Positions 1 to 64,000 of a stretch of 64,000 nt of DNA are shown piece by piece (within the stretch, counting starts at the first letter, position 1; each line of letters starts with the position of its first letter). The DNA lies in NCBI RefSeq assembly GCF_039542905.1, contig NZ_BAABIS010000001.1, forward strand, positions 7,192,001 to 7,256,000. The letters run 5' to 3'. The notes beneath the pieces were generated by a model. That model made no database searches, was not told the DNA's origin, and saw nothing but the letters and a program-made list of their open reading frames with translations. Source of the stretch: Kitasatospora terrestris. GTDB taxonomy: Bacteria > Actinomycetota > Actinomycetes > Streptomycetales > Streptomycetaceae. The position numbers were made by a program, and so were the translations under genes.

Positions 1-1
1 G

Positions 2-1243
2 TGGATCGCCGGCCTGGACGCGCTGCGCAAGCCGCTGCTCCACCTGCACACCCAGGCCAACCGTGAACTGCCCTGGTCCACCATCGACATGGACTTCATG
101 AACCTGAACCAGGCCGCCCACGGCGACCGCGAGTTCGGCTTCGTGCAGGCCCGCCTCGGCGTTTCCCGCAAGACCGTCGCCGGCCACGTCTCCGACCCGA
201 CCGTGGCGCGCCGGGTCGGCGCCTGGGCCCGCGCGGCCGCCGGCCGCGCCGAACTCGCCACCCTGCGCCTGGCCCGGTTCGGCGACAACATGCGCGACGT
301 CGCCGTCACCGAGGGCGACAAGGTCGAGGCCCAGCGGCGCTTCGGCGTCTCCGTCAACACCTACGGCGTCAACGACCTGGTCGCCGCCGTGGACGCGGTC
401 GCCGACAGCGCGGTCACCGAGCTGGTCAAGGACTACGACCAGCGCTACCGTCTGGCGCCCGAGCTGCGCCCCGGTGGCGAGCGGCACGCCTCGCTGCGCT
501 ACGCGGCCCGGATCGAGGCCGGCCTGCGGGGCTTCCTTCAGGAGGGCGGCTTCGGGGCGTTCACCACCAACTTCGAGGACCTGGGGGGCCTGCGCCAGCT
601 TCCGGGGCTGGCGGTCCAGCGGTTGATGGCCGACGGCTACGGCTTCGGCGGTGAGGGCGACTGGAAGACCTCGGTGCTGCTGCGGACCCTGAAGACGGTC
701 GCCTCCGGCCTGCCCGGTGGCACGTCCTTCATGGAGGACTACACCTACCACCTGGAGCCGGGGCGGGAGGTGATCCTGGGCGCGCACATGCTGGAGGTCT
801 GTCCGTCGATCGCCGCCGCGGTGCCGTCGTGCGAGGTGCACCCGCTGGGGATCGGCGGCCGGGAGGACCCGGTGCGGCTGGTCTTCGACGCCGAGCCGGG
901 CCCCGCGGTGGTGGTCGGTCTGGCCGACATGGGCGAGCGGTTCCGGCTGGTCGCCAACGAGATCGACGTGGTCGACCCCGCGGAGCCGCTGCCCGCCCTG
1001 CCGGTCGCCCGCGCGGTCTGGAAGCCCCGCCCGGACCTGCGGACCTCCACCGAGGCGTGGCTGACCGCCGGCGCGCCCCACCACACGGTGCTCTCCCGCG
1101 CCGTGGGCACCGAGGAACTGGAGGACCTCGCCGAGATGCTCGCCACCGAGCTGGTGGTGATCGACCAGGACACCAGCATCCGCCGCTTCACCCGCGAACT
1201 GCGCTGGAACCAGGCCTACTACCGCCTCGCCCAGGGCTTCTGA
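2..1243 (+). CDS. araA: L-arabinose isomerase, 5' end cut off by window edge
   Basis: This enzyme interconverts L-arabinose and L-ribulose in the cytoplasm, the first step of arabinose catabolism. The frame is open from the first bases of the window, and the residues before the first ATG ([21 protein letters not shown]) continue the family sequence. The gene therefore starts outside the window and the ATG at 89 is internal. About 413 of the usual roughly 500 residues are present. The diagnostic [18 protein letters not shown] stretch and the tail typical of AraA ([16 protein letters not shown]) are intact. It is followed after about 170 bp by an aldose epimerase and a transaldolase, so it is probably the tail of a pentose-use operon whose kinase and epimerase would lie to the left. 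Confidence 0.95.
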
Positions 1244-1415
1244 GCCGAAGCCGCCCACACGCACCGCCGATCCGCAGTCTGCTGCGCCGCTCTCGTCCGG
1301 ACGGGATGAGAACCGTATGCCTCCGGATGGCGATCCCTGTCACCCAGGACCGACGGCGCCCGTGTACCCGGGGCGTCGTCGTCCCTTCCCGTGCCGTAGG
1401 CCCAACGGAGTTGCC

Positions 1416-2507
1416 GTGCCGCTCGAATCAGGTGCCAGTCCCGCGCGACTGAGAATCGCCCAGTCCCAGGTCGCGCCGCTCCCCGACGGCCGGTGGATCA
1501 CCCGCTGGACCTTCGGCGCTCCGGGTGGCGTCATGGCGGAAGTGCTGAGCCTCGGGGCCCGCCTCGAAGCCATCCACGTGCCCGACCGGGACGGTCACCG
1601 CACCAACGTCGTCCTCGGAGGCGGGCAGGTCGCGGAACTGCTGGGCGGAGCGGCGTACTTCGGGGCAACGGTCGGCCGGTACGCCAACCGCGTGGCCGGT
1701 GGCGAGCTGCCCCTGGGCGGTGCCGTCCACCAGCTCGCCACCCAGGACACCGGGCACACCCTGCACGGGGGACCGGACGGCTTCGCGACCCGGCTGTGGG
1801 AAGGCGTGCCCGTCCGGAAGGACGGGCGCGTCGGGGTCCGGCTGCGCCTGCACAGCCCGGACGGCGACCAGGGCTTCCCCGGCGCACTCACCGCCGAGGT
1901 CAGCTACCTCCTCGATGCCGACGGCGAGTTGACCATCGAGTACGGGGCCACCAGCGACGCGTCCACCGTGGTCAACCTCACCAACCACGCCTACTTCAAC
2001 CTCGCGGGCGAAGGCAGCGGTACCGTCCTCGAACACCTGCTGAGGGTCGACGCCTCCGGCTACCTCCCCGTCGACGAGGACCTGATCCCGCTCGGCCCCG
2101 TCGAATCCGTCACCGGAACCGCGTTCGACCTCCGGGAAACCCGTCCGATCGGCGAGCGGCTGGCCGCCCGCCACCCGCAGCTCGACCGGGCCGGCGGCGG
2201 CTACGACCACAACTGGGTACTGAACGGTACGGGACTGCGGACCGTAGCGGTCCTGACCGACCCTGCCAGCGGACGCCGCCTCGAGTGCCGGACCACCGAG
2301 CCAGGCCTGCAGGTATACACCGGGAACCACTTCGACGGCTCGGTCACCGGGCGCTCCGGCCGCCCCTACCTGGCCCACGCGGGCATCGCCCTGGAGACCC
2401 AGCACTATCCCGACTCGCCGCACCGGCCCGAATACCCCTCCACCGTCCTGCACCCCGGCGAGGCGTACCGCTCCACCACGGTCTACCGGTTCACCGCCGG
2501 CCGCTGA
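1416..2507 (+). CDS. galM: aldose 1-epimerase (mutarotase, GalM family)
   Basis: This is predicted to interconvert the alpha and beta anomers of aldoses released from oligosaccharides, in the cytoplasm. Family landmarks are NRVAGG, the DTGHTLHGGPDGF region with the conserved HGG histidine, NLTNHAYFNLAG with the second catalytic histidine, and GYDHNWVL. The frame is open further upstream, but GTG at 1416 has GGAG at 1407-1410 five bases before it and gives a 363-residue protein beginning just ahead of the fold, so I chose it. It lies between araA and the transaldolase in the same direction and probably shares their role in pentose use. The preferred sugar cannot be read from the sequence. Confidence 0.9.
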   Translation: MPLESGASPARLRIAQSQVAPLPDGRWITRWTFGAPGGVMAEVLSLGARLEAIHVPDRDGHRTNVVLGGGQVAELLGGAAYFGATVGRYANRVAGGELPLGGAVHQLATQDTGHTLHGGPDGFATRLWEGVPVRKDGRVGVRLRLHSPDGDQGFPGALTAEVSYLLDADGELTIEYGATSDASTVVNLTNHAYFNLAGEGSGTVLEHLLRVDASGYLPVDEDLIPLGPVESVTGTAFDLRETRPIGERLAARHPQLDRAGGGYDHNWVLNGTGLRTVAVLTDPASGRRLECRTTEPGLQVYTGNHFDGSVTGRSGRPYLAHAGIALETQHYPDSPHRPEYPSTVLHPGEAYRSTTVYRFTAGR

Positions 2508-2564
2508 CGGAGCGGCACACGCCCGGACGGACGGCTCCCCGCAGGACAGAACGAAAGGACCCCC

Positions 2565-3698
2565 ATGACCGATGCATTGAAGCGCCTCAGCGACGAGGGC
2601 GTGGCGATCTGGCTGGACGACCTGAGCCGCGAGCGACTGAACTCCGGCAACCTGGCCGAGCTGGTGCAGGAGAAGCACGTGGTCGGCGTGACCACCAACC
2701 CGACCATCTTCCAGAAGGCGATCGGCGGCAACGGCGCCTACGCCGGCCAGCTGGAGGACCTCGCGGTCCGCAAGCTGACCACCGACGAGGCCGTCCGCAT
2801 GATCACCACCTCGGACGTGCGCGACGCCGCCGACGTGCTGCGCCCGGTCTACGACGCCACAGGCGGCCGCGACGGCCGGGTCTCCATCGAGGTCGACCCG
2901 CGCCTGGCCCACAGCACCGCGGCGACGGTGGCCGAGGCCAAGCAGCTGTGGTGGCTGGTCGACCGCCCGAACGTGTTCATCAAGATCCCGGCCACCAAGG
3001 CCGGCCTGCCCGCCATCACCGCCGTGCTGGCCAAGGGCATCAGCGTCAACGTCACGCTGATCTTCTCGCTGGAGCGCTACCGCGAGGTGATGGACGCCTA
3101 CCTGACCGGTCTGGAGCAGGCCAAGGCCACCGGCCTCGACCTCTCCTCGATCGAGTCGGTCGCGTCCTTCTTCGTCTCCCGCGTGGACACCGAGATCGAC
3201 AAGCGCCTCGACAAGGTCGGCGGCGCCGCCAAGGAGCTCAAGGGCAAGGCCGCCCTGGCCAACGCCCGCCTCGCCTACCAGGCCTACGAAGAGGTGTTCG
3301 GCTCCGCCGACGGTCGTCAGGAGCCCTCCGACCGCTGGAAGGCGCTGGAGGCCGCCGGCGCCAAGCCGCAGCGTCCGCTGTGGGCCTCCACCGGCGTCAA
3401 GGACCCGAACCTCCCGGACACCCTGTACGTGACCGAGCTGGTCGCCCCCGGCACCGTCAACACCATGCCCGAGGCCACCCTGGACGCCACCGACGACCAC
3501 GGCGTGGTCACCGGTGACACCGTCCGCCCGAACTACGCGGACGCCAAGGCCGTCCTGGAGGCCGTCGCGGCCGCCGGCGTCGACTACGACGACGTCGTCC
3601 AGGTGCTCGAGGACGAGGGCGTGGAGAAGTTCGAGACCTCCTGGAACGAGCTGCTCGACACCGTCACCGCCACCCTCGCCGCCCACGGGAGCAACTGA
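2565..3698 (+). CDS. tal: transaldolase
   Basis: This transfers a dihydroxyacetone unit between sugar phosphates in the non-oxidative pentose phosphate pathway. The 377-residue length and the N-terminal [14 protein letters not shown] motif fit the long TalB-like actinobacterial transaldolases. The Schiff-base lysine is expected in the NVFIKIPAT segment, and the [15 protein letters not shown] motif follows. The start has AAAGGA upstream at good spacing. Its position behind araA and galM suggests it feeds pentose carbon into central metabolism. Actinobacteria often carry another transaldolase next to transketolase, so this may be an additional, operon-linked copy. Confidence 0.95.
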
Positions 3699-3723
3699 CG
3701 CCCACCGAGGAGGCTGCGGGGCA

Positions 3724-3772
3724 CCAGGCAGGGCGTCGTGTTGTCGCTCCCACATCACTTCGCCCTGCCTGG
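3724..3772. terminator. bidirectional hairpin between transaldolase and xylanase genes
   Basis: CCAGGCAGGGCG at 3724-3735 is exactly complementary to CGCCCTGCCTGG at 3761-3772, a 12-bp stem with a 25-nt loop. It sits between two converging genes and can terminate both. Confidence 0.75.
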
Positions 3773-3825
3773 CAGCTGGGAGAACGGCAGTGCAGCGCGC
3801 AGGGAGCCGGCCCTCCTCGCCGGGC

Positions 3826-4806
3826 TCAGCCCACGCTGCAGGAGACCGTGGGCCAGGTGGTGCTGCCGTTCTTCATGATGGTCATGCCCCAGTTGTTGCC
3901 CGCGCCGTTGGGGGTGGCGACCAGTGTCTGGGCGTCGGGGTAGGACGAGTTGATGTTCCAGGTCGAGCTGATCTTCTCCGGGGACGGGACCTTGACGGTC
4001 ACCTTCCAGGTGCTCGCCCCCGTGACCGAGACATTCAGGTTGTAGCGGTCGCTCCACGAGGCGCCGGCGGAGAGCGTTGCGGTGCAGCCTCCACCGCCGC
4101 CCGTACCGCCGCCGGTGGAGGAGCCCAGCGTGATGTTGGAGCTGCCGCTGCTCCGGTAGCCCTCGGTCGCCATGATCTCGTAGTTCATGGTGCCGAGGTT
4201 CATGCCGTACCGGGCCCACGCGTCGAAGTGGTTCGCGACGGTGATGGTCCCGCCCGTCCGCTTGGCCTGACGGACGCTCCAGTACTGGTTGAACGTCTTG
4301 ACGCCTTCGATGGACGGTGCGTTGTAGCGCGTCGTCTCGTAGATGTCGTACGTCCCGCCGTCACTGGTCACGGTGCCCTTGTAGGTGCCGGTGGGCTTGT
4401 AGGAGCCGTAGTTCTCGACGATGTAGTACTCGACGAGCGGGTTGGTGCTCCAGCCGTAGAGCGACAGGTACGCGTTCCCGTTGGTGCTCCACGTACCCGA
4501 GTACGTCACCGGGTTGCGTGAGCCGGTGCTCCAGCCCTTTCCGGCCACGAAGTTGCCGGCGTTGGTCCACGACGTGCTGTAGTTGCCGCCGCCGTTCAGG
4601 GACATCGACGCCGCTCCGGTGCCTTCGGTCCAGAACGAGTAGAAGTACCCGCCGTCACTACCGGTCTGGTTCCCGGTGACGGTCGCGGCCTCGGCCGTGC
4701 CGGGCAGGACCAGGACGATCGCGAGGGCCGGTGCGAGGGCGCGTGCCTTGCGGGCGTGCCGCCGGAGGCGGCCGGACGTGCGGCTCTTCGTGCGGGGGAG
4801 GTTCAC
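3826..4806 (-). CDS. secreted endo-1,4-beta-xylanase, GH11 with C-terminal CBM2
   Basis: This cleaves internal beta-1,4 bonds of xylan outside the cell. The 326 residues show an Arg-rich signal peptide (1-40, ending TAEA-ATV) and a GH11 jelly-roll at about 42-228. The nucleophile is Glu126 in [12 protein letters not shown] and the acid/base is Glu215 in [11 protein letters not shown] Gly-rich linker (TGGGTGGGGG) leads to a CBM2-type cellulose/xylan-binding domain at about 241-326 with terminal cysteines. Start is GTG at 4806; the ribosome site is weak. The leader is long and holds a TCGAAACTTTCGA palindrome, the type of element known upstream of Streptomyces xylanase genes. It converges on the transaldolase gene. 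Confidence 0.95.
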
Positions 4807-5105
4807 GGGAGTGATCCGTCCTGCTGGGGGGTGGGTGGGGAGTGCGGACCTGGCCGCTGCCGGCCGTGGGGGCGGTCGGCAGCGGCGCTGTCGCGCGGCG
4901 GTGCAGAGCGTCGGATGGACTGAACGACCAAGCAGGCCAGGCCAGTTGGCGCAAACAGCCCTGTCCGGGCTCTTCGGATTTGTCGACGGCGACAGTGTTG
5001 GCCTGAGCCTGACGGGCTGTCAATACTTTCGGTCGATGGTCCGATAGATTCGAACTCTGCCCCGCCCCACCCTGATTCAAATAATCCCTGGTCAGTACGG
5101 TGTCG

Positions 5106-5144
5106 CAGAAGATTCCTGGAGGAGGAAATCGGTCGAATCTTCTG
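5106..5144 (-). terminator. inverted repeat downstream of the ceb-bgl operon
   Basis: CAGAAGATTC (5106-5115) pairs perfectly with GAATCTTCTG (5135-5144) over a 19-nt loop. It lies 73 bp beyond the beta-glucosidase stop, where a terminator of the ceb operon would be expected, but it is less GC-rich than the other terminators here. It could instead be a regulatory structure. Confidence 0.4.
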
Positions 5145-5193
5145 GATGTCGCAGGCGTCGGCAAGGCAACGCGAAACATTCGACCAAGTGTCT

Positions 5194-5206
5194 TCGAAAC
5201 TTTCGA
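5194..5206. promoter_or_regulatory. xylanase-type operator TCGAAACTTTCGA
   Basis: This is a perfect 13-bp inverted repeat around a central C. GAAA-N-TTTC palindromes of this type are known upstream of Streptomyces xylan-regulon genes. A one-mismatch copy lies at 5172-5182, 23 bp away centre to centre, about two helical turns. The regulator is not identified in the window. Confidence 0.65.
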
Positions 5207-5217
5207 TAAAGCGGCGG

Positions 5218-6645
5218 TCAGGCCGGCCCGCCCCGGCGGATCACCTGCGAGTACCAGTGGGCGCTGGACTTCGGGGTGCGGGCCAGCGTGTCGTAGTCCA
5301 CGTGGACCATGCCGAAGCGCTTGCCGTAGCCGTAGGCCCATTCGAAGTTGTCCATCAGCGACCACAGGTAGTAGCCGCGGACGTCGGCGCCGGCCTCGAT
5401 GGCGTCGGCGATCGCGCCGAGGTGGCCCTCGATGTAGCGGATCCGCTCCGGGTCGTGGACGCTGCCGTCGGCGGAGACGACGTCCTCGAACGCGGCGCCG
5501 TTCTCGGTGACCAGCAGCGGAAGCCCGTGCTTGCGGTACAGCGAGGTCAGCGAGTCGGACAGGCCGGTCGGGTCGATCGGCCACCCCATGGCGGTGACGT
5601 CCTCGTTGGCGAGGTGGAAGGCGACGTCCTCGGCGCCCGGCCAGGGGCTGTGCGTGCTGTCGCCGTGGCCGTCGTGCCGGGGGAGGTCCTTGGCGTTGCC
5701 GGCGGAGGAGACCACGGTCGGGTTGTAGTAGTTGAGGCCGAGCAGGTCGATCGGCCGGCTGATCTCGGCGAGGTCGCCGTCGTGGACGAGCTCCTCCCAC
5801 TTGACGAGGTGCGAGGTGTCGGCGATCAGGTCGGCCGGGTACTCGCCCTCGAACATCGGGCCGGTGAAGATCCGGTTGCCGACGGCCTCGATCCGGCGGG
5901 CGGCCTCCAGGTCGTCCGGGTGCCCGCTGAGCGGGCGGACGGCGTGCAGGTTGAGCGAGACGGCGATCCGGGAGCCGGCCGGGAGGGCGGAGCGCAGGGC
6001 GCCGACGGCGAGGCCGTGGCCGAGGTTGAGGTGGTGGGCGGCCTTGAGGGCGTCGGCGGGGTTGGTGCGGCCGGGGGCGTGCACGCCGGAGCCGTAGCCG
6101 AGGAAGGCGCTGCACCAGGGTTCGTTGAGGGTGGTCCAGGTGGAGACCCGGTCGCCGAGGGCCTCGGCGGCGAGGCCGGCGTACTCGGCGAAGCGGAAGG
6201 CGGTCTCGCGGTGGGGCCAGCCGCCGGCGGACTCCAGTTCCTGGGGGAGGTCCCAGTGGTAGAGGGTGGCGACGGGGGCGATGCCGTGGGCGAGCAGTTC
6301 GTCGCACAGGGCGCGGTAGAAGTCCAGGCCGCGTTCGACGGCGGGGCCGCGGCCGGTGGGCTGGATCCGGGGCCAGGCGAGCGAGAAGCGGTAGGAGGTG
6401 AGGCCGAGGTCGGCCATCATCCGGACGTCCTCGCGGAACCGGTGGTAGTGGTCGACGGCGATGTCGCCGGTGTCGCCGCCGACCACCTTGCCGGGGGTGT
6501 GGCTGAAGGTGTCCCAGATCGATGCGGTGCGGCCGTCCTCGGCGACGGCGCCCTCGATCTGGTAGGCGGCGGTGGCCGCGCCCCAGGCGAAGTGCGCGGG
6601 GAACGGGCGGCGCGGGGACTGGGGGGAGGGGGACGCGGTGGTCAT
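5218..6645 (-). CDS. bglC: intracellular GH1 beta-glucosidase of the ceb operon
   Basis: This hydrolyses imported cellobiose and cello-oligosaccharides to glucose. The 475 residues lack a signal peptide. GH1 landmarks are [14 protein letters not shown] near the N terminus, LYHWDLPQ, acid/base Glu175 in TTLNEPW, nucleophile Glu381 in VTENGAAF, and [12 protein letters not shown] near the end. It follows the permease gene cebG by about 50 bp on the same strand, matching the cebR-cebEFG-bglC order known in Streptomyces, where the enzyme also removes the inducer of CebR. The symbol follows that synteny. A second GH1 gene in this window (38227) belongs to another module. Confidence 0.95.
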
Positions 6646-6693
6646 GGGGGAGGCGCTCCAGGAAGGTGTGCGGAGGTGGCGGAGGGGGCCTGA

Positions 6694-7602
6694 TCAGCCC
6701 TTGAGGGCACCCTGCGTGATGCCGCCGACGATCTGCCGGCCGAAGACGGTGAACACCAGCAGCAGCGGTAGGGTGCCGACGAGCGCGCCGGCGGTGATGA
6801 CCGACCAGTCGGTGGACCAACCGGTGCCCAGCCCGGCCAGGGCGACCTGGACGGTGGGGTTGGTGGCGCCGTTCATCGCGATGATGGGCCACAGGAAGTC
6901 GTTCCAGGACTGCACGAAGGCGAGCATTCCCAGTACCGCCATGGCCGGCCGGGCGACCGGGACGACGACGTGCCAGATGACCCGGAGCGAGTTGGCTCCG
7001 TCGACCCGGGCGGCCTCCAGCAGTTCGGTGGGCAGGGCCTGGGTGAGGTACTGGCGCATGAAGAACACGCCGAAGGCGGTGACGAGCGTCGGCAGGATCA
7101 GGGCGCCGAGCTGGTTGCCCAGCCCGAGGTGCTTCATCAGGATGAACAGCGGGACGATGCTGACCTGGGCGGGAACCGCCATGGTGGCGACCACCAGGGC
7201 GAGCAGCGCGCCGCGGCCGGGAAAGCGCAGCTTGGCGAACGCGAAGCCGGCCAGCACGGAGAACGCCACGGTGCTGAGCGCGACGGTACCGGCGACCAGG
7301 GTCGAGTTGAGCAGCGCGACGCCCATGCCGCGCGCTCCGGCGTTGTGCCAGACGTAGCCGACGTTGTGGAACAGGTTCCCGCCGGGAAGCAGCGGCGGCG
7401 GGGTGGAGATCACCCGGTGGCTGTCGGTGGAGGCCGCGACCAGGGTCCAGTACAGCGGGAACAGGGAGGCGAGCGCGACCAGCACCAGCGTGGTCAGGGC
7501 GAGCGGGCCGGCCCGGTGCTGGTCGCCCGCGCCGGAGGCGCGCAGCCGCGGCCGTCGCCCCGCTCGGCGGCGGGTGGCAGGGATGTCGGAGGCGGTGGTC
7601 AT
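6694..7602 (-). CDS. cebG: cellobiose/cellotriose ABC transporter permease CebG
   Basis: This is the second membrane subunit of the cello-oligosaccharide importer. The 302 residues contain about six membrane segments, and the EAA loop EAARVDGANSLRVIWHVVVPVARP contacts the ATPase. I chose ATG 7602, which follows AGGAC and begins 18 bp after the cebF stop. The frame is open much further upstream, but that part overlaps cebF and is spurious. No ATPase gene is in the operon. In Streptomyces this transporter uses the shared ATPase MsiK encoded elsewhere, and the same is likely here. Confidence 0.95.
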   Translation of the reverse strand: MTTASDIPATRRRAGRRPRLRASGAGDQHRAGPLALTTLVLVALASLFPLYWTLVAASTDSHRVISTPPPLLPGGNLFHNVGYVWHNAGARGMGVALLNSTLVAGTVALSTVAFSVLAGFAFAKLRFPGRGALLALVVATMAVPAQVSIVPLFILMKHLGLGNQLGALILPTLVTAFGVFFMRQYLTQALPTELLEAARVDGANSLRVIWHVVVPVARPAMAVLGMLAFVQSWNDFLWPIIAMNGATNPTVQVALAGLGTGWSTDWSVITAGALVGTLPLLLVFTVFGRQIVGGITQGALKG

Positions 7603-7619
7603 GGTCCGGTCCTTCCCGC

Positions 7620-8618
7620 TCACGTGGCGGAGCGCAGGCGGCGGGCGATCAGGGTGTTGGCCAGGCCGACCAGCAGGAGCAGGCCGAACATGATCCAGGC
7701 GATGGCGGAGGCGCGGCCGAGCATGCTGCTGTGGAAGCCCTGGTCGTACATGAAGATGCCGAGGGTCTCGTACTGGTGGTCCGCGCCGCCCTGGTGGCCG
7801 CTCTGGCCGCCGAAGAGGTAGGGCTCGCCGAAGAGTTGGGTGGCCCCGATGGAGGAGACCACGACGGTGAACAGGATGGTGGGGCGCAGTTCGGGAACGG
7901 TGACGTTGCGGAACTGCTGCCAGCGGTTGGCGCCGTCGATGGCGGCGGCCTCGTACAGTTCGCGGGGGATGGCCTGCATCGCGGCGAGGTAGATCAGCGC
8001 GTTGTAGCCGGTCCACCGCCAGATGACGATCACCGAGACGGCGATCTGCGAGCTCCACGGTCCGGCCTCCCAGCGGACCGGGCCCGCCCCCACCAGGCCG
8101 AGCAGCCAGTTGGCCATGCCGCCCTCGGGGCTGAAGATCAGCGCGAACACCAGGGTGGCGGCGGCCACCGAGGTCGCGTACGGCGCGAGCAGTGCGGTGC
8201 GGAAGAAACCGCGGGCCGGGAGCCGGTAGTTGAGCAGGTGCGCGAGGCCGAGCGCGGCCAGCAGCTGCGGGACGGTGGACAGCACGCCGAGGGTGACGGT
8301 GTTGCCCAGGGCGTTCCAGAAGTAGTGGCTGGGCGGGCCGAACAGCAGGTCCGAGTAGTTCTGCAGACCCACCCAGTCGGCCTTGTCCACGTTGTAGAGG
8401 CTGACCCGGTGCAGGGACAGCCAGCCGGTGTACAGCAGCGGGAAGAGGCCGAAGGCGGCGAACACCAGGAAGAAGGGCGCGACGAACAGGTAGGGCGACG
8501 CGAGATGGCCCCAGCGGTGCAGGCGGCTGCGCAGGGCGGTCGGCTCCCGGCGGCCCTGCGGGGCGGTGGGCGGCGGACCGGCCGGGTCGCTCCGGTCCGT
8601 GCGGGTGGGGGTGGCCAC
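7620..8618 (-). CDS. cebF: cellobiose/cellotriose ABC transporter permease CebF
   Basis: This is the first permease subunit of the importer. It has an N-terminal cytoplasmic tail rich in Pro and Arg, then about six membrane segments starting with SPYLFVAPFFLVFAAFGLFP. The EAA motif is EAAAIDGANRWQQFRNVTVPELRP. GTG 8618 is preferred because GGAGGAAACCT lies directly upstream; an ATG at 8693 in frame would add 25 residues without a good ribosome site. Length is 332 residues. It follows cebE after a GC-rich gap of about 150 bp, long for this operon, in which no clear gene is seen. Confidence 0.95.
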   Translation of the reverse strand: MATPTRTDRSDPAGPPPTAPQGRREPTALRSRLHRWGHLASPYLFVAPFFLVFAAFGLFPLLYTGWLSLHRVSLYNVDKADWVGLQNYSDLLFGPPSHYFWNALGNTVTLGVLSTVPQLLAALGLAHLLNYRLPARGFFRTALLAPYATSVAAATLVFALIFSPEGGMANWLLGLVGAGPVRWEAGPWSSQIAVSVIVIWRWTGYNALIYLAAMQAIPRELYEAAAIDGANRWQQFRNVTVPELRPTILFTVVVSSIGATQLFGEPYLFGGQSGHQGGADHQYETLGIFMYDQGFHSSMLGRASAIAWIMFGLLLLVGLANTLIARRLRSAT

Positions 8619-8769
8619 AGGTTTCCTCCGTGCCGTGTCGACCGCCGGGTGGCTCGACGCGTCGTTCGTGAAAGGGGTGGGGAGAGCGGGCAACCGGCCG
8701 GCCGCCCGCGGCGGGGCGGCGCCGCACGGGCAGCCGGCGGTCGGGCCCGTACGGCGCTGCGCCCGGGAC

Positions 8770-10071
8770 CTACTGGACGCTGCTCGCCACCTGCTTGAGG
8801 GTGGCGGCCCAGGCCTCGTCGGCGCTCTTGTGGTTCTGCTCCATCAGCAGCACGCCGTTGCTGAACGCCCCGTGCAGGTCGCCGTGGTGGGGGCCGGTCT
8901 CCGCCGGGGTGATGGCCTTCGCCGCGGTGGAGAAGATCTGGCCGGTGGGGGCCTTCGGGCCGATGTAGGGGTTGGTGAAGTCGGTGACGCCGGGCAGCGC
9001 GTACGCCTTCTGGTTGGCCGGGATGTTGCCGACCTTCTGGAAGACCTTGGCCTGCTGCTCCGGCGCGGTCAGCCAGACGGCCAGCGCCTGGGCCTGGGCG
9101 ACGTGCTTGCCGGAGGCCGGCACCGCGAGGAAGGAGCCGCCCCAGTTGCCGGCGGCGGGCGCCTGCGCGATGTTCCACTTGCCGGCGTTGCCCGGGCCGG
9201 AGAACTTCTCGATGTTCGCCTGCTGCCAGGACGGGCAGACCGTGGTGGCGAAGGTGGAGTTGGAGAACGCCGTCTGCCAGGGGGTGTCGAACTCCTTGAG
9301 CCCCTGGGTGACTCCGGCCTGGACCGCCTCGGCGGCCAGCTTCCAGCCGCTGCGCACACCGGCGGAGTCCTGGTAGGCGAGCTTGCCCTTGCGGTAGTAC
9401 TGCTCGGCGCTGGAGGAGACGACGCCGTTGTAGAGCCCGGTGGCGGTGTCCATGAAGTAGGTGCCCTTGGGCGCCTTGGCCTGGAACTGGCGGCCCGTCT
9501 CCACGTACTTCGCCCAGTCGCCCGCCCACAGGGCGCTGACCTGCGCCGGGTCGGAGGGCAGGCCGGCGGCGGCGAACAGGTCCTGCCGGTAGCAGATCGC
9601 CATCGGGCCGACGTCGGTGCCGAGGCCGATGGTCCGGCCGTCGGCGGTGGTCGCCTGCTGCCACTTCCACGGCAGGTAGGCGTCCTTCTCGACGCCCGCG
9701 GCCTTCGACATGTCGGTGAACGCGCCGCTGAGCTGGTCGGAGGTGGCCAGGGCGATCCGGCTCACCTCCAGGGCCTGGATGTCGTCGAGACCGCCACCCG
9801 ACAGCCGGGTCTGCAGGGCGGTCCAGTAGTCGCCCTCCTGGGTGGTGGTGTTCTCGGTGATGGTGATGTTCGGGTGGGCCTTCATGTACTCGTCGAAGAG
9901 CCCGGCCTCCTTGTAGCCGAAGGTGCCGAAGTCGCCCACGCTGAGCGTGATCTTCGCGTTCGGGTCGTCCGAGCCGGAGCCGGACGAGGAGCAGCCGGTC
10001 GCCAGCAGCGCGGTGACGGCGGCGGCGGAGACGAGGGCGGCCGTTCTGCGGGGACGGCGGTGCGGGGACAT
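8770..10071 (-). CDS. cebE: cellobiose/cellotriose-binding lipoprotein CebE
   Basis: This is the extracellular solute-binding lipoprotein that captures cello-oligosaccharides for CebFG. The N terminus has a basic region (SPHRRPRRT), a hydrophobic stretch and the lipobox ALLATGC, followed by a Ser/Gly-rich tether. The rest is a cluster B/family 1 sugar-binding fold, and the protein is 433 residues. ATG 10071 is preceded by GGAGGATCC at ideal spacing, which rules out the in-frame codons further upstream. The gene is preceded by TTGACA/CAGGGT promoter hexamers and a perfect CebR box, so cellobiose-dependent derepression is expected. Confidence 0.95.
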   Translation of the reverse strand: MSPHRRPRRTAALVSAAAVTALLATGCSSSGSGSDDPNAKITLSVGDFGTFGYKEAGLFDEYMKAHPNITITENTTTQEGDYWTALQTRLSGGGLDDIQALEVSRIALATSDQLSGAFTDMSKAAGVEKDAYLPWKWQQATTADGRTIGLGTDVGPMAICYRQDLFAAAGLPSDPAQVSALWAGDWAKYVETGRQFQAKAPKGTYFMDTATGLYNGVVSSSAEQYYRKGKLAYQDSAGVRSGWKLAAEAVQAGVTQGLKEFDTPWQTAFSNSTFATTVCPSWQQANIEKFSGPGNAGKWNIAQAPAAGNWGGSFLAVPASGKHVAQAQALAVWLTAPEQQAKVFQKVGNIPANQKAYALPGVTDFTNPYIGPKAPTGQIFSTAAKAITPAETGPHHGDLHGAFSNGVLLMEQNHKSADEAWAATLKQVASSVQ

Positions 10072-10154
10072 GGATCCTCCAGGAGTGGTGGCGGGGCGCG
10101 AAGGGTGGGAAACCGCCCGGAGGGACACGGCCGGGGGCCGTGGAGCGCGGTGGA

Positions 10155-29428: not shown

Positions 29429-30199
29429 TCAGTGGGCCGGGGCGAAGCCTCCTCGGAGGGTGGGGGAGGAGGCGGCCGTCCTGGCATCGACGCGGTAGCT
29501 GTCGCCGGCCGTGGCCCGGACGCCGGTGGCGTGGTTGAACTGCGCGGCGAACACGTGCTGCCCGGCCGGCACGGTGCGGCCGGGCTTGAGAACCCAGCGG
29601 TACACCAGCGCACCGCCGGTCTCCTGGACGGTGACGGTGAAGTCGTCGGCCGGCAGGGTCCGCCAGGAACCCGTTTCGCGCACCCCGCCGGTCTGCGTGA
29701 TCCGCAGCTCCACCGTGAGCGAGCCGAGCTGCTGGGAGGTGCCGACGGCAACGCTGCTCTGGCCCCAGTAGACCGTGCTCTTCGCGTCCACCGAACCCTC
29801 GGTCCACAGCGGACCGTTCTGGACCCGCCCGGTCGGGAGCGTCGGAGTCGCACTCGGGCGCGACCCTCCGGTGGTGCTCGGCGCCGGACCGGTCGCGGTG
29901 GAGGGCGCGGACGGCACGGGGCTGTCGAGGGGGGCCGAAGCGGCGGGTGCCGTCGTCACCGCGGGGGCCGGCGGCTGGCCGTTCACGATGCCGGCGACGG
30001 CGAGGCCGCCGGTGGCCAGGAGGCCGGCCGTGGCGAGGGCGGCGAGGAGGACCCTGCGCCCGGACCGGGCGATCGAGGGCGCGCGGTGCGGGAGCGTCGG
30101 GCCCGCCGCGCGCTGCTCGACCAGCGCGACGATCGTGGCCCGGTCGGGGTGGTGGTGTGCGGCAGCCTCTCGCAGCTGCCGGCTGATCTCCTCGTTCAC
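29429..30199 (-). CDS. single-pass membrane protein coupled to an ECF sigma factor, possible anti-sigma/sensor
   Basis: The 256 residues show a short cytoplasmic N-terminal region (1-47), one membrane helix (about 48-70, VLLAALATAGLLATGGLAVAGI), a Pro/Ser/Thr-rich linker (about 75-125) and an extracytoplasmic beta-rich domain (about 126-256; SLTVELRITQTGG, FTVTVQETGGALVYRWVLKPG, HVFAAQFNHATG). GTG 30199 overlaps the sigma-factor stop by four bases. This layout is that of a membrane anti-sigma factor or signal receptor, but no ZAS-type zinc motif (HxxxCxxC) is present in the N-terminal part. The outer domain resembles no family I can name. Its position beside an expansin and a xyloglucanase makes a wall-sensing role worth testing. 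Confidence 0.6.
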   Translation of the reverse strand: MNEEISRQLREAAAHHHPDRATIVALVEQRAAGPTLPHRAPSIARSGRRVLLAALATAGLLATGGLAVAGIVNGQPPAPAVTTAPAASAPLDSPVPSAPSTATGPAPSTTGGSRPSATPTLPTGRVQNGPLWTEGSVDAKSTVYWGQSSVAVGTSQQLGSLTVELRITQTGGVRETGSWRTLPADDFTVTVQETGGALVYRWVLKPGRTVPAGQHVFAAQFNHATGVRATAGDSYRVDARTAASSPTLRGGFAPAH

Positions 30200-30726
30200 C
30201 TGCTCCTCCCTCCCAGTACCGGCTCACCGGTCGCCGGTGTGCCGAGCAGTCGCTCCAACTCGGCCATCGCTTTCGAAGTCTGGCTCTTCACCGTACCGAC
30301 CGATATGCCCAGCGCCATGGCGGTGTCCTTCTCCGACAGGTCGAAGGCATGGCGCAGCACGACGCACGCCCGCTTGCGGAACGGCAGCCGGGCGAGCGCC
30401 GCCCGGACGTCCATGGAGCCGGCCATGTCCGGCAGGTCGGTCGTCTCGGGGGACCGCGACCAGAACAGCGTGATCCTGCGCCGTTCGCGGACGGCGCTGC
30501 GGATGCGCTCGCGCACCAGGTTGGCCACCACGCCCCGCGCGTAGGCCTGCGGGTGGCGGGCCGCGCGGAAGCGGTCCCAGTTCTGCCACAGCGCCACCAG
30601 GGCGTCCGCGGCGATGTCGTCCGCCGCGTGCGGCTCGCCGGTCAGCAGGTAGGCCAGGCGGACCAGTTCGGCGTAGTGGCGTTCGAAGAAGTCGTGGAAC
30701 TCCGCGGACGCCTCGTCCAGGCGCAT
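30196..30726 (-). CDS. SigE-family ECF RNA polymerase sigma factor
   Basis: This 176-residue alternative sigma factor has region 2 at about 10-75 (FERHYAELVRLAYLLTGEPHAADDIAADALVALWQNW) and region 4 at about 105-165 (LPFRKRACVVLRHAFDLSEKDTAMALGISVGTVKSQTSKAMAELERLL). Both match the actinobacterial SigE family. ATG 30726 is placed directly after GAGGGAG, tight spacing. The start of the next gene overlaps its stop, so the two are translated together. The expansin gene lies 118 bp upstream on the same strand and could be a target or an operon member. Confidence 0.92.
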   Translation of the reverse strand: MRLDEASAEFHDFFERHYAELVRLAYLLTGEPHAADDIAADALVALWQNWDRFRAARHPQAYARGVVANLVRERIRSAVRERRRITLFWSRSPETTDLPDMAGSMDVRAALARLPFRKRACVVLRHAFDLSEKDTAMALGISVGTVKSQTSKAMAELERLLGTPATGEPVLGGRSR

Positions 30727-30844
30727 CTCCCTCGGTCGCCCTCTCCTCGCGGTGTGTGCGTTAACAATCGGCCGAAGCGTAACAGCGCCCGCCACCGCGT
30801 CCGAACGGCGGCCGGCGGCGTGGCCGTGGTGGATGGATGCCACG

Positions 30845-31822
30845 TCAGTGCCGGGAGAACTGGACCGGGGTGGCCTGCACCACGTTCGCCCTCACCGCGA
30901 TGCCGTCCACGGTCAGTTGCTCGCCGTAGAGGTCGGTGATCCTGATCCGGGCGCCGCAGCCCTTGCCGTCGGCGGCCGTGAAGTAGTTGTAGCCGGTGCG
31001 CGGGAGCTGCCGCCAGCCCGTCCCGGTCTGCACCTCCAGGGCGGCGACCGGGTTCCGGTGGCCGATCACCTGGATGGCGCACCAGTACTGGCTGGACCCG
31101 GTCTGGTACCGGACGGAGAGCGTCTGCGGCGCGTCGGCGGGGCTCAGCAGGCTCCAGGTGATCGGGAGCCGGCCGACCTTGAGATCGGCGAGCTCGGCGA
31201 ACGCCTGCTGGCTGAGGTCGATCTGCCCCGGGGCGCAGGGCAGCGGGCACTCGTTGACGATCCGCACCGTGATCGAGGCGCCGTTGGACGCCTTGATCCG
31301 CACGTACGCCCCGCACGCCCGGGACGTCTCGTAGTCGGTGTGGTTCATCGCCGCGATCATCATGTCGCCGGACGGGCCGAACAGGCAGGCGCCGTTGCCG
31401 TCGGCGGCCTCGTAGGCGGTCGCCACGCCCTGGTAGCCGACCCCGGGGCGGATCCGTCCTCCCGCGGGAGCCGCCGCGGGAGCCGCCGGCTTCGCCGCGG
31501 CCGAGGCGGAGGCCCGGGCCGGGACGGAAGCGGACGGGGAGGCGGAGGAGGACGGGGAGGCCGGAGCGGAGGCCGACGGCTGCGCCGGGTCGGACGGCGC
31601 TCCGGCCGCCGGAGCGGAGGAACCCGACCCCGCCGTGGAGCCCGCCGCCGGGGCGCCCACGGTGGCGCCGGCCGGCCCGCCCGTGGCGGCTCCGCCGCCG
31701 GGGAGCACTGCGAACACCAGGCAGACCAGCGCTGCCGCGGCGCTCAGCGCCACTGGGATGCCGACGGTCTTGCCGCGGTTGTGCCCGCGCCTGTGCGCAG
31801 CGCCGTGCTTCGTTGTGCTCAT
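30845..31822 (-). CDS. bacterial expansin (EXLX1-like, DPBB plus CBM63), membrane-anchored or secreted
   Basis: This is predicted to loosen cellulose-matrix contacts without hydrolysis. The 325 residues begin with a basic tail and one hydrophobic helix (about 20-42), then a 70-residue Ala/Ser/Pro linker. Domain 1, a double-psi barrel (about 120-225), has VATAYEAADGNGACLF and the conserved Asp in PGQIDLSQQAFAEL. Domain 2, CBM63 (about 228-322), has SSQYWCAIQV with the binding-face aromatic and TGYNYF. Paired cysteines are more numerous than in Bacillus EXLX1. The long linker after an uncleaved-looking helix suggests display at the cell surface. ATG 31822 was chosen because the basic tail and helix follow directly. 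Confidence 0.88.
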   Translation of the reverse strand: MSTTKHGAAHRRGHNRGKTVGIPVALSAAAALVCLVFAVLPGGGAATGGPAGATVGAPAAGSTAGSGSSAPAAGAPSDPAQPSASAPASPSSSASPSASVPARASASAAAKPAAPAAAPAGGRIRPGVGYQGVATAYEAADGNGACLFGPSGDMMIAAMNHTDYETSRACGAYVRIKASNGASITVRIVNECPLPCAPGQIDLSQQAFAELADLKVGRLPITWSLLSPADAPQTLSVRYQTGSSQYWCAIQVIGHRNPVAALEVQTGTGWRQLPRTGYNYFTAADGKGCGARIRITDLYGEQLTVDGIAVRANVVQATPVQFSRH

Positions 31823-31956
31823 CCTCGTCCGTCCGGTAGGCCAGGTCGTCGTGTCACCTCCCAGTGGCCACCGGTCGCGAAGAGGTTGCCGTCCTCGATC
31901 GGGAAATTTCTCCGAGCGGGGCGCGGCCGCCGCGAGGGCGGGGCAGCCGGCGTTCG

Positions 31957-32310
31957 CTACCGGGGCTCGATGGCCCGGGCGCACCAGATCGTCTTGCCGC
32001 TCCTGCTGTGCCGGGTGCCCCACCCCTGGGCCGGCTGGGCGACGAGCATGAGGCCTCGGCCGCCCTCGTCGAAGTCGCGGGCCCGGCGCAGGTGCGGGGT
32101 GGCCTTGCCGGCGTCGGAGACCTCGCAGATCAGCGCCGCGTCCCCGATCAGTCGCAGCCCGGTCGGCGGCCCGCCGTACTTGACGGCGTTGGTGACCAGC
32201 TCGCTGACGACCAGCTCGGTGACGAACGCCTCCTCCGTCAGACCCCGGGCGGCCGGCTGCTCGACGGCGAACTGCCGGGCGGACGGCACCTGCGAGGTGC
32301 CGGGCTCCAC
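31957..32310 (-). CDS. stand-alone or truncated GHKL ATPase domain (RsbW/SpoIIAB-like)
   Basis: This 117-residue protein is a HATPase_c_2 domain: N-box ELVVSELVTNAVKYGG, G1-like LICEVSDAGKATPHLRR and G2-like FDEGGRGLMLVAQ, ending GKTIWCARAIEP. This exact style of sequence normally forms the C-terminal end of the PAS-GAF-SpoIIE-HATPase proteins of Streptomyces. Here only the tail exists. Reading upstream in frame, RDTPVAVRY precedes the GTG and a TGA stops the frame, consistent with a 5'-deleted remnant. It could still make a small anti-sigma kinase. The phosphatase gene at 56344 lacks such a tail, but is 24 kb away. Confidence 0.7.
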   Translation of the reverse strand: MEPGTSQVPSARQFAVEQPAARGLTEEAFVTELVVSELVTNAVKYGGPPTGLRLIGDAALICEVSDAGKATPHLRRARDFDEGGRGLMLVAQPAQGWGTRHSRSGKTIWCARAIEPR

Positions 32311-32374
32311 GTACCGGACGGCGACCGGGGTGTCCCTTCAGGGTGGGCAGGGTGCGGGGATCCCCGACGGGAGG

Positions 32375-33886
32375 TCAGGGGAGCGGGAGCGGCTCGTAGT
32401 CGAACCGGTCGAAGTGGACGGTGCCGGCCGCGGCGTACATGCCGATGACGCGTCCGGTGAAGCCGCCGGCGACCTCGGTGGACAGGTAGCGTCCGGCGAG
32501 GGTGGCGAGCACGGTGAACGTGCCGTTGTGCTCCTCGATGCCGAAGGAGAGGGTGTCCGGCCCGGTCCTTGCGCCACGCGGGGGTTCCGGAGCGATCTCC
32601 ACGCCGAGCACCACCGCTCCGGCGGGCACCGGCCGGGTGGCGACCTCGGTGCGCAGCGGGCCGATCCGGGCGAAGACCTTCACCTCGCCGTCGGCCGCCT
32701 CGATCTCGTAGTGGTGCTCCTCGTCCAGGCGGACGGCCAGACCGCCGCGGCCGTCGGCGGGATCGATCAGGGTGCGGGCCCGGCAGGCGAGGTGCTGCTG
32801 GCGCCGGCCGACGAACACCGCGTCGTTGTCGTCCAGGGAGGCGCCGACGGCGCGCAGGGTGAGCCAGCCGGATCGTTCCTTCGTGGTGCACGAGCCCTCC
32901 GGGCGCTCGCGCACCGAGATCCACCGGGGGTGCAGTTCGGCCTGGTCGAAGTCGTCCCGGGCCGGTGCGGCGACGGCGGGGTGCAGCGGCCAGGCCGGGG
33001 TGGGCAGTTCGGAGGTGACCCCGCCGACGACCGGCCAGCCGTCCACCCACTCGACGGGGGCGAGGAAGGTCTCCCGGCCGAGGACGTGCCAGCCGGGGGT
33101 GCCGCCGCGCGGCCGGACCGCGAGCAGCACCATCCACCAGGAGCCGTCGGGCGCCTGGACGAGGTCGGCGTGCCCGGTGTTCTGGATCGGACTGGCGATG
33201 CCGCGGTGGGTCAGGACCGGGTTGGCCGGGCAGGGCTCGAACGGGCCGGAGGGCGTCCGGCCGCGGGCGACGGAGACGCCGTGGCTCCGTTCGGTGCCGC
33301 CCTCCGCGATCACCAGGTACCAGTGGTCGCCGATCCGGTAGAGGTGCGGGGCCTCGGGGGCCATCGCGCCGGGGGTGCCGGACCAGATCCGGTACGGCTC
33401 GCCGAGGGTCTCGCCGGTCGTCGGGTCGATGCGGACCTGGGAGACGCCGGCGACGGTGCACCAGCAGGTGCCGTCCTCGTCCCAGGCCAGGTCCGGGTCG
33501 ATCCCGGGCACCCCGGGCAGTCGGACCGGGTCCGACCAGGGGCCGGCCGGGTCGGTGGCGGTGAAGAGCATGTTGCCGCCGTCGCCGACGTTGGTGACGA
33601 TCAGCCAGAAGCGGCCGTCGTGGTGGCGCAGGGTCGGCGCGTAGATGCCGCCGGAGGACGGCATGTCGCGCGGCAGGCGCAGCTGGCTCGGCCGGTCGAG
33701 GGCGTTGCCGATCTGCGTCCAGTTCACCAGGTCGCGGCTGTGGAAGACCGGGATGCCGGGGAAGTACTCGAAGCTGGAGCACACCAGGTAGTAGTCGTCG
33801 CCCACGCGGCAGACGCTGGGGTCGGGGTGGAAACCGGGGATCACCGGGTTGGGGACGGTGGCGGCCGGTTGGAGCTGCTCTGACAC
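32375..33886 (-). CDS. GH43 beta-xylosidase/alpha-L-arabinofuranosidase, intracellular
   Basis: This is predicted to release xylose or arabinose from xylo- or arabino-oligosaccharides in the cytoplasm. The 503 residues lack a signal peptide. A five-bladed GH43 propeller spans about 10-310: NPVIPGFHPDPSVCRVGDDYYLVCSSFEYFPG carries the catalytic base Asp, GIDPDLAWDEDG the pKa-modulating Asp, and APEAPHLYRIGDHWYL the acid Glu. A C-terminal lectin-like beta-sandwich (about 320-500) is typical of the GH43 beta-xylosidases. GTG 33886 follows GGAAAGGAA. It lies directly after a collapsed sugar-binding-protein gene and a LacI-type operator, so it belongs to the xylan-oligosaccharide module. Confidence 0.9.
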   Translation of the reverse strand: MSEQLQPAATVPNPVIPGFHPDPSVCRVGDDYYLVCSSFEYFPGIPVFHSRDLVNWTQIGNALDRPSQLRLPRDMPSSGGIYAPTLRHHDGRFWLIVTNVGDGGNMLFTATDPAGPWSDPVRLPGVPGIDPDLAWDEDGTCWCTVAGVSQVRIDPTTGETLGEPYRIWSGTPGAMAPEAPHLYRIGDHWYLVIAEGGTERSHGVSVARGRTPSGPFEPCPANPVLTHRGIASPIQNTGHADLVQAPDGSWWMVLLAVRPRGGTPGWHVLGRETFLAPVEWVDGWPVVGGVTSELPTPAWPLHPAVAAPARDDFDQAELHPRWISVRERPEGSCTTKERSGWLTLRAVGASLDDNDAVFVGRRQQHLACRARTLIDPADGRGGLAVRLDEEHHYEIEAADGEVKVFARIGPLRTEVATRPVPAGAVVLGVEIAPEPPRGARTGPDTLSFGIEEHNGTFTVLATLAGRYLSTEVAGGFTGRVIGMYAAAGTVHFDRFDYEPLPLP

Positions 33887-34084
33887 GTGGTCGGTTCCTT
33901 TCCGAGGTTCATCAGGTCGTCGGCGGACCTCGCCTGCTCGGCCGTGATGCCCCGGGCTTCCAGGACGTCCCGGCGGTAGAAGGTGGCGCCGGGGATGCCT
34001 TCAGGCCTCCTCGGTGGTCGCGGCGGTTCCCGCGACCGCGGCGGCCGTGCTCAGGAAGCTCCTGCGGTTCAAGCCGGATCCCAT
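33887..34084 (-). pseudogene. deleted remnant of an ABC sugar-binding protein gene
   Basis: An ATG at 34084 opens MGSGLNRRSFLSTAAAVAGT, a Tat/lipoprotein-type signal peptide, but the frame ends at TGA 34003-34001 after 27 residues. One base out of frame, the next 100 bp encode GATFYRRDVLEARGITAE followed by SADDLMNLGKE. This is the style of an internal segment of family 1 solute-binding proteins (tyrosine and helix before DDLMxLGK). The segment between and the whole C-terminal half are missing. The promoter and operator in front are intact and now serve the GH43 gene. No permease genes remain nearby. Confidence 0.68.
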
Positions 34085-34114
34085 GGTGGTGCGACCCCCT
34101 CTCCGCCGAAAGCG

Positions 34115-34127
34115 TCGAAGCGCTTGA
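34115..34127. promoter_or_regulatory. imperfect LacI-type operator (AAGCGCTT core) facing GH43
   Basis: TCGAAGCGCTTGA shares the AAGCGCTT core and left arm of the perfect palindrome at 34233-34250. It lies just downstream of the predicted minus-strand promoter (TTGCCG 34167-34162, spacer 17, TAGTGT 34144-34139). Confidence 0.6.
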
Positions 34128-34138
34128 ATGTTGCGGTG

Positions 34139-34167
34139 ACACTAACGACGCGTTTCCGATTCGGCAA
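34139..34167 (-). promoter_or_regulatory. predicted promoter of the SBP remnant-GH43 unit
   Basis: TTGCCG at 34167-34162, 17-bp spacer, TAGTGT at 34144-34139 on the minus strand, in a locally AT-rich stretch. Start of transcription would be near 34132, next to the operator at 34115-34127. Confidence 0.55.
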
Positions 34168-34206
34168 GAGGCTGAACAAATACAAAATCCCTCACTTGCA
34201 AGATAA

Positions 34207-34235
34207 TTGACATGGGGAAGAGAGCGTGTCAGCGT
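34207..34235 (+). promoter_or_regulatory. predicted promoter of the GH3-CE7-GH1-GH31 operon
   Basis: TTGACA at 34207-34212, 17-bp spacer, CAGCGT at 34230-34235. The -10 overlaps the left arm of the palindrome at 34233-34250. Confidence 0.55.
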
Positions 34236-34250
34236 CGAAGCGCTTCGACG
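34233..34250. promoter_or_regulatory. 18-bp LacI-type operator CGTCGAAGCGCTTCGACG
   Basis: This perfect palindrome has the central CG step and AAGCGCTT core typical of LacI-family sites. It overlaps the -10 of the GH3 promoter. The cognate repressor is not in the window next to it. The arms (CGTCG) differ from the cellulase boxes (TGG), suggesting a different repressor. Confidence 0.78.
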
Positions 34251-34289
34251 AACGGCCCCTGCGCCCCACCAGCCCGAAGGGTTCTCCCG

Positions 34290-37151
34290 GTGACCTCCGC
34301 GTCCGTACCCGCAGCCGAGCTGCATCCGTTCCGCGACTCCGCGCTGCCGCTGCGCAAGCGCATCGACGACCTGCTGGGGCGGCTCACGCCCGAGGAGCGC
34401 CTCGCGATGCTGCACCAGTACGTGCCGGCCGTGCCGCGCCTGGGCATCGCCGCCTTCCGCACCGGCAGCGAGGCGCTGCACGGCGTCGCCTGGCTGGGGG
34501 AGGCGACGGTCTTCCCGCAGGCCGTCGGCCTCGGCGCGAGCTGGGACGAAGCGCTGCTGAGGCGGGTCGCCGAGGCGGTCTCGGTCGAGCTGCGCGCCTT
34601 CCACCGGACCCGCCCGCCCGCGGTCGCCCCCGACCGCGGGCCCACCAGCCTCCAGGCCTGGGCCCCCGTGCTGAACCTGCTGCGCGACCCCCGCTGGGGA
34701 CGCAACGAGGAGGGCTACTCGGAGGACCCGGTGCACACCGCCCGGCTCGGCACGGCATACTGCCGCGGCCTGGCCGGCGACCACCCGACCTACCTGCGGA
34801 CGGCGCCGGTGCTCAAGCACTTCCTCGCCTACAACAACGAGGACGGCCGCTGCACCACCTCCTCGGGCCTGCGCCCCCGGGTCCTGCAGGAGTACGACCT
34901 GGCGGCCTTCCGCCCGGTCGTCGCCTCGGGCGCCGCCACCGGCGCGATGGCCGCCTACAACCTGGTCAACGGCCGCCCGTGCCACGTCAGCCCGCTGATC
35001 GAGGACGAGCTGCGCCGCTGGGCGCGCGGGACCGGGCACGAGTTGTTCGTGGTCAGCGACGCCGAGGCCCCGTCCAACCTGGTCGACCCCGAGCACTACT
35101 TCGACGACCACGCGGAGGGGCACGCGGCCGCGCTCAAGGCGGGCATCGACAACTTCACCGACCACGGCGAGGACAGCGACACGGTCGTCGGCCGGCTGCG
35201 CGAAGCCCTGGAGCGCGGCCTGGTCTCCCAGGACGACGTCGACGCCGCGGTCCGCCGCCAGCTCGACGTGAGGTTCCGCCTCGGCGAGTTCGACCCCGAG
35301 CTGGACCCGTACGCCGGCATCGGTCCGGACGTGGTGAACTGCCCCGAGCACCGCGAGCTGGCCCGGCGGGCCGCCGTCGAGTCGACGGTGCTGCTCAAGA
35401 ACGACGGCCTGTTGCCACTGGGGTCCGCCCGCACCTCACGGGTCGCCGTGATCGGTCCGCTCTCCGACACCCTGTGCGAGGACTGGTACAGCGGCACCCT
35501 GCCCTACCGGGCCACGGTCGCCGACGGCCTGACCGCCGCGCTCGGCGACCTCGGCGGCGAGGTGGTCCGGGTGGAGGGCAGCGACCGGATCACGCTGCGC
35601 TCGCGCACCACCGGCGAACTGCTCGGCGGGGCCGCGTTCGACGTGACCGACTGGGGACGCGCCGTGCTGACCCTGCGCGAGGCCGACACCGGCCGCTACC
35701 TCTGCCTCCAGGAGGACGCCACCCTGGCGGCCTCCACGCGGGTGATCAAGAGCTGGTCCGTCCGGGAGACCTTCCACCTGGAGCCGGCCGAGGACGGCGC
35801 CGTGCTGGTGCGCTCGGTGTTCACCGGCCGCTACGCCGCCGTCGACCCGGCCGGCGGCCGGGTCACCGTCACCGCCGAGAGCCCGGAAGCAGCCGAGCGC
35901 TTCCGGCGCGAGGTGCTGCGCGACGGCACCGCCGAGGCCCGGGCGGCGGCCGAGGACGCCGACGCGGCGGTCGTGGTGCTCGGCAACCACCCGCTGATCA
36001 ACGGCCGCGAGACCGAGGACCGGGTCGACACCGCCCTGCCCGCCGGGCAGGAGGCGCTCCTGCGCGCCGTCGCCGCCGTCCGCCCGCAGACCGCGCTGGT
36101 GGTGATGAGCAGCTACCCGTACGCGCTCGACTGGGCGGACGCCCACCTGCCCGCCGTGCTGTGGACCTCCCACGGCGGCCAGGAGACCGGCCACGCGCTG
36201 GCCGCCGTGCTGCTCGGTGACGCCGAGCCCGCCGGCCGCCTCCCGCAGACCTGGTACCGGGGCCACGACACCCTGCCGGCACCGCTGGACTACGACATCA
36301 TCACGGCCGGCTGGACCTACCAGTACCACCGCGCCGCGCCGCTCTACCCCTTCGGACACGGCCTCTCCTACACCGAGTTCACCCACCGCGACCTGCGGCT
36401 GTCCGAGACCTCGATCGACCGGGACGGTGCCCTCGACGCCACCCTGACCCTGGCCAACACCGGACGGCGGGCCGGCAGCGAGGTGGTCCAGCTCTACGTC
36501 CGCGCCCTGGACGCCCGCTACCGGGCACCCCGGCTGCGCCTGGCGGACTTCACCAAGGTCCGCCTGGAGCCGGGCGAGAGCCGCGAGCTGGGCTTCCACC
36601 TGCCGGCCGACCGGTTCGCCCACTGGGACGTCGCCACCGGTGCCTTCACCGTCGACCCCGGTGCGTACGAGATCGTCGTCGCCCGCTCGGCCGAGCACCC
36701 GGTGCTCACCGCGCCGCTCACCGTGACCGGACCGCCGCCGCGGCCCCGTGCGGTGATCGAACGCCGCGTCCTGGCCGCGGACTTCGACGAGCAGGCGGAC
36801 AGCGCCCTGGTCGACGCCACCCGCACCGAGGGCGACGCCGTCACCCCGGCCGACCCGGCCCGCCCCGCCGTGCTGTCCTTCCGCCGCCTCGATCTGTCGG
36901 GCGCTGCCCGGGTGGAGGTGGAGACCGCCCGGGAGGCCGTCGGTACCGGCGCGGCACGGCTGGAGTTCCGGGTCGGCGACCAGCCGGTGGCGAAGATCGA
37001 CGTCCCGGTCACCGGCGACCGGTACAGCTGGACCACGGTGGTGGCCGAGCTGTCCACCCCGCTGGTCGGGGTCCACGACCTGCAGGTGACCCTGCACGGC
37101 GGTGTGCGCCTGGCCGCGTTCCGTTTCGGCGCCACCGACACCGCCGGCTGA
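34290..37151 (+). CDS. GH3 beta-glucosidase/beta-xylosidase with beta-trefoil-like insertion
   Basis: This 953-residue intracellular glycosidase (no signal peptide) removes beta-linked sugars from oligosaccharide ends. The GH3 N domain holds APVLNLLRDPRWGRNEEGYSEDP, KHFLAYNNEDGR and the probable nucleophile Asp257 in VVSDAEA. The second domain has STVLLKNDGLLPL and NHPLINGRETEDR. Between them, residues about 430-545 form an extra domain with repeats such as TLREADTGRYLCLQE and FTGRYAAVDPAGGRVTV, resembling fascin/beta-trefoil units, at the place where other GH3 enzymes carry a PA14 domain. A fibronectin-like region and a C-terminal beta-sandwich (about 830-953) follow. GTG 34290 has GAAGGG eight bases ahead; the in-frame ATG at 34212 lies inside the promoter. 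Confidence 0.88.
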   Translation: MTSASVPAAELHPFRDSALPLRKRIDDLLGRLTPEERLAMLHQYVPAVPRLGIAAFRTGSEALHGVAWLGEATVFPQAVGLGASWDEALLRRVAEAVSVELRAFHRTRPPAVAPDRGPTSLQAWAPVLNLLRDPRWGRNEEGYSEDPVHTARLGTAYCRGLAGDHPTYLRTAPVLKHFLAYNNEDGRCTTSSGLRPRVLQEYDLAAFRPVVASGAATGAMAAYNLVNGRPCHVSPLIEDELRRWARGTGHELFVVSDAEAPSNLVDPEHYFDDHAEGHAAALKAGIDNFTDHGEDSDTVVGRLREALERGLVSQDDVDAAVRRQLDVRFRLGEFDPELDPYAGIGPDVVNCPEHRELARRAAVESTVLLKNDGLLPLGSARTSRVAVIGPLSDTLCEDWYSGTLPYRATVADGLTAALGDLGGEVVRVEGSDRITLRSRTTGELLGGAAFDVTDWGRAVLTLREADTGRYLCLQEDATLAASTRVIKSWSVRETFHLEPAEDGAVLVRSVFTGRYAAVDPAGGRVTVTAESPEAAERFRREVLRDGTAEARAAAEDADAAVVVLGNHPLINGRETEDRVDTALPAGQEALLRAVAAVRPQTALVVMSSYPYALDWADAHLPAVLWTSHGGQETGHALAAVLLGDAEPAGRLPQTWYRGHDTLPAPLDYDIITAGWTYQYHRAAPLYPFGHGLSYTEFTHRDLRLSETSIDRDGALDATLTLANTGRRAGSEVVQLYVRALDARYRAPRLRLADFTKVRLEPGESRELGFHLPADRFAHWDVATGAFTVDPGAYEIVVARSAEHPVLTAPLTVTGPPPRPRAVIERRVLAADFDEQADSALVDATRTEGDAVTPADPARPAVLSFRRLDLSGAARVEVETAREAVGTGAARLEFRVGDQPVAKIDVPVTGDRYSWTTVVAELSTPLVGVHDLQVTLHGGVRLAAFRFGATDTAG

Positions 37152-37237
37152 GCCCCACCACCCCGGAGGCGTCCCGCATGTCACCCCCCACCCCCCACCA
37201 CACCACCTCGTCATCGCGCCACCCGGAGGACGACCCG

Positions 37238-38221
37238 ATGCCTGTCACCGATCTCGGAATCGACGAACTCGTCGACTACCGGCCCGATTCGAGCGCCCCG
37301 CAGGACTTCGACGAGTTCTGGCGGCGCACCCTCGCCGAGGCCCGGTCGCACGACGGGGCGGCCAAGACCGAACGCGTCACCGCGCAGTACGGACTGCGCA
37401 CCCTCGAGGTCGACGACGTACGGTTCCCCGGCTGGGACGGGGAGCCGGTGGCGGCCTGGCTGCTGCGCCCGCGCGGCGCGGACGGGCCGCTACCGGTCGT
37501 CGTCACGTACATCGGCTACAGCGGCGGCCGCGGCCTGCCCACCGAGCACCTGTTCTGGCCCACCGCGGGCTACGCCCAACTCGTGGTGGACAGCCGCGGC
37601 CAGGGCCACGACACCCCCGACCGGGACGCGGGGGAGGGCACCCAATGGGTCGAGGGCTTCATGACCCGGGGCATCGAGTCCCCCGAGAACCACTACTACC
37701 GGCGGCTGATCACCGACTGCGTGCGCGCCGTCGACGCCGTCGGACAGCTGCCCGGTCTCGACGGTGACCGGATCGTGCTCACCGGAGGCAGCCAGGGCGG
37801 CGGCCTCGCCCTCGCCGCGGCCGGCCTGTCCGGGAGCCGGGTGGCGGCGGTGATGCCGGACGTCCCGTTCCTGTGCCACTACCGCCAAGGCGCGCAGACC
37901 GCCCTGGAAGGCCCGTACCAGGAGATCGTCAAGTACCTGCGGTGGCACAGCCGGCACCGCGTCCAGCAGGCCTTCGACACCCTCGACCACTTCGACGGGG
38001 TCCACTTCGCCCAGCGGGCCACCGCCCCCGCCCTGTTCAGCGTCGGACTGATGGACCCGGTCTGCCCACCCCGTACGGTCTACGCCGCGTTCAACCGCTA
38101 CGCGGGCGAGGACCGCACCATGACGGTCTGGCCGTTCGCCGACCACGCCGGCGGCTGCGGCTCCAACCCGCCCGTCCAGCTCGCCTGGCTGCAGCAGCGC
38201 GGCCTCGCGCCGGGGCGGTGA
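37238..38221 (+). CDS. CE7 acetylxylan esterase/cephalosporin-C deacetylase family
   Basis: This is predicted to remove acetyl groups from xylo-oligosaccharides. The 327 residues form an alpha/beta hydrolase. The family start LGIDELVDYRP, the RGQG motif (DSRGQGHDT), nucleophile serine in GGSQGGGLALA, the Asp in GLMDPVCPPRTVYAAFN and the final His in FADHAGG complete the CE7 triad. Two in-frame starts each have a good GGAGG: ATG 37178 and ATG 37238. The second is used because CE7 proteins begin there. The gene lies in a tight operon with GH3 before it and GH1 and GH31 after it, so it works on imported acetylated oligosaccharides. Confidence 0.9.
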   Translation: MPVTDLGIDELVDYRPDSSAPQDFDEFWRRTLAEARSHDGAAKTERVTAQYGLRTLEVDDVRFPGWDGEPVAAWLLRPRGADGPLPVVVTYIGYSGGRGLPTEHLFWPTAGYAQLVVDSRGQGHDTPDRDAGEGTQWVEGFMTRGIESPENHYYRRLITDCVRAVDAVGQLPGLDGDRIVLTGGSQGGGLALAAAGLSGSRVAAVMPDVPFLCHYRQGAQTALEGPYQEIVKYLRWHSRHRVQQAFDTLDHFDGVHFAQRATAPALFSVGLMDPVCPPRTVYAAFNRYAGEDRTMTVWPFADHAGGCGSNPPVQLAWLQQRGLAPGR

Positions 38222-38226
38222 CCGCG

Positions 38227-39636
38227 ATGACCCCCTGGGAGACGCCGGACTTCCCCGCGCTGCCCGCCGGATTCCGGTTCGGCGCGGCCACCGCCGCGTA
38301 CCAGATCGAGGGCGCCCACGACCAGGACGGCCGGGCCCCCTCCATCTGGGACACCTTCAGCCACACCCCCGGCCGCACCCTCGGCGGCGCCACCGGCGAC
38401 ACCGCCTGCGACCACTACCACCGCTACCGGGAGGACGTGGGCCTGCTCCACCGGCTCGGCGTCGACACCTACCGCTTCTCGATCGCCTGGCCGCGCCTGG
38501 TGCCCCGGGGCACCGGCCCGGCCAACCCGAAGGGCCTGGACTTCTACGACCGGCTGATCGACGAGCTGCTGGCCGCCGGGATCCAGCCCGCCGTCACCCT
38601 CTACCACTGGGACCTGCCGCAGGCCCTGGAGGACCGCGGGGGCTGGCGGGTCCGCGGGACCGCCGAGGCGTTCGCCGACTACACGGCGCTCGCCGCCGAG
38701 CGCTACGGCGACCGGGTGGCCCGCTGGATCACCCTCAACGAGCCGTACTGCTCCGCGTTCGTCGGCTACGCCGAGGGCAGGCACGCCCCCGGCGCCCGGG
38801 AGGGCCGCGGCGCACTGGCCGCCGCGCACCACCTCCTCCTCGCCCACGGCCTGGCGGTGCGGGAGCTCCGGGCCGCCGGGGCCCGCGAGGTCGGCATCGC
38901 CCTCAACCTCGACCGCATCCACGCGGCCTCCGGCCGCCCCGAGGACCAGGCGGCCCGGCGCCGCGCCGAGGTGCTGCACAACGACGTCTGGACCGAGCCG
39001 CTGCTCGCCGGCCGCTACCCCGCCCAGGAGGCCGAGACCTGGGGCGGCCTCGCGGACGGCCCGTGGCGGCTGCCCGGCGACCTGGAAGTGATCGGCACGC
39101 CGCTGGACTTCCTCGGCGTCAACTTCTACCGCCCGATCACCGTCGCCGCCGCCGCGCACCGCACCGAGGACCCCGGAGCCCGCACGGCCGTGGACATCGG
39201 CGTCGCGGAACTCGACCCGTACGGCACGCCCCACACCACCATGGCCTGGCCCGTCGTCCCCGGCGCGCTCACCGAATTGCTGTGCAACCTGCACACCCGC
39301 TACCCGCAGCTGCCGCCGGTCTGGATCACCGAGAACGGCGCGGCCTTCGAGGACACGGTCCGCCCCGACGGATCCGTCCACGACCCGGAGCGCACCCGCT
39401 ACCTCGCCGCGCACCTGGCCGCCGTGGCCGACGCGGCCGCCGCCGGGGTCGACGTCCGCGGCTACTACCTCTGGTCGCTGCTGGACAACTTCGAGTGGGC
39501 GCGCGGCTACGACCAGCGCTTCGGTCTGGTCCGCGTCGACTACGACACCCTGACCCGCCTGCCCAAGGACAGCTACCACTGGTACCGGGCCCTGATCACC
39601 GCGCACCGCGCGCGGACGGAGGACACCGCCCGATGA
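38227..39636 (+). CDS. intracellular GH1 beta-glucosidase, oligosaccharide operon copy
   Basis: This is a 469-residue GH1 glycosidase without signal peptide. [35 protein letters not shown], the acid/base Glu in TLNEPYCSAF, the nucleophile Glu in [11 protein letters not shown] and YYLWSLLDNFEWARGYD are all in place. ATG 38227 follows the CE7 stop directly; a GTG at 38218 overlapping that stop is an alternative. Its stop overlaps the next start (ATGA). It resembles the ceb-operon enzyme at 5218 in domain plan, but sits with an alpha-xylosidase, so it may trim the glucose units exposed by that enzyme during xyloglucan-oligosaccharide breakdown. Confidence 0.93.
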   Translation: MTPWETPDFPALPAGFRFGAATAAYQIEGAHDQDGRAPSIWDTFSHTPGRTLGGATGDTACDHYHRYREDVGLLHRLGVDTYRFSIAWPRLVPRGTGPANPKGLDFYDRLIDELLAAGIQPAVTLYHWDLPQALEDRGGWRVRGTAEAFADYTALAAERYGDRVARWITLNEPYCSAFVGYAEGRHAPGAREGRGALAAAHHLLLAHGLAVRELRAAGAREVGIALNLDRIHAASGRPEDQAARRRAEVLHNDVWTEPLLAGRYPAQEAETWGGLADGPWRLPGDLEVIGTPLDFLGVNFYRPITVAAAAHRTEDPGARTAVDIGVAELDPYGTPHTTMAWPVVPGALTELLCNLHTRYPQLPPVWITENGAAFEDTVRPDGSVHDPERTRYLAAHLAAVADAAAAGVDVRGYYLWSLLDNFEWARGYDQRFGLVRVDYDTLTRLPKDSYHWYRALITAHRARTEDTAR

Positions 39637-41915
39637 AGTTCACCGACGGCTACTGGCTGATGCGCCCGGGCTGCACCGCCCGCTACGCCGCCGAGGTCGC
39701 CGACGTCCGGGCCGAGGAGCACCGGATCACCCTCTACGCCCCGGTCAAGCACGTCCGCGGCCGCGGCGACACGCTCAACAGCCCGCTGCTGACCGTCGAG
39801 TGCTGGTCGCCGGCCGAGGGCGTGATCGGGGTGCGCACCACCCACCACGCCGGCTCCGTCCGCCGAGGGCCGGAGTTCGCCCTGCCCGGCGCCGAGCCGC
39901 GCAGCGGAAAGGTCCGCCGCGAGGGGGACGTGCTGGAACTCGGCGCCGGCGAGCTGACGCTGCGCATCGACACCTCCCGGCCCTGGCACCTGGAGTTCAC
40001 CGCAGGCGGCCGGGTGCTGACCAGCGCCGGTGAACGCGGCACCGGCTTCGCCACCGACGCCGACGGCCGGCACCACATGCTCGGCCAACTCGCCCTGGGC
40101 GTCGGCGAGCTGGTCTACGGCCTCGGCGAGCGCTTCACCCCGTTCGTCCGCAACGGCCAGGTGGTCGACATCTGGCAGGCCGACGGCGGCACCAGCAGCG
40201 AACAGGCCTACAAGAACATCCCGTTCCATCTGACCAACCGCGGCTACGGCGTCTTCGTCAACCACCCCGGGAAGGTCTCCTACGAGGTCGGCTCCGAGTC
40301 GGTCGGCCAGGTGCAGTTCAGCGTCGAGGACCAGGAACTGGAGTACTACGTCGTCCACGGTCCCACCCCCAAGGAGATCCTGCGGCGCTACACCGCGCTC
40401 ACCGGCCGGCCCGCCCTGCCGCCCGCCTGGGCGCTCGGACTCTGGCTGACCACCTCCTTCACCACCGACTACGACGAGGCCACCGTCAACCGCTTCGTCG
40501 GCGGCATGCTCGAGCGCGGCATCCCGCTCAGCGTGTTCCACCTCGACTGCTTCTGGATGCGCGAGTACCAGTGGTGCGACTTCGACTGGGACGCCGGCAC
40601 CTTCCCCGACCCGGTGGGCATGCTGGCCCGGCTCAAGCAGCAGGGCCTGCGGATCTCCGCCTGGATCAACCCGTACATCGCGCAGAAGTCCGCCCTCTTC
40701 GAGGAGGGCAGGCGGGCCGGGTACCTGGTCCGCCGGGCGGACGGCAGCGTCTGGCAGTGGGACCTGTGGCAGCCGGGCATGGCCCTGGTGGACTTCACCA
40801 ACCCCGCCGCCCGCGACTGGTACACCGGCAGGCTGCGCGGCCTGCTCGCGCACGGCGTGGACTGCGTCAAGACCGACTTCGGCGAGCGCATCCCCACCGA
40901 TGTCGTCTGGCACGACGGCTCCGACCCCGAGCGGATGCACAACTACTACACCCACCTGTACAACCGGGCCGTCTTCGAGCTGCTGCGCGAGGAACGCGGG
41001 GAGGGCGAGGCCCTGCTGTTCGCCCGCTCCGCCACCGCCGGCGGCCAGCAGTACCCGGTGCACTGGGGCGGCGACTGCGAGTCGCACTTCAACGCCATGG
41101 CGGAGTCGCTGCGCGGCGGCCTCTCCCTCGGACTGTCGGGCTTCGGCTTCTGGAGCCACGACATCGGCGGCTTCGAAGGCACCCCCACGCCGACCGTCTT
41201 CAAACGCTGGGTGCAGTTCGGCCTGCTCTCCTCGCACAGCCGGCTGCACGGCAGCAAGTCCTACCGCGTGCCCTGGGACTACGGCGACGAGGCGGTCGAG
41301 GTCACCCGCGAGTTCACCCTGCTCAAGCACCGCCTCGCGCCCTACCTGCAACGTGCCGCCCAGCACGCGCACACCACCGGCATCCCGGTGATGCGCGCCA
41401 TGGTGCTCGAGTTCCCCGACGACCCGGCCGCGGCCACCCTCGACCGGCAGTACCTGCTCGGGGACGACCTGCTGGTCGCCCCGGTGTTCACCGACGACGG
41501 CACCGTCGAGTACTACGTGCCCGAGGGCACCTGGACCAACCTGCTGACCGGACAGCAGGTCGTCGGCCCGCGCTGGGCCAGGGAACGGCACGGCTTCCAC
41601 ACCCTGCCGCTGCTCGCCCGCCCCGACTCCGTCGTCCCGCTCGCCGCCGACGACCGGCGCCCGGTCTCCGCGTGGGCCGACGGCGTCGAACTGCGGGTCC
41701 ACGCGTTCGCCGACGGCGCCGAGCGGACCGTCACCGTCCCCCGCACCGAGGGCCTCGGCGACGCCGCCCGCTTCCACCTCCGCCGCACCGGCGAGCGGCT
41801 CACCGTCACCACCGACAGTCCGCACCCGTGGCACGTGCGCGTCGGAGGCCCCGACGGCGCCCTGCACAGCCGGCCGGGCGGCACCCAGGAGGCCCACCTC
41901 CCGTACCCGGGCTGA
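39633..41915 (+). CDS. GH31 alpha-xylosidase (YicI-like), intracellular
   Basis: This is predicted to remove alpha-1,6-xylose from xyloglucan oligosaccharides or isoprimeverose. The 760 residues show the GH31 N-terminal beta-sandwich, the barrel with FHLDCFWMREYQWCDFDWD, the nucleophile Asp415 in VKTDFGERIP and the acid/base Asp481 in HWGGDCESHF, then GFGFWSHDIGGFEG. The KTDFGE nucleophile motif and the CFWM loop are those of alpha-xylosidases, not alpha-glucosidases. ATG 39633 overlaps the GH1 stop by four bases. It is the last gene of the operon, followed by a very strong terminator. Confidence 0.93.
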   Translation: MKFTDGYWLMRPGCTARYAAEVADVRAEEHRITLYAPVKHVRGRGDTLNSPLLTVECWSPAEGVIGVRTTHHAGSVRRGPEFALPGAEPRSGKVRREGDVLELGAGELTLRIDTSRPWHLEFTAGGRVLTSAGERGTGFATDADGRHHMLGQLALGVGELVYGLGERFTPFVRNGQVVDIWQADGGTSSEQAYKNIPFHLTNRGYGVFVNHPGKVSYEVGSESVGQVQFSVEDQELEYYVVHGPTPKEILRRYTALTGRPALPPAWALGLWLTTSFTTDYDEATVNRFVGGMLERGIPLSVFHLDCFWMREYQWCDFDWDAGTFPDPVGMLARLKQQGLRISAWINPYIAQKSALFEEGRRAGYLVRRADGSVWQWDLWQPGMALVDFTNPAARDWYTGRLRGLLAHGVDCVKTDFGERIPTDVVWHDGSDPERMHNYYTHLYNRAVFELLREERGEGEALLFARSATAGGQQYPVHWGGDCESHFNAMAESLRGGLSLGLSGFGFWSHDIGGFEGTPTPTVFKRWVQFGLLSSHSRLHGSKSYRVPWDYGDEAVEVTREFTLLKHRLAPYLQRAAQHAHTTGIPVMRAMVLEFPDDPAAATLDRQYLLGDDLLVAPVFTDDGTVEYYVPEGTWTNLLTGQQVVGPRWARERHGFHTLPLLARPDSVVPLAADDRRPVSAWADGVELRVHAFADGAERTVTVPRTEGLGDAARFHLRRTGERLTVTTDSPHPWHVRVGGPDGALHSRPGGTQEAHLPYPG

Positions 41916-41919
41916 ACCG

Positions 41920-41957
41920 CGGTGGACGCGCGGCCCGGCCGGGCCGCGCATCCACCG
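41920..41957. terminator. 38-bp palindromic bidirectional terminator after GH31
   Basis: Positions 41920-41938 pair with 41939-41957 over 19 bp with a single mismatch (41927/41950); the core is GCGCGGCCCGG/CCGGGCCGCGC. It lies between the converging GH31 and GH27 genes. Confidence 0.85.
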
Positions 41958-41992
41958 TGCCCCCGTTCACTCCTCCCGGACGAGGACGCGGC

Positions 41993-43645
41993 TTACCGGA
42001 GTGCCGTCCACTTCTGGTTGTTCTGGCCGTTGCAGGTCCACAGGATGACCGCGGTGCCGTTGGCGGTCCCCGCGTGGTCGGCGTCCAGGCACAGCCCGGC
42101 GTGGACGTTGCGGACCGACCCGTCGGACTGCACGGTCCACTTCTGGTTGTCCTGGCCGTTGCAGGGCCAGATGACGACCCGCGTGCCGTCGGCGGTGCCC
42201 CGACCGGAGGCGTCCAGGCACTTGTCGCCGTAGACGCGGATCTCGCCTCCGGCCCAGGTGGTCCAGAGCTGGTTGGCGGCGCTGTGGCAGTCCCAGATCA
42301 GCGTCGCCGTCCCGGCCGCCGTGGCGGCCCGGTCCACGTCCAGGCAGCGGCCGGACCCGGTGCCGCGCAGCCGTGCGGTGGTGGAGGCCAGCGGGCTGCC
42401 GCCGGACACCCGGTACACGGCGACGCCGTGCGCCGGGACGCCGGCCGAGACCGTGCCGGACGTGCTCGACGTGCCGCCGGTCCACAGGTCGGTGAGGGTG
42501 AACGGCCCTCCGCCGAGGCCGATCTGCGCGGCCGTGGCGGTGACGGTCGCGGTGCCGCTCCCGCGGTTGAACAGGCCCACGGCGACCGAGCCGTCGGACA
42601 GGGGCTTGGCGAACACCTCGGTGTCGCCGTCGTCGCGCACCCGGCGGCCGCCGGCGCCGAGCGCGTCCTGGTTCACCGCCAGCAGACGGGGGTTGCGCAG
42701 GATCGCGCTCACGTCGCCGGACATGGTCCGGATGTCGTTGCCCGCGATGAGGGGCGCCGAGAGCAGCGACCAGAGGGCGAAGTGGGAGCGGGACTCGGTC
42801 AGGGACAGGCCGGGGCGGCCGACCACGAGCATGTCGGGGTCGTTCCAGTGGCCGGGGCCCGACTGGGCGGCCAGCGGCGCGTCGATGTCGAGGACGTTGC
42901 CCACACCCATCGGGTAGCTGTTGGTGTTGCCGTTCTGCCAGATGTCGAGCAGGTCCTCGGTCGTCCGCCACAGGTCCGCGACCTCACCCCAGTTGTACGA
43001 GGAGCCGGTGATGGCGTGCAGGCTGTTGGGGTTGATGCTGTAGACGACGGGGCGGCCGGTGGCGCGCAGGGCGTCGCGCATGAGGGTGAACTGCGCGACC
43101 TGCTGGTCCAGCGTGCCGGCGGACGAGCACCAGTCGTACTTGAGGTAGTCCACGCCCCACGAGGCGAAGGTGGTGGCGTCCTGGGCTTCGTGGCCCTTGC
43201 TGCCGGTGGAGCCGGAGTAGGAACCCACGGCCTGGGCGCAGGTGCGCTCGTTGGGCGCCTCGTAGAGGCCGAACTTCAGGCCCTTGCTGTGGATGTAGTC
43301 CCCGAGCGCCTTCATGCCGCCGGGGAACTTGGTCGGGTTTGCCCGGAGGTTGCCCGCGCCGTCGCGCTGCGGGTCGAACCAGCAGTCGTCGACGACGACG
43401 TAGCGGTAGCCGGCGTCCTTCATGCCGGAGGAGACCATCGCGTCGGCGGCCTGGCGGACCTTCGACTCGTCGACGCCGCACCCGAAGCTGTTCCAGCTGT
43501 TCCAGCCCAGCGGCGGGGTGGACGCGGGGCTGCCCGGCGCGGCCTCGGCGGTCGTGGTGGTGGAGGCGGTGACGCAGGCGGTGAGCATCAGTGCGGCGGC
43601 TGCGAGGAGGCGCAGCCGCCGCCCGTTGAACCGTGGGGGGAGCAT
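41993..43645 (-). CDS. secreted GH27 alpha-galactosidase or beta-L-arabinopyranosidase with CBM13
   Basis: The 550 residues have a signal peptide (1-36), a GH27 barrel (about 42-320) with PPLGWNSWNSFGCG, VVVDDCWFD and the nucleophile Asp171 in DYLKYDWC. A beta-sandwich follows to about 415, and then a ricin-type CBM13 (about 420-550) with repeated CLDxD and NQ(L/K)W motifs. The substrate loop reads FGLYEAPNERTC, where typical alpha-galactosidases have YSDAG. A glutamate in this loop is the change reported for the Streptomyces avermitilis beta-L-arabinopyranosidase of the same architecture. The neighbouring arabinofuranosidases also favour arabinose-linked substrates. Confidence 0.88.
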   Translation of the reverse strand: MLPPRFNGRRLRLLAAAALMLTACVTASTTTTAEAAPGSPASTPPLGWNSWNSFGCGVDESKVRQAADAMVSSGMKDAGYRYVVVDDCWFDPQRDGAGNLRANPTKFPGGMKALGDYIHSKGLKFGLYEAPNERTCAQAVGSYSGSTGSKGHEAQDATTFASWGVDYLKYDWCSSAGTLDQQVAQFTLMRDALRATGRPVVYSINPNSLHAITGSSYNWGEVADLWRTTEDLLDIWQNGNTNSYPMGVGNVLDIDAPLAAQSGPGHWNDPDMLVVGRPGLSLTESRSHFALWSLLSAPLIAGNDIRTMSGDVSAILRNPRLLAVNQDALGAGGRRVRDDGDTEVFAKPLSDGSVAVGLFNRGSGTATVTATAAQIGLGGGPFTLTDLWTGGTSSTSGTVSAGVPAHGVAVYRVSGGSPLASTTARLRGTGSGRCLDVDRAATAAGTATLIWDCHSAANQLWTTWAGGEIRVYGDKCLDASGRGTADGTRVVIWPCNGQDNQKWTVQSDGSVRNVHAGLCLDADHAGTANGTAVILWTCNGQNNQKWTALR

Positions 43646-43729
43646 GGCGGGGGATCCTTCCCGGGAGGGCCCGGCCGCGGGCGGGGGCCTGCGGCCGGGC
43701 GGGTTGGCCTGCTGGGACGGCGGTGCGGG

Positions 43730-45283
43730 TCAGCCCAGCGGCTGGGTGACCAGCCAGCTGGTGTCGGCGGCCCAACTGTTGGCGCTGTCCCAGGCGTTGG
43801 AACCGCCGTTGCTCGCGATGTAGGCCGTGTAGTTGTAGTGGCGCAGGTACTTCGTCGCGAAGTTGGCGGACCGGAAGGAGGTGCCGGTCCCGCTGTTGCC
43901 CGCGGTGGGGCAGAAGGTGGCGTCCTGCGCGAACGCGCCGCCGCCGTCGTCGGTGTTCAGGTTGAGCTGGTAGTTGTAGTGGCGCAGGAACTGCCCGGGG
44001 CTGTTGGCGGACTCGAACGACACGCAGGAGGCGTCGGCCAGGCCGGTGCGGACGATCCAGGTGGCGTCGGCCCTGTCGACGGCCGGGCTGGAGGCGTTGG
44101 CGGCGGAGATGACGACCTTGGTGTCGGCGTCGTCGTGGCGCAGGTAGTGCGAGGTGCAGCACGGCGCCGTGGTGGCCCGCAGCGAGATCCGGGAGCCGGG
44201 GGCGAGGGTGCCGGTGCCGGTCGAGCCGCTGGTGTAGCCGGCCGCGGTGATGTTGGCCTGGACGGCGTTCTCGGTGGCGTCCGAGGGGTAGCCCGAGGTC
44301 ATGACGCCTTCGTAGAAGGTGCCCTGGGCCCACTTGCTGTTGTCACCGCCGATGCCGAGGATGATCGCGCCCTCCTTGTGCATCGGGTTGTAACCCGTGG
44401 CATTGGGCCGCACCCCGTTGTAGAAGGTGGACAGGCCACCCGACTGGGCGTCGCCGCCGCGGAGCGCCCACTGGTTCGGGCCGCCCTTGAGCATGGCGGT
44501 CAGGAACCGGTTGCTGACACTGGGGTCGCCCGCGTTGAACCCGCGGTTGACCCCGGAGAACAGGCCGTTCTCCAGGTCGGCCATGACCCAGGGCCCGTTG
44601 CCGCTGCCCGAGCCCCAGCTCTTGTTGTTGCCGAAGTAGAGGGCCTCCATGTGGCCGTTGCCGGTGTCCAGGTTGTTGGTCTCGGCGTTGCCGTAGTCGA
44701 AGCAGCAGCCCCCGTTGAAGTGCGTGCCGTCGAAGATCGCGTACATGCCCTCGGGCTGGTCGCCGGTGGCGATGCCGTGGGTGTTGTTGTTCCGGTAGCC
44801 GGTGCCGGGGGCCACGTAGACGCCGTACGCCTTGTGCCCGGCGACGGTGACCGGCGCCTCGAAGGCGTTGGCGAGGTTGTCCGGCCCGCCCGCCGCGCCG
44901 CCGGCGGGCGCCTGGGTGAGGTGGTTGCCCTTGGGCGACTGGTCGTAGATGACGGTGATGACACAGCTGGTGGCCGCGCAGAAGGAGTCCTGCTGCGCGG
45001 CGTCGGCGTACCCGCCGGTGCTGAGCAGGCCGATGTCCCTGGTCGCGTTGTCGGAGGCGCGCCTGACCTGGTACAGCGGTCCGTTGTACGTCCCGTACAG
45101 GGCGCGGGTGGTGCTGTGCGCGGCGACGCAGGGGGTGCCGCCCGAGGCGTAGATGTCGCAGGGCCCCTGGGTGGCGGCCTGCGAGGTCGCGGCCGTGGCG
45201 GTGAGCATGCCGACGGCGAGGGCGGCGGTCGCGCCCGTTGCGAGCAGAGCTCGCCCGAGCCTGCGGATCGACAGTTCGACCAT
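43730..45283 (-). CDS. abfB: secreted GH54 alpha-L-arabinofuranosidase with CBM42
   Basis: This releases terminal arabinofuranose from arabinan and arabinoxylan outside the cell. The 517 residues have a signal peptide (1-36, ending SQAA), a GH54 catalytic beta-sandwich (about 37-350) with MADLENGLFSG (nucleophile Glu), ILGIGGDNS (acid Asp) and GTFYEGVMTSGYPSDATENAVQ. The C-terminal CBM42 beta-trefoil (about 360-517) has HYLRH/FLRHYNY/YLRHYNY repeats. GH54 is mostly fungal, with a smaller set in actinomycetes. ATG 45283 follows AAGGAG. It lies downstream of a truncated CBM42 gene, apparently in one transcript from the promoter near 45900. Confidence 0.93.
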   Translation of the reverse strand: MVELSIRRLGRALLATGATAALAVGMLTATAATSQAATQGPCDIYASGGTPCVAAHSTTRALYGTYNGPLYQVRRASDNATRDIGLLSTGGYADAAQQDSFCAATSCVITVIYDQSPKGNHLTQAPAGGAAGGPDNLANAFEAPVTVAGHKAYGVYVAPGTGYRNNNTHGIATGDQPEGMYAIFDGTHFNGGCCFDYGNAETNNLDTGNGHMEALYFGNNKSWGSGSGNGPWVMADLENGLFSGVNRGFNAGDPSVSNRFLTAMLKGGPNQWALRGGDAQSGGLSTFYNGVRPNATGYNPMHKEGAIILGIGGDNSKWAQGTFYEGVMTSGYPSDATENAVQANITAAGYTSGSTGTGTLAPGSRISLRATTAPCCTSHYLRHDDADTKVVISAANASSPAVDRADATWIVRTGLADASCVSFESANSPGQFLRHYNYQLNLNTDDGGGAFAQDATFCPTAGNSGTGTSFRSANFATKYLRHYNYTAYIASNGGSNAWDSANSWAADTSWLVTQPLG

Positions 45284-45428
45284 GAAGGTCTCCTTCACAG
45301 GGTGGGGGTGGGGGTGGGCGTCCACGCACCTGCCGGCGTCCGTCCGAGCGGGCGGCGCGGGCGGCGCTGACGCCTCCGGGTGCCTGCCGGCGGGCCGTCT
45401 TCGGCAGCCGGTCGGCACGGGCCGCTCG

Positions 45429-45758
45429 TCAGCCCCAGGGGGAGACGGCGAGCCGGCTGGAGTCCTGGGCCCATGACGGCGGGTTGTCCCAGGCATTGGT
45501 GCCGCCGTCGCTCGCGGTGCAGCCGGCGAGGCGGTAGTGGCGCAGGTACTCGGCCGGGTGGTCGAGTGACTGCCGGGAGGAGCCCGTGCCGCTGTTCCCC
45601 GGCTTGGCGCAGAAGGTGGCGTCCGCGGCGAACCGGCCGGTGCCGGCGGCGGTCCGGGCGGTAGCCGCTCCGGTGAGCAGCCCGACGAGGAGCACGGCCG
45701 TCGTTCCGGTCACCGACAGCGCCCGCCGGGCGCGGCTCGGCCACGATCTCATGGTCAT
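45429..45758 (-). CDS. orphan secreted CBM42 fragment, catalytic domain lost
   Basis: This 109-residue reading frame has a signal peptide (MTMRSWPSRARRALS then a hydrophobic core, to about residue 36) joined directly to the last repeat of a CBM42. From ADATFC onward it parallels the end of the GH54 protein (ATFCxxxGNSGTGxS, YLRHY, NAWDxxxSWAxDxS). The catalytic domain and two of three trefoil repeats are absent. ATG 45758 has AAGGAG seven bases ahead, so it is probably translated. It looks like an internally deleted copy of a GH-CBM42 gene, though a small secreted arabinan-binding peptide is possible. Confidence 0.65.
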   Translation of the reverse strand: MTMRSWPSRARRALSVTGTTAVLLVGLLTGAATARTAAGTGRFAADATFCAKPGNSGTGSSRQSLDHPAEYLRHYRLAGCTASDGGTNAWDNPPSWAQDSSRLAVSPWG

Positions 45759-45804
45759 GAACGGACTCCTTCGCGGGTGGAGAAGGAAGAAGGCGCCCCC
45801 ATAT

Positions 45805-45822
45805 ATTGTTAACGCTAACAAT
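45805..45822. promoter_or_regulatory. arabinan-module operator 1, ATTGTTA-N4-TAACAAT
   Basis: Seven-base arms ATTGTTA and TAACAAT surround ACGC. It lies in the leader of the minus-strand GH54 unit, about 47 bp before the CBM42-fragment start. Confidence 0.7.
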
Positions 45823-45884
45823 TTTGCCGGGAAATGGGAGCGCGCAAGACGGGTCGGACGCCCTGGTGGTGCTGCGCCGACATC

Positions 45885-45913
45885 ACTATGGCCACACGTT
45901 GATGTACCGTCAA
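45885..45913 (-). promoter_or_regulatory. predicted promoter of the CBM42-fragment/GH54 unit
   Basis: TTGACG at 45913-45908, 17-bp spacer, CATAGT at 45890-45885 on the minus strand, one of the best promoter matches in the window. Operators lie just upstream (45922-45939) and downstream (45805-45822). Confidence 0.65.
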
Positions 45914-45921
45914 GACATCTA

Positions 45922-45939
45922 ACTGTTAACGCACACAGT
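45922..45939. promoter_or_regulatory. arabinan-module operator 2, imperfect
   Basis: ACTGTTAACGCACACAGT keeps the outer ACTGT/ACAGT arms and the left TGTTAACGC of the other sites, with mismatches in the right inner arm. It abuts the -35 of the minus-strand promoter. Confidence 0.55.
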
Positions 45940-46044
45940 AGCCACGGCAGTTCGCCGTCCCGCCCGGAGCGATCGCGAGCCGGTCGTTCTCCTGCGCTGG
46001 ATCAAGATTGGGTAACGGCCGGTCCGACGTCTTGCCTGCTGAAT

Positions 46045-46058
46045 TGTTAGCGCTAACA
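46045..46058. promoter_or_regulatory. arabinan-module operator 3, TGTTAGCGCTAACA
   Basis: This is a perfect 14-bp palindrome with a central CG step, LacI type, about 28 bp upstream of the plus-strand GH43-CBM42 start. Together with operators 1 and 2 it brackets the whole divergent region 45759-46085, in which I see no gene. Confidence 0.75.
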
Positions 46059-46085
46059 CTCCTCCGAGAACGACAGGAGATGCCC

Positions 46086-47519
46086 ATGCCCGCGCTCCGC
46101 GCACGGCTGTCGGCGACACTGCTCGCCGTCTGCCTCCTCTTCACCGGCTTGGCGGTGGCCGCACCCCAGCGTGCCGCCGCGGCCGGCCCCGGCTACCTGA
46201 TGGTGCACTTCATCGGGGAAGGGGCGGCCAACCAGCAGATGTACCTCTCCCACAGCACGGACGGCGTGCACTGGAACGACCTCAACGGCGGCGGGACGGT
46301 CCTGCGTTCGACGATCGGCACCAAGGGGGTGCGCGACCCCGCGCTGGTGCGCTCTCCCGACGGAAGCCGGTACTGGATCATCGCGACCGACCTGTGCATC
46401 GGCTGCGGGCAGAACTGGGACCAGGCCGTCAACAACGCCAGCCGCAACCTGGTGGTGTGGGAGTCGACGGACCTGGTCACCTGGTCGGACCCGTGGCTGC
46501 TCAACGTCGCCGGCGCGATCCCGGACGGGCGCAACGCCTGGGCGCCCGAGGCGATCTGGAACCCCGAGACCAACGACTACGTCCTCTACTGGGCGACGAA
46601 CGTGCCCCTGAACGGCACGAAGAAGCACCGCATCTTCGCCGCCCGCACCAGTGACTTCCGCACCATCACCACCCCGCAGCTGTACATCGACCGCCCCGGC
46701 ACCCAGGAAATCATCGACACCCAGATCATCGGGGTTCCGGCCGGCGTCGGCCACTACCGCTACGTGCGGGCCTCCGGCGACGGGCAGATCACCCTCGAAG
46801 GCAGCGACTCGATCTTCGGGACGTGGACCGACCTCGGCAACCTCTCCGGCATCGGCCTCACCGGCAGGCAGGTCGAGGGCCCGATGTGGATGAAGTTCAA
46901 CGGCACCGACAAGTGGGCCCTCTACCTCGACCAGTACGCCAGCGGCGGCGGCTACATGCCCGTCCTGACCACCGACCCGTCCGACCCGGCCGCCTACCGG
47001 AAGCAGGCGTCCAGCGACTACACCATGGGCGGTACGAAGAAGCGCCACGGCTGGATCCTCAACCTGACGGCCGCCGAGGAGAGCCGCGTCCTCGCCCGCT
47101 GGCCCGGCACCCCGGCGCAGCGGCTCCAGTCGTTCAACTTCCCGGACCGCTACGTCCGGCAGGCCGACTTCGACGTGCGCCTCGACCCGAACGTCAGCCC
47201 GCTCGACGACTCCCGGTTCCGCCTCCGACCCGGCCTCGCCGGTGCCGGCACCGTCTCCTTCGAGTCGGTGAACTTCCCCGGCTACTTCCTGCGGCACTCC
47301 GACTACGACTTCCAGCTCGTCCGCAACGACGGCAGCAGCCGGTTCGCCCAGGACGCGACCTTCCGCCGGGTCGCCGGGCTCGCCGACCCGACCTGGTCCT
47401 CCTTTCAGTCGTACAACTTCCCGGACCGCTACCTCCGGCACTACGCGTACGAGCTGCGACTCGACCCGATCACCACCACGACCGGACGCGCTGACGCCAC
47501 GTTCCGCGTGACCGGCTGA
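46086..47519 (+). CDS. secreted GH43 exo-arabinanase/arabinofuranosidase with CBM42
   Basis: This is predicted to release arabinose from alpha-1,5-arabinan outside the cell. The 477 residues have a signal peptide (1-32), a GH43 propeller (about 35-345) with GVRDPALVRSPDG, NAWAPEAIWNPETNDYVLYWA (acid Glu) and a later Glu in GRQVEGPMWMKFNG. A C-terminal CBM42 (about 350-477) has three F(N/Y)FPDRY(V/L)R-type repeats. The architecture equals that of the S. avermitilis exo-1,5-alpha-L-arabinofuranosidase. ATG 46086 is favoured over ATG 46080 because AGGAG then lies six bases away. It is transcribed divergently from the GH54 unit under the same operator type. Confidence 0.9.
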   Translation: MPALRARLSATLLAVCLLFTGLAVAAPQRAAAAGPGYLMVHFIGEGAANQQMYLSHSTDGVHWNDLNGGGTVLRSTIGTKGVRDPALVRSPDGSRYWIIATDLCIGCGQNWDQAVNNASRNLVVWESTDLVTWSDPWLLNVAGAIPDGRNAWAPEAIWNPETNDYVLYWATNVPLNGTKKHRIFAARTSDFRTITTPQLYIDRPGTQEIIDTQIIGVPAGVGHYRYVRASGDGQITLEGSDSIFGTWTDLGNLSGIGLTGRQVEGPMWMKFNGTDKWALYLDQYASGGGYMPVLTTDPSDPAAYRKQASSDYTMGGTKKRHGWILNLTAAEESRVLARWPGTPAQRLQSFNFPDRYVRQADFDVRLDPNVSPLDDSRFRLRPGLAGAGTVSFESVNFPGYFLRHSDYDFQLVRNDGSSRFAQDATFRRVAGLADPTWSSFQSYNFPDRYLRHYAYELRLDPITTTTGRADATFRVTG

Positions 47520-47527
47520 TCCGACCG

Positions 47528-47560
47528 GGTGCCGGCGCCTCCGAGGAGAGCGCCGGCACC
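47528..47560 (+). terminator. terminator after GH43-CBM42
   Basis: GGTGCCGGCGC (47528-47538) pairs perfectly with GCGCCGGCACC (47550-47560) over an 11-nt loop, eight bases after the stop. Confidence 0.75.
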
Positions 47561-47777
47561 GCCGTCCTTTCCGCCGCCCCCAGGAAGCCCCCCGGTGAAG
47601 AGTCCGTGGCGTACTCCTGGCGGCCGCGGCCGCGGCCGGTGCCGCCGTCCTGGTCCTCAGGAGCCGGTGCGGCCGCGGGCAGGTCGGTCGCCGGCGTCGA
47701 CACGGCCGCTGACACCGGGCGCCGGGTGCTCGGTCCGTCCCCTGCGGGCGGCTGCGCTGCGCGGCCGGAGCTTCAAG

Positions 47778-47792
47778 CGGATAGTTCATCCG
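47778..47792. promoter_or_regulatory. TetR operator copy 1, CGGAT-N5-ATCCG
   Basis: CGGATAGTTCATCCG, perfect 5-5-5 inverted repeat, 78 bp ahead of the SDR start. The 336-bp gap 47520-47855 holds this site, copy 2 and the GH43 terminator, and no gene that I can see. Confidence 0.75.
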
Positions 47793-47817
47793 GATGTGTG
47801 CTACCGTCGCGCCTAAG

Positions 47818-47832
47818 CGGATTACTTATCCG
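47818..47832. promoter_or_regulatory. TetR operator copy 2, CGGAT-N5-ATCCG
   Basis: CGGATTACTTATCCG, the same 5-5-5 pattern 40 bp from copy 1 (about four helical turns), 24 bp ahead of the SDR start. Confidence 0.78.
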
Positions 47833-47855
47833 ATTGACTGCCCGTGGAGGAGCGC

Positions 47856-48746
47856 ATGGGAAAGGCTGCCGTGGTCACGGCCGGAACAGGCGGCATCGGA
47901 CTGGAGACGGCGCTGGGGCTGGCCGCCGCCGGATTCGCGGTCACCGTGATCGGACGCGACGAAGAGCGGGGGGCCGAGGCCGTCGAGCGGATCAACGCGA
48001 CGCGCCCGGCGTCCCCGGCCCGGTTCCTGCCCGCGGACCTCGCCTCGCTCGAGCAGGTGCGTGCGCTCGCCCGGAGGATCGCTCTCGATCAGGCCTCCTC
48101 GGGGGAGCCGCTGGCGGTGCTGGTCAACAACGTCGGGGCGATGTTCGCCGAGCGCCGGACCCGGGGCGGTGTCGAGGCGTCGTTCCTCGTCAACCACCTC
48201 TCGCCCTACCTCCTCACCGAACTGCTGCTTCCCACGCTCGCGGCCGGTGCGCCGAGCAGGATCGTGAACGTGACGTCGGGCGCGGTCGCGGTGGCCAAGC
48301 GGCGGTTCGACGCCGTCGAACCGCCGGGCGGCTACTACGGCTTCCACTGGTACGGGCGGGCCAAACTCGCCAACCTGGCCTACACGTTGGACCTGGCCGC
48401 CCGGCTGGACGGCACGGGCGTCTCGGTCTTCGCCGCCGATCCCGGAGGGGCCGCGACCGGCATGACCAACGGCACCATGACCGACCCGAAGATCGTCTCG
48501 CCCGCCCTGCGGCTGCTGTGGCCGCTGGTGCGCCGCAGGTTCGAACGCTCGACCTCCGGTCCGGCGTCCACGGCGGCCAGGCCCTCCATCGTGGCCGCCG
48601 CCGACGGCGCACTGGCGGGCCGGACCGGCATCGTCATCGGCGCCCGGGCGCGGCCGATCGCCCCGCACCGGGCGGCGGTCGATCCCCGCGTCGCCGAAGC
48701 CGTGCGCCGGCTGAGCGAACTGCACGCACCCCTCGCGCCCGTCTGA
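47856..48746 (+). CDS. short-chain dehydrogenase/reductase
   Basis: This 296-residue NAD(P)(H)-dependent oxidoreductase has TAGTGGIGLETALGLAAAG (glycine-rich coenzyme loop), IGRDEERG (basic residue suggesting NADPH), VLVNNVGAMF, IVNVTSGA with the catalytic serine and YGRAKLANL with the Tyr-x-x-x-Lys pair. The order matches retinol dehydrogenase/WWOX-like members. ATG 47856 has GGAGG five bases ahead; a GTG at 47844 contains that site and is less likely. Two copies of the TetR operator precede it and the tetR gene follows, so induction by a TetR ligand, possibly its substrate, is likely. Confidence 0.9.
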   Translation: MGKAAVVTAGTGGIGLETALGLAAAGFAVTVIGRDEERGAEAVERINATRPASPARFLPADLASLEQVRALARRIALDQASSGEPLAVLVNNVGAMFAERRTRGGVEASFLVNHLSPYLLTELLLPTLAAGAPSRIVNVTSGAVAVAKRRFDAVEPPGGYYGFHWYGRAKLANLAYTLDLAARLDGTGVSVFAADPGGAATGMTNGTMTDPKIVSPALRLLWPLVRRRFERSTSGPASTAARPSIVAAADGALAGRTGIVIGARARPIAPHRAAVDPRVAEAVRRLSELHAPLAPV

Positions 48747-48794
48747 GCGGCGTACCGCCGCGGTGCGGGCGGACGGGGGCGGTCGGCGGTCAAC

Positions 48795-48809
48795 CGGATC
48801 AACCATCCG
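48795..48809. promoter_or_regulatory. TetR operator copy 3 in the tetR promoter
   Basis: CGGATCAACCATCCG, third copy of the 5-5-5 repeat, immediately before a -10-like TAGCAT (48812-48817) and 14 bp before the tetR start. This is autoregulation geometry. Confidence 0.78.
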
Positions 48810-48823
48810 ATTAGCATGGCCCC

Positions 48824-49402
48824 ATGACGACTCCTCTGCGCAAGGACGCGGCCCGCAACTGGGAGCGGATCGTCTCCGTCGCCCGCGACCTGGTCGACGA
48901 GGGAACACCGTTGCAGCTCAACGACGTCGCCCGCCGGGCCGGCCTCGGGGTCGGCACCGTCTACCGGCACTTCGCCACGCCGGAGGCGTTGCTGGAGACC
49001 GTCGCCACCCCCTGCCTGGAGGCCCTGGCCGCCCAGGGACGGCAGGCCCTGGACGACGCCGACCCCTGGCGCGGCCTGACGGGCTTCCTGTTCCGCACCG
49101 TCGAGGCGCAGGTCACCGACGCCGCCCTGCCCCCGGTCGCGGCCGCGGCCACGGACGCCGTGCCGCGAACGACGGAACTCAAGAGGTCGCTCGCGGCGAC
49201 CGGCGCCGCACTCCTCGCCCGGGCCCGCGACGCCGCAGTGGTCCGCCCCGACCTCACCGCCGCCGACCTCGTCCCGCTCATGTGCGGCATCGCCCACGCG
49301 GTGAGCGTCCACGGTGGCGCCCCCGCCGACCGCGTCGACACCGCGCGCCGCTACCTCGCGACCCTCCTCGAAGGCCTGCGCACGACGCCGCCGAGCCCGT
49401 GA
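48824..49402 (+). CDS. TetR-family repressor of the adjacent SDR
   Basis: The 192 residues have an N-terminal helix-turn-helix (RIVSVARDLVDEGTPLQLNDVARRAGLGVGTVYRHFATPEALLETV) of the SCO-type TetR family and a ligand domain ending in a conserved dimer helix (DTARRYLATLLEGL). No ribosome site precedes ATG 48824. With TAGCAT at 48812-48817 the transcript would begin at or beside the A of ATG, so a leaderless mRNA is likely. The same palindrome occurs in front of this gene and twice before the SDR, which supports control of both. Confidence 0.9.
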   Translation: MTTPLRKDAARNWERIVSVARDLVDEGTPLQLNDVARRAGLGVGTVYRHFATPEALLETVATPCLEALAAQGRQALDDADPWRGLTGFLFRTVEAQVTDAALPPVAAAATDAVPRTTELKRSLAATGAALLARARDAAVVRPDLTAADLVPLMCGIAHAVSVHGGAPADRVDTARRYLATLLEGLRTTPPSP

Positions 49403-49457
49403 GCGATTCGACCGGGCCATGCATGTCTGCAACTTCCGGGCTGGTGCGGGTGCCCCT

Positions 49458-49739
49458 TCAGAGGCGGGTGGCGGTCGCCGCGGAGACGTCGATCAGCGCC
49501 GCGCGGCGCCGCAGCACGGCGGTCTCGGTGTGCGCCGCCTCGCGGGCGCGGCCCAGGGCGACGCGCAGGGAAGCGGCGCGGACGGCGAAGGTCTGGATGC
49601 CCGTGGTCCCGTGATGGGAAAGGGTCGGTGCCGTCACCAGCCAGAACGGCTCCGGGAGCGGGGACCCGCCGGATGGCCGGGCGGTGGGCGCGGCCCGGCA
49701 GGTGGTGTCGGGTGCGGTTGCTGCGGAGGCGAAAGCCAT
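49458..49739 (-). CDS. small protein of unknown function
   Basis: This 93-residue frame has GGAG five bases before ATG 49739. It encodes a mixed sequence without signal peptide or membrane helix: an N-terminal Ala/Thr/Pro-rich part with a single Cys, PFWLVTAPTLSHHGTTGIQTFAVRAASL in the middle and a basic, helical C-terminal half. I do not recognise a family. The central segment and the following helix could form a small ligand or protein-binding unit. A GAAACTTTC-core palindrome (49914-49926) lies upstream. Reality as a gene is likely but not certain. Confidence 0.5.
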   Translation of the reverse strand: MAFASAATAPDTTCRAAPTARPSGGSPLPEPFWLVTAPTLSHHGTTGIQTFAVRAASLRVALGRAREAAHTETAVLRRRAALIDVSAATATRL

Positions 49740-49913
49740 GGCATCTCCAGTGCTGGGGCAGCCGATGGGCGCGGGACACGCCGTGCGCAGGTGCATGGCC
49801 GCGGCGAGGGGGGTGGGCCGCGGGTGCGCCCGATGCGCAGGGGCACCCTGGTGCGGTGGCAGTCTGGAGTGCGCTACGCCCTATCCGGTCGTATCGGCAG
49901 AGTTTATGCGTGA

Positions 49914-49926
49914 CTGAAACTTTCAG
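49914..49926. promoter_or_regulatory. palindrome CTGAAACTTTCAG
   Basis: This is a perfect 13-bp inverted repeat with central C that shares the GAAACTTTC core with the xylanase operator at 5194-5206. It lies about 175 bp upstream of the small gene at 49739 and downstream of the metallopeptidase. Its outer bases differ (CT/AG instead of TC/GA). Confidence 0.5.
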
Positions 49927-49966
49927 CAATACCTTTCATCGCCCCCCGGTCGGCAGCGGAAACCGC

Positions 49967-50003
49967 GCGGGGCCCCGCAACCCGGCCGGGTCACGGGGCC
50001 CCG
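49967..50003 (-). terminator. GC-rich palindromes after the metallopeptidase gene
   Basis: GCGGGGCCCCGC (49967-49978) and CGGGGCCCCG (49994-50003) are complementary to themselves and to each other, with ACCCGGCCGGGT between. They start about 8 bp after the minus-strand stop. Confidence 0.6.
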
Positions 50004-50011
50004 CAGGCCGG

Positions 50012-52201
50012 TCAGCCGATGGCGATGTCGTCGACCAGGAAGGTGGTCGCCAGGTAGGCGTCCTCGGTACCGGCGAACTCGAGCTGCACCGTCCGGCCCT
50101 TGTAGGCGGACAGGTCGACGGTCTTCTGCACGTACGAGGTGCCGGCGTTGGCGTTGGAGTACGTCGCCAGGGTGGTGCCGTTGACGTTGACCTTGAGGGT
50201 GTCGTAGACGGTGGTGCCGGTCTCCTGGGTGGTGACCTTCAGCCAGAAGGTGAGCTTGGGGGTGCCGGTGGCGGGCACGGCGATGCCGCTCTGGGAGAGG
50301 GACTCGACGGCGGAGGTGCCGTAGCCCATCATCCAGGCGTACCAGGAGCCGCCGTGGGCCGCTTGCAGGGTGGAGTTGGTGATGTCGTTGTCGCTCTGCG
50401 TCCAGCCGGTGGTGCCCTGCTCGAAGCCGCCGTTGACCAGGGCGTTCCCGGTCGGGGCCGGGGTGGAGGTCGCGGTCGGGCTAGGGGTCGGGCTCGGGGC
50501 CGGGGTCGAGCTGGAGGTGGGGCTCGGGCTCGGGGTCCCGGTGCCGGGGTCGGGCAGGGCGGTGCCGACGCTGACCGCCGCCCACGCCTTGGAGACCAGG
50601 TACCGCTCCTGGGAGTTGGTGCCGTACAGGTCGGCGGCCGCCTGCAGGGTGGCCGTGCGGGCGCCGGAGTAGTTGGTGGTGGAGGTCATGTAGGCGCTCA
50701 GCGCCCGGTACCAGACGGCGGCGGCCTTGTCCTTGCCGATGCCGGCGAAGGTGTCGTTGTTGCAGGTGGTGCCGTTGTGCGAGCGGCCGCCGATGGTCTT
50801 CGCCCCGGTGCCCTCGGACGCCAGGTAGAAGAAGTGGTTGCCGATGCCGGAGGAGAGGTGGACGTCCACCGAGCCGGCGCTGGAGCTGTAGCAGGACAAC
50901 GAGGAGCCGTCGAGCGAGGGGTTGTCCATCCGGCGCATGTAGCCGCCGGACATGTTGAGCTTCTCGCCGATGTAGTAGTCGCCCGGGTCTCCGGCGTTGT
51001 TGGCGTAGAACTCCACCATGGTGCCGAAGATGTCCGAGGTCGCCTCGTTGAGGCCGCCGGACTCGCCCGAGTAGTTCAGGTTCGCGGTGGCGGCGGTGAC
51101 GCCGTGGCTCATCTCGTGGCCGGCCACGTCGAGCGCGGTGACGGGGGTGTTGCTGTTCTGCGAGGAGCCGTCGCCGAAGAACATGCAGAAGCAGTCGTCG
51201 TCGTAGAACGCGTTCAGCAGGCTGGTGTCGACGTGCACGTACGCGGGCGCGCCGCGGCCGTCGTTGCGGATGCCGGAGCGGTTGAAGGTGTCCTTGTAGA
51301 AGTCCCAGGTCTTCGCCAGGCCGTAGGAGGCGTCGACGGCGGCGCTCTCGCGGCTCGACGTGGTGCCGTTGCCCCAGGAGTTGGTGGACTTGGAGAACGT
51401 CCGGGCGTTCTGCTTCGGGTTCGACTGCGAGCTGTTGTACGAGTCGTAGACGATGGTGCCGCCGTGCGCGGCATCGGTCAGGGTGTAGCTGCTGCCGGAC
51501 TGGGTGGTCTCGATGGAGACCTGGCCGACGGTGGTGCCGTTGCCGGTCCCGGTGACGCCCTGGTGCAGTTCGTACTGGTCCAGCGGCGCGCCGCTGGCCG
51601 CGTCGACGATCACGGCCTCGCGCGAGGCGGCGCCGGCATCGCCCTCGCCGGTGACGGTGGAGCGGTACGCCAGCACCGGAACCTTGCCGACCGCGTACAC
51701 CACCAGGGCGCTGCTGTCCGCGGCGTCCGGCTTGGCGTTCTTGACGTGCTTGGCGTGCCGGACGGCCGCGGCCGAGGCGTCGGCCGCGCTGAGCTTCGGC
51801 GTGGTGCCGACGACCTTGAGCGCGCCCCGGTGGGCCTGGTCGGAGCCGGTGGCCCTGCCGTTCGCGTCGTAGTGGACGACCAGGTCGCCGCCGATGACGG
51901 GCAGGCCCCGGAAGGTGCGGTCGTAGCGCACGTGACGGGCACCGTCGGCGTCCACCAGGACGTCCTTCACCGCCAGCCTCTCGTCGGCGCCGAAGCCGAG
52001 CGCGCGGGCCGTCGCGGCGGCCTCCCGGTCGGCCGTGCGCATCGCCTCGCCACGGACCTCGGCCGCCATCGCCCGGAACCCGGCGCCGGGTCGGGCGGAG
52101 GAGCCGCGGGCCGCCGCGGTGGACTGGGTCGCCACCACGGTCACGGTGCCGAGGGCGAGGGCGGCCGCGACGGCGGCGGCCAGGGCGTTCTTGCGGGACA
52201 T
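50012..52201 (-). CDS. secreted M4-family (thermolysin-like) zinc metallopeptidase with C-terminal beta-sandwich domain
   Basis: This is predicted to degrade proteins outside the cell. The 729 residues show a signal peptide (1-30), an FTP/PepSY propeptide (about 35-215) and an M4 catalytic domain (about 225-540). Zinc ligands are His362 and His366 in GHEMSHG, with Glu363 as catalytic base, and Glu386 in GGLNEATSD; the proton-donor region GGRSHNGTTCNND follows. A Pro/Ser/Thr linker (about 545-575, PSPSPTSSSTPAP) leads to a galactose-binding-like domain (about 578-729, NGGFEQGTTGW). The start has GGGAGG upstream. It is divergent from the LuxR regulator gene. Confidence 0.93.
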   Translation of the reverse strand: MSRKNALAAAVAAALALGTVTVVATQSTAAARGSSARPGAGFRAMAAEVRGEAMRTADREAAATARALGFGADERLAVKDVLVDADGARHVRYDRTFRGLPVIGGDLVVHYDANGRATGSDQAHRGALKVVGTTPKLSAADASAAAVRHAKHVKNAKPDAADSSALVVYAVGKVPVLAYRSTVTGEGDAGAASREAVIVDAASGAPLDQYELHQGVTGTGNGTTVGQVSIETTQSGSSYTLTDAAHGGTIVYDSYNSSQSNPKQNARTFSKSTNSWGNGTTSSRESAAVDASYGLAKTWDFYKDTFNRSGIRNDGRGAPAYVHVDTSLLNAFYDDDCFCMFFGDGSSQNSNTPVTALDVAGHEMSHGVTAATANLNYSGESGGLNEATSDIFGTMVEFYANNAGDPGDYYIGEKLNMSGGYMRRMDNPSLDGSSLSCYSSSAGSVDVHLSSGIGNHFFYLASEGTGAKTIGGRSHNGTTCNNDTFAGIGKDKAAAVWYRALSAYMTSTTNYSGARTATLQAAADLYGTNSQERYLVSKAWAAVSVGTALPDPGTGTPSPSPTSSSTPAPSPTPSPTATSTPAPTGNALVNGGFEQGTTGWTQSDNDITNSTLQAAHGGSWYAWMMGYGTSAVESLSQSGIAVPATGTPKLTFWLKVTTQETGTTVYDTLKVNVNGTTLATYSNANAGTSYVQKTVDLSAYKGRTVQLEFAGTEDAYLATTFLVDDIAIG

Positions 52202-52352
52202 CGCAATCCTCCCGCCGAGCTGGGGTAGAGGGGGCAGCCGCAGGACGTCGTCGGAGGGGTGGGGGGACGTCCGGCAGCCGGGGACAGCTCGACTGTGGCG
52301 ATGACGTTAGGGAAAGCGGGGGGTGGCCGAAATCAGGGCAACCCCTTGACCT

Positions 52353-52367
52353 GGACCGGAACGGTCC
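52353..52367. promoter_or_regulatory. palindrome GGACCG-N3-CGGTCC before the LuxR gene
   Basis: GGACCGGAACGGTCC is a perfect 6-3-6 repeat beginning two bases after a TTGACC hexamer (52346-52351) and 20 bp before the LuxR start. It is the likely operator of that promoter. Confidence 0.5.
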
Positions 52368-52387
52368 CGAGGGCGCACCATGGCCCG

Positions 52388-55150
52388 ATGCCAGACTCTG
52401 CGACGTGGGTGAGCGTGCTCGACGGGACGGCCGGCGCCGTGCTGCCGGTGGTGCCGGAGGAGGTGGACGGCACCCGCCGCGCGGTGCTGTTCGGGCCGCC
52501 CGGGATCGGGAAAACCACCGCGGCCGGTGTCCTGGCACGGCGGCTCGGCCTGCCCGTCCTGCGGCTGGCCCCGGGCCCGCAGGACACCCGGGTCGCCTAC
52601 GCGGGGCTGCTGGAACTCGCGATGGCCCTCCCGTCGCTGCCGGCCGCGCGGGAACTCGCGGCGGCGCTGGACGAGGCGTCCGGCGAGCCGCGCCCCTCGG
52701 ACCACGCCGGCCCGGCCCTCCGGCTCCGCCGGTTGACCGCCGCACTGCTGCGGGACGCACCGGCCATGACCTTGCTGGTCGACAACGCCCAGTGGCTGGA
52801 CGCGGCCAGCGCGGCCGTCCTCGGCTGGGCCCTGCGCCTGGCCCCGGAGCTTCCCGTCATCGCGGCCGAGCGCACCTGGCGGCCCGGAGCCGGCGGCCAC
52901 TGGTGCGGAGCGGACGCCTGCGCGGTCCGCGTCCCCGCCCTGACGGCCCATCAGGTCGCGGCGCTGCTGTCGCCGTACCGGCCCGCCCCCCGCGAGGTCG
53001 CGAGGATCCACGCCCTCAGCGGCGGGAACCCGGCGCTCGCCCTGGCGCTCGCCGACGCCGCGGGCCCGACCGCCGACCCGGACGGCGGGGACGACCCGGT
53101 CCTTCCACCGACCGCCCGACGACTGGTCGGGGAGTGGCTGGACGAGGTACCGGACCGGGTGCAGGAGCTGCTGACGCTCGCGGCGCTGGACGACCGGCCC
53201 GACGTCGAGCTGCTCACCCGCCTCGCCGGACCGGCAGCCGGGAACCTCCTGGCCGAGGCCGAGGCGGCCGGGCTGCTGGAGATCGGGCAGCGCGGCGGAA
53301 CGCTGCGGTTCACCGCCTCGGCGACCGCCACGGAACTGGCGACCCGGCTGCCGGCCGCCGTCCGCAGGGCCCTGCACGCCCGCCTGGCCGAAGCCAGCCA
53401 CGACAGCGTCAGGCGCGACCGGCACACCGCGCTGGCGGCCGACACCGGCGACCCGCGTACGGCCCGGCACACCGCGCGCGACGCCGCCCGCGCAGCCGGC
53501 CACGCCCGGCTGCGCGGCGAGCACCCGCTGGCGGCCGAACTCTCCCTCCTCGCCGCCGAACGCACCCCGCGCGAGGACACCGGGCTGCTCACCGAACGGG
53601 CCCTGACGGCCGCGCACGACGCCGCCCGGTGCGGCGACCTCCGGCGCGGTCGGGCCGCCGCCCGCCTCGTCCTGGACCACGACAGCAGCCCCGCAGAACG
53701 CGTCGGCGCCCTCCTGATCCTGCTCGACGCCAGCGGACAGCGCCTCGACGGCGCCGACGAACTGTTCGCCGGGGCCGTCCACGAGGCGGCCGGCCGACCC
53801 GACCTGATCGCCCGGATCCTGCTCCGCCGAGCCATCCGGGCCAACATCAACGAAGGCGCCCCCGCCCAGGCCGCCGCCCTGGCCGCCCAGGCAGCCGACC
53901 TCGCCGGGGCCGCCGGGGACACCACCACCGCCGCCCTGGCCCTGACCATGCAGGCGCGCGTCCAACGCATCCTCGGCAGCCCGGACGCCGAGACCACGCT
54001 CGACCGCGCGCTGTCCCTGCCCCGCACCAGCCCCGTCCCCGCCAACGCCGGGCCCGAACACCTCGCCGCCCGCCACGCCCTCTTCGACGACCGCCCGGAC
54101 GACGCCCGAACCGCACTGCTGCCCCTGCTCGTCCAGGCCGAGCGGGCCGGGGACGCCGAGGGCACCGTGGACGTCCTGCGCAGCCTCGCCGAGGTGGAGA
54201 TCCGCGCCGGCCGGTGCGGCCGGGCCCTCGACTACGCCGCCCGAGCCCAGACGCTGACCGACCGGGCCGCTCTCCCGCCCGGGCCGGCCTGCTACACCTC
54301 CGCCCTCGTCGAGGGCACCGCCTCGCGCACCGACCTCGCGCTCGCCCACGCCCGCCGCGGAGCGGACGCCTCCCGGCAGGAGCGCAACCGGGTCTTCCTC
54401 TCCCGCAACCTCTTCGCCCTCGGGCACCTCCTGCTCGTCACCGGACGTCCCAAGGAAGCCCTGGAGGCCCTGGAGGAGGTACGCACCCTGGAGGAACTCC
54501 AGCACGTCCACGACCCGACCGTCCTGCGCTGGCACGCCGACCTTGCCGAAGCCCTCATCGCCCTGGGCCGCTGCGACCAGGCCCACCGCCTGCTGACCGA
54601 CGCCCACCGCACCGCCACCGACCTCGGCCGACACTCCGCGCTGCCCGCGCTCGAACGCGCCCGGGCCCTCCTGGATGCCGCCTGGGGCGACTACGACACG
54701 GCCGCCCACCGCCTCACCGACACGGCCGACCGCCTCCTGCACCTCCCCATCGAACGCGGGCGGACCCTGCTGGCCCTCAGCCACACCGAACGGCGCGGAC
54801 GCCGCCGCGCGAGCGCCCGCGCGGCGGCCCGCAGCGCCGCCGACCTCTTCACCGCCCACGAGGCCCACCCGTGGGCCGAAGCAGCCGCACGAGCCCTCGA
54901 CCGCCTCGACCGCACCCCCGCGGACGGCGCCCCCGGTCCGCGCCTCACCCCCGGCGAACAGCGCTGCGCCCGGCTCGCCGCCGGCGGAGCGAGCAACCGC
55001 GACATCGCCGCGGCCCTCACCGTCAGCGTCAAGACCGTGGAAGCGACCCTGACCCGGGTCTACCGGAAACTCGGCGTCCACTCGCGGGTCCAGCTCGCGC
55101 ACGCCGTTTCCCCGGCATCGGCATCGGCATCGGCCCCGGCGCCCGAGTGA
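52388..55150 (+). CDS. LuxR-family large ATP-binding (LAL/MalT-like) transcriptional regulator
   Basis: This 920-residue activator has an N-terminal AAA/STAND ATPase: Walker A GPPGIGKT at 36-43, a Walker B-like LLVDNAQWLDAASA at about 127-140, and a sensor region. A long Ala/Leu/Arg-rich helical repeat middle (about 330-830, TPR-like) leads to a C-terminal LuxR helix-turn-helix (about 850-910: LTPGEQRCARLAAGGASNRDIAAALTVSVKTVEATLTRVYRKLG). ATG 52388 follows no strong ribosome site; a palindrome lies upstream. Such regulators sense a small effector or sugar. The convergent neighbour encodes the starch-binding amylase-inhibitor protein, and the divergent one the metallopeptidase; which gene it controls is unknown. 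Confidence 0.88.
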   Translation: MPDSATWVSVLDGTAGAVLPVVPEEVDGTRRAVLFGPPGIGKTTAAGVLARRLGLPVLRLAPGPQDTRVAYAGLLELAMALPSLPAARELAAALDEASGEPRPSDHAGPALRLRRLTAALLRDAPAMTLLVDNAQWLDAASAAVLGWALRLAPELPVIAAERTWRPGAGGHWCGADACAVRVPALTAHQVAALLSPYRPAPREVARIHALSGGNPALALALADAAGPTADPDGGDDPVLPPTARRLVGEWLDEVPDRVQELLTLAALDDRPDVELLTRLAGPAAGNLLAEAEAAGLLEIGQRGGTLRFTASATATELATRLPAAVRRALHARLAEASHDSVRRDRHTALAADTGDPRTARHTARDAARAAGHARLRGEHPLAAELSLLAAERTPREDTGLLTERALTAAHDAARCGDLRRGRAAARLVLDHDSSPAERVGALLILLDASGQRLDGADELFAGAVHEAAGRPDLIARILLRRAIRANINEGAPAQAAALAAQAADLAGAAGDTTTAALALTMQARVQRILGSPDAETTLDRALSLPRTSPVPANAGPEHLAARHALFDDRPDDARTALLPLLVQAERAGDAEGTVDVLRSLAEVEIRAGRCGRALDYAARAQTLTDRAALPPGPACYTSALVEGTASRTDLALAHARRGADASRQERNRVFLSRNLFALGHLLLVTGRPKEALEALEEVRTLEELQHVHDPTVLRWHADLAEALIALGRCDQAHRLLTDAHRTATDLGRHSALPALERARALLDAAWGDYDTAAHRLTDTADRLLHLPIERGRTLLALSHTERRGRRRASARAAARSAADLFTAHEAHPWAEAAARALDRLDRTPADGAPGPRLTPGEQRCARLAAGGASNRDIAAALTVSVKTVEATLTRVYRKLGVHSRVQLAHAVSPASASASAPAPE

Positions 55151-55186
55151 CCGGCGAGCTTCCACCCGGGTCGGGCTCGCACGGGA

Positions 55187-55804
55187 TCAGCAGAGCCGCA
55201 GCTGCGTCACGTAGTTGCCGTTGGTGCCGTAGCCGGCGAACGTGACCACGTCCCCGGGCTCCGTGTACCGGCAGGGGCTGGACGTGCCGCTGACGTAGGT
55301 GAGTTGTACGGAGTAGGGCTGGGCGCAGGCATTGGTGACGAAGGTGTAGCGCCAGTCACTGGAGTAGCTCAGGCACGGGGGAGCGGTCTCCTGCCAGGTG
55401 TCGGTGAAGGTGGGCGCGCCGGTCGGCGGAGTGACGCCGGTACGGTTGTCGCCGCCCTCCCAGATGACGGTGCCGTCGGGGTTCTTCTTCAGGTACTTGT
55501 ACTGGACGGCCGTGTCGGGCGGCAGTGGGGCCGTGCCGGTCCACAGCGGGTAGGTGCCCGCGTCGGTGCTGAGGGGGACGGCCTTGGCCGGGTCCCACGC
55601 GCCGAGTTCGGCGAGGTCGCCGACGACGAAGAGGCCCTGGCCCCACACGGTGGTGGCGGTGGCCCGGAAGCTGGTGAGGGGGGCGGCGTCCCCGGAGTCG
55701 GCGGCGTGGGAGCGGGCGACGGTGCCGCCGAGTAGGGCCAGGAGCAACGCGGCGAACAGGAGCGCTCGTCCGAGGAGGGCGGCTCGGGCATGGGTCAGGG
55801 TCAT
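55187..55804 (-). CDS. secreted CBM20 starch-binding protein fused to a tendamistat-type alpha-amylase inhibitor domain
   Basis: The 205 residues have a signal peptide (1-35, ending SHAA). A CBM20 (about 45-127) follows: FRATATTVWGQGLFVVGDLAELGAWDP, YKYLKKNPDGTVIWEGGDNR, with both starch-site tryptophans. A C-terminal domain spans about 140-205. In it, Cys144, Cys160, Cys178 and Cys205 are spaced 16, 18 and 27, and Trp-Arg-Tyr (151-153) sits seven residues after the first Cys. Tendamistat has Cys spacing 16, 18, 28 and its inhibitory Trp-Arg-Tyr at the same offset; the neighbouring pattern CAQ...Y...C...PG...G.G also fits. No catalytic domain is present. ATG 55804 follows GAAGGGA. It would bind starch and inhibit animal-type alpha-amylases there. 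Confidence 0.85.
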   Translation of the reverse strand: MTLTHARAALLGRALLFAALLLALLGGTVARSHAADSGDAAPLTSFRATATTVWGQGLFVVGDLAELGAWDPAKAVPLSTDAGTYPLWTGTAPLPPDTAVQYKYLKKNPDGTVIWEGGDNRTGVTPPTGAPTFTDTWQETAPPCLSYSSDWRYTFVTNACAQPYSVQLTYVSGTSSPCRYTEPGDVVTFAGYGTNGNYVTQLRLC

Positions 55805-56343
55805 GAGGGTTCCCTTCAAGAGCACGAGGACGGCGGCACGGGGGCCGCTCTCTGCGCCACATCTCAACATGACTTGGAGCAAAGGGCGGACTCAAGCCGA
55901 CTCATTCGTTCATTTATAGAAGAGAATCGGCCGCAACTTGGGGCGCCTGTCCTGTGCTTCGTTCAATGTTTGAACGATCGAGGAGGGTGCGGCGCGCCCC
56001 CTGTGTGCACGTCGGGCGATCGTGCCCCCGGTTGCGGAGCCGGGCGCGCTTCTTGCGCAAGTTGGCGAAAAATCTTTCAGTCGCGTCGGTGGCCGGACCG
56101 CAGCCGTCACTCGTCGAAGCAGTCGTTGACGATCGTGGGGCCGTCGTCGCTGAACGCCTCGTTGAGCAGGGCCCCGCCCACCGGCGGCCGCCGTTTCGGC
56201 GCGGGCGGTGGTGCGGACGGCTGCAGTCGCCGGGACGGCGCCCGGACCTGCCGGCCGCCGGGCCGACTGGCGTCCGGAGGGGGGCGGCGCACGATGGAGG
56301 GACCAGCGGCCCCGCAGTCGAAGGGGCGATGGAGGTGGTGGTG
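55805..56343. promoter_or_regulatory. 539-bp divergent control region of the amylase-inhibitor and PP2C genes
   Basis: I see no gene here. It is notably AT-richer around 55860-55980. It holds a -10-like TATAAA (55918-55913, minus strand) for the inhibitor gene without a clear -35, a half-site TTCGTTCA at 55905-55912, the 19-bp palindrome at 55959-55977, and an SD-like AAGGGG before the plus-strand gene. Plus-strand frames run through 55954-56343 but lack a ribosome site. Confidence 0.5.
55959..55977. promoter_or_regulatory. 19-bp palindrome TCGTTCAA-N3-TTGAACGA
   Basis: Perfect 8-bp arms around TGT. A half-site (TTCGTTCA) recurs 53 bp away at 55905-55912, next to the -10-like element of the inhibitor gene. 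It is a strong operator candidate with unknown regulator. Confidence 0.65.
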
Positions 56344-58392
56344 ATGGCGCGCCGACTCGGCCCGGCGGATGCCGCGATGGCGGCCGGCGGGCTGCTGGAC
56401 GTCCTGGGGGTGGCCGCCGTCGTCCTCGACGACCACGGCCGCATCACCCTGTGGAGCCCACCCGCCGAGGACCTGTTCGGCTACACCTGCGAGGAGGCCC
56501 TGGGCCGCGAGGCTTCGCGGCTGCTGGTGGAGGAAGGGCGCCGCGCACAGGTGCACCAGGCGTTCGAACAGGTGATGGCCGGCGGGGGCACCTGGGCCGG
56601 GGCGTTCCCCGTCCAGCACAAGGACGGCCGCACCATGCTGGTCGAGTTCCGCAACACCCGCCTGCAAGCCGCCTCCGGTACGTTGTACGCCCTCGGCCTC
56701 GCCTCCCCCCGCGAGACCGTGCGACGCCTGGAACGCGACCTGGCCCTGGCCGCGCGGATCGTCGACCAGGCACCCATCGGACTCGCGGTCCTGGACGAGG
56801 ACCTGCGCTACGTCATGGTCAACCCCGCCCTGGAGAAGATCAACGGCCTGCCCGCCGCCGAACACCGCGGCCGCACCCCGCACGAGGTCCTGCCGCACCT
56901 GGACGTCGGTGCGATCGAGGACCGGATGCGCCAGGTGCTCGCCACCGGCCGGCCGGTGCTCGACGAGTTCGCCGTCGGCCGCGTGCCGCACGACGACCGC
57001 ACCCACGCCTGGAGCTCGTCGTTCTACCGCCTGGAGGACCAGGCCCACCGGGTGATCGGGCTGGCGGTCTCGGTCATCGACATCACGGAACCCTACGAGC
57101 AGTCCGTCGCCGCTGCCCGGGCCCGGCGCCGCCTGTCGCTGATCGCCGACGCCTCCATCCGGGTCGGCACCACCCTCGACCTGCCCACCACCGCCCGCGA
57201 GCTCGCAGAGGTGACCGTGCCGGAAGTGGCCGACATCGCCGCCGTCGACCTGCTCGACGCCGCCCTGCCGGGCGCGACGACCCGCGCGGACGACGGGTCC
57301 GCCCAGTTCCGCGCGATGGCGATCAAAGCCGCTGACAGCACTCCGGCCACCGACGCCGCCGACCCGATCGGCGAGGTCACCCGCTACCACCCGCACCGGT
57401 TGGTCACCCAGGCCGCCGTCGGCGGCCGCCCCGTCCTCGTCCCCCGTGTCACCGCCGCGGACCTGACCCGGATCGCCCGGGACGAGAACGCCGCTCGCCT
57501 CCTCGCCGAAGCCGGCGTCCACTCCTACCTGGCCGTTCCCCTCATCGCCCGCGGCCGGGTCCTCGGCGCCCTCGACCTCAAACGCACCCGGACGCCCGCT
57601 CCCTTCGACCAGGACGACGTCCTGCTCGCGAGTGAACTCGCCGCCCGCGCCGCCGTCGCCATCGACAACGCCCGCTGGTACCAGCACCAGCGCCAGGCCA
57701 CTCTCGCCCTCCAGCGCCACCTGCTGCCGCCCCGGCACGCCCCCGACCCGCCGGGCCTGTCCATCGCCCACCGCTACCAGCCCGCCAGCGCCACCGACGA
57801 GACCGGCGGCGACTGGTTCGACGTCATCCCGGTCGACGGCGGCCGCACCCTGCTGGTCGTCGGCGACGTCATGGGCTCGGGCATCACCGCGGCCGCCACC
57901 ATGGGACAGCTCCGCACCACCATCCGCGCCCTGGCCCGCCTCACCTCGGACCCGGCCGACCTCCTCACCCACCTCGACGCCGTCACCCGCGACCTCGGCG
58001 ACGCCATGGCCACCTCCGTGATCGCCCTCTACGACCCCGCCACGGGCCGCTGCCGCCTCGCCTGCGCCGGCCACCCGCCCCCCGTGCTCGCCCGCCCCGG
58101 CCACGCCCCCCACCCCGTCCGCCTCGACCCGGGCCCGCCGCTCGGCGTCGGCGGCCTGCCCTTCCCGGCCCGTGACCTCACCCTGCGCACCGGCGACGAC
58201 CTCGTCCTCTACACCGACGGCCTCGTCGAAGTCCGTGACCAGGACATCGACCAGCGCCTGCAAACCCTCACCGACCTCCTCGCCGGCCCCCGCCGGCCCC
58301 TGGAGGACACCTGCGACCTTCTCCTCAGCGCTCTTCGCCGCCCCGACAACCAGGACGACGTCGCCCTCCTCATCGCCCGCGCCGTGCCCTGA
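56344..58392 (+). CDS. PAS-PAS-GAF-PP2C (SpoIIE-type) signalling phosphatase
   Basis: The 682 residues are cytoplasmic with two PAS sensor domains (about 10-115 and 125-245), a GAF domain (about 265-430) and a SpoIIE/RsbU-type PP2C phosphatase (about 450-682). The last has TDETGGDWFDVIPV, VVGDVMGSGITAAA, LYTDGLVEVRD and the final QDDVALLIA, carrying all metal-binding aspartates. It would dephosphorylate an anti-anti-sigma factor in response to a sensed signal. Many Streptomyces relatives have a HATPase tail; this one ends right after PP2C. ATG 56344 with GGAGG eight bases ahead is favoured over ATG 56329. Its 3' end overlaps the converging unknown gene by 23 bp. Confidence 0.9.
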   Translation: MARRLGPADAAMAAGGLLDVLGVAAVVLDDHGRITLWSPPAEDLFGYTCEEALGREASRLLVEEGRRAQVHQAFEQVMAGGGTWAGAFPVQHKDGRTMLVEFRNTRLQAASGTLYALGLASPRETVRRLERDLALAARIVDQAPIGLAVLDEDLRYVMVNPALEKINGLPAAEHRGRTPHEVLPHLDVGAIEDRMRQVLATGRPVLDEFAVGRVPHDDRTHAWSSSFYRLEDQAHRVIGLAVSVIDITEPYEQSVAAARARRRLSLIADASIRVGTTLDLPTTARELAEVTVPEVADIAAVDLLDAALPGATTRADDGSAQFRAMAIKAADSTPATDAADPIGEVTRYHPHRLVTQAAVGGRPVLVPRVTAADLTRIARDENAARLLAEAGVHSYLAVPLIARGRVLGALDLKRTRTPAPFDQDDVLLASELAARAAVAIDNARWYQHQRQATLALQRHLLPPRHAPDPPGLSIAHRYQPASATDETGGDWFDVIPVDGGRTLLVVGDVMGSGITAAATMGQLRTTIRALARLTSDPADLLTHLDAVTRDLGDAMATSVIALYDPATGRCRLACAGHPPPVLARPGHAPHPVRLDPGPPLGVGGLPFPARDLTLRTGDDLVLYTDGLVEVRDQDIDQRLQTLTDLLAGPRRPLEDTCDLLLSALRRPDNQDDVALLIARAVP

Positions 58393-58831
58393 GCCGATCC
58401 GCGCGCGAGGCCGGTGGCCGCGGTGGCCGGATGACCAGCGCCGGCGTCCGGCCGCGGAACGCCACCGCGGGTACTTCGTCACAGGTCCCGATGCGGATGC
58501 GGTTGCCGTCCCGGTGGGCGACGACCACCCTCCAGCGCCTGCCGTCATCGTCCTCCTCCGACACGGTGACCTCCCAGCCGGCCGCGCGGAGGAGGCGGGA
58601 CGCACGGGAAGCCGTCTCGGCAGCCGTGACGGTGGCCGGGCGGTCGCCCTGGTACACCGTCGCGTAGTGGTAGCGCAGCGGCTCGCGCCGGTCGGCGACC
58701 TCCGGCTCGTCCAGGGACAGCCGGCGGAGGTGGACGCGGACCGTCAGATCCTTCACCAGCGCGACCAGTTGCCCACGCAGTGCCCGGCCCAGCCGGTCCA
58801 GTTCGGCACGTGCGTCCGAGGTCTCGTCCAT
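58370..58831 (-). CDS. conserved-type protein of unknown function
   Basis: The 153 residues start with a helical segment (ARAELDRLGRALRGQLVALVKDLTVRVHLRRLSLD), followed by a mixed alpha/beta core (ATVTAAETASRASRLLRAAGWEVTVSEEDDDGRRWRVVVAHRDGNRIRIGTCD) and an Arg/Pro-rich tail. The core looks like a small beta-alpha-beta unit that could bind a partner. ATG 58831 follows AGGGGG. It lies on the same strand downstream of the TPR-like gene and may be in its operon. I do not recognise the family. Confidence 0.65.
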   Translation of the reverse strand: MDETSDARAELDRLGRALRGQLVALVKDLTVRVHLRRLSLDEPEVADRREPLRYHYATVYQGDRPATVTAAETASRASRLLRAAGWEVTVSEEDDDGRRWRVVVAHRDGNRIRIGTCDEVPAVAFRGRTPALVIRPPRPPASRADRLRARRGR

Positions 58832-58923
58832 GGCTGCCCCCTGATCGCGGAACGCACCGCAGGACCCCCGGCCGGGGGCGGCCCGGCCCGGCGGGGTCGA
58901 CCCGGGCGGCGGGCCCGCCGGGC

Positions 58924-60282
58924 TCACCGGGCCGTCAGGCGCGCGAGTTCCGCGGCTCCCGCGACGGGGTGGCCCGACGCGGCCAGTTCCTCCAGGCGGT
59001 CGGAGAGCGCCGCCAGCAGTCGGCGCAGATCGTCGCGGACAGCCGGCTCGTGCCGTGATCCGGCCAGTCGCAGGGCGGTGATCCCGGTGCGGGCCCACCC
59101 CTCGCCGTGTGCGCGCAGCCAATCCCCGGGGGACCCGCCGAGGTGCCGGAGGGCGGTGTCGTACAGCAGGTGGCCTTCCAGCGCGAGCCGCCACGCGACG
59201 TCCGGGTCGCCGTCCGCCCGGACCAGGTCCGAGGCGAGCAGGCCCAGGCGGCGGGCATACGGTGCGGCCTCCCGGGGGTCGCCCAGGCGGCCCGTCACGG
59301 TGGCGGACCCGCCGGAGACCAGGGCGCGGTGAAGGGCCTCGACGGGTTCGCCCAGGGCGGACCCCGCGCGCAGGAGGGCCTCGCCGAGGGTGACCGGCAC
59401 CCCTTCGTCGAGGACGCGCTGCTGGGCGGGGACGGCCGCCGGATCGAGCCCGGCGGCTCTGGCGAGCAGGGGAGCGGCGTCGGCCGGGCGGCCGGCGGCA
59501 CGCAGGTGGACGCCGGTGCGGGCCAGCGCGCCGGCGAGGTCGCCGAGGCCCTGTTCGGCGATGCTCAGCACGAAGCCGTCCACACCCAGCGCGTGGTCCC
59601 AGTTACCCCGCGCGGCCTCGATCCGGGACGCGACGTCCGCCGCCATGCCGTTGGCGTACGGGAGGTGGGCGTCGGGGTCGGCGGCCACGGCGTCGATCGC
59701 TTCCCGGTACCGGGCGAGGGCCTCTCCGGCGCAGAACAGGGCCTGGTCGGGGTCGCCGTACCGCGCCTGGACGACCGCGACGACACTGAGCAGGCGGGCG
59801 AAGTCGAGCGAGCGAGGGGGCGGCGCCGACGGCAACCCGGCTCCGGCGTACACCTCCACCGCCCGGTCGCAGTCCACGAGGGCGGAGGCGGCGTGCCCGG
59901 CGGCGGAGTGCGCGGCCGCGCGGCGCGCCCGGACGTCGCCGATCCGGGAGGCGAGGTCCGCCGGGGCGAGGGCGGAGCGCTGGTAGTGGTGCTCGCTCTC
60001 GTCGAGGGACGACACGGCGTCCCCGGTCAGCTCCGCAGCGGTCTGCGAGGAGCCCAGGGAGTAGAGCAGGGAGGCGAGTTGCTCGCTCAGCAGCGGTTCG
60101 TCCGGGCAGCCGTCGAGTTCCGCGCGCAGGATGTCCGCCGCCCGGCCGTGCAGGTCCAGCGACCGGAGGAGCAGACGGCGCTGCTCCGCGCCCTCGGCCC
60201 GCTGCGCCCGGGAGCGGGCTTCCACGCCGTCCCAGTAGAGCCTGGCCACGACTGTCTGCTGACTGTCGGCCGACGAAGCCAT
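58924..60282 (-). CDS. TPR-like all-helical protein of unknown function
   Basis: This is a 452-residue cytoplasmic protein made almost entirely of paired helices rich in Ala, Leu and Arg. Repeats are of the type RLLSVVAVVQARYGDPDQALFCAGEALARYREAI and AGALARTGVHLRAAGRPADAAPLLARAAGLDP, characteristic of tetratricopeptide scaffolds. No catalytic domain is visible. ATG 60282 follows GGAGGGGG. Such proteins mediate protein contacts, often beside signalling genes. Its partner may be the small protein encoded next on the same strand. Confidence 0.7.
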   Translation of the reverse strand: MASSADSQQTVVARLYWDGVEARSRAQRAEGAEQRRLLLRSLDLHGRAADILRAELDGCPDEPLLSEQLASLLYSLGSSQTAAELTGDAVSSLDESEHHYQRSALAPADLASRIGDVRARRAAAHSAAGHAASALVDCDRAVEVYAGAGLPSAPPPRSLDFARLLSVVAVVQARYGDPDQALFCAGEALARYREAIDAVAADPDAHLPYANGMAADVASRIEAARGNWDHALGVDGFVLSIAEQGLGDLAGALARTGVHLRAAGRPADAAPLLARAAGLDPAAVPAQQRVLDEGVPVTLGEALLRAGSALGEPVEALHRALVSGGSATVTGRLGDPREAAPYARRLGLLASDLVRADGDPDVAWRLALEGHLLYDTALRHLGGSPGDWLRAHGEGWARTGITALRLAGSRHEPAVRDDLRRLLAALSDRLEELAASGHPVAGAAELARLTAR

Positions 60283-60397
60283 CAAGTACCCCCTCCGCTC
60301 ACCGAGTTGCCCACCCTACCCGGGTCGGGAATTCCGTGGGGCCGCGGAGCCCGGCGGGCTACCGAGGAGGCCACGGCTACGGAGAGGCGGACAGGGC

Positions 60398-60799
60398 GTG
60401 AGCTGGTCGATGTTCAGGTTCTGCGGGCACTGGGCGCACGCCCACGACGTCCAGCAGGAGACCTTCATGGCGTTGGCGGCGATGTACGTCGAGGCCAACG
60501 CCGACTACCGCACGGTGCCTTGGCTGCGCGAATGGCAGGCCTTCTGGCTGGGCGCGATCGGGCGGCAGGCCAACGGCCTCTCCGACCTGGGCGCCGACGA
60601 GCACCTCACCGACGACGACCGGGTCGCCCGGTTCCGGGCGTTCCTGCGCGACTACCGGTCGTGGCTGGTCGCTTCGGAGGGGCCGCTGGTCACGGCCGCC
60701 GGGCTGAGCGCCGACAAGCTCGTCGAGTTCACCCGGACCGTCGACGCGGTCCTCGCGGGCGACGCCACGCATCCCGACGTCCACCGCGACGTGGCGTGA
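60398..60799 (+). CDS. small protein of unknown function
   Basis: The 133 residues open with FRFCGHWAHAHDVQQETFMALAAMYVEANADYRTVPWLREWQAFWLGAIGRQ, a helix- and aromatic-rich segment, then an acidic, helical C-terminal half (LTDDDRVARFRAFLRDYRSWL, LSADKLVEFTRTVDAVLAG). There is no signal peptide or membrane helix. GTG 60398 follows a purine-rich stretch (GGAGAGGCGG). I do not recognise the family. A bidirectional terminator follows. Confidence 0.6.
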   Translation: MSWSMFRFCGHWAHAHDVQQETFMALAAMYVEANADYRTVPWLREWQAFWLGAIGRQANGLSDLGADEHLTDDDRVARFRAFLRDYRSWLVASEGPLVTAAGLSADKLVEFTRTVDAVLAGDATHPDVHRDVA

Positions 60800-60817
60800 C
60801 GTGACGTGACCGGCGCG

Positions 60818-60841
60818 CCCACCGGCTTCCCCGCCGGTGGG
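60818..60841. terminator. terminator between converging small genes
   Basis: CCCACCGGC (60818-60826) pairs with GCCGGTGGG (60833-60841) over TTCCCC. Confidence 0.7.
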
Positions 60842-60905
60842 ACGCGGAGGCCGCCGCGTCCCAGACGCCCGCGTCACGGCTCCGGCCTCGTGGACGGCGC
60901 TCCTC

Positions 60906-61280
60906 CTACACGTCGAGCCCGGTTTCGATGAGGTGCAGGTGGTGCCGGGCCATGGCGAGGTTCGCGCGGGTGCGGTCGAGGACGAGGGACAGGAACAGGC
61001 GGCTGCCGTTGCTCCGGCGGAGCGGTCGGATGAGGTGGTACTGGGCCGTGAGGCTGGTGAGGATGTCCTCGATCGTCTCGGTGTCGAGGCCGGTGGTGGC
61101 GAGGGCTTGCTGGGTGGCCCGGACGATGTCGGTGTGGCCGGCGGCGGCGAGGGCCGGGTCGAGGGTGGAGAGCGTCGTCCGGGTGCCCAGGGCCATGCCG
61201 CTCTCGAGGTCGACGAGTGCCACGCCGAGCGCCCCGTCGATGGCCATCGCGTCCTTGAGTGCCTGGTCGACTCCGTTCAC
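60906..61280 (-). CDS. roadblock/LC7-like regulatory protein
   Basis: The 124 residues match the small alpha/beta roadblock/LC7 fold used by actinomycetes in CvnB-like conservon proteins and GTPase regulators: MAIDGALGVALVDLESGMALGT, the long central helix LDPALAAAGHTDIVRATQQAL, and TQYHLIRPL followed by the strand LFLSLVLDRTRANLAMARHHL. GTG 61280 follows AGGGAG. No GTPase gene is beside it, so a partner elsewhere is expected. Confidence 0.72.
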   Translation of the reverse strand: MNGVDQALKDAMAIDGALGVALVDLESGMALGTRTTLSTLDPALAAAGHTDIVRATQQALATTGLDTETIEDILTSLTAQYHLIRPLRRSNGSRLFLSLVLDRTRANLAMARHHLHLIETGLDV

Positions 61281-61457
61281 GGTTCGCTGCTCCCTGCTGT
61301 TGGTCGGTGCACGTGGGTGCCGGCCCGCTGCCGTCGTGGCGGTCGACCGATCGTGTCCGTGAGGCTACGGATCGCAGCGATGTGGCGCGCCCTGCCGATC
61401 GAGACCGACCGTGATTGAACGGTTCCGGCCCGGCGCCGACTTGCAATGATCGTGAGT

Positions 61458-61496
61458 TGAAGAATTCTTCACATTCAGAGATGCTTTATCTGTGAA
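61458..61496. promoter_or_regulatory. AT-rich operator region before arsR: TGAAGAATTCTTCA and TTCACA/TGTGAA
   Basis: TGAAGAATTCTTCA (61458-61471) is a perfect 14-bp palindrome. TTCACA (61468-61473) and TGTGAA (61491-61496) form a second, wider inverted repeat. Such AT-rich repeats are typical binding sites of ArsR/SmtB proteins, here about 50-90 bp ahead of the arsR start. Confidence 0.6.
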
Positions 61497-61544
61497 TCCG
61501 GTGGTCCGGGTCACTCGGTGGACGAAGAGGAGGAGGGCTGAGCG

Positions 61545-61892
61545 ATGGCGGTCCCGCTCTACCAGGCCAAGGCGGAGTTCTTCCGCACGCTCGGTCACCC
61601 GGTCCGGATCCGGGTCCTGGAGCTGCTCCAGGACGGGCCGTGCCCGGTGCGCGAGCTGCTGGCCGCCATCGAGGTCGAGCCCTCGAACCTCTCCCAGCAG
61701 CTGGGCGTGCTGCGCCGGGCGCAGCTGGTGACGGCGACCCGGGAGGGCAACACCGTCGTGTACGCGCTGAGCACGCCGGACGTGGTCGACCTGCTGCGCG
61801 CCGCCCGCCGGATCCTCACCGAGATGATCACCGATCAGGAGGCGCTGCTCGCCGAGCTGCGCGAGCCCGACCACCAGGTGCACCGGGCATGA
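61545..61892 (+). CDS. ArsR/SmtB-family regulator
   Basis: The 115-residue winged-helix protein (FFRTLGHPVRIRVLELLQDGPCPVRELLAAIEVEPSNLSQQLGVLRRAQLVTATREGNTVVYAL) has the ArsR fold with recognition helix SNLSQQLGVL. It lacks the ELCVCDL metal motif. The only cysteine is in DGPCPV, so classic arsenic or metal sensing is unlikely. GAGGAGG lies upstream. Its stop overlaps the start of the SulP gene (ATGA), which makes it the probable regulator of that transporter. Confidence 0.9.
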   Translation: MAVPLYQAKAEFFRTLGHPVRIRVLELLQDGPCPVRELLAAIEVEPSNLSQQLGVLRRAQLVTATREGNTVVYALSTPDVVDLLRAARRILTEMITDQEALLAELREPDHQVHRA

Positions 61893-63616
61893 GCGGGACT
61901 TCCGCGGACCTCACGGCCGCCCCCGTCCTCGCGGTTCTCGTCCGGCGCACGGGAAGACGGCTGCGGGCGGTGCTGCCGACCCGGGACGTCCTGGCGACGA
62001 TGGGCCGCTCCCCGCGCAAGGACCTGCTGGCCGGGCTGACGGTGGCGATCGTCGCGCTGCCGCTGGCCCTCGGCTTCGGCGTGGCCTCCGGAGCGGGTGC
62101 CCAGGCCGGATTGGCGACCGCGGTGGTGGCGGGCGCGCTGGCGGCGTTCTTCGGCGGCTCCAACCTCCAAGTGAGCGGTCCGACCGGTGCGATGACCGTC
62201 GTCCTGGTCCCGATCGTCCACCAGTACGGCAGTGCGGGCGTTCTGACGGTCGGACTGCTCGCGGGCGTCCTGTTGGTCGCCGCCGCGCTCGGCGGGGCCG
62301 GCCGGTTCATGGCCTACGTGCCGGCACCGGTGGTGGAAGGATTCACCCTCGGCATCGCCGGAGTGATCGGCCTCCAGCAGGTGCCCGCCGCGCTCGGAGT
62401 GCGGCCCTCCGGGGCGGAGAACGTCGTGATCGGCGCCTGGGACGCCGTCGTCGCCTTCGCCGCCGGACCGCACCTGGCGAGTGCCGCACTCGCGGCCGGC
62501 GTGGCGGCGGTGATGCTGATCGGCGCCCGGCTGCGCCCGGGCATCCCGTTCTCGTTGCCGGCGGTCGCCGCGGCCACCGTCGTCGCCGGTTCGGCCGGGT
62601 TGGACGTGGCCACGATCGGGCACCTGCCCGCAGGGTTGCCCGCGCCCTCGCTGGCCTTCCTGCACGTCGGTGAGATCCCGCACCTGGCGAGTGCCGCGCT
62701 GGCGGTGGCGGCCCTGGCGGCGCTCGAGTCGTTGATGTCGGCCACGGCCGCGGATGCGATGAGCGTCTCGGAGCGGCACGACAGCGACCGCGAACTGTTC
62801 GGCCAGGGCATCGCGAACCTCCTCGCCCCGTTGTTCGGCGGCGTCGCCGCGACCGGCGCCATCGCCCGCACCGCCGTCAACGTCCGCTCGGGAGCCGCCT
62901 CCCGGCTCGCCGCACTCGTCCACGCCGCCGCGCTGGCCCTGGTCGTGTTCGCCGCGGCCCCGCTCGTCTCCGGCATCCCGCTCGCCGCGCTCGCCGGTGT
63001 GCTGATCGCCACCGCGGTGCGCATGGTCGAGGTCGCCTCGCTGCGGGCCCTGGCCCGCAGCGGCCGCGGCGAGGCCGCGATCCTGGTCCTGACCGCCGGA
63101 GCGACGCTCGCCTTCGACCTGGTCACCGCCGTCATCGTCGGCCTCCTGGTCGCCGGCGCGCTGGCCCTGCGTCAGGTGGCCCGCTCCGCCGCACTGACCA
63201 GGGTGCCGCTGCACGAGGGGCTCCCACCGGCCGACCACCACGCCGAGGAGCAGGCGCTGCTCGCCGAGCACATCGTCGCCTACCGGATCGACGGTCCCGT
63301 CTTCTTCGCCGGGGCCCACCGCTTCCTGCTGGAACTCGCCGAGACCACCGACGTCAAGGCCGTCATCCTGCGCCTGTCCCGAGTCAGCGCGATCGACGCC
63401 ACCGGAGCCCTGGTCCTCGGCGACGCCATCACCAAACTGGAACGGCGGGGCATCCTCGTCCTGGTCTCCGGCGTGCAGGAGGGCCACCTCAAGACGCTGG
63501 ACGCCCTCGGTGTCCTCGACGCCCTCCACGCCGGGCACCGCGTGTTCGCCGCCACCCCCGATGCGATCTCCTGTGCCAGACGCCACCTGCACGGCCATCC
63601 CGCGGCAGGTGCCTGA
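61889..63616 (+). CDS. SulP-family anion transporter with STAS domain
   Basis: This is a 575-residue membrane transporter. Residues about 35-440 give 12-14 hydrophobic segments with DLLAGLTVAIVALPLALGFGVASG (SLC26/SulP motif), NLQVSGPTGAMTVVLVP and the conserved LFGGVAATGAIARTAVNVRSGA. Residues about 465-570 are a cytoplasmic STAS domain (VILRLSRVSAIDATGALVLGDAITKLERRGILVLVSG). The substrate may be sulfate, bicarbonate or a dicarboxylate. Translation is coupled to the ArsR gene by a four-base overlap. Confidence 0.9.
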   Translation: MSGTSADLTAAPVLAVLVRRTGRRLRAVLPTRDVLATMGRSPRKDLLAGLTVAIVALPLALGFGVASGAGAQAGLATAVVAGALAAFFGGSNLQVSGPTGAMTVVLVPIVHQYGSAGVLTVGLLAGVLLVAAALGGAGRFMAYVPAPVVEGFTLGIAGVIGLQQVPAALGVRPSGAENVVIGAWDAVVAFAAGPHLASAALAAGVAAVMLIGARLRPGIPFSLPAVAAATVVAGSAGLDVATIGHLPAGLPAPSLAFLHVGEIPHLASAALAVAALAALESLMSATAADAMSVSERHDSDRELFGQGIANLLAPLFGGVAATGAIARTAVNVRSGAASRLAALVHAAALALVVFAAAPLVSGIPLAALAGVLIATAVRMVEVASLRALARSGRGEAAILVLTAGATLAFDLVTAVIVGLLVAGALALRQVARSAALTRVPLHEGLPPADHHAEEQALLAEHIVAYRIDGPVFFAGAHRFLLELAETTDVKAVILRLSRVSAIDATGALVLGDAITKLERRGILVLVSGVQEGHLKTLDALGVLDALHAGHRVFAATPDAISCARRHLHGHPAAGA

Positions 63617-63617
63617 C

Positions 63618-63965
63618 GTGCGGCGTCCGGAACCGCCGCAGGGGCGGACCTACCGGGTGGAGCTCGCCAACACCGCGGCATCGATCCCGTGGGCGGCCCG
63701 CACCGCCAGAACGGCCTTCATCGCCTGGGGCGTGCCCCCGGGCAGGAGCGTGCTCGACGCCGTCCAGCTGATCGTCACCGAGCTGGTCACCAACACGGTC
63801 CGCCACACCCGCTGCCGGGATGTCACCCTGACATTCACCGGCGGCGGGCTCGCGGTGGTCGCGGAGATCACCGGAGGCTTCGACGGCCACCTGACCGTCA
63901 CCGCGGACCGGCTCGCGGCAGCGGGGAAACCCATCCAGATCCTGGTCGCCAGACCCGCCTCCTGA
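63618..63965 (+). CDS. HATPase-like (RsbW-type) protein with degenerate ATP-binding end
   Basis: The 115 residues keep the N-terminal half of an anti-sigma type GHKL kinase (ARTARTAFIAWGVPPGRSVLDAVQLIVTELVTNTVRHT, with the N-box), but the G1 and G2 boxes that close over ATP are missing. After AVVAEITGG the sequence continues as GHLTVTADRLAAAGKPIQILVARPAS. It may be a non-catalytic binder or a decayed copy. The start is uncertain: GTG 63618 or 63609, the latter overlapping the SulP end. Confidence 0.65.
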   Translation: MRRPEPPQGRTYRVELANTAASIPWAARTARTAFIAWGVPPGRSVLDAVQLIVTELVTNTVRHTRCRDVTLTFTGGGLAVVAEITGGFDGHLTVTADRLAAAGKPIQILVARPAS

Positions 63966-64000
63966 GCGGTAGGCGCATTCCCCGCGCCGGCACCCTCATC

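Follow-up and report, generated by a model that had tools for sequence, protein, structure and literature searches.

Why streptomycetes make tendamistat-type alpha-amylase inhibitors has been called intriguing (in the accessible part of PMC10671682). A gene in the 64,000-nucleotide stretch of Kitasatospora terrestris DNA analyzed here (the window) raises this question in a particular form, namely, what such an inhibitor would do when it is joined to a CBM20 starch-binding domain. In the list of characterized tendamistat-family members in PMC10671682 (same part), the proteins are free-standing and some 75 aa long, whereas the window domain is joined to a CBM20.

A CBM20 domain joined to a tendamistat-type domain

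The fusion gene lies on the minus strand, with its ATG at 55804 and its stop at 55187-55189, as given in the preliminary description (55187-55804); a plus-strand reading of the same interval was ruled out by an internal stop. Judged by eye, the N terminus carries the elements of the signal peptide claimed there, that is, a basic start, a Leu/Ala-rich core, and Ser-His-Ala before the likely cut, and in a model of the whole protein a helix spans residues 7 to 25, within this putative signal peptide. The features are collected in Table 1.

Table 1. Features of the fusion gene, its surroundings, and the tandem-CBM20 proteins (positions in the window unless a contig or locus is named)
Feature	Position	Strand	Basis
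CBM20-inhibitor fusion CDS, 205 aa	55187..55804	-	Translation; TGA stop
Putative Sec signal peptide, residues 1-34	55703..55804	-	By eye; helix 7-25 in model
CBM20 starch-binding domain, residues 45-130	55415..55672	-	Pfam PF00686; CGTase and glucoamylase CBM20 matches
Tendamistat-type alpha-amylase inhibitor domain, residues 139-205	55190..55390	-	Pfam PF01356, phmmer, fold match
Trp151-Arg152-Tyr153, counterpart of the tendamistat reactive triad	55346..55354	-	Translation, alignment
MalR-like operator candidate, palindrome CTTGCGCAAG at 56052-56061 and conserved flank to 56080	56052..56080	-	3 genome copies
LuxR-family regulator with AAA ATPase domain, convergent neighbor	52259..55150	+	Pfam
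PAS/GAF/SpoIIE-type protein, divergent neighbor	56344..58392	+	Pfam; start chosen by eye
Tandem-CBM20 proteins	Host C1:552711-553277; L001-L007, L009-L011, L013, L022		

What had been called a clear CBM20 scored 92.2 bits against Pfam CBM_20 (cutoff, 23.3; E = 1.8e-26; residues 45 to 130), and the C-terminal domain, for which a profile check had been suggested, scored 88.7 bits against A_amylase_inhib (PF01356; cutoff, 25; E = 2.5e-25; profile positions 2 to 68 of 68), both scores being well beyond chance level. An NCBIfam search of the fusion protein gave no match. The fold of the N-terminal domain matches the CBM20 domains of CGTase and glucoamylase, with a VIA Z of 17.8 and an rmsd of 1.8 over 101 aligned residues for 1cyg. 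In an alignment counted by eye, Trp70, Lys103, Trp115, and Asn120 are identical to CGTase residues 616, 651, 662, and 667, a Trp/Lys/Trp/Asn set that we take to be CBM20 binding site 1; W616 is the residue altered in PDB entry 1tcm, titled W616A mutant.

In the C-terminal domain, the four cysteines (144, 160, 178, and 205), their spacings of 16/18/27, and the position of Trp151, seven residues past the first cysteine, are all as first described, and the Trp-Arg-Tyr triad is invariant in a 24-row alignment. With phmmer against the PDB, parvulustat (2ker) was found at E = 1.3e-18 and tendamistat at E = 1.4e-7, the sole further chain matching the C-terminal part up to E = 1 being an scFv at E = 0.23. 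The AlphaFold2 model of the whole protein had a mean pLDDT of 89.3; a fold search with it gave CBM20 chains, and no inhibitor chains among the matches listed. Residues 138 to 205 were therefore modeled separately (mean pLDDT, 90.4), and their only PDB matches at E <= 0.001 were 2ker, 1hoe, and 1bvn_T, with TM-scores of 0.90 to 1hoe and 0.76 to 2ker; the fold alignment with parvulustat shows 55% identity. The structure comparison thus places the domain with parvulustat and tendamistat, as had been proposed, and with no other PDB chain at that threshold. Fold, four cysteines, and Trp-Arg-Tyr loop are common to the window domain and the tendamistat/parvulustat (Z-2685) family, whose members bind pancreatic amylase via Trp18-Arg19-Tyr20, located at the catalytic site in the complex (PMC10671682, part accessible).

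The host genome (8.57 Mb in 2 contigs) was found by profile search to hold one A_amylase_inhib domain, that of the fusion itself, and five CBM20 domains. No GH13 gene was found within the window, Pfam searches of the fusion gene's neighbors revealed no specific link to the fusion, and a sigma-70 scan found no promoter. Beyond the LuxR-type regulator gene lies a gene for a thermolysin-type (M4) protease with propeptide (50012-52201, minus strand).

Recurrence of the fusion and origin of its parts

Searches with PF01356 gave a match in 8 of 70 genomes of the host genus (at E <= 0.001), 62 of 394 of the host family, 68 of 392 of sister genus g10, and 5 of 396 of the phylum. The family list includes the 8 genus genomes and has 18 matching genomes in common with the g10 list, which gives 112 matching genomes in total. 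Beyond the family, a single PF01356 match came from the phylum scan, below the cutoff and with internal stops. Open frames were read in 100 of the 112 genomes; the 12 weak matches left out were those at 35.3 bits or less in G479, G503, G536, G543, G554, G567, G615, G631, G642, G647, and G665, and that of G174 (23.9 bits; L111), which our own inhibitor profile missed.

The survey of genomes that the preliminary description had suggested showed the architecture to be recurrent. The order CBM20-inhibitor occurs in eight genomes (the window genome, G136, G162, G253, G544, G552, G634, and G650) and the order inhibitor-CBM20 in three (G023, G024, and G025); Pfam confirmation was run on three fusion-bearing loci, L082, L086, and L041. 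The reverse-order fusions share with the window protein the same two domains, the host genus, and a related CBM20, and differ in the order. Trp-Arg-Tyr is kept in all 11 fused inhibitors, as is the Trp/Lys/Trp of the CBM20 site, while its Asn is found in 9 of 11 (Asp in L139 and L142). Relatives found by homology search of genome contigs included no fusion (0 of 32). A GH13-type match was flagged in 11 of 84 inhibitor loci longer than 9 kb, several of these flags being the fusion's own CBM20 or weak matches; L140, at 5.9 kb, fell short of the length needed for this count. In none of the six CBM20-inhibitor loci longer than 9 kb was a GH13 gene found.

The closest relatives of the fusion's CBM20 are the secreted tandem-CBM20 proteins, which have a second CBM20 where the fusion has its inhibitor. 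These proteins, found in Streptomyces and Kitasatospora, look secreted and have no catalytic domain. On the CBM20 tree, from which six nonactinobacterial CBM20s, two L120 fragments, and the duplicate L179 were left out (a separate tree was built with all 73 rows), the window domain groups with the second CBM20 of the tandem proteins and the CBM20 of the reverse-order fusions. This group of 17 rows has support of 98/97 and stands apart from the CBM20s of seven g10 fusions. A single clade of all 11 fusions was rejected on this tree (p-AU, 0.0067), while a single clade of the eight CBM20-inhibitor fusions was formally not rejected (p = 0.077). The inhibitor tree, built from 90 of 109 domains after exclusion of 19 without a Trp near the triad position, is poorly resolved and leaves the window domain unplaced; on it, the reverse-order inhibitors form a group with two free ones from the genus (support, 97/87). 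These clade tests and this grouping indicate that the fusion likely arose in at least two events, possibly three.

Several relatives depart from the usual inhibitor. The triad Trp is replaced by Arg in L143, L146, and L149 and by Leu in L141, the domains being otherwise normal; perhaps these proteins have an altered target range. More divergent PF01356 relatives have neither Trp-Arg-Tyr nor the strict upstream motif described below (L043, L044, L087-L089, L108, L112, L150-L152, and L154-L157), L108 carrying two such domains in tandem, and perhaps serve another function. In L081:9850-10620 (G080), a long, stalk-like Thr/Pro/Ala-rich stretch precedes the inhibitor domain. At L003:1909-8576 and L013:490-8576, a free inhibitor, a GH13-CBM20 amylase, and a tandem-CBM20 protein are encoded within 6.7 and 8.1 kb, respectively.

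The preliminary description knew of no described protein of this kind. This stands as far as a description goes, since a literature search, with most subscription journals outside its scope, gave no title or abstract describing the fusion among the matches listed. It does not stand as far as notice goes, since the Methods of a 2020 paper count five CBM-20 proteins with alpha-amylase-inhibitor domains, which were then excluded (PMC7275007, accessible part). The architecture has thus been glimpsed before, yet is undescribed in the literature searched. The same source, in that part, deals with Cgt of Actinoplanes sp. SE50/110, which, like the fusion, is a small, noncatalytic actinomycete CBM20 protein that is secreted (for the fusion, this is predicted) and which, unlike the fusion, has no inhibitor domain. 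Gaim and Scaim of acarbose-type clusters resemble the fusion in placing an inhibitor domain in a starch-related setting; in the accessible sections of PMC13240717, they are described as small peptides and no CBM fusion appears, whereas the window protein is fused to a CBM20.

Operator-like palindromes ahead of starch genes

The operator candidate sits 248 nt upstream of the fusion ATG. Its palindrome, CTTGCGCAAG, contains the CTTGC part of CTTGCAG, the published MalR half-site and core site of S. lividans (PMC5526262, accessible part). The host genome has three copies of CTTGCGCAAG, compared to 20 of a reversed-pattern control, and since the palindrome is rarer than the control, the argument is one of rarity and placement, not abundance. 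With gene starts judged by eye, all three copies lie upstream of genes for the fusion, a secreted tandem-CBM20 protein, and a secreted GH13 amylase. The copy at the tandem-CBM20 gene (L176:10696) is identical in the palindrome and nearly so in the conserved flank, and the third lies 65 nt upstream of the predicted GTG start of a 1092-aa GH13 protein with three CBM25 domains.

The pattern CTTGC-N-GCAAG occurs at five sites in the host genome, three of which lie upstream of starch or maltodextrin genes, namely, malE and the genes of a 527-aa and a 783-aa amylase (malE and malF were named by eye), the remaining two being near-copies of one hairpin. Another five CTTGC/GCAAG sites have a spacer of 2 to 3 bases. 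Near-identical hairpins with CCTTGCGGCAAGG are found at distant sites, L178:4228 and L211:9093, and are possibly a small repeated element.

Across genomes, a strict motif, TTGC(N)GCAA, was scored in the 450 nt that precede the first domain. It was found for 9 of 11 fusions, 36 of 75 free inhibitors with Trp-Arg-Tyr, 3 of 4 relatives with another residue for Trp, and none of the 20 other relatives without the triad, compared to 14 of 2200 shuffled sequences. In 78 loci, 34 occurrences fell in the upstream stretches and 11 in the 1.42 Mb of surrounding DNA. Looser versions are visible at the two fusions without the strict motif. In the reverse-order fusions, the operator-like site is an estimated 35 to 40 nt upstream, nearer than in the window gene, where the site could instead serve the divergent gene.

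Of 21 copies of CTTGCGCAAG in six other genomes, only 9 are near alpha-glucan genes: five accompany fusion, inhibitor, or CBM20 genes, three precede the gene of a CBM25-type amylase, and one stands 15 nt ahead of glgX (read by eye). No alpha-glucan gene was found at the other 12 copies; with this proportion, the ten-base sequence is not enough by itself to define a regulon. In G024 (L236:3394-4720) and G025 (L238:3346-4674), CTTGCGCAAG lies between divergent genes for two similar proteins that were not recognized as starch genes. A further divergent pair, in G145, consists of a free inhibitor gene (L105 9729-10079, plus strand) and a single-CBM20 gene (L105 8822-9262, minus strand) about 470 bp apart, with two intergenic CTTGCGCAAG sites, one of them with a flank much like that in the window. 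By eye, two of the four site positions in the CBM20 of this pair are occupied by Arg and Thr, and its gene lacks an in-frame ATG; the gene may therefore be decaying.

Roles considered for a probable starch-tethered inhibitor

Both domains with their key residues and folds, the recurrence in two orders, and an operator-like site common to starch genes were computed here, and the reading that we consider likely is that of a starch-tethered amylase inhibitor, induced together with the starch-use genes and keeping starch for the producer. We predict a secreted, two-headed protein whose CBM20 head would bind raw starch or long maltodextrins and whose tendamistat head would occupy, with its Trp-Arg-Tyr loop, the active-site cleft of alpha-amylases of the pancreatic/streptomycete type. 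The predicted inhibition would thereby be concentrated at the amylases' workplace, the starch surface. Probably the gene is part of a MalR-type regulon, in which maltodextrins would induce it jointly with secreted amylases, the tandem-CBM20 protein, and the maltodextrin importer. The net effect, and with it the predicted ecological role, would most likely be that starch is kept for the producer because sensitive amylases of rivals, and possibly some of the producer's own, are blocked at the granule.

How far the producer's own enzymes would be targets bears on this reading. The 527-aa and 783-aa amylases match pancreatic amylase over most of the catalytic part, including 1bvn_P, the partner of tendamistat, at 321 and 309 bits, respectively, and the best matches of a 951-aa amylase are the bacterial chains that head the lists of these two (at a cutoff of 1e-60, which stops short of pancreatic chains). 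By these matches, at least two of the producer's amylases are of the pancreatic type, which tendamistat blocks, and for this reason a starch-bound inhibitor that mainly slows these enzymes, so that maltodextrin release is matched to uptake with little leakage, is about as possible as one that, as the preliminary description proposed, denies starch to competitors while the producer's enzymes resist it. The CTTGC-N-GCAAG sites at the genes of both enzymes and at malE fit such a brake, and tendamistat-type inhibitors, for which a regulatory role had been proposed, also bind Streptomyces amylases (a review, PMC10671682, part accessible). Tendamistat homologues were found in 38 of 295 Streptomyces by the authors of PMC13240717 (accessible part), according to whom little is known about how these proteins act on the amylases of prokaryotes. 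Against it, the amylase with the exact ten-base palindrome, that of 1092 aa, is CGTase-like in its best 60 of 198 matches, with no pancreatic or salivary chain among these, and it would be costly to produce an enzyme and its blocker at the same time. As the main role, self-braking seems to us rather unlikely. It fits the data, as does the blocking of rivals, and we slightly favor the latter, given that the identical palindrome stands at the gene of a CGTase-like, not a pancreatic-type, amylase.

Two further roles would dispense with lasting inhibition. The inhibitor domain could merely dock amylases on starch, and the recurrence of the two domains in both orders is what would be expected of such a scaffold; yet the triad is retained in every fusion and in the known complex binds the catalytic site (PMC10671682, part accessible), so that a docked enzyme would be blocked, which makes recruitment highly improbable. 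Alternatively, the inhibitory function might have been lost, leaving a protein that only coats starch in the manner of the tandem-CBM20 or Cgt proteins. The window CBM20 does group with second domains of the tandem proteins, and Cgt, a secreted single CBM20, binds starch and can be lost without an apparent growth phenotype (PMC7275007, accessible part). A full inhibitor profile, four cysteines, an intact triad, and the identity to parvulustat noted above nevertheless argue against such a loss, which we regard as quite improbable.

An inhibitor in a starch-tied and apparently co-regulated form points to the granule surface as the place of action, and the fusion offers a single-gene system for telling the exclusion of competitors from self-throttling. 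A starch-anchored amylase blocker might also be of use where slow digestion of starch is wanted. More tentatively, and with more doubt than confidence, we suggest that streptomycetes and their kin have repeatedly built starch-tethered blockers from their starch-binding and tendamistat modules, in both orders, under the maltodextrin regulator that would also control an insensitive kind of amylase, as a dedicated program of "starch privatisation." If true, this would explain the presence of animal-type amylase inhibitors in these bacteria.
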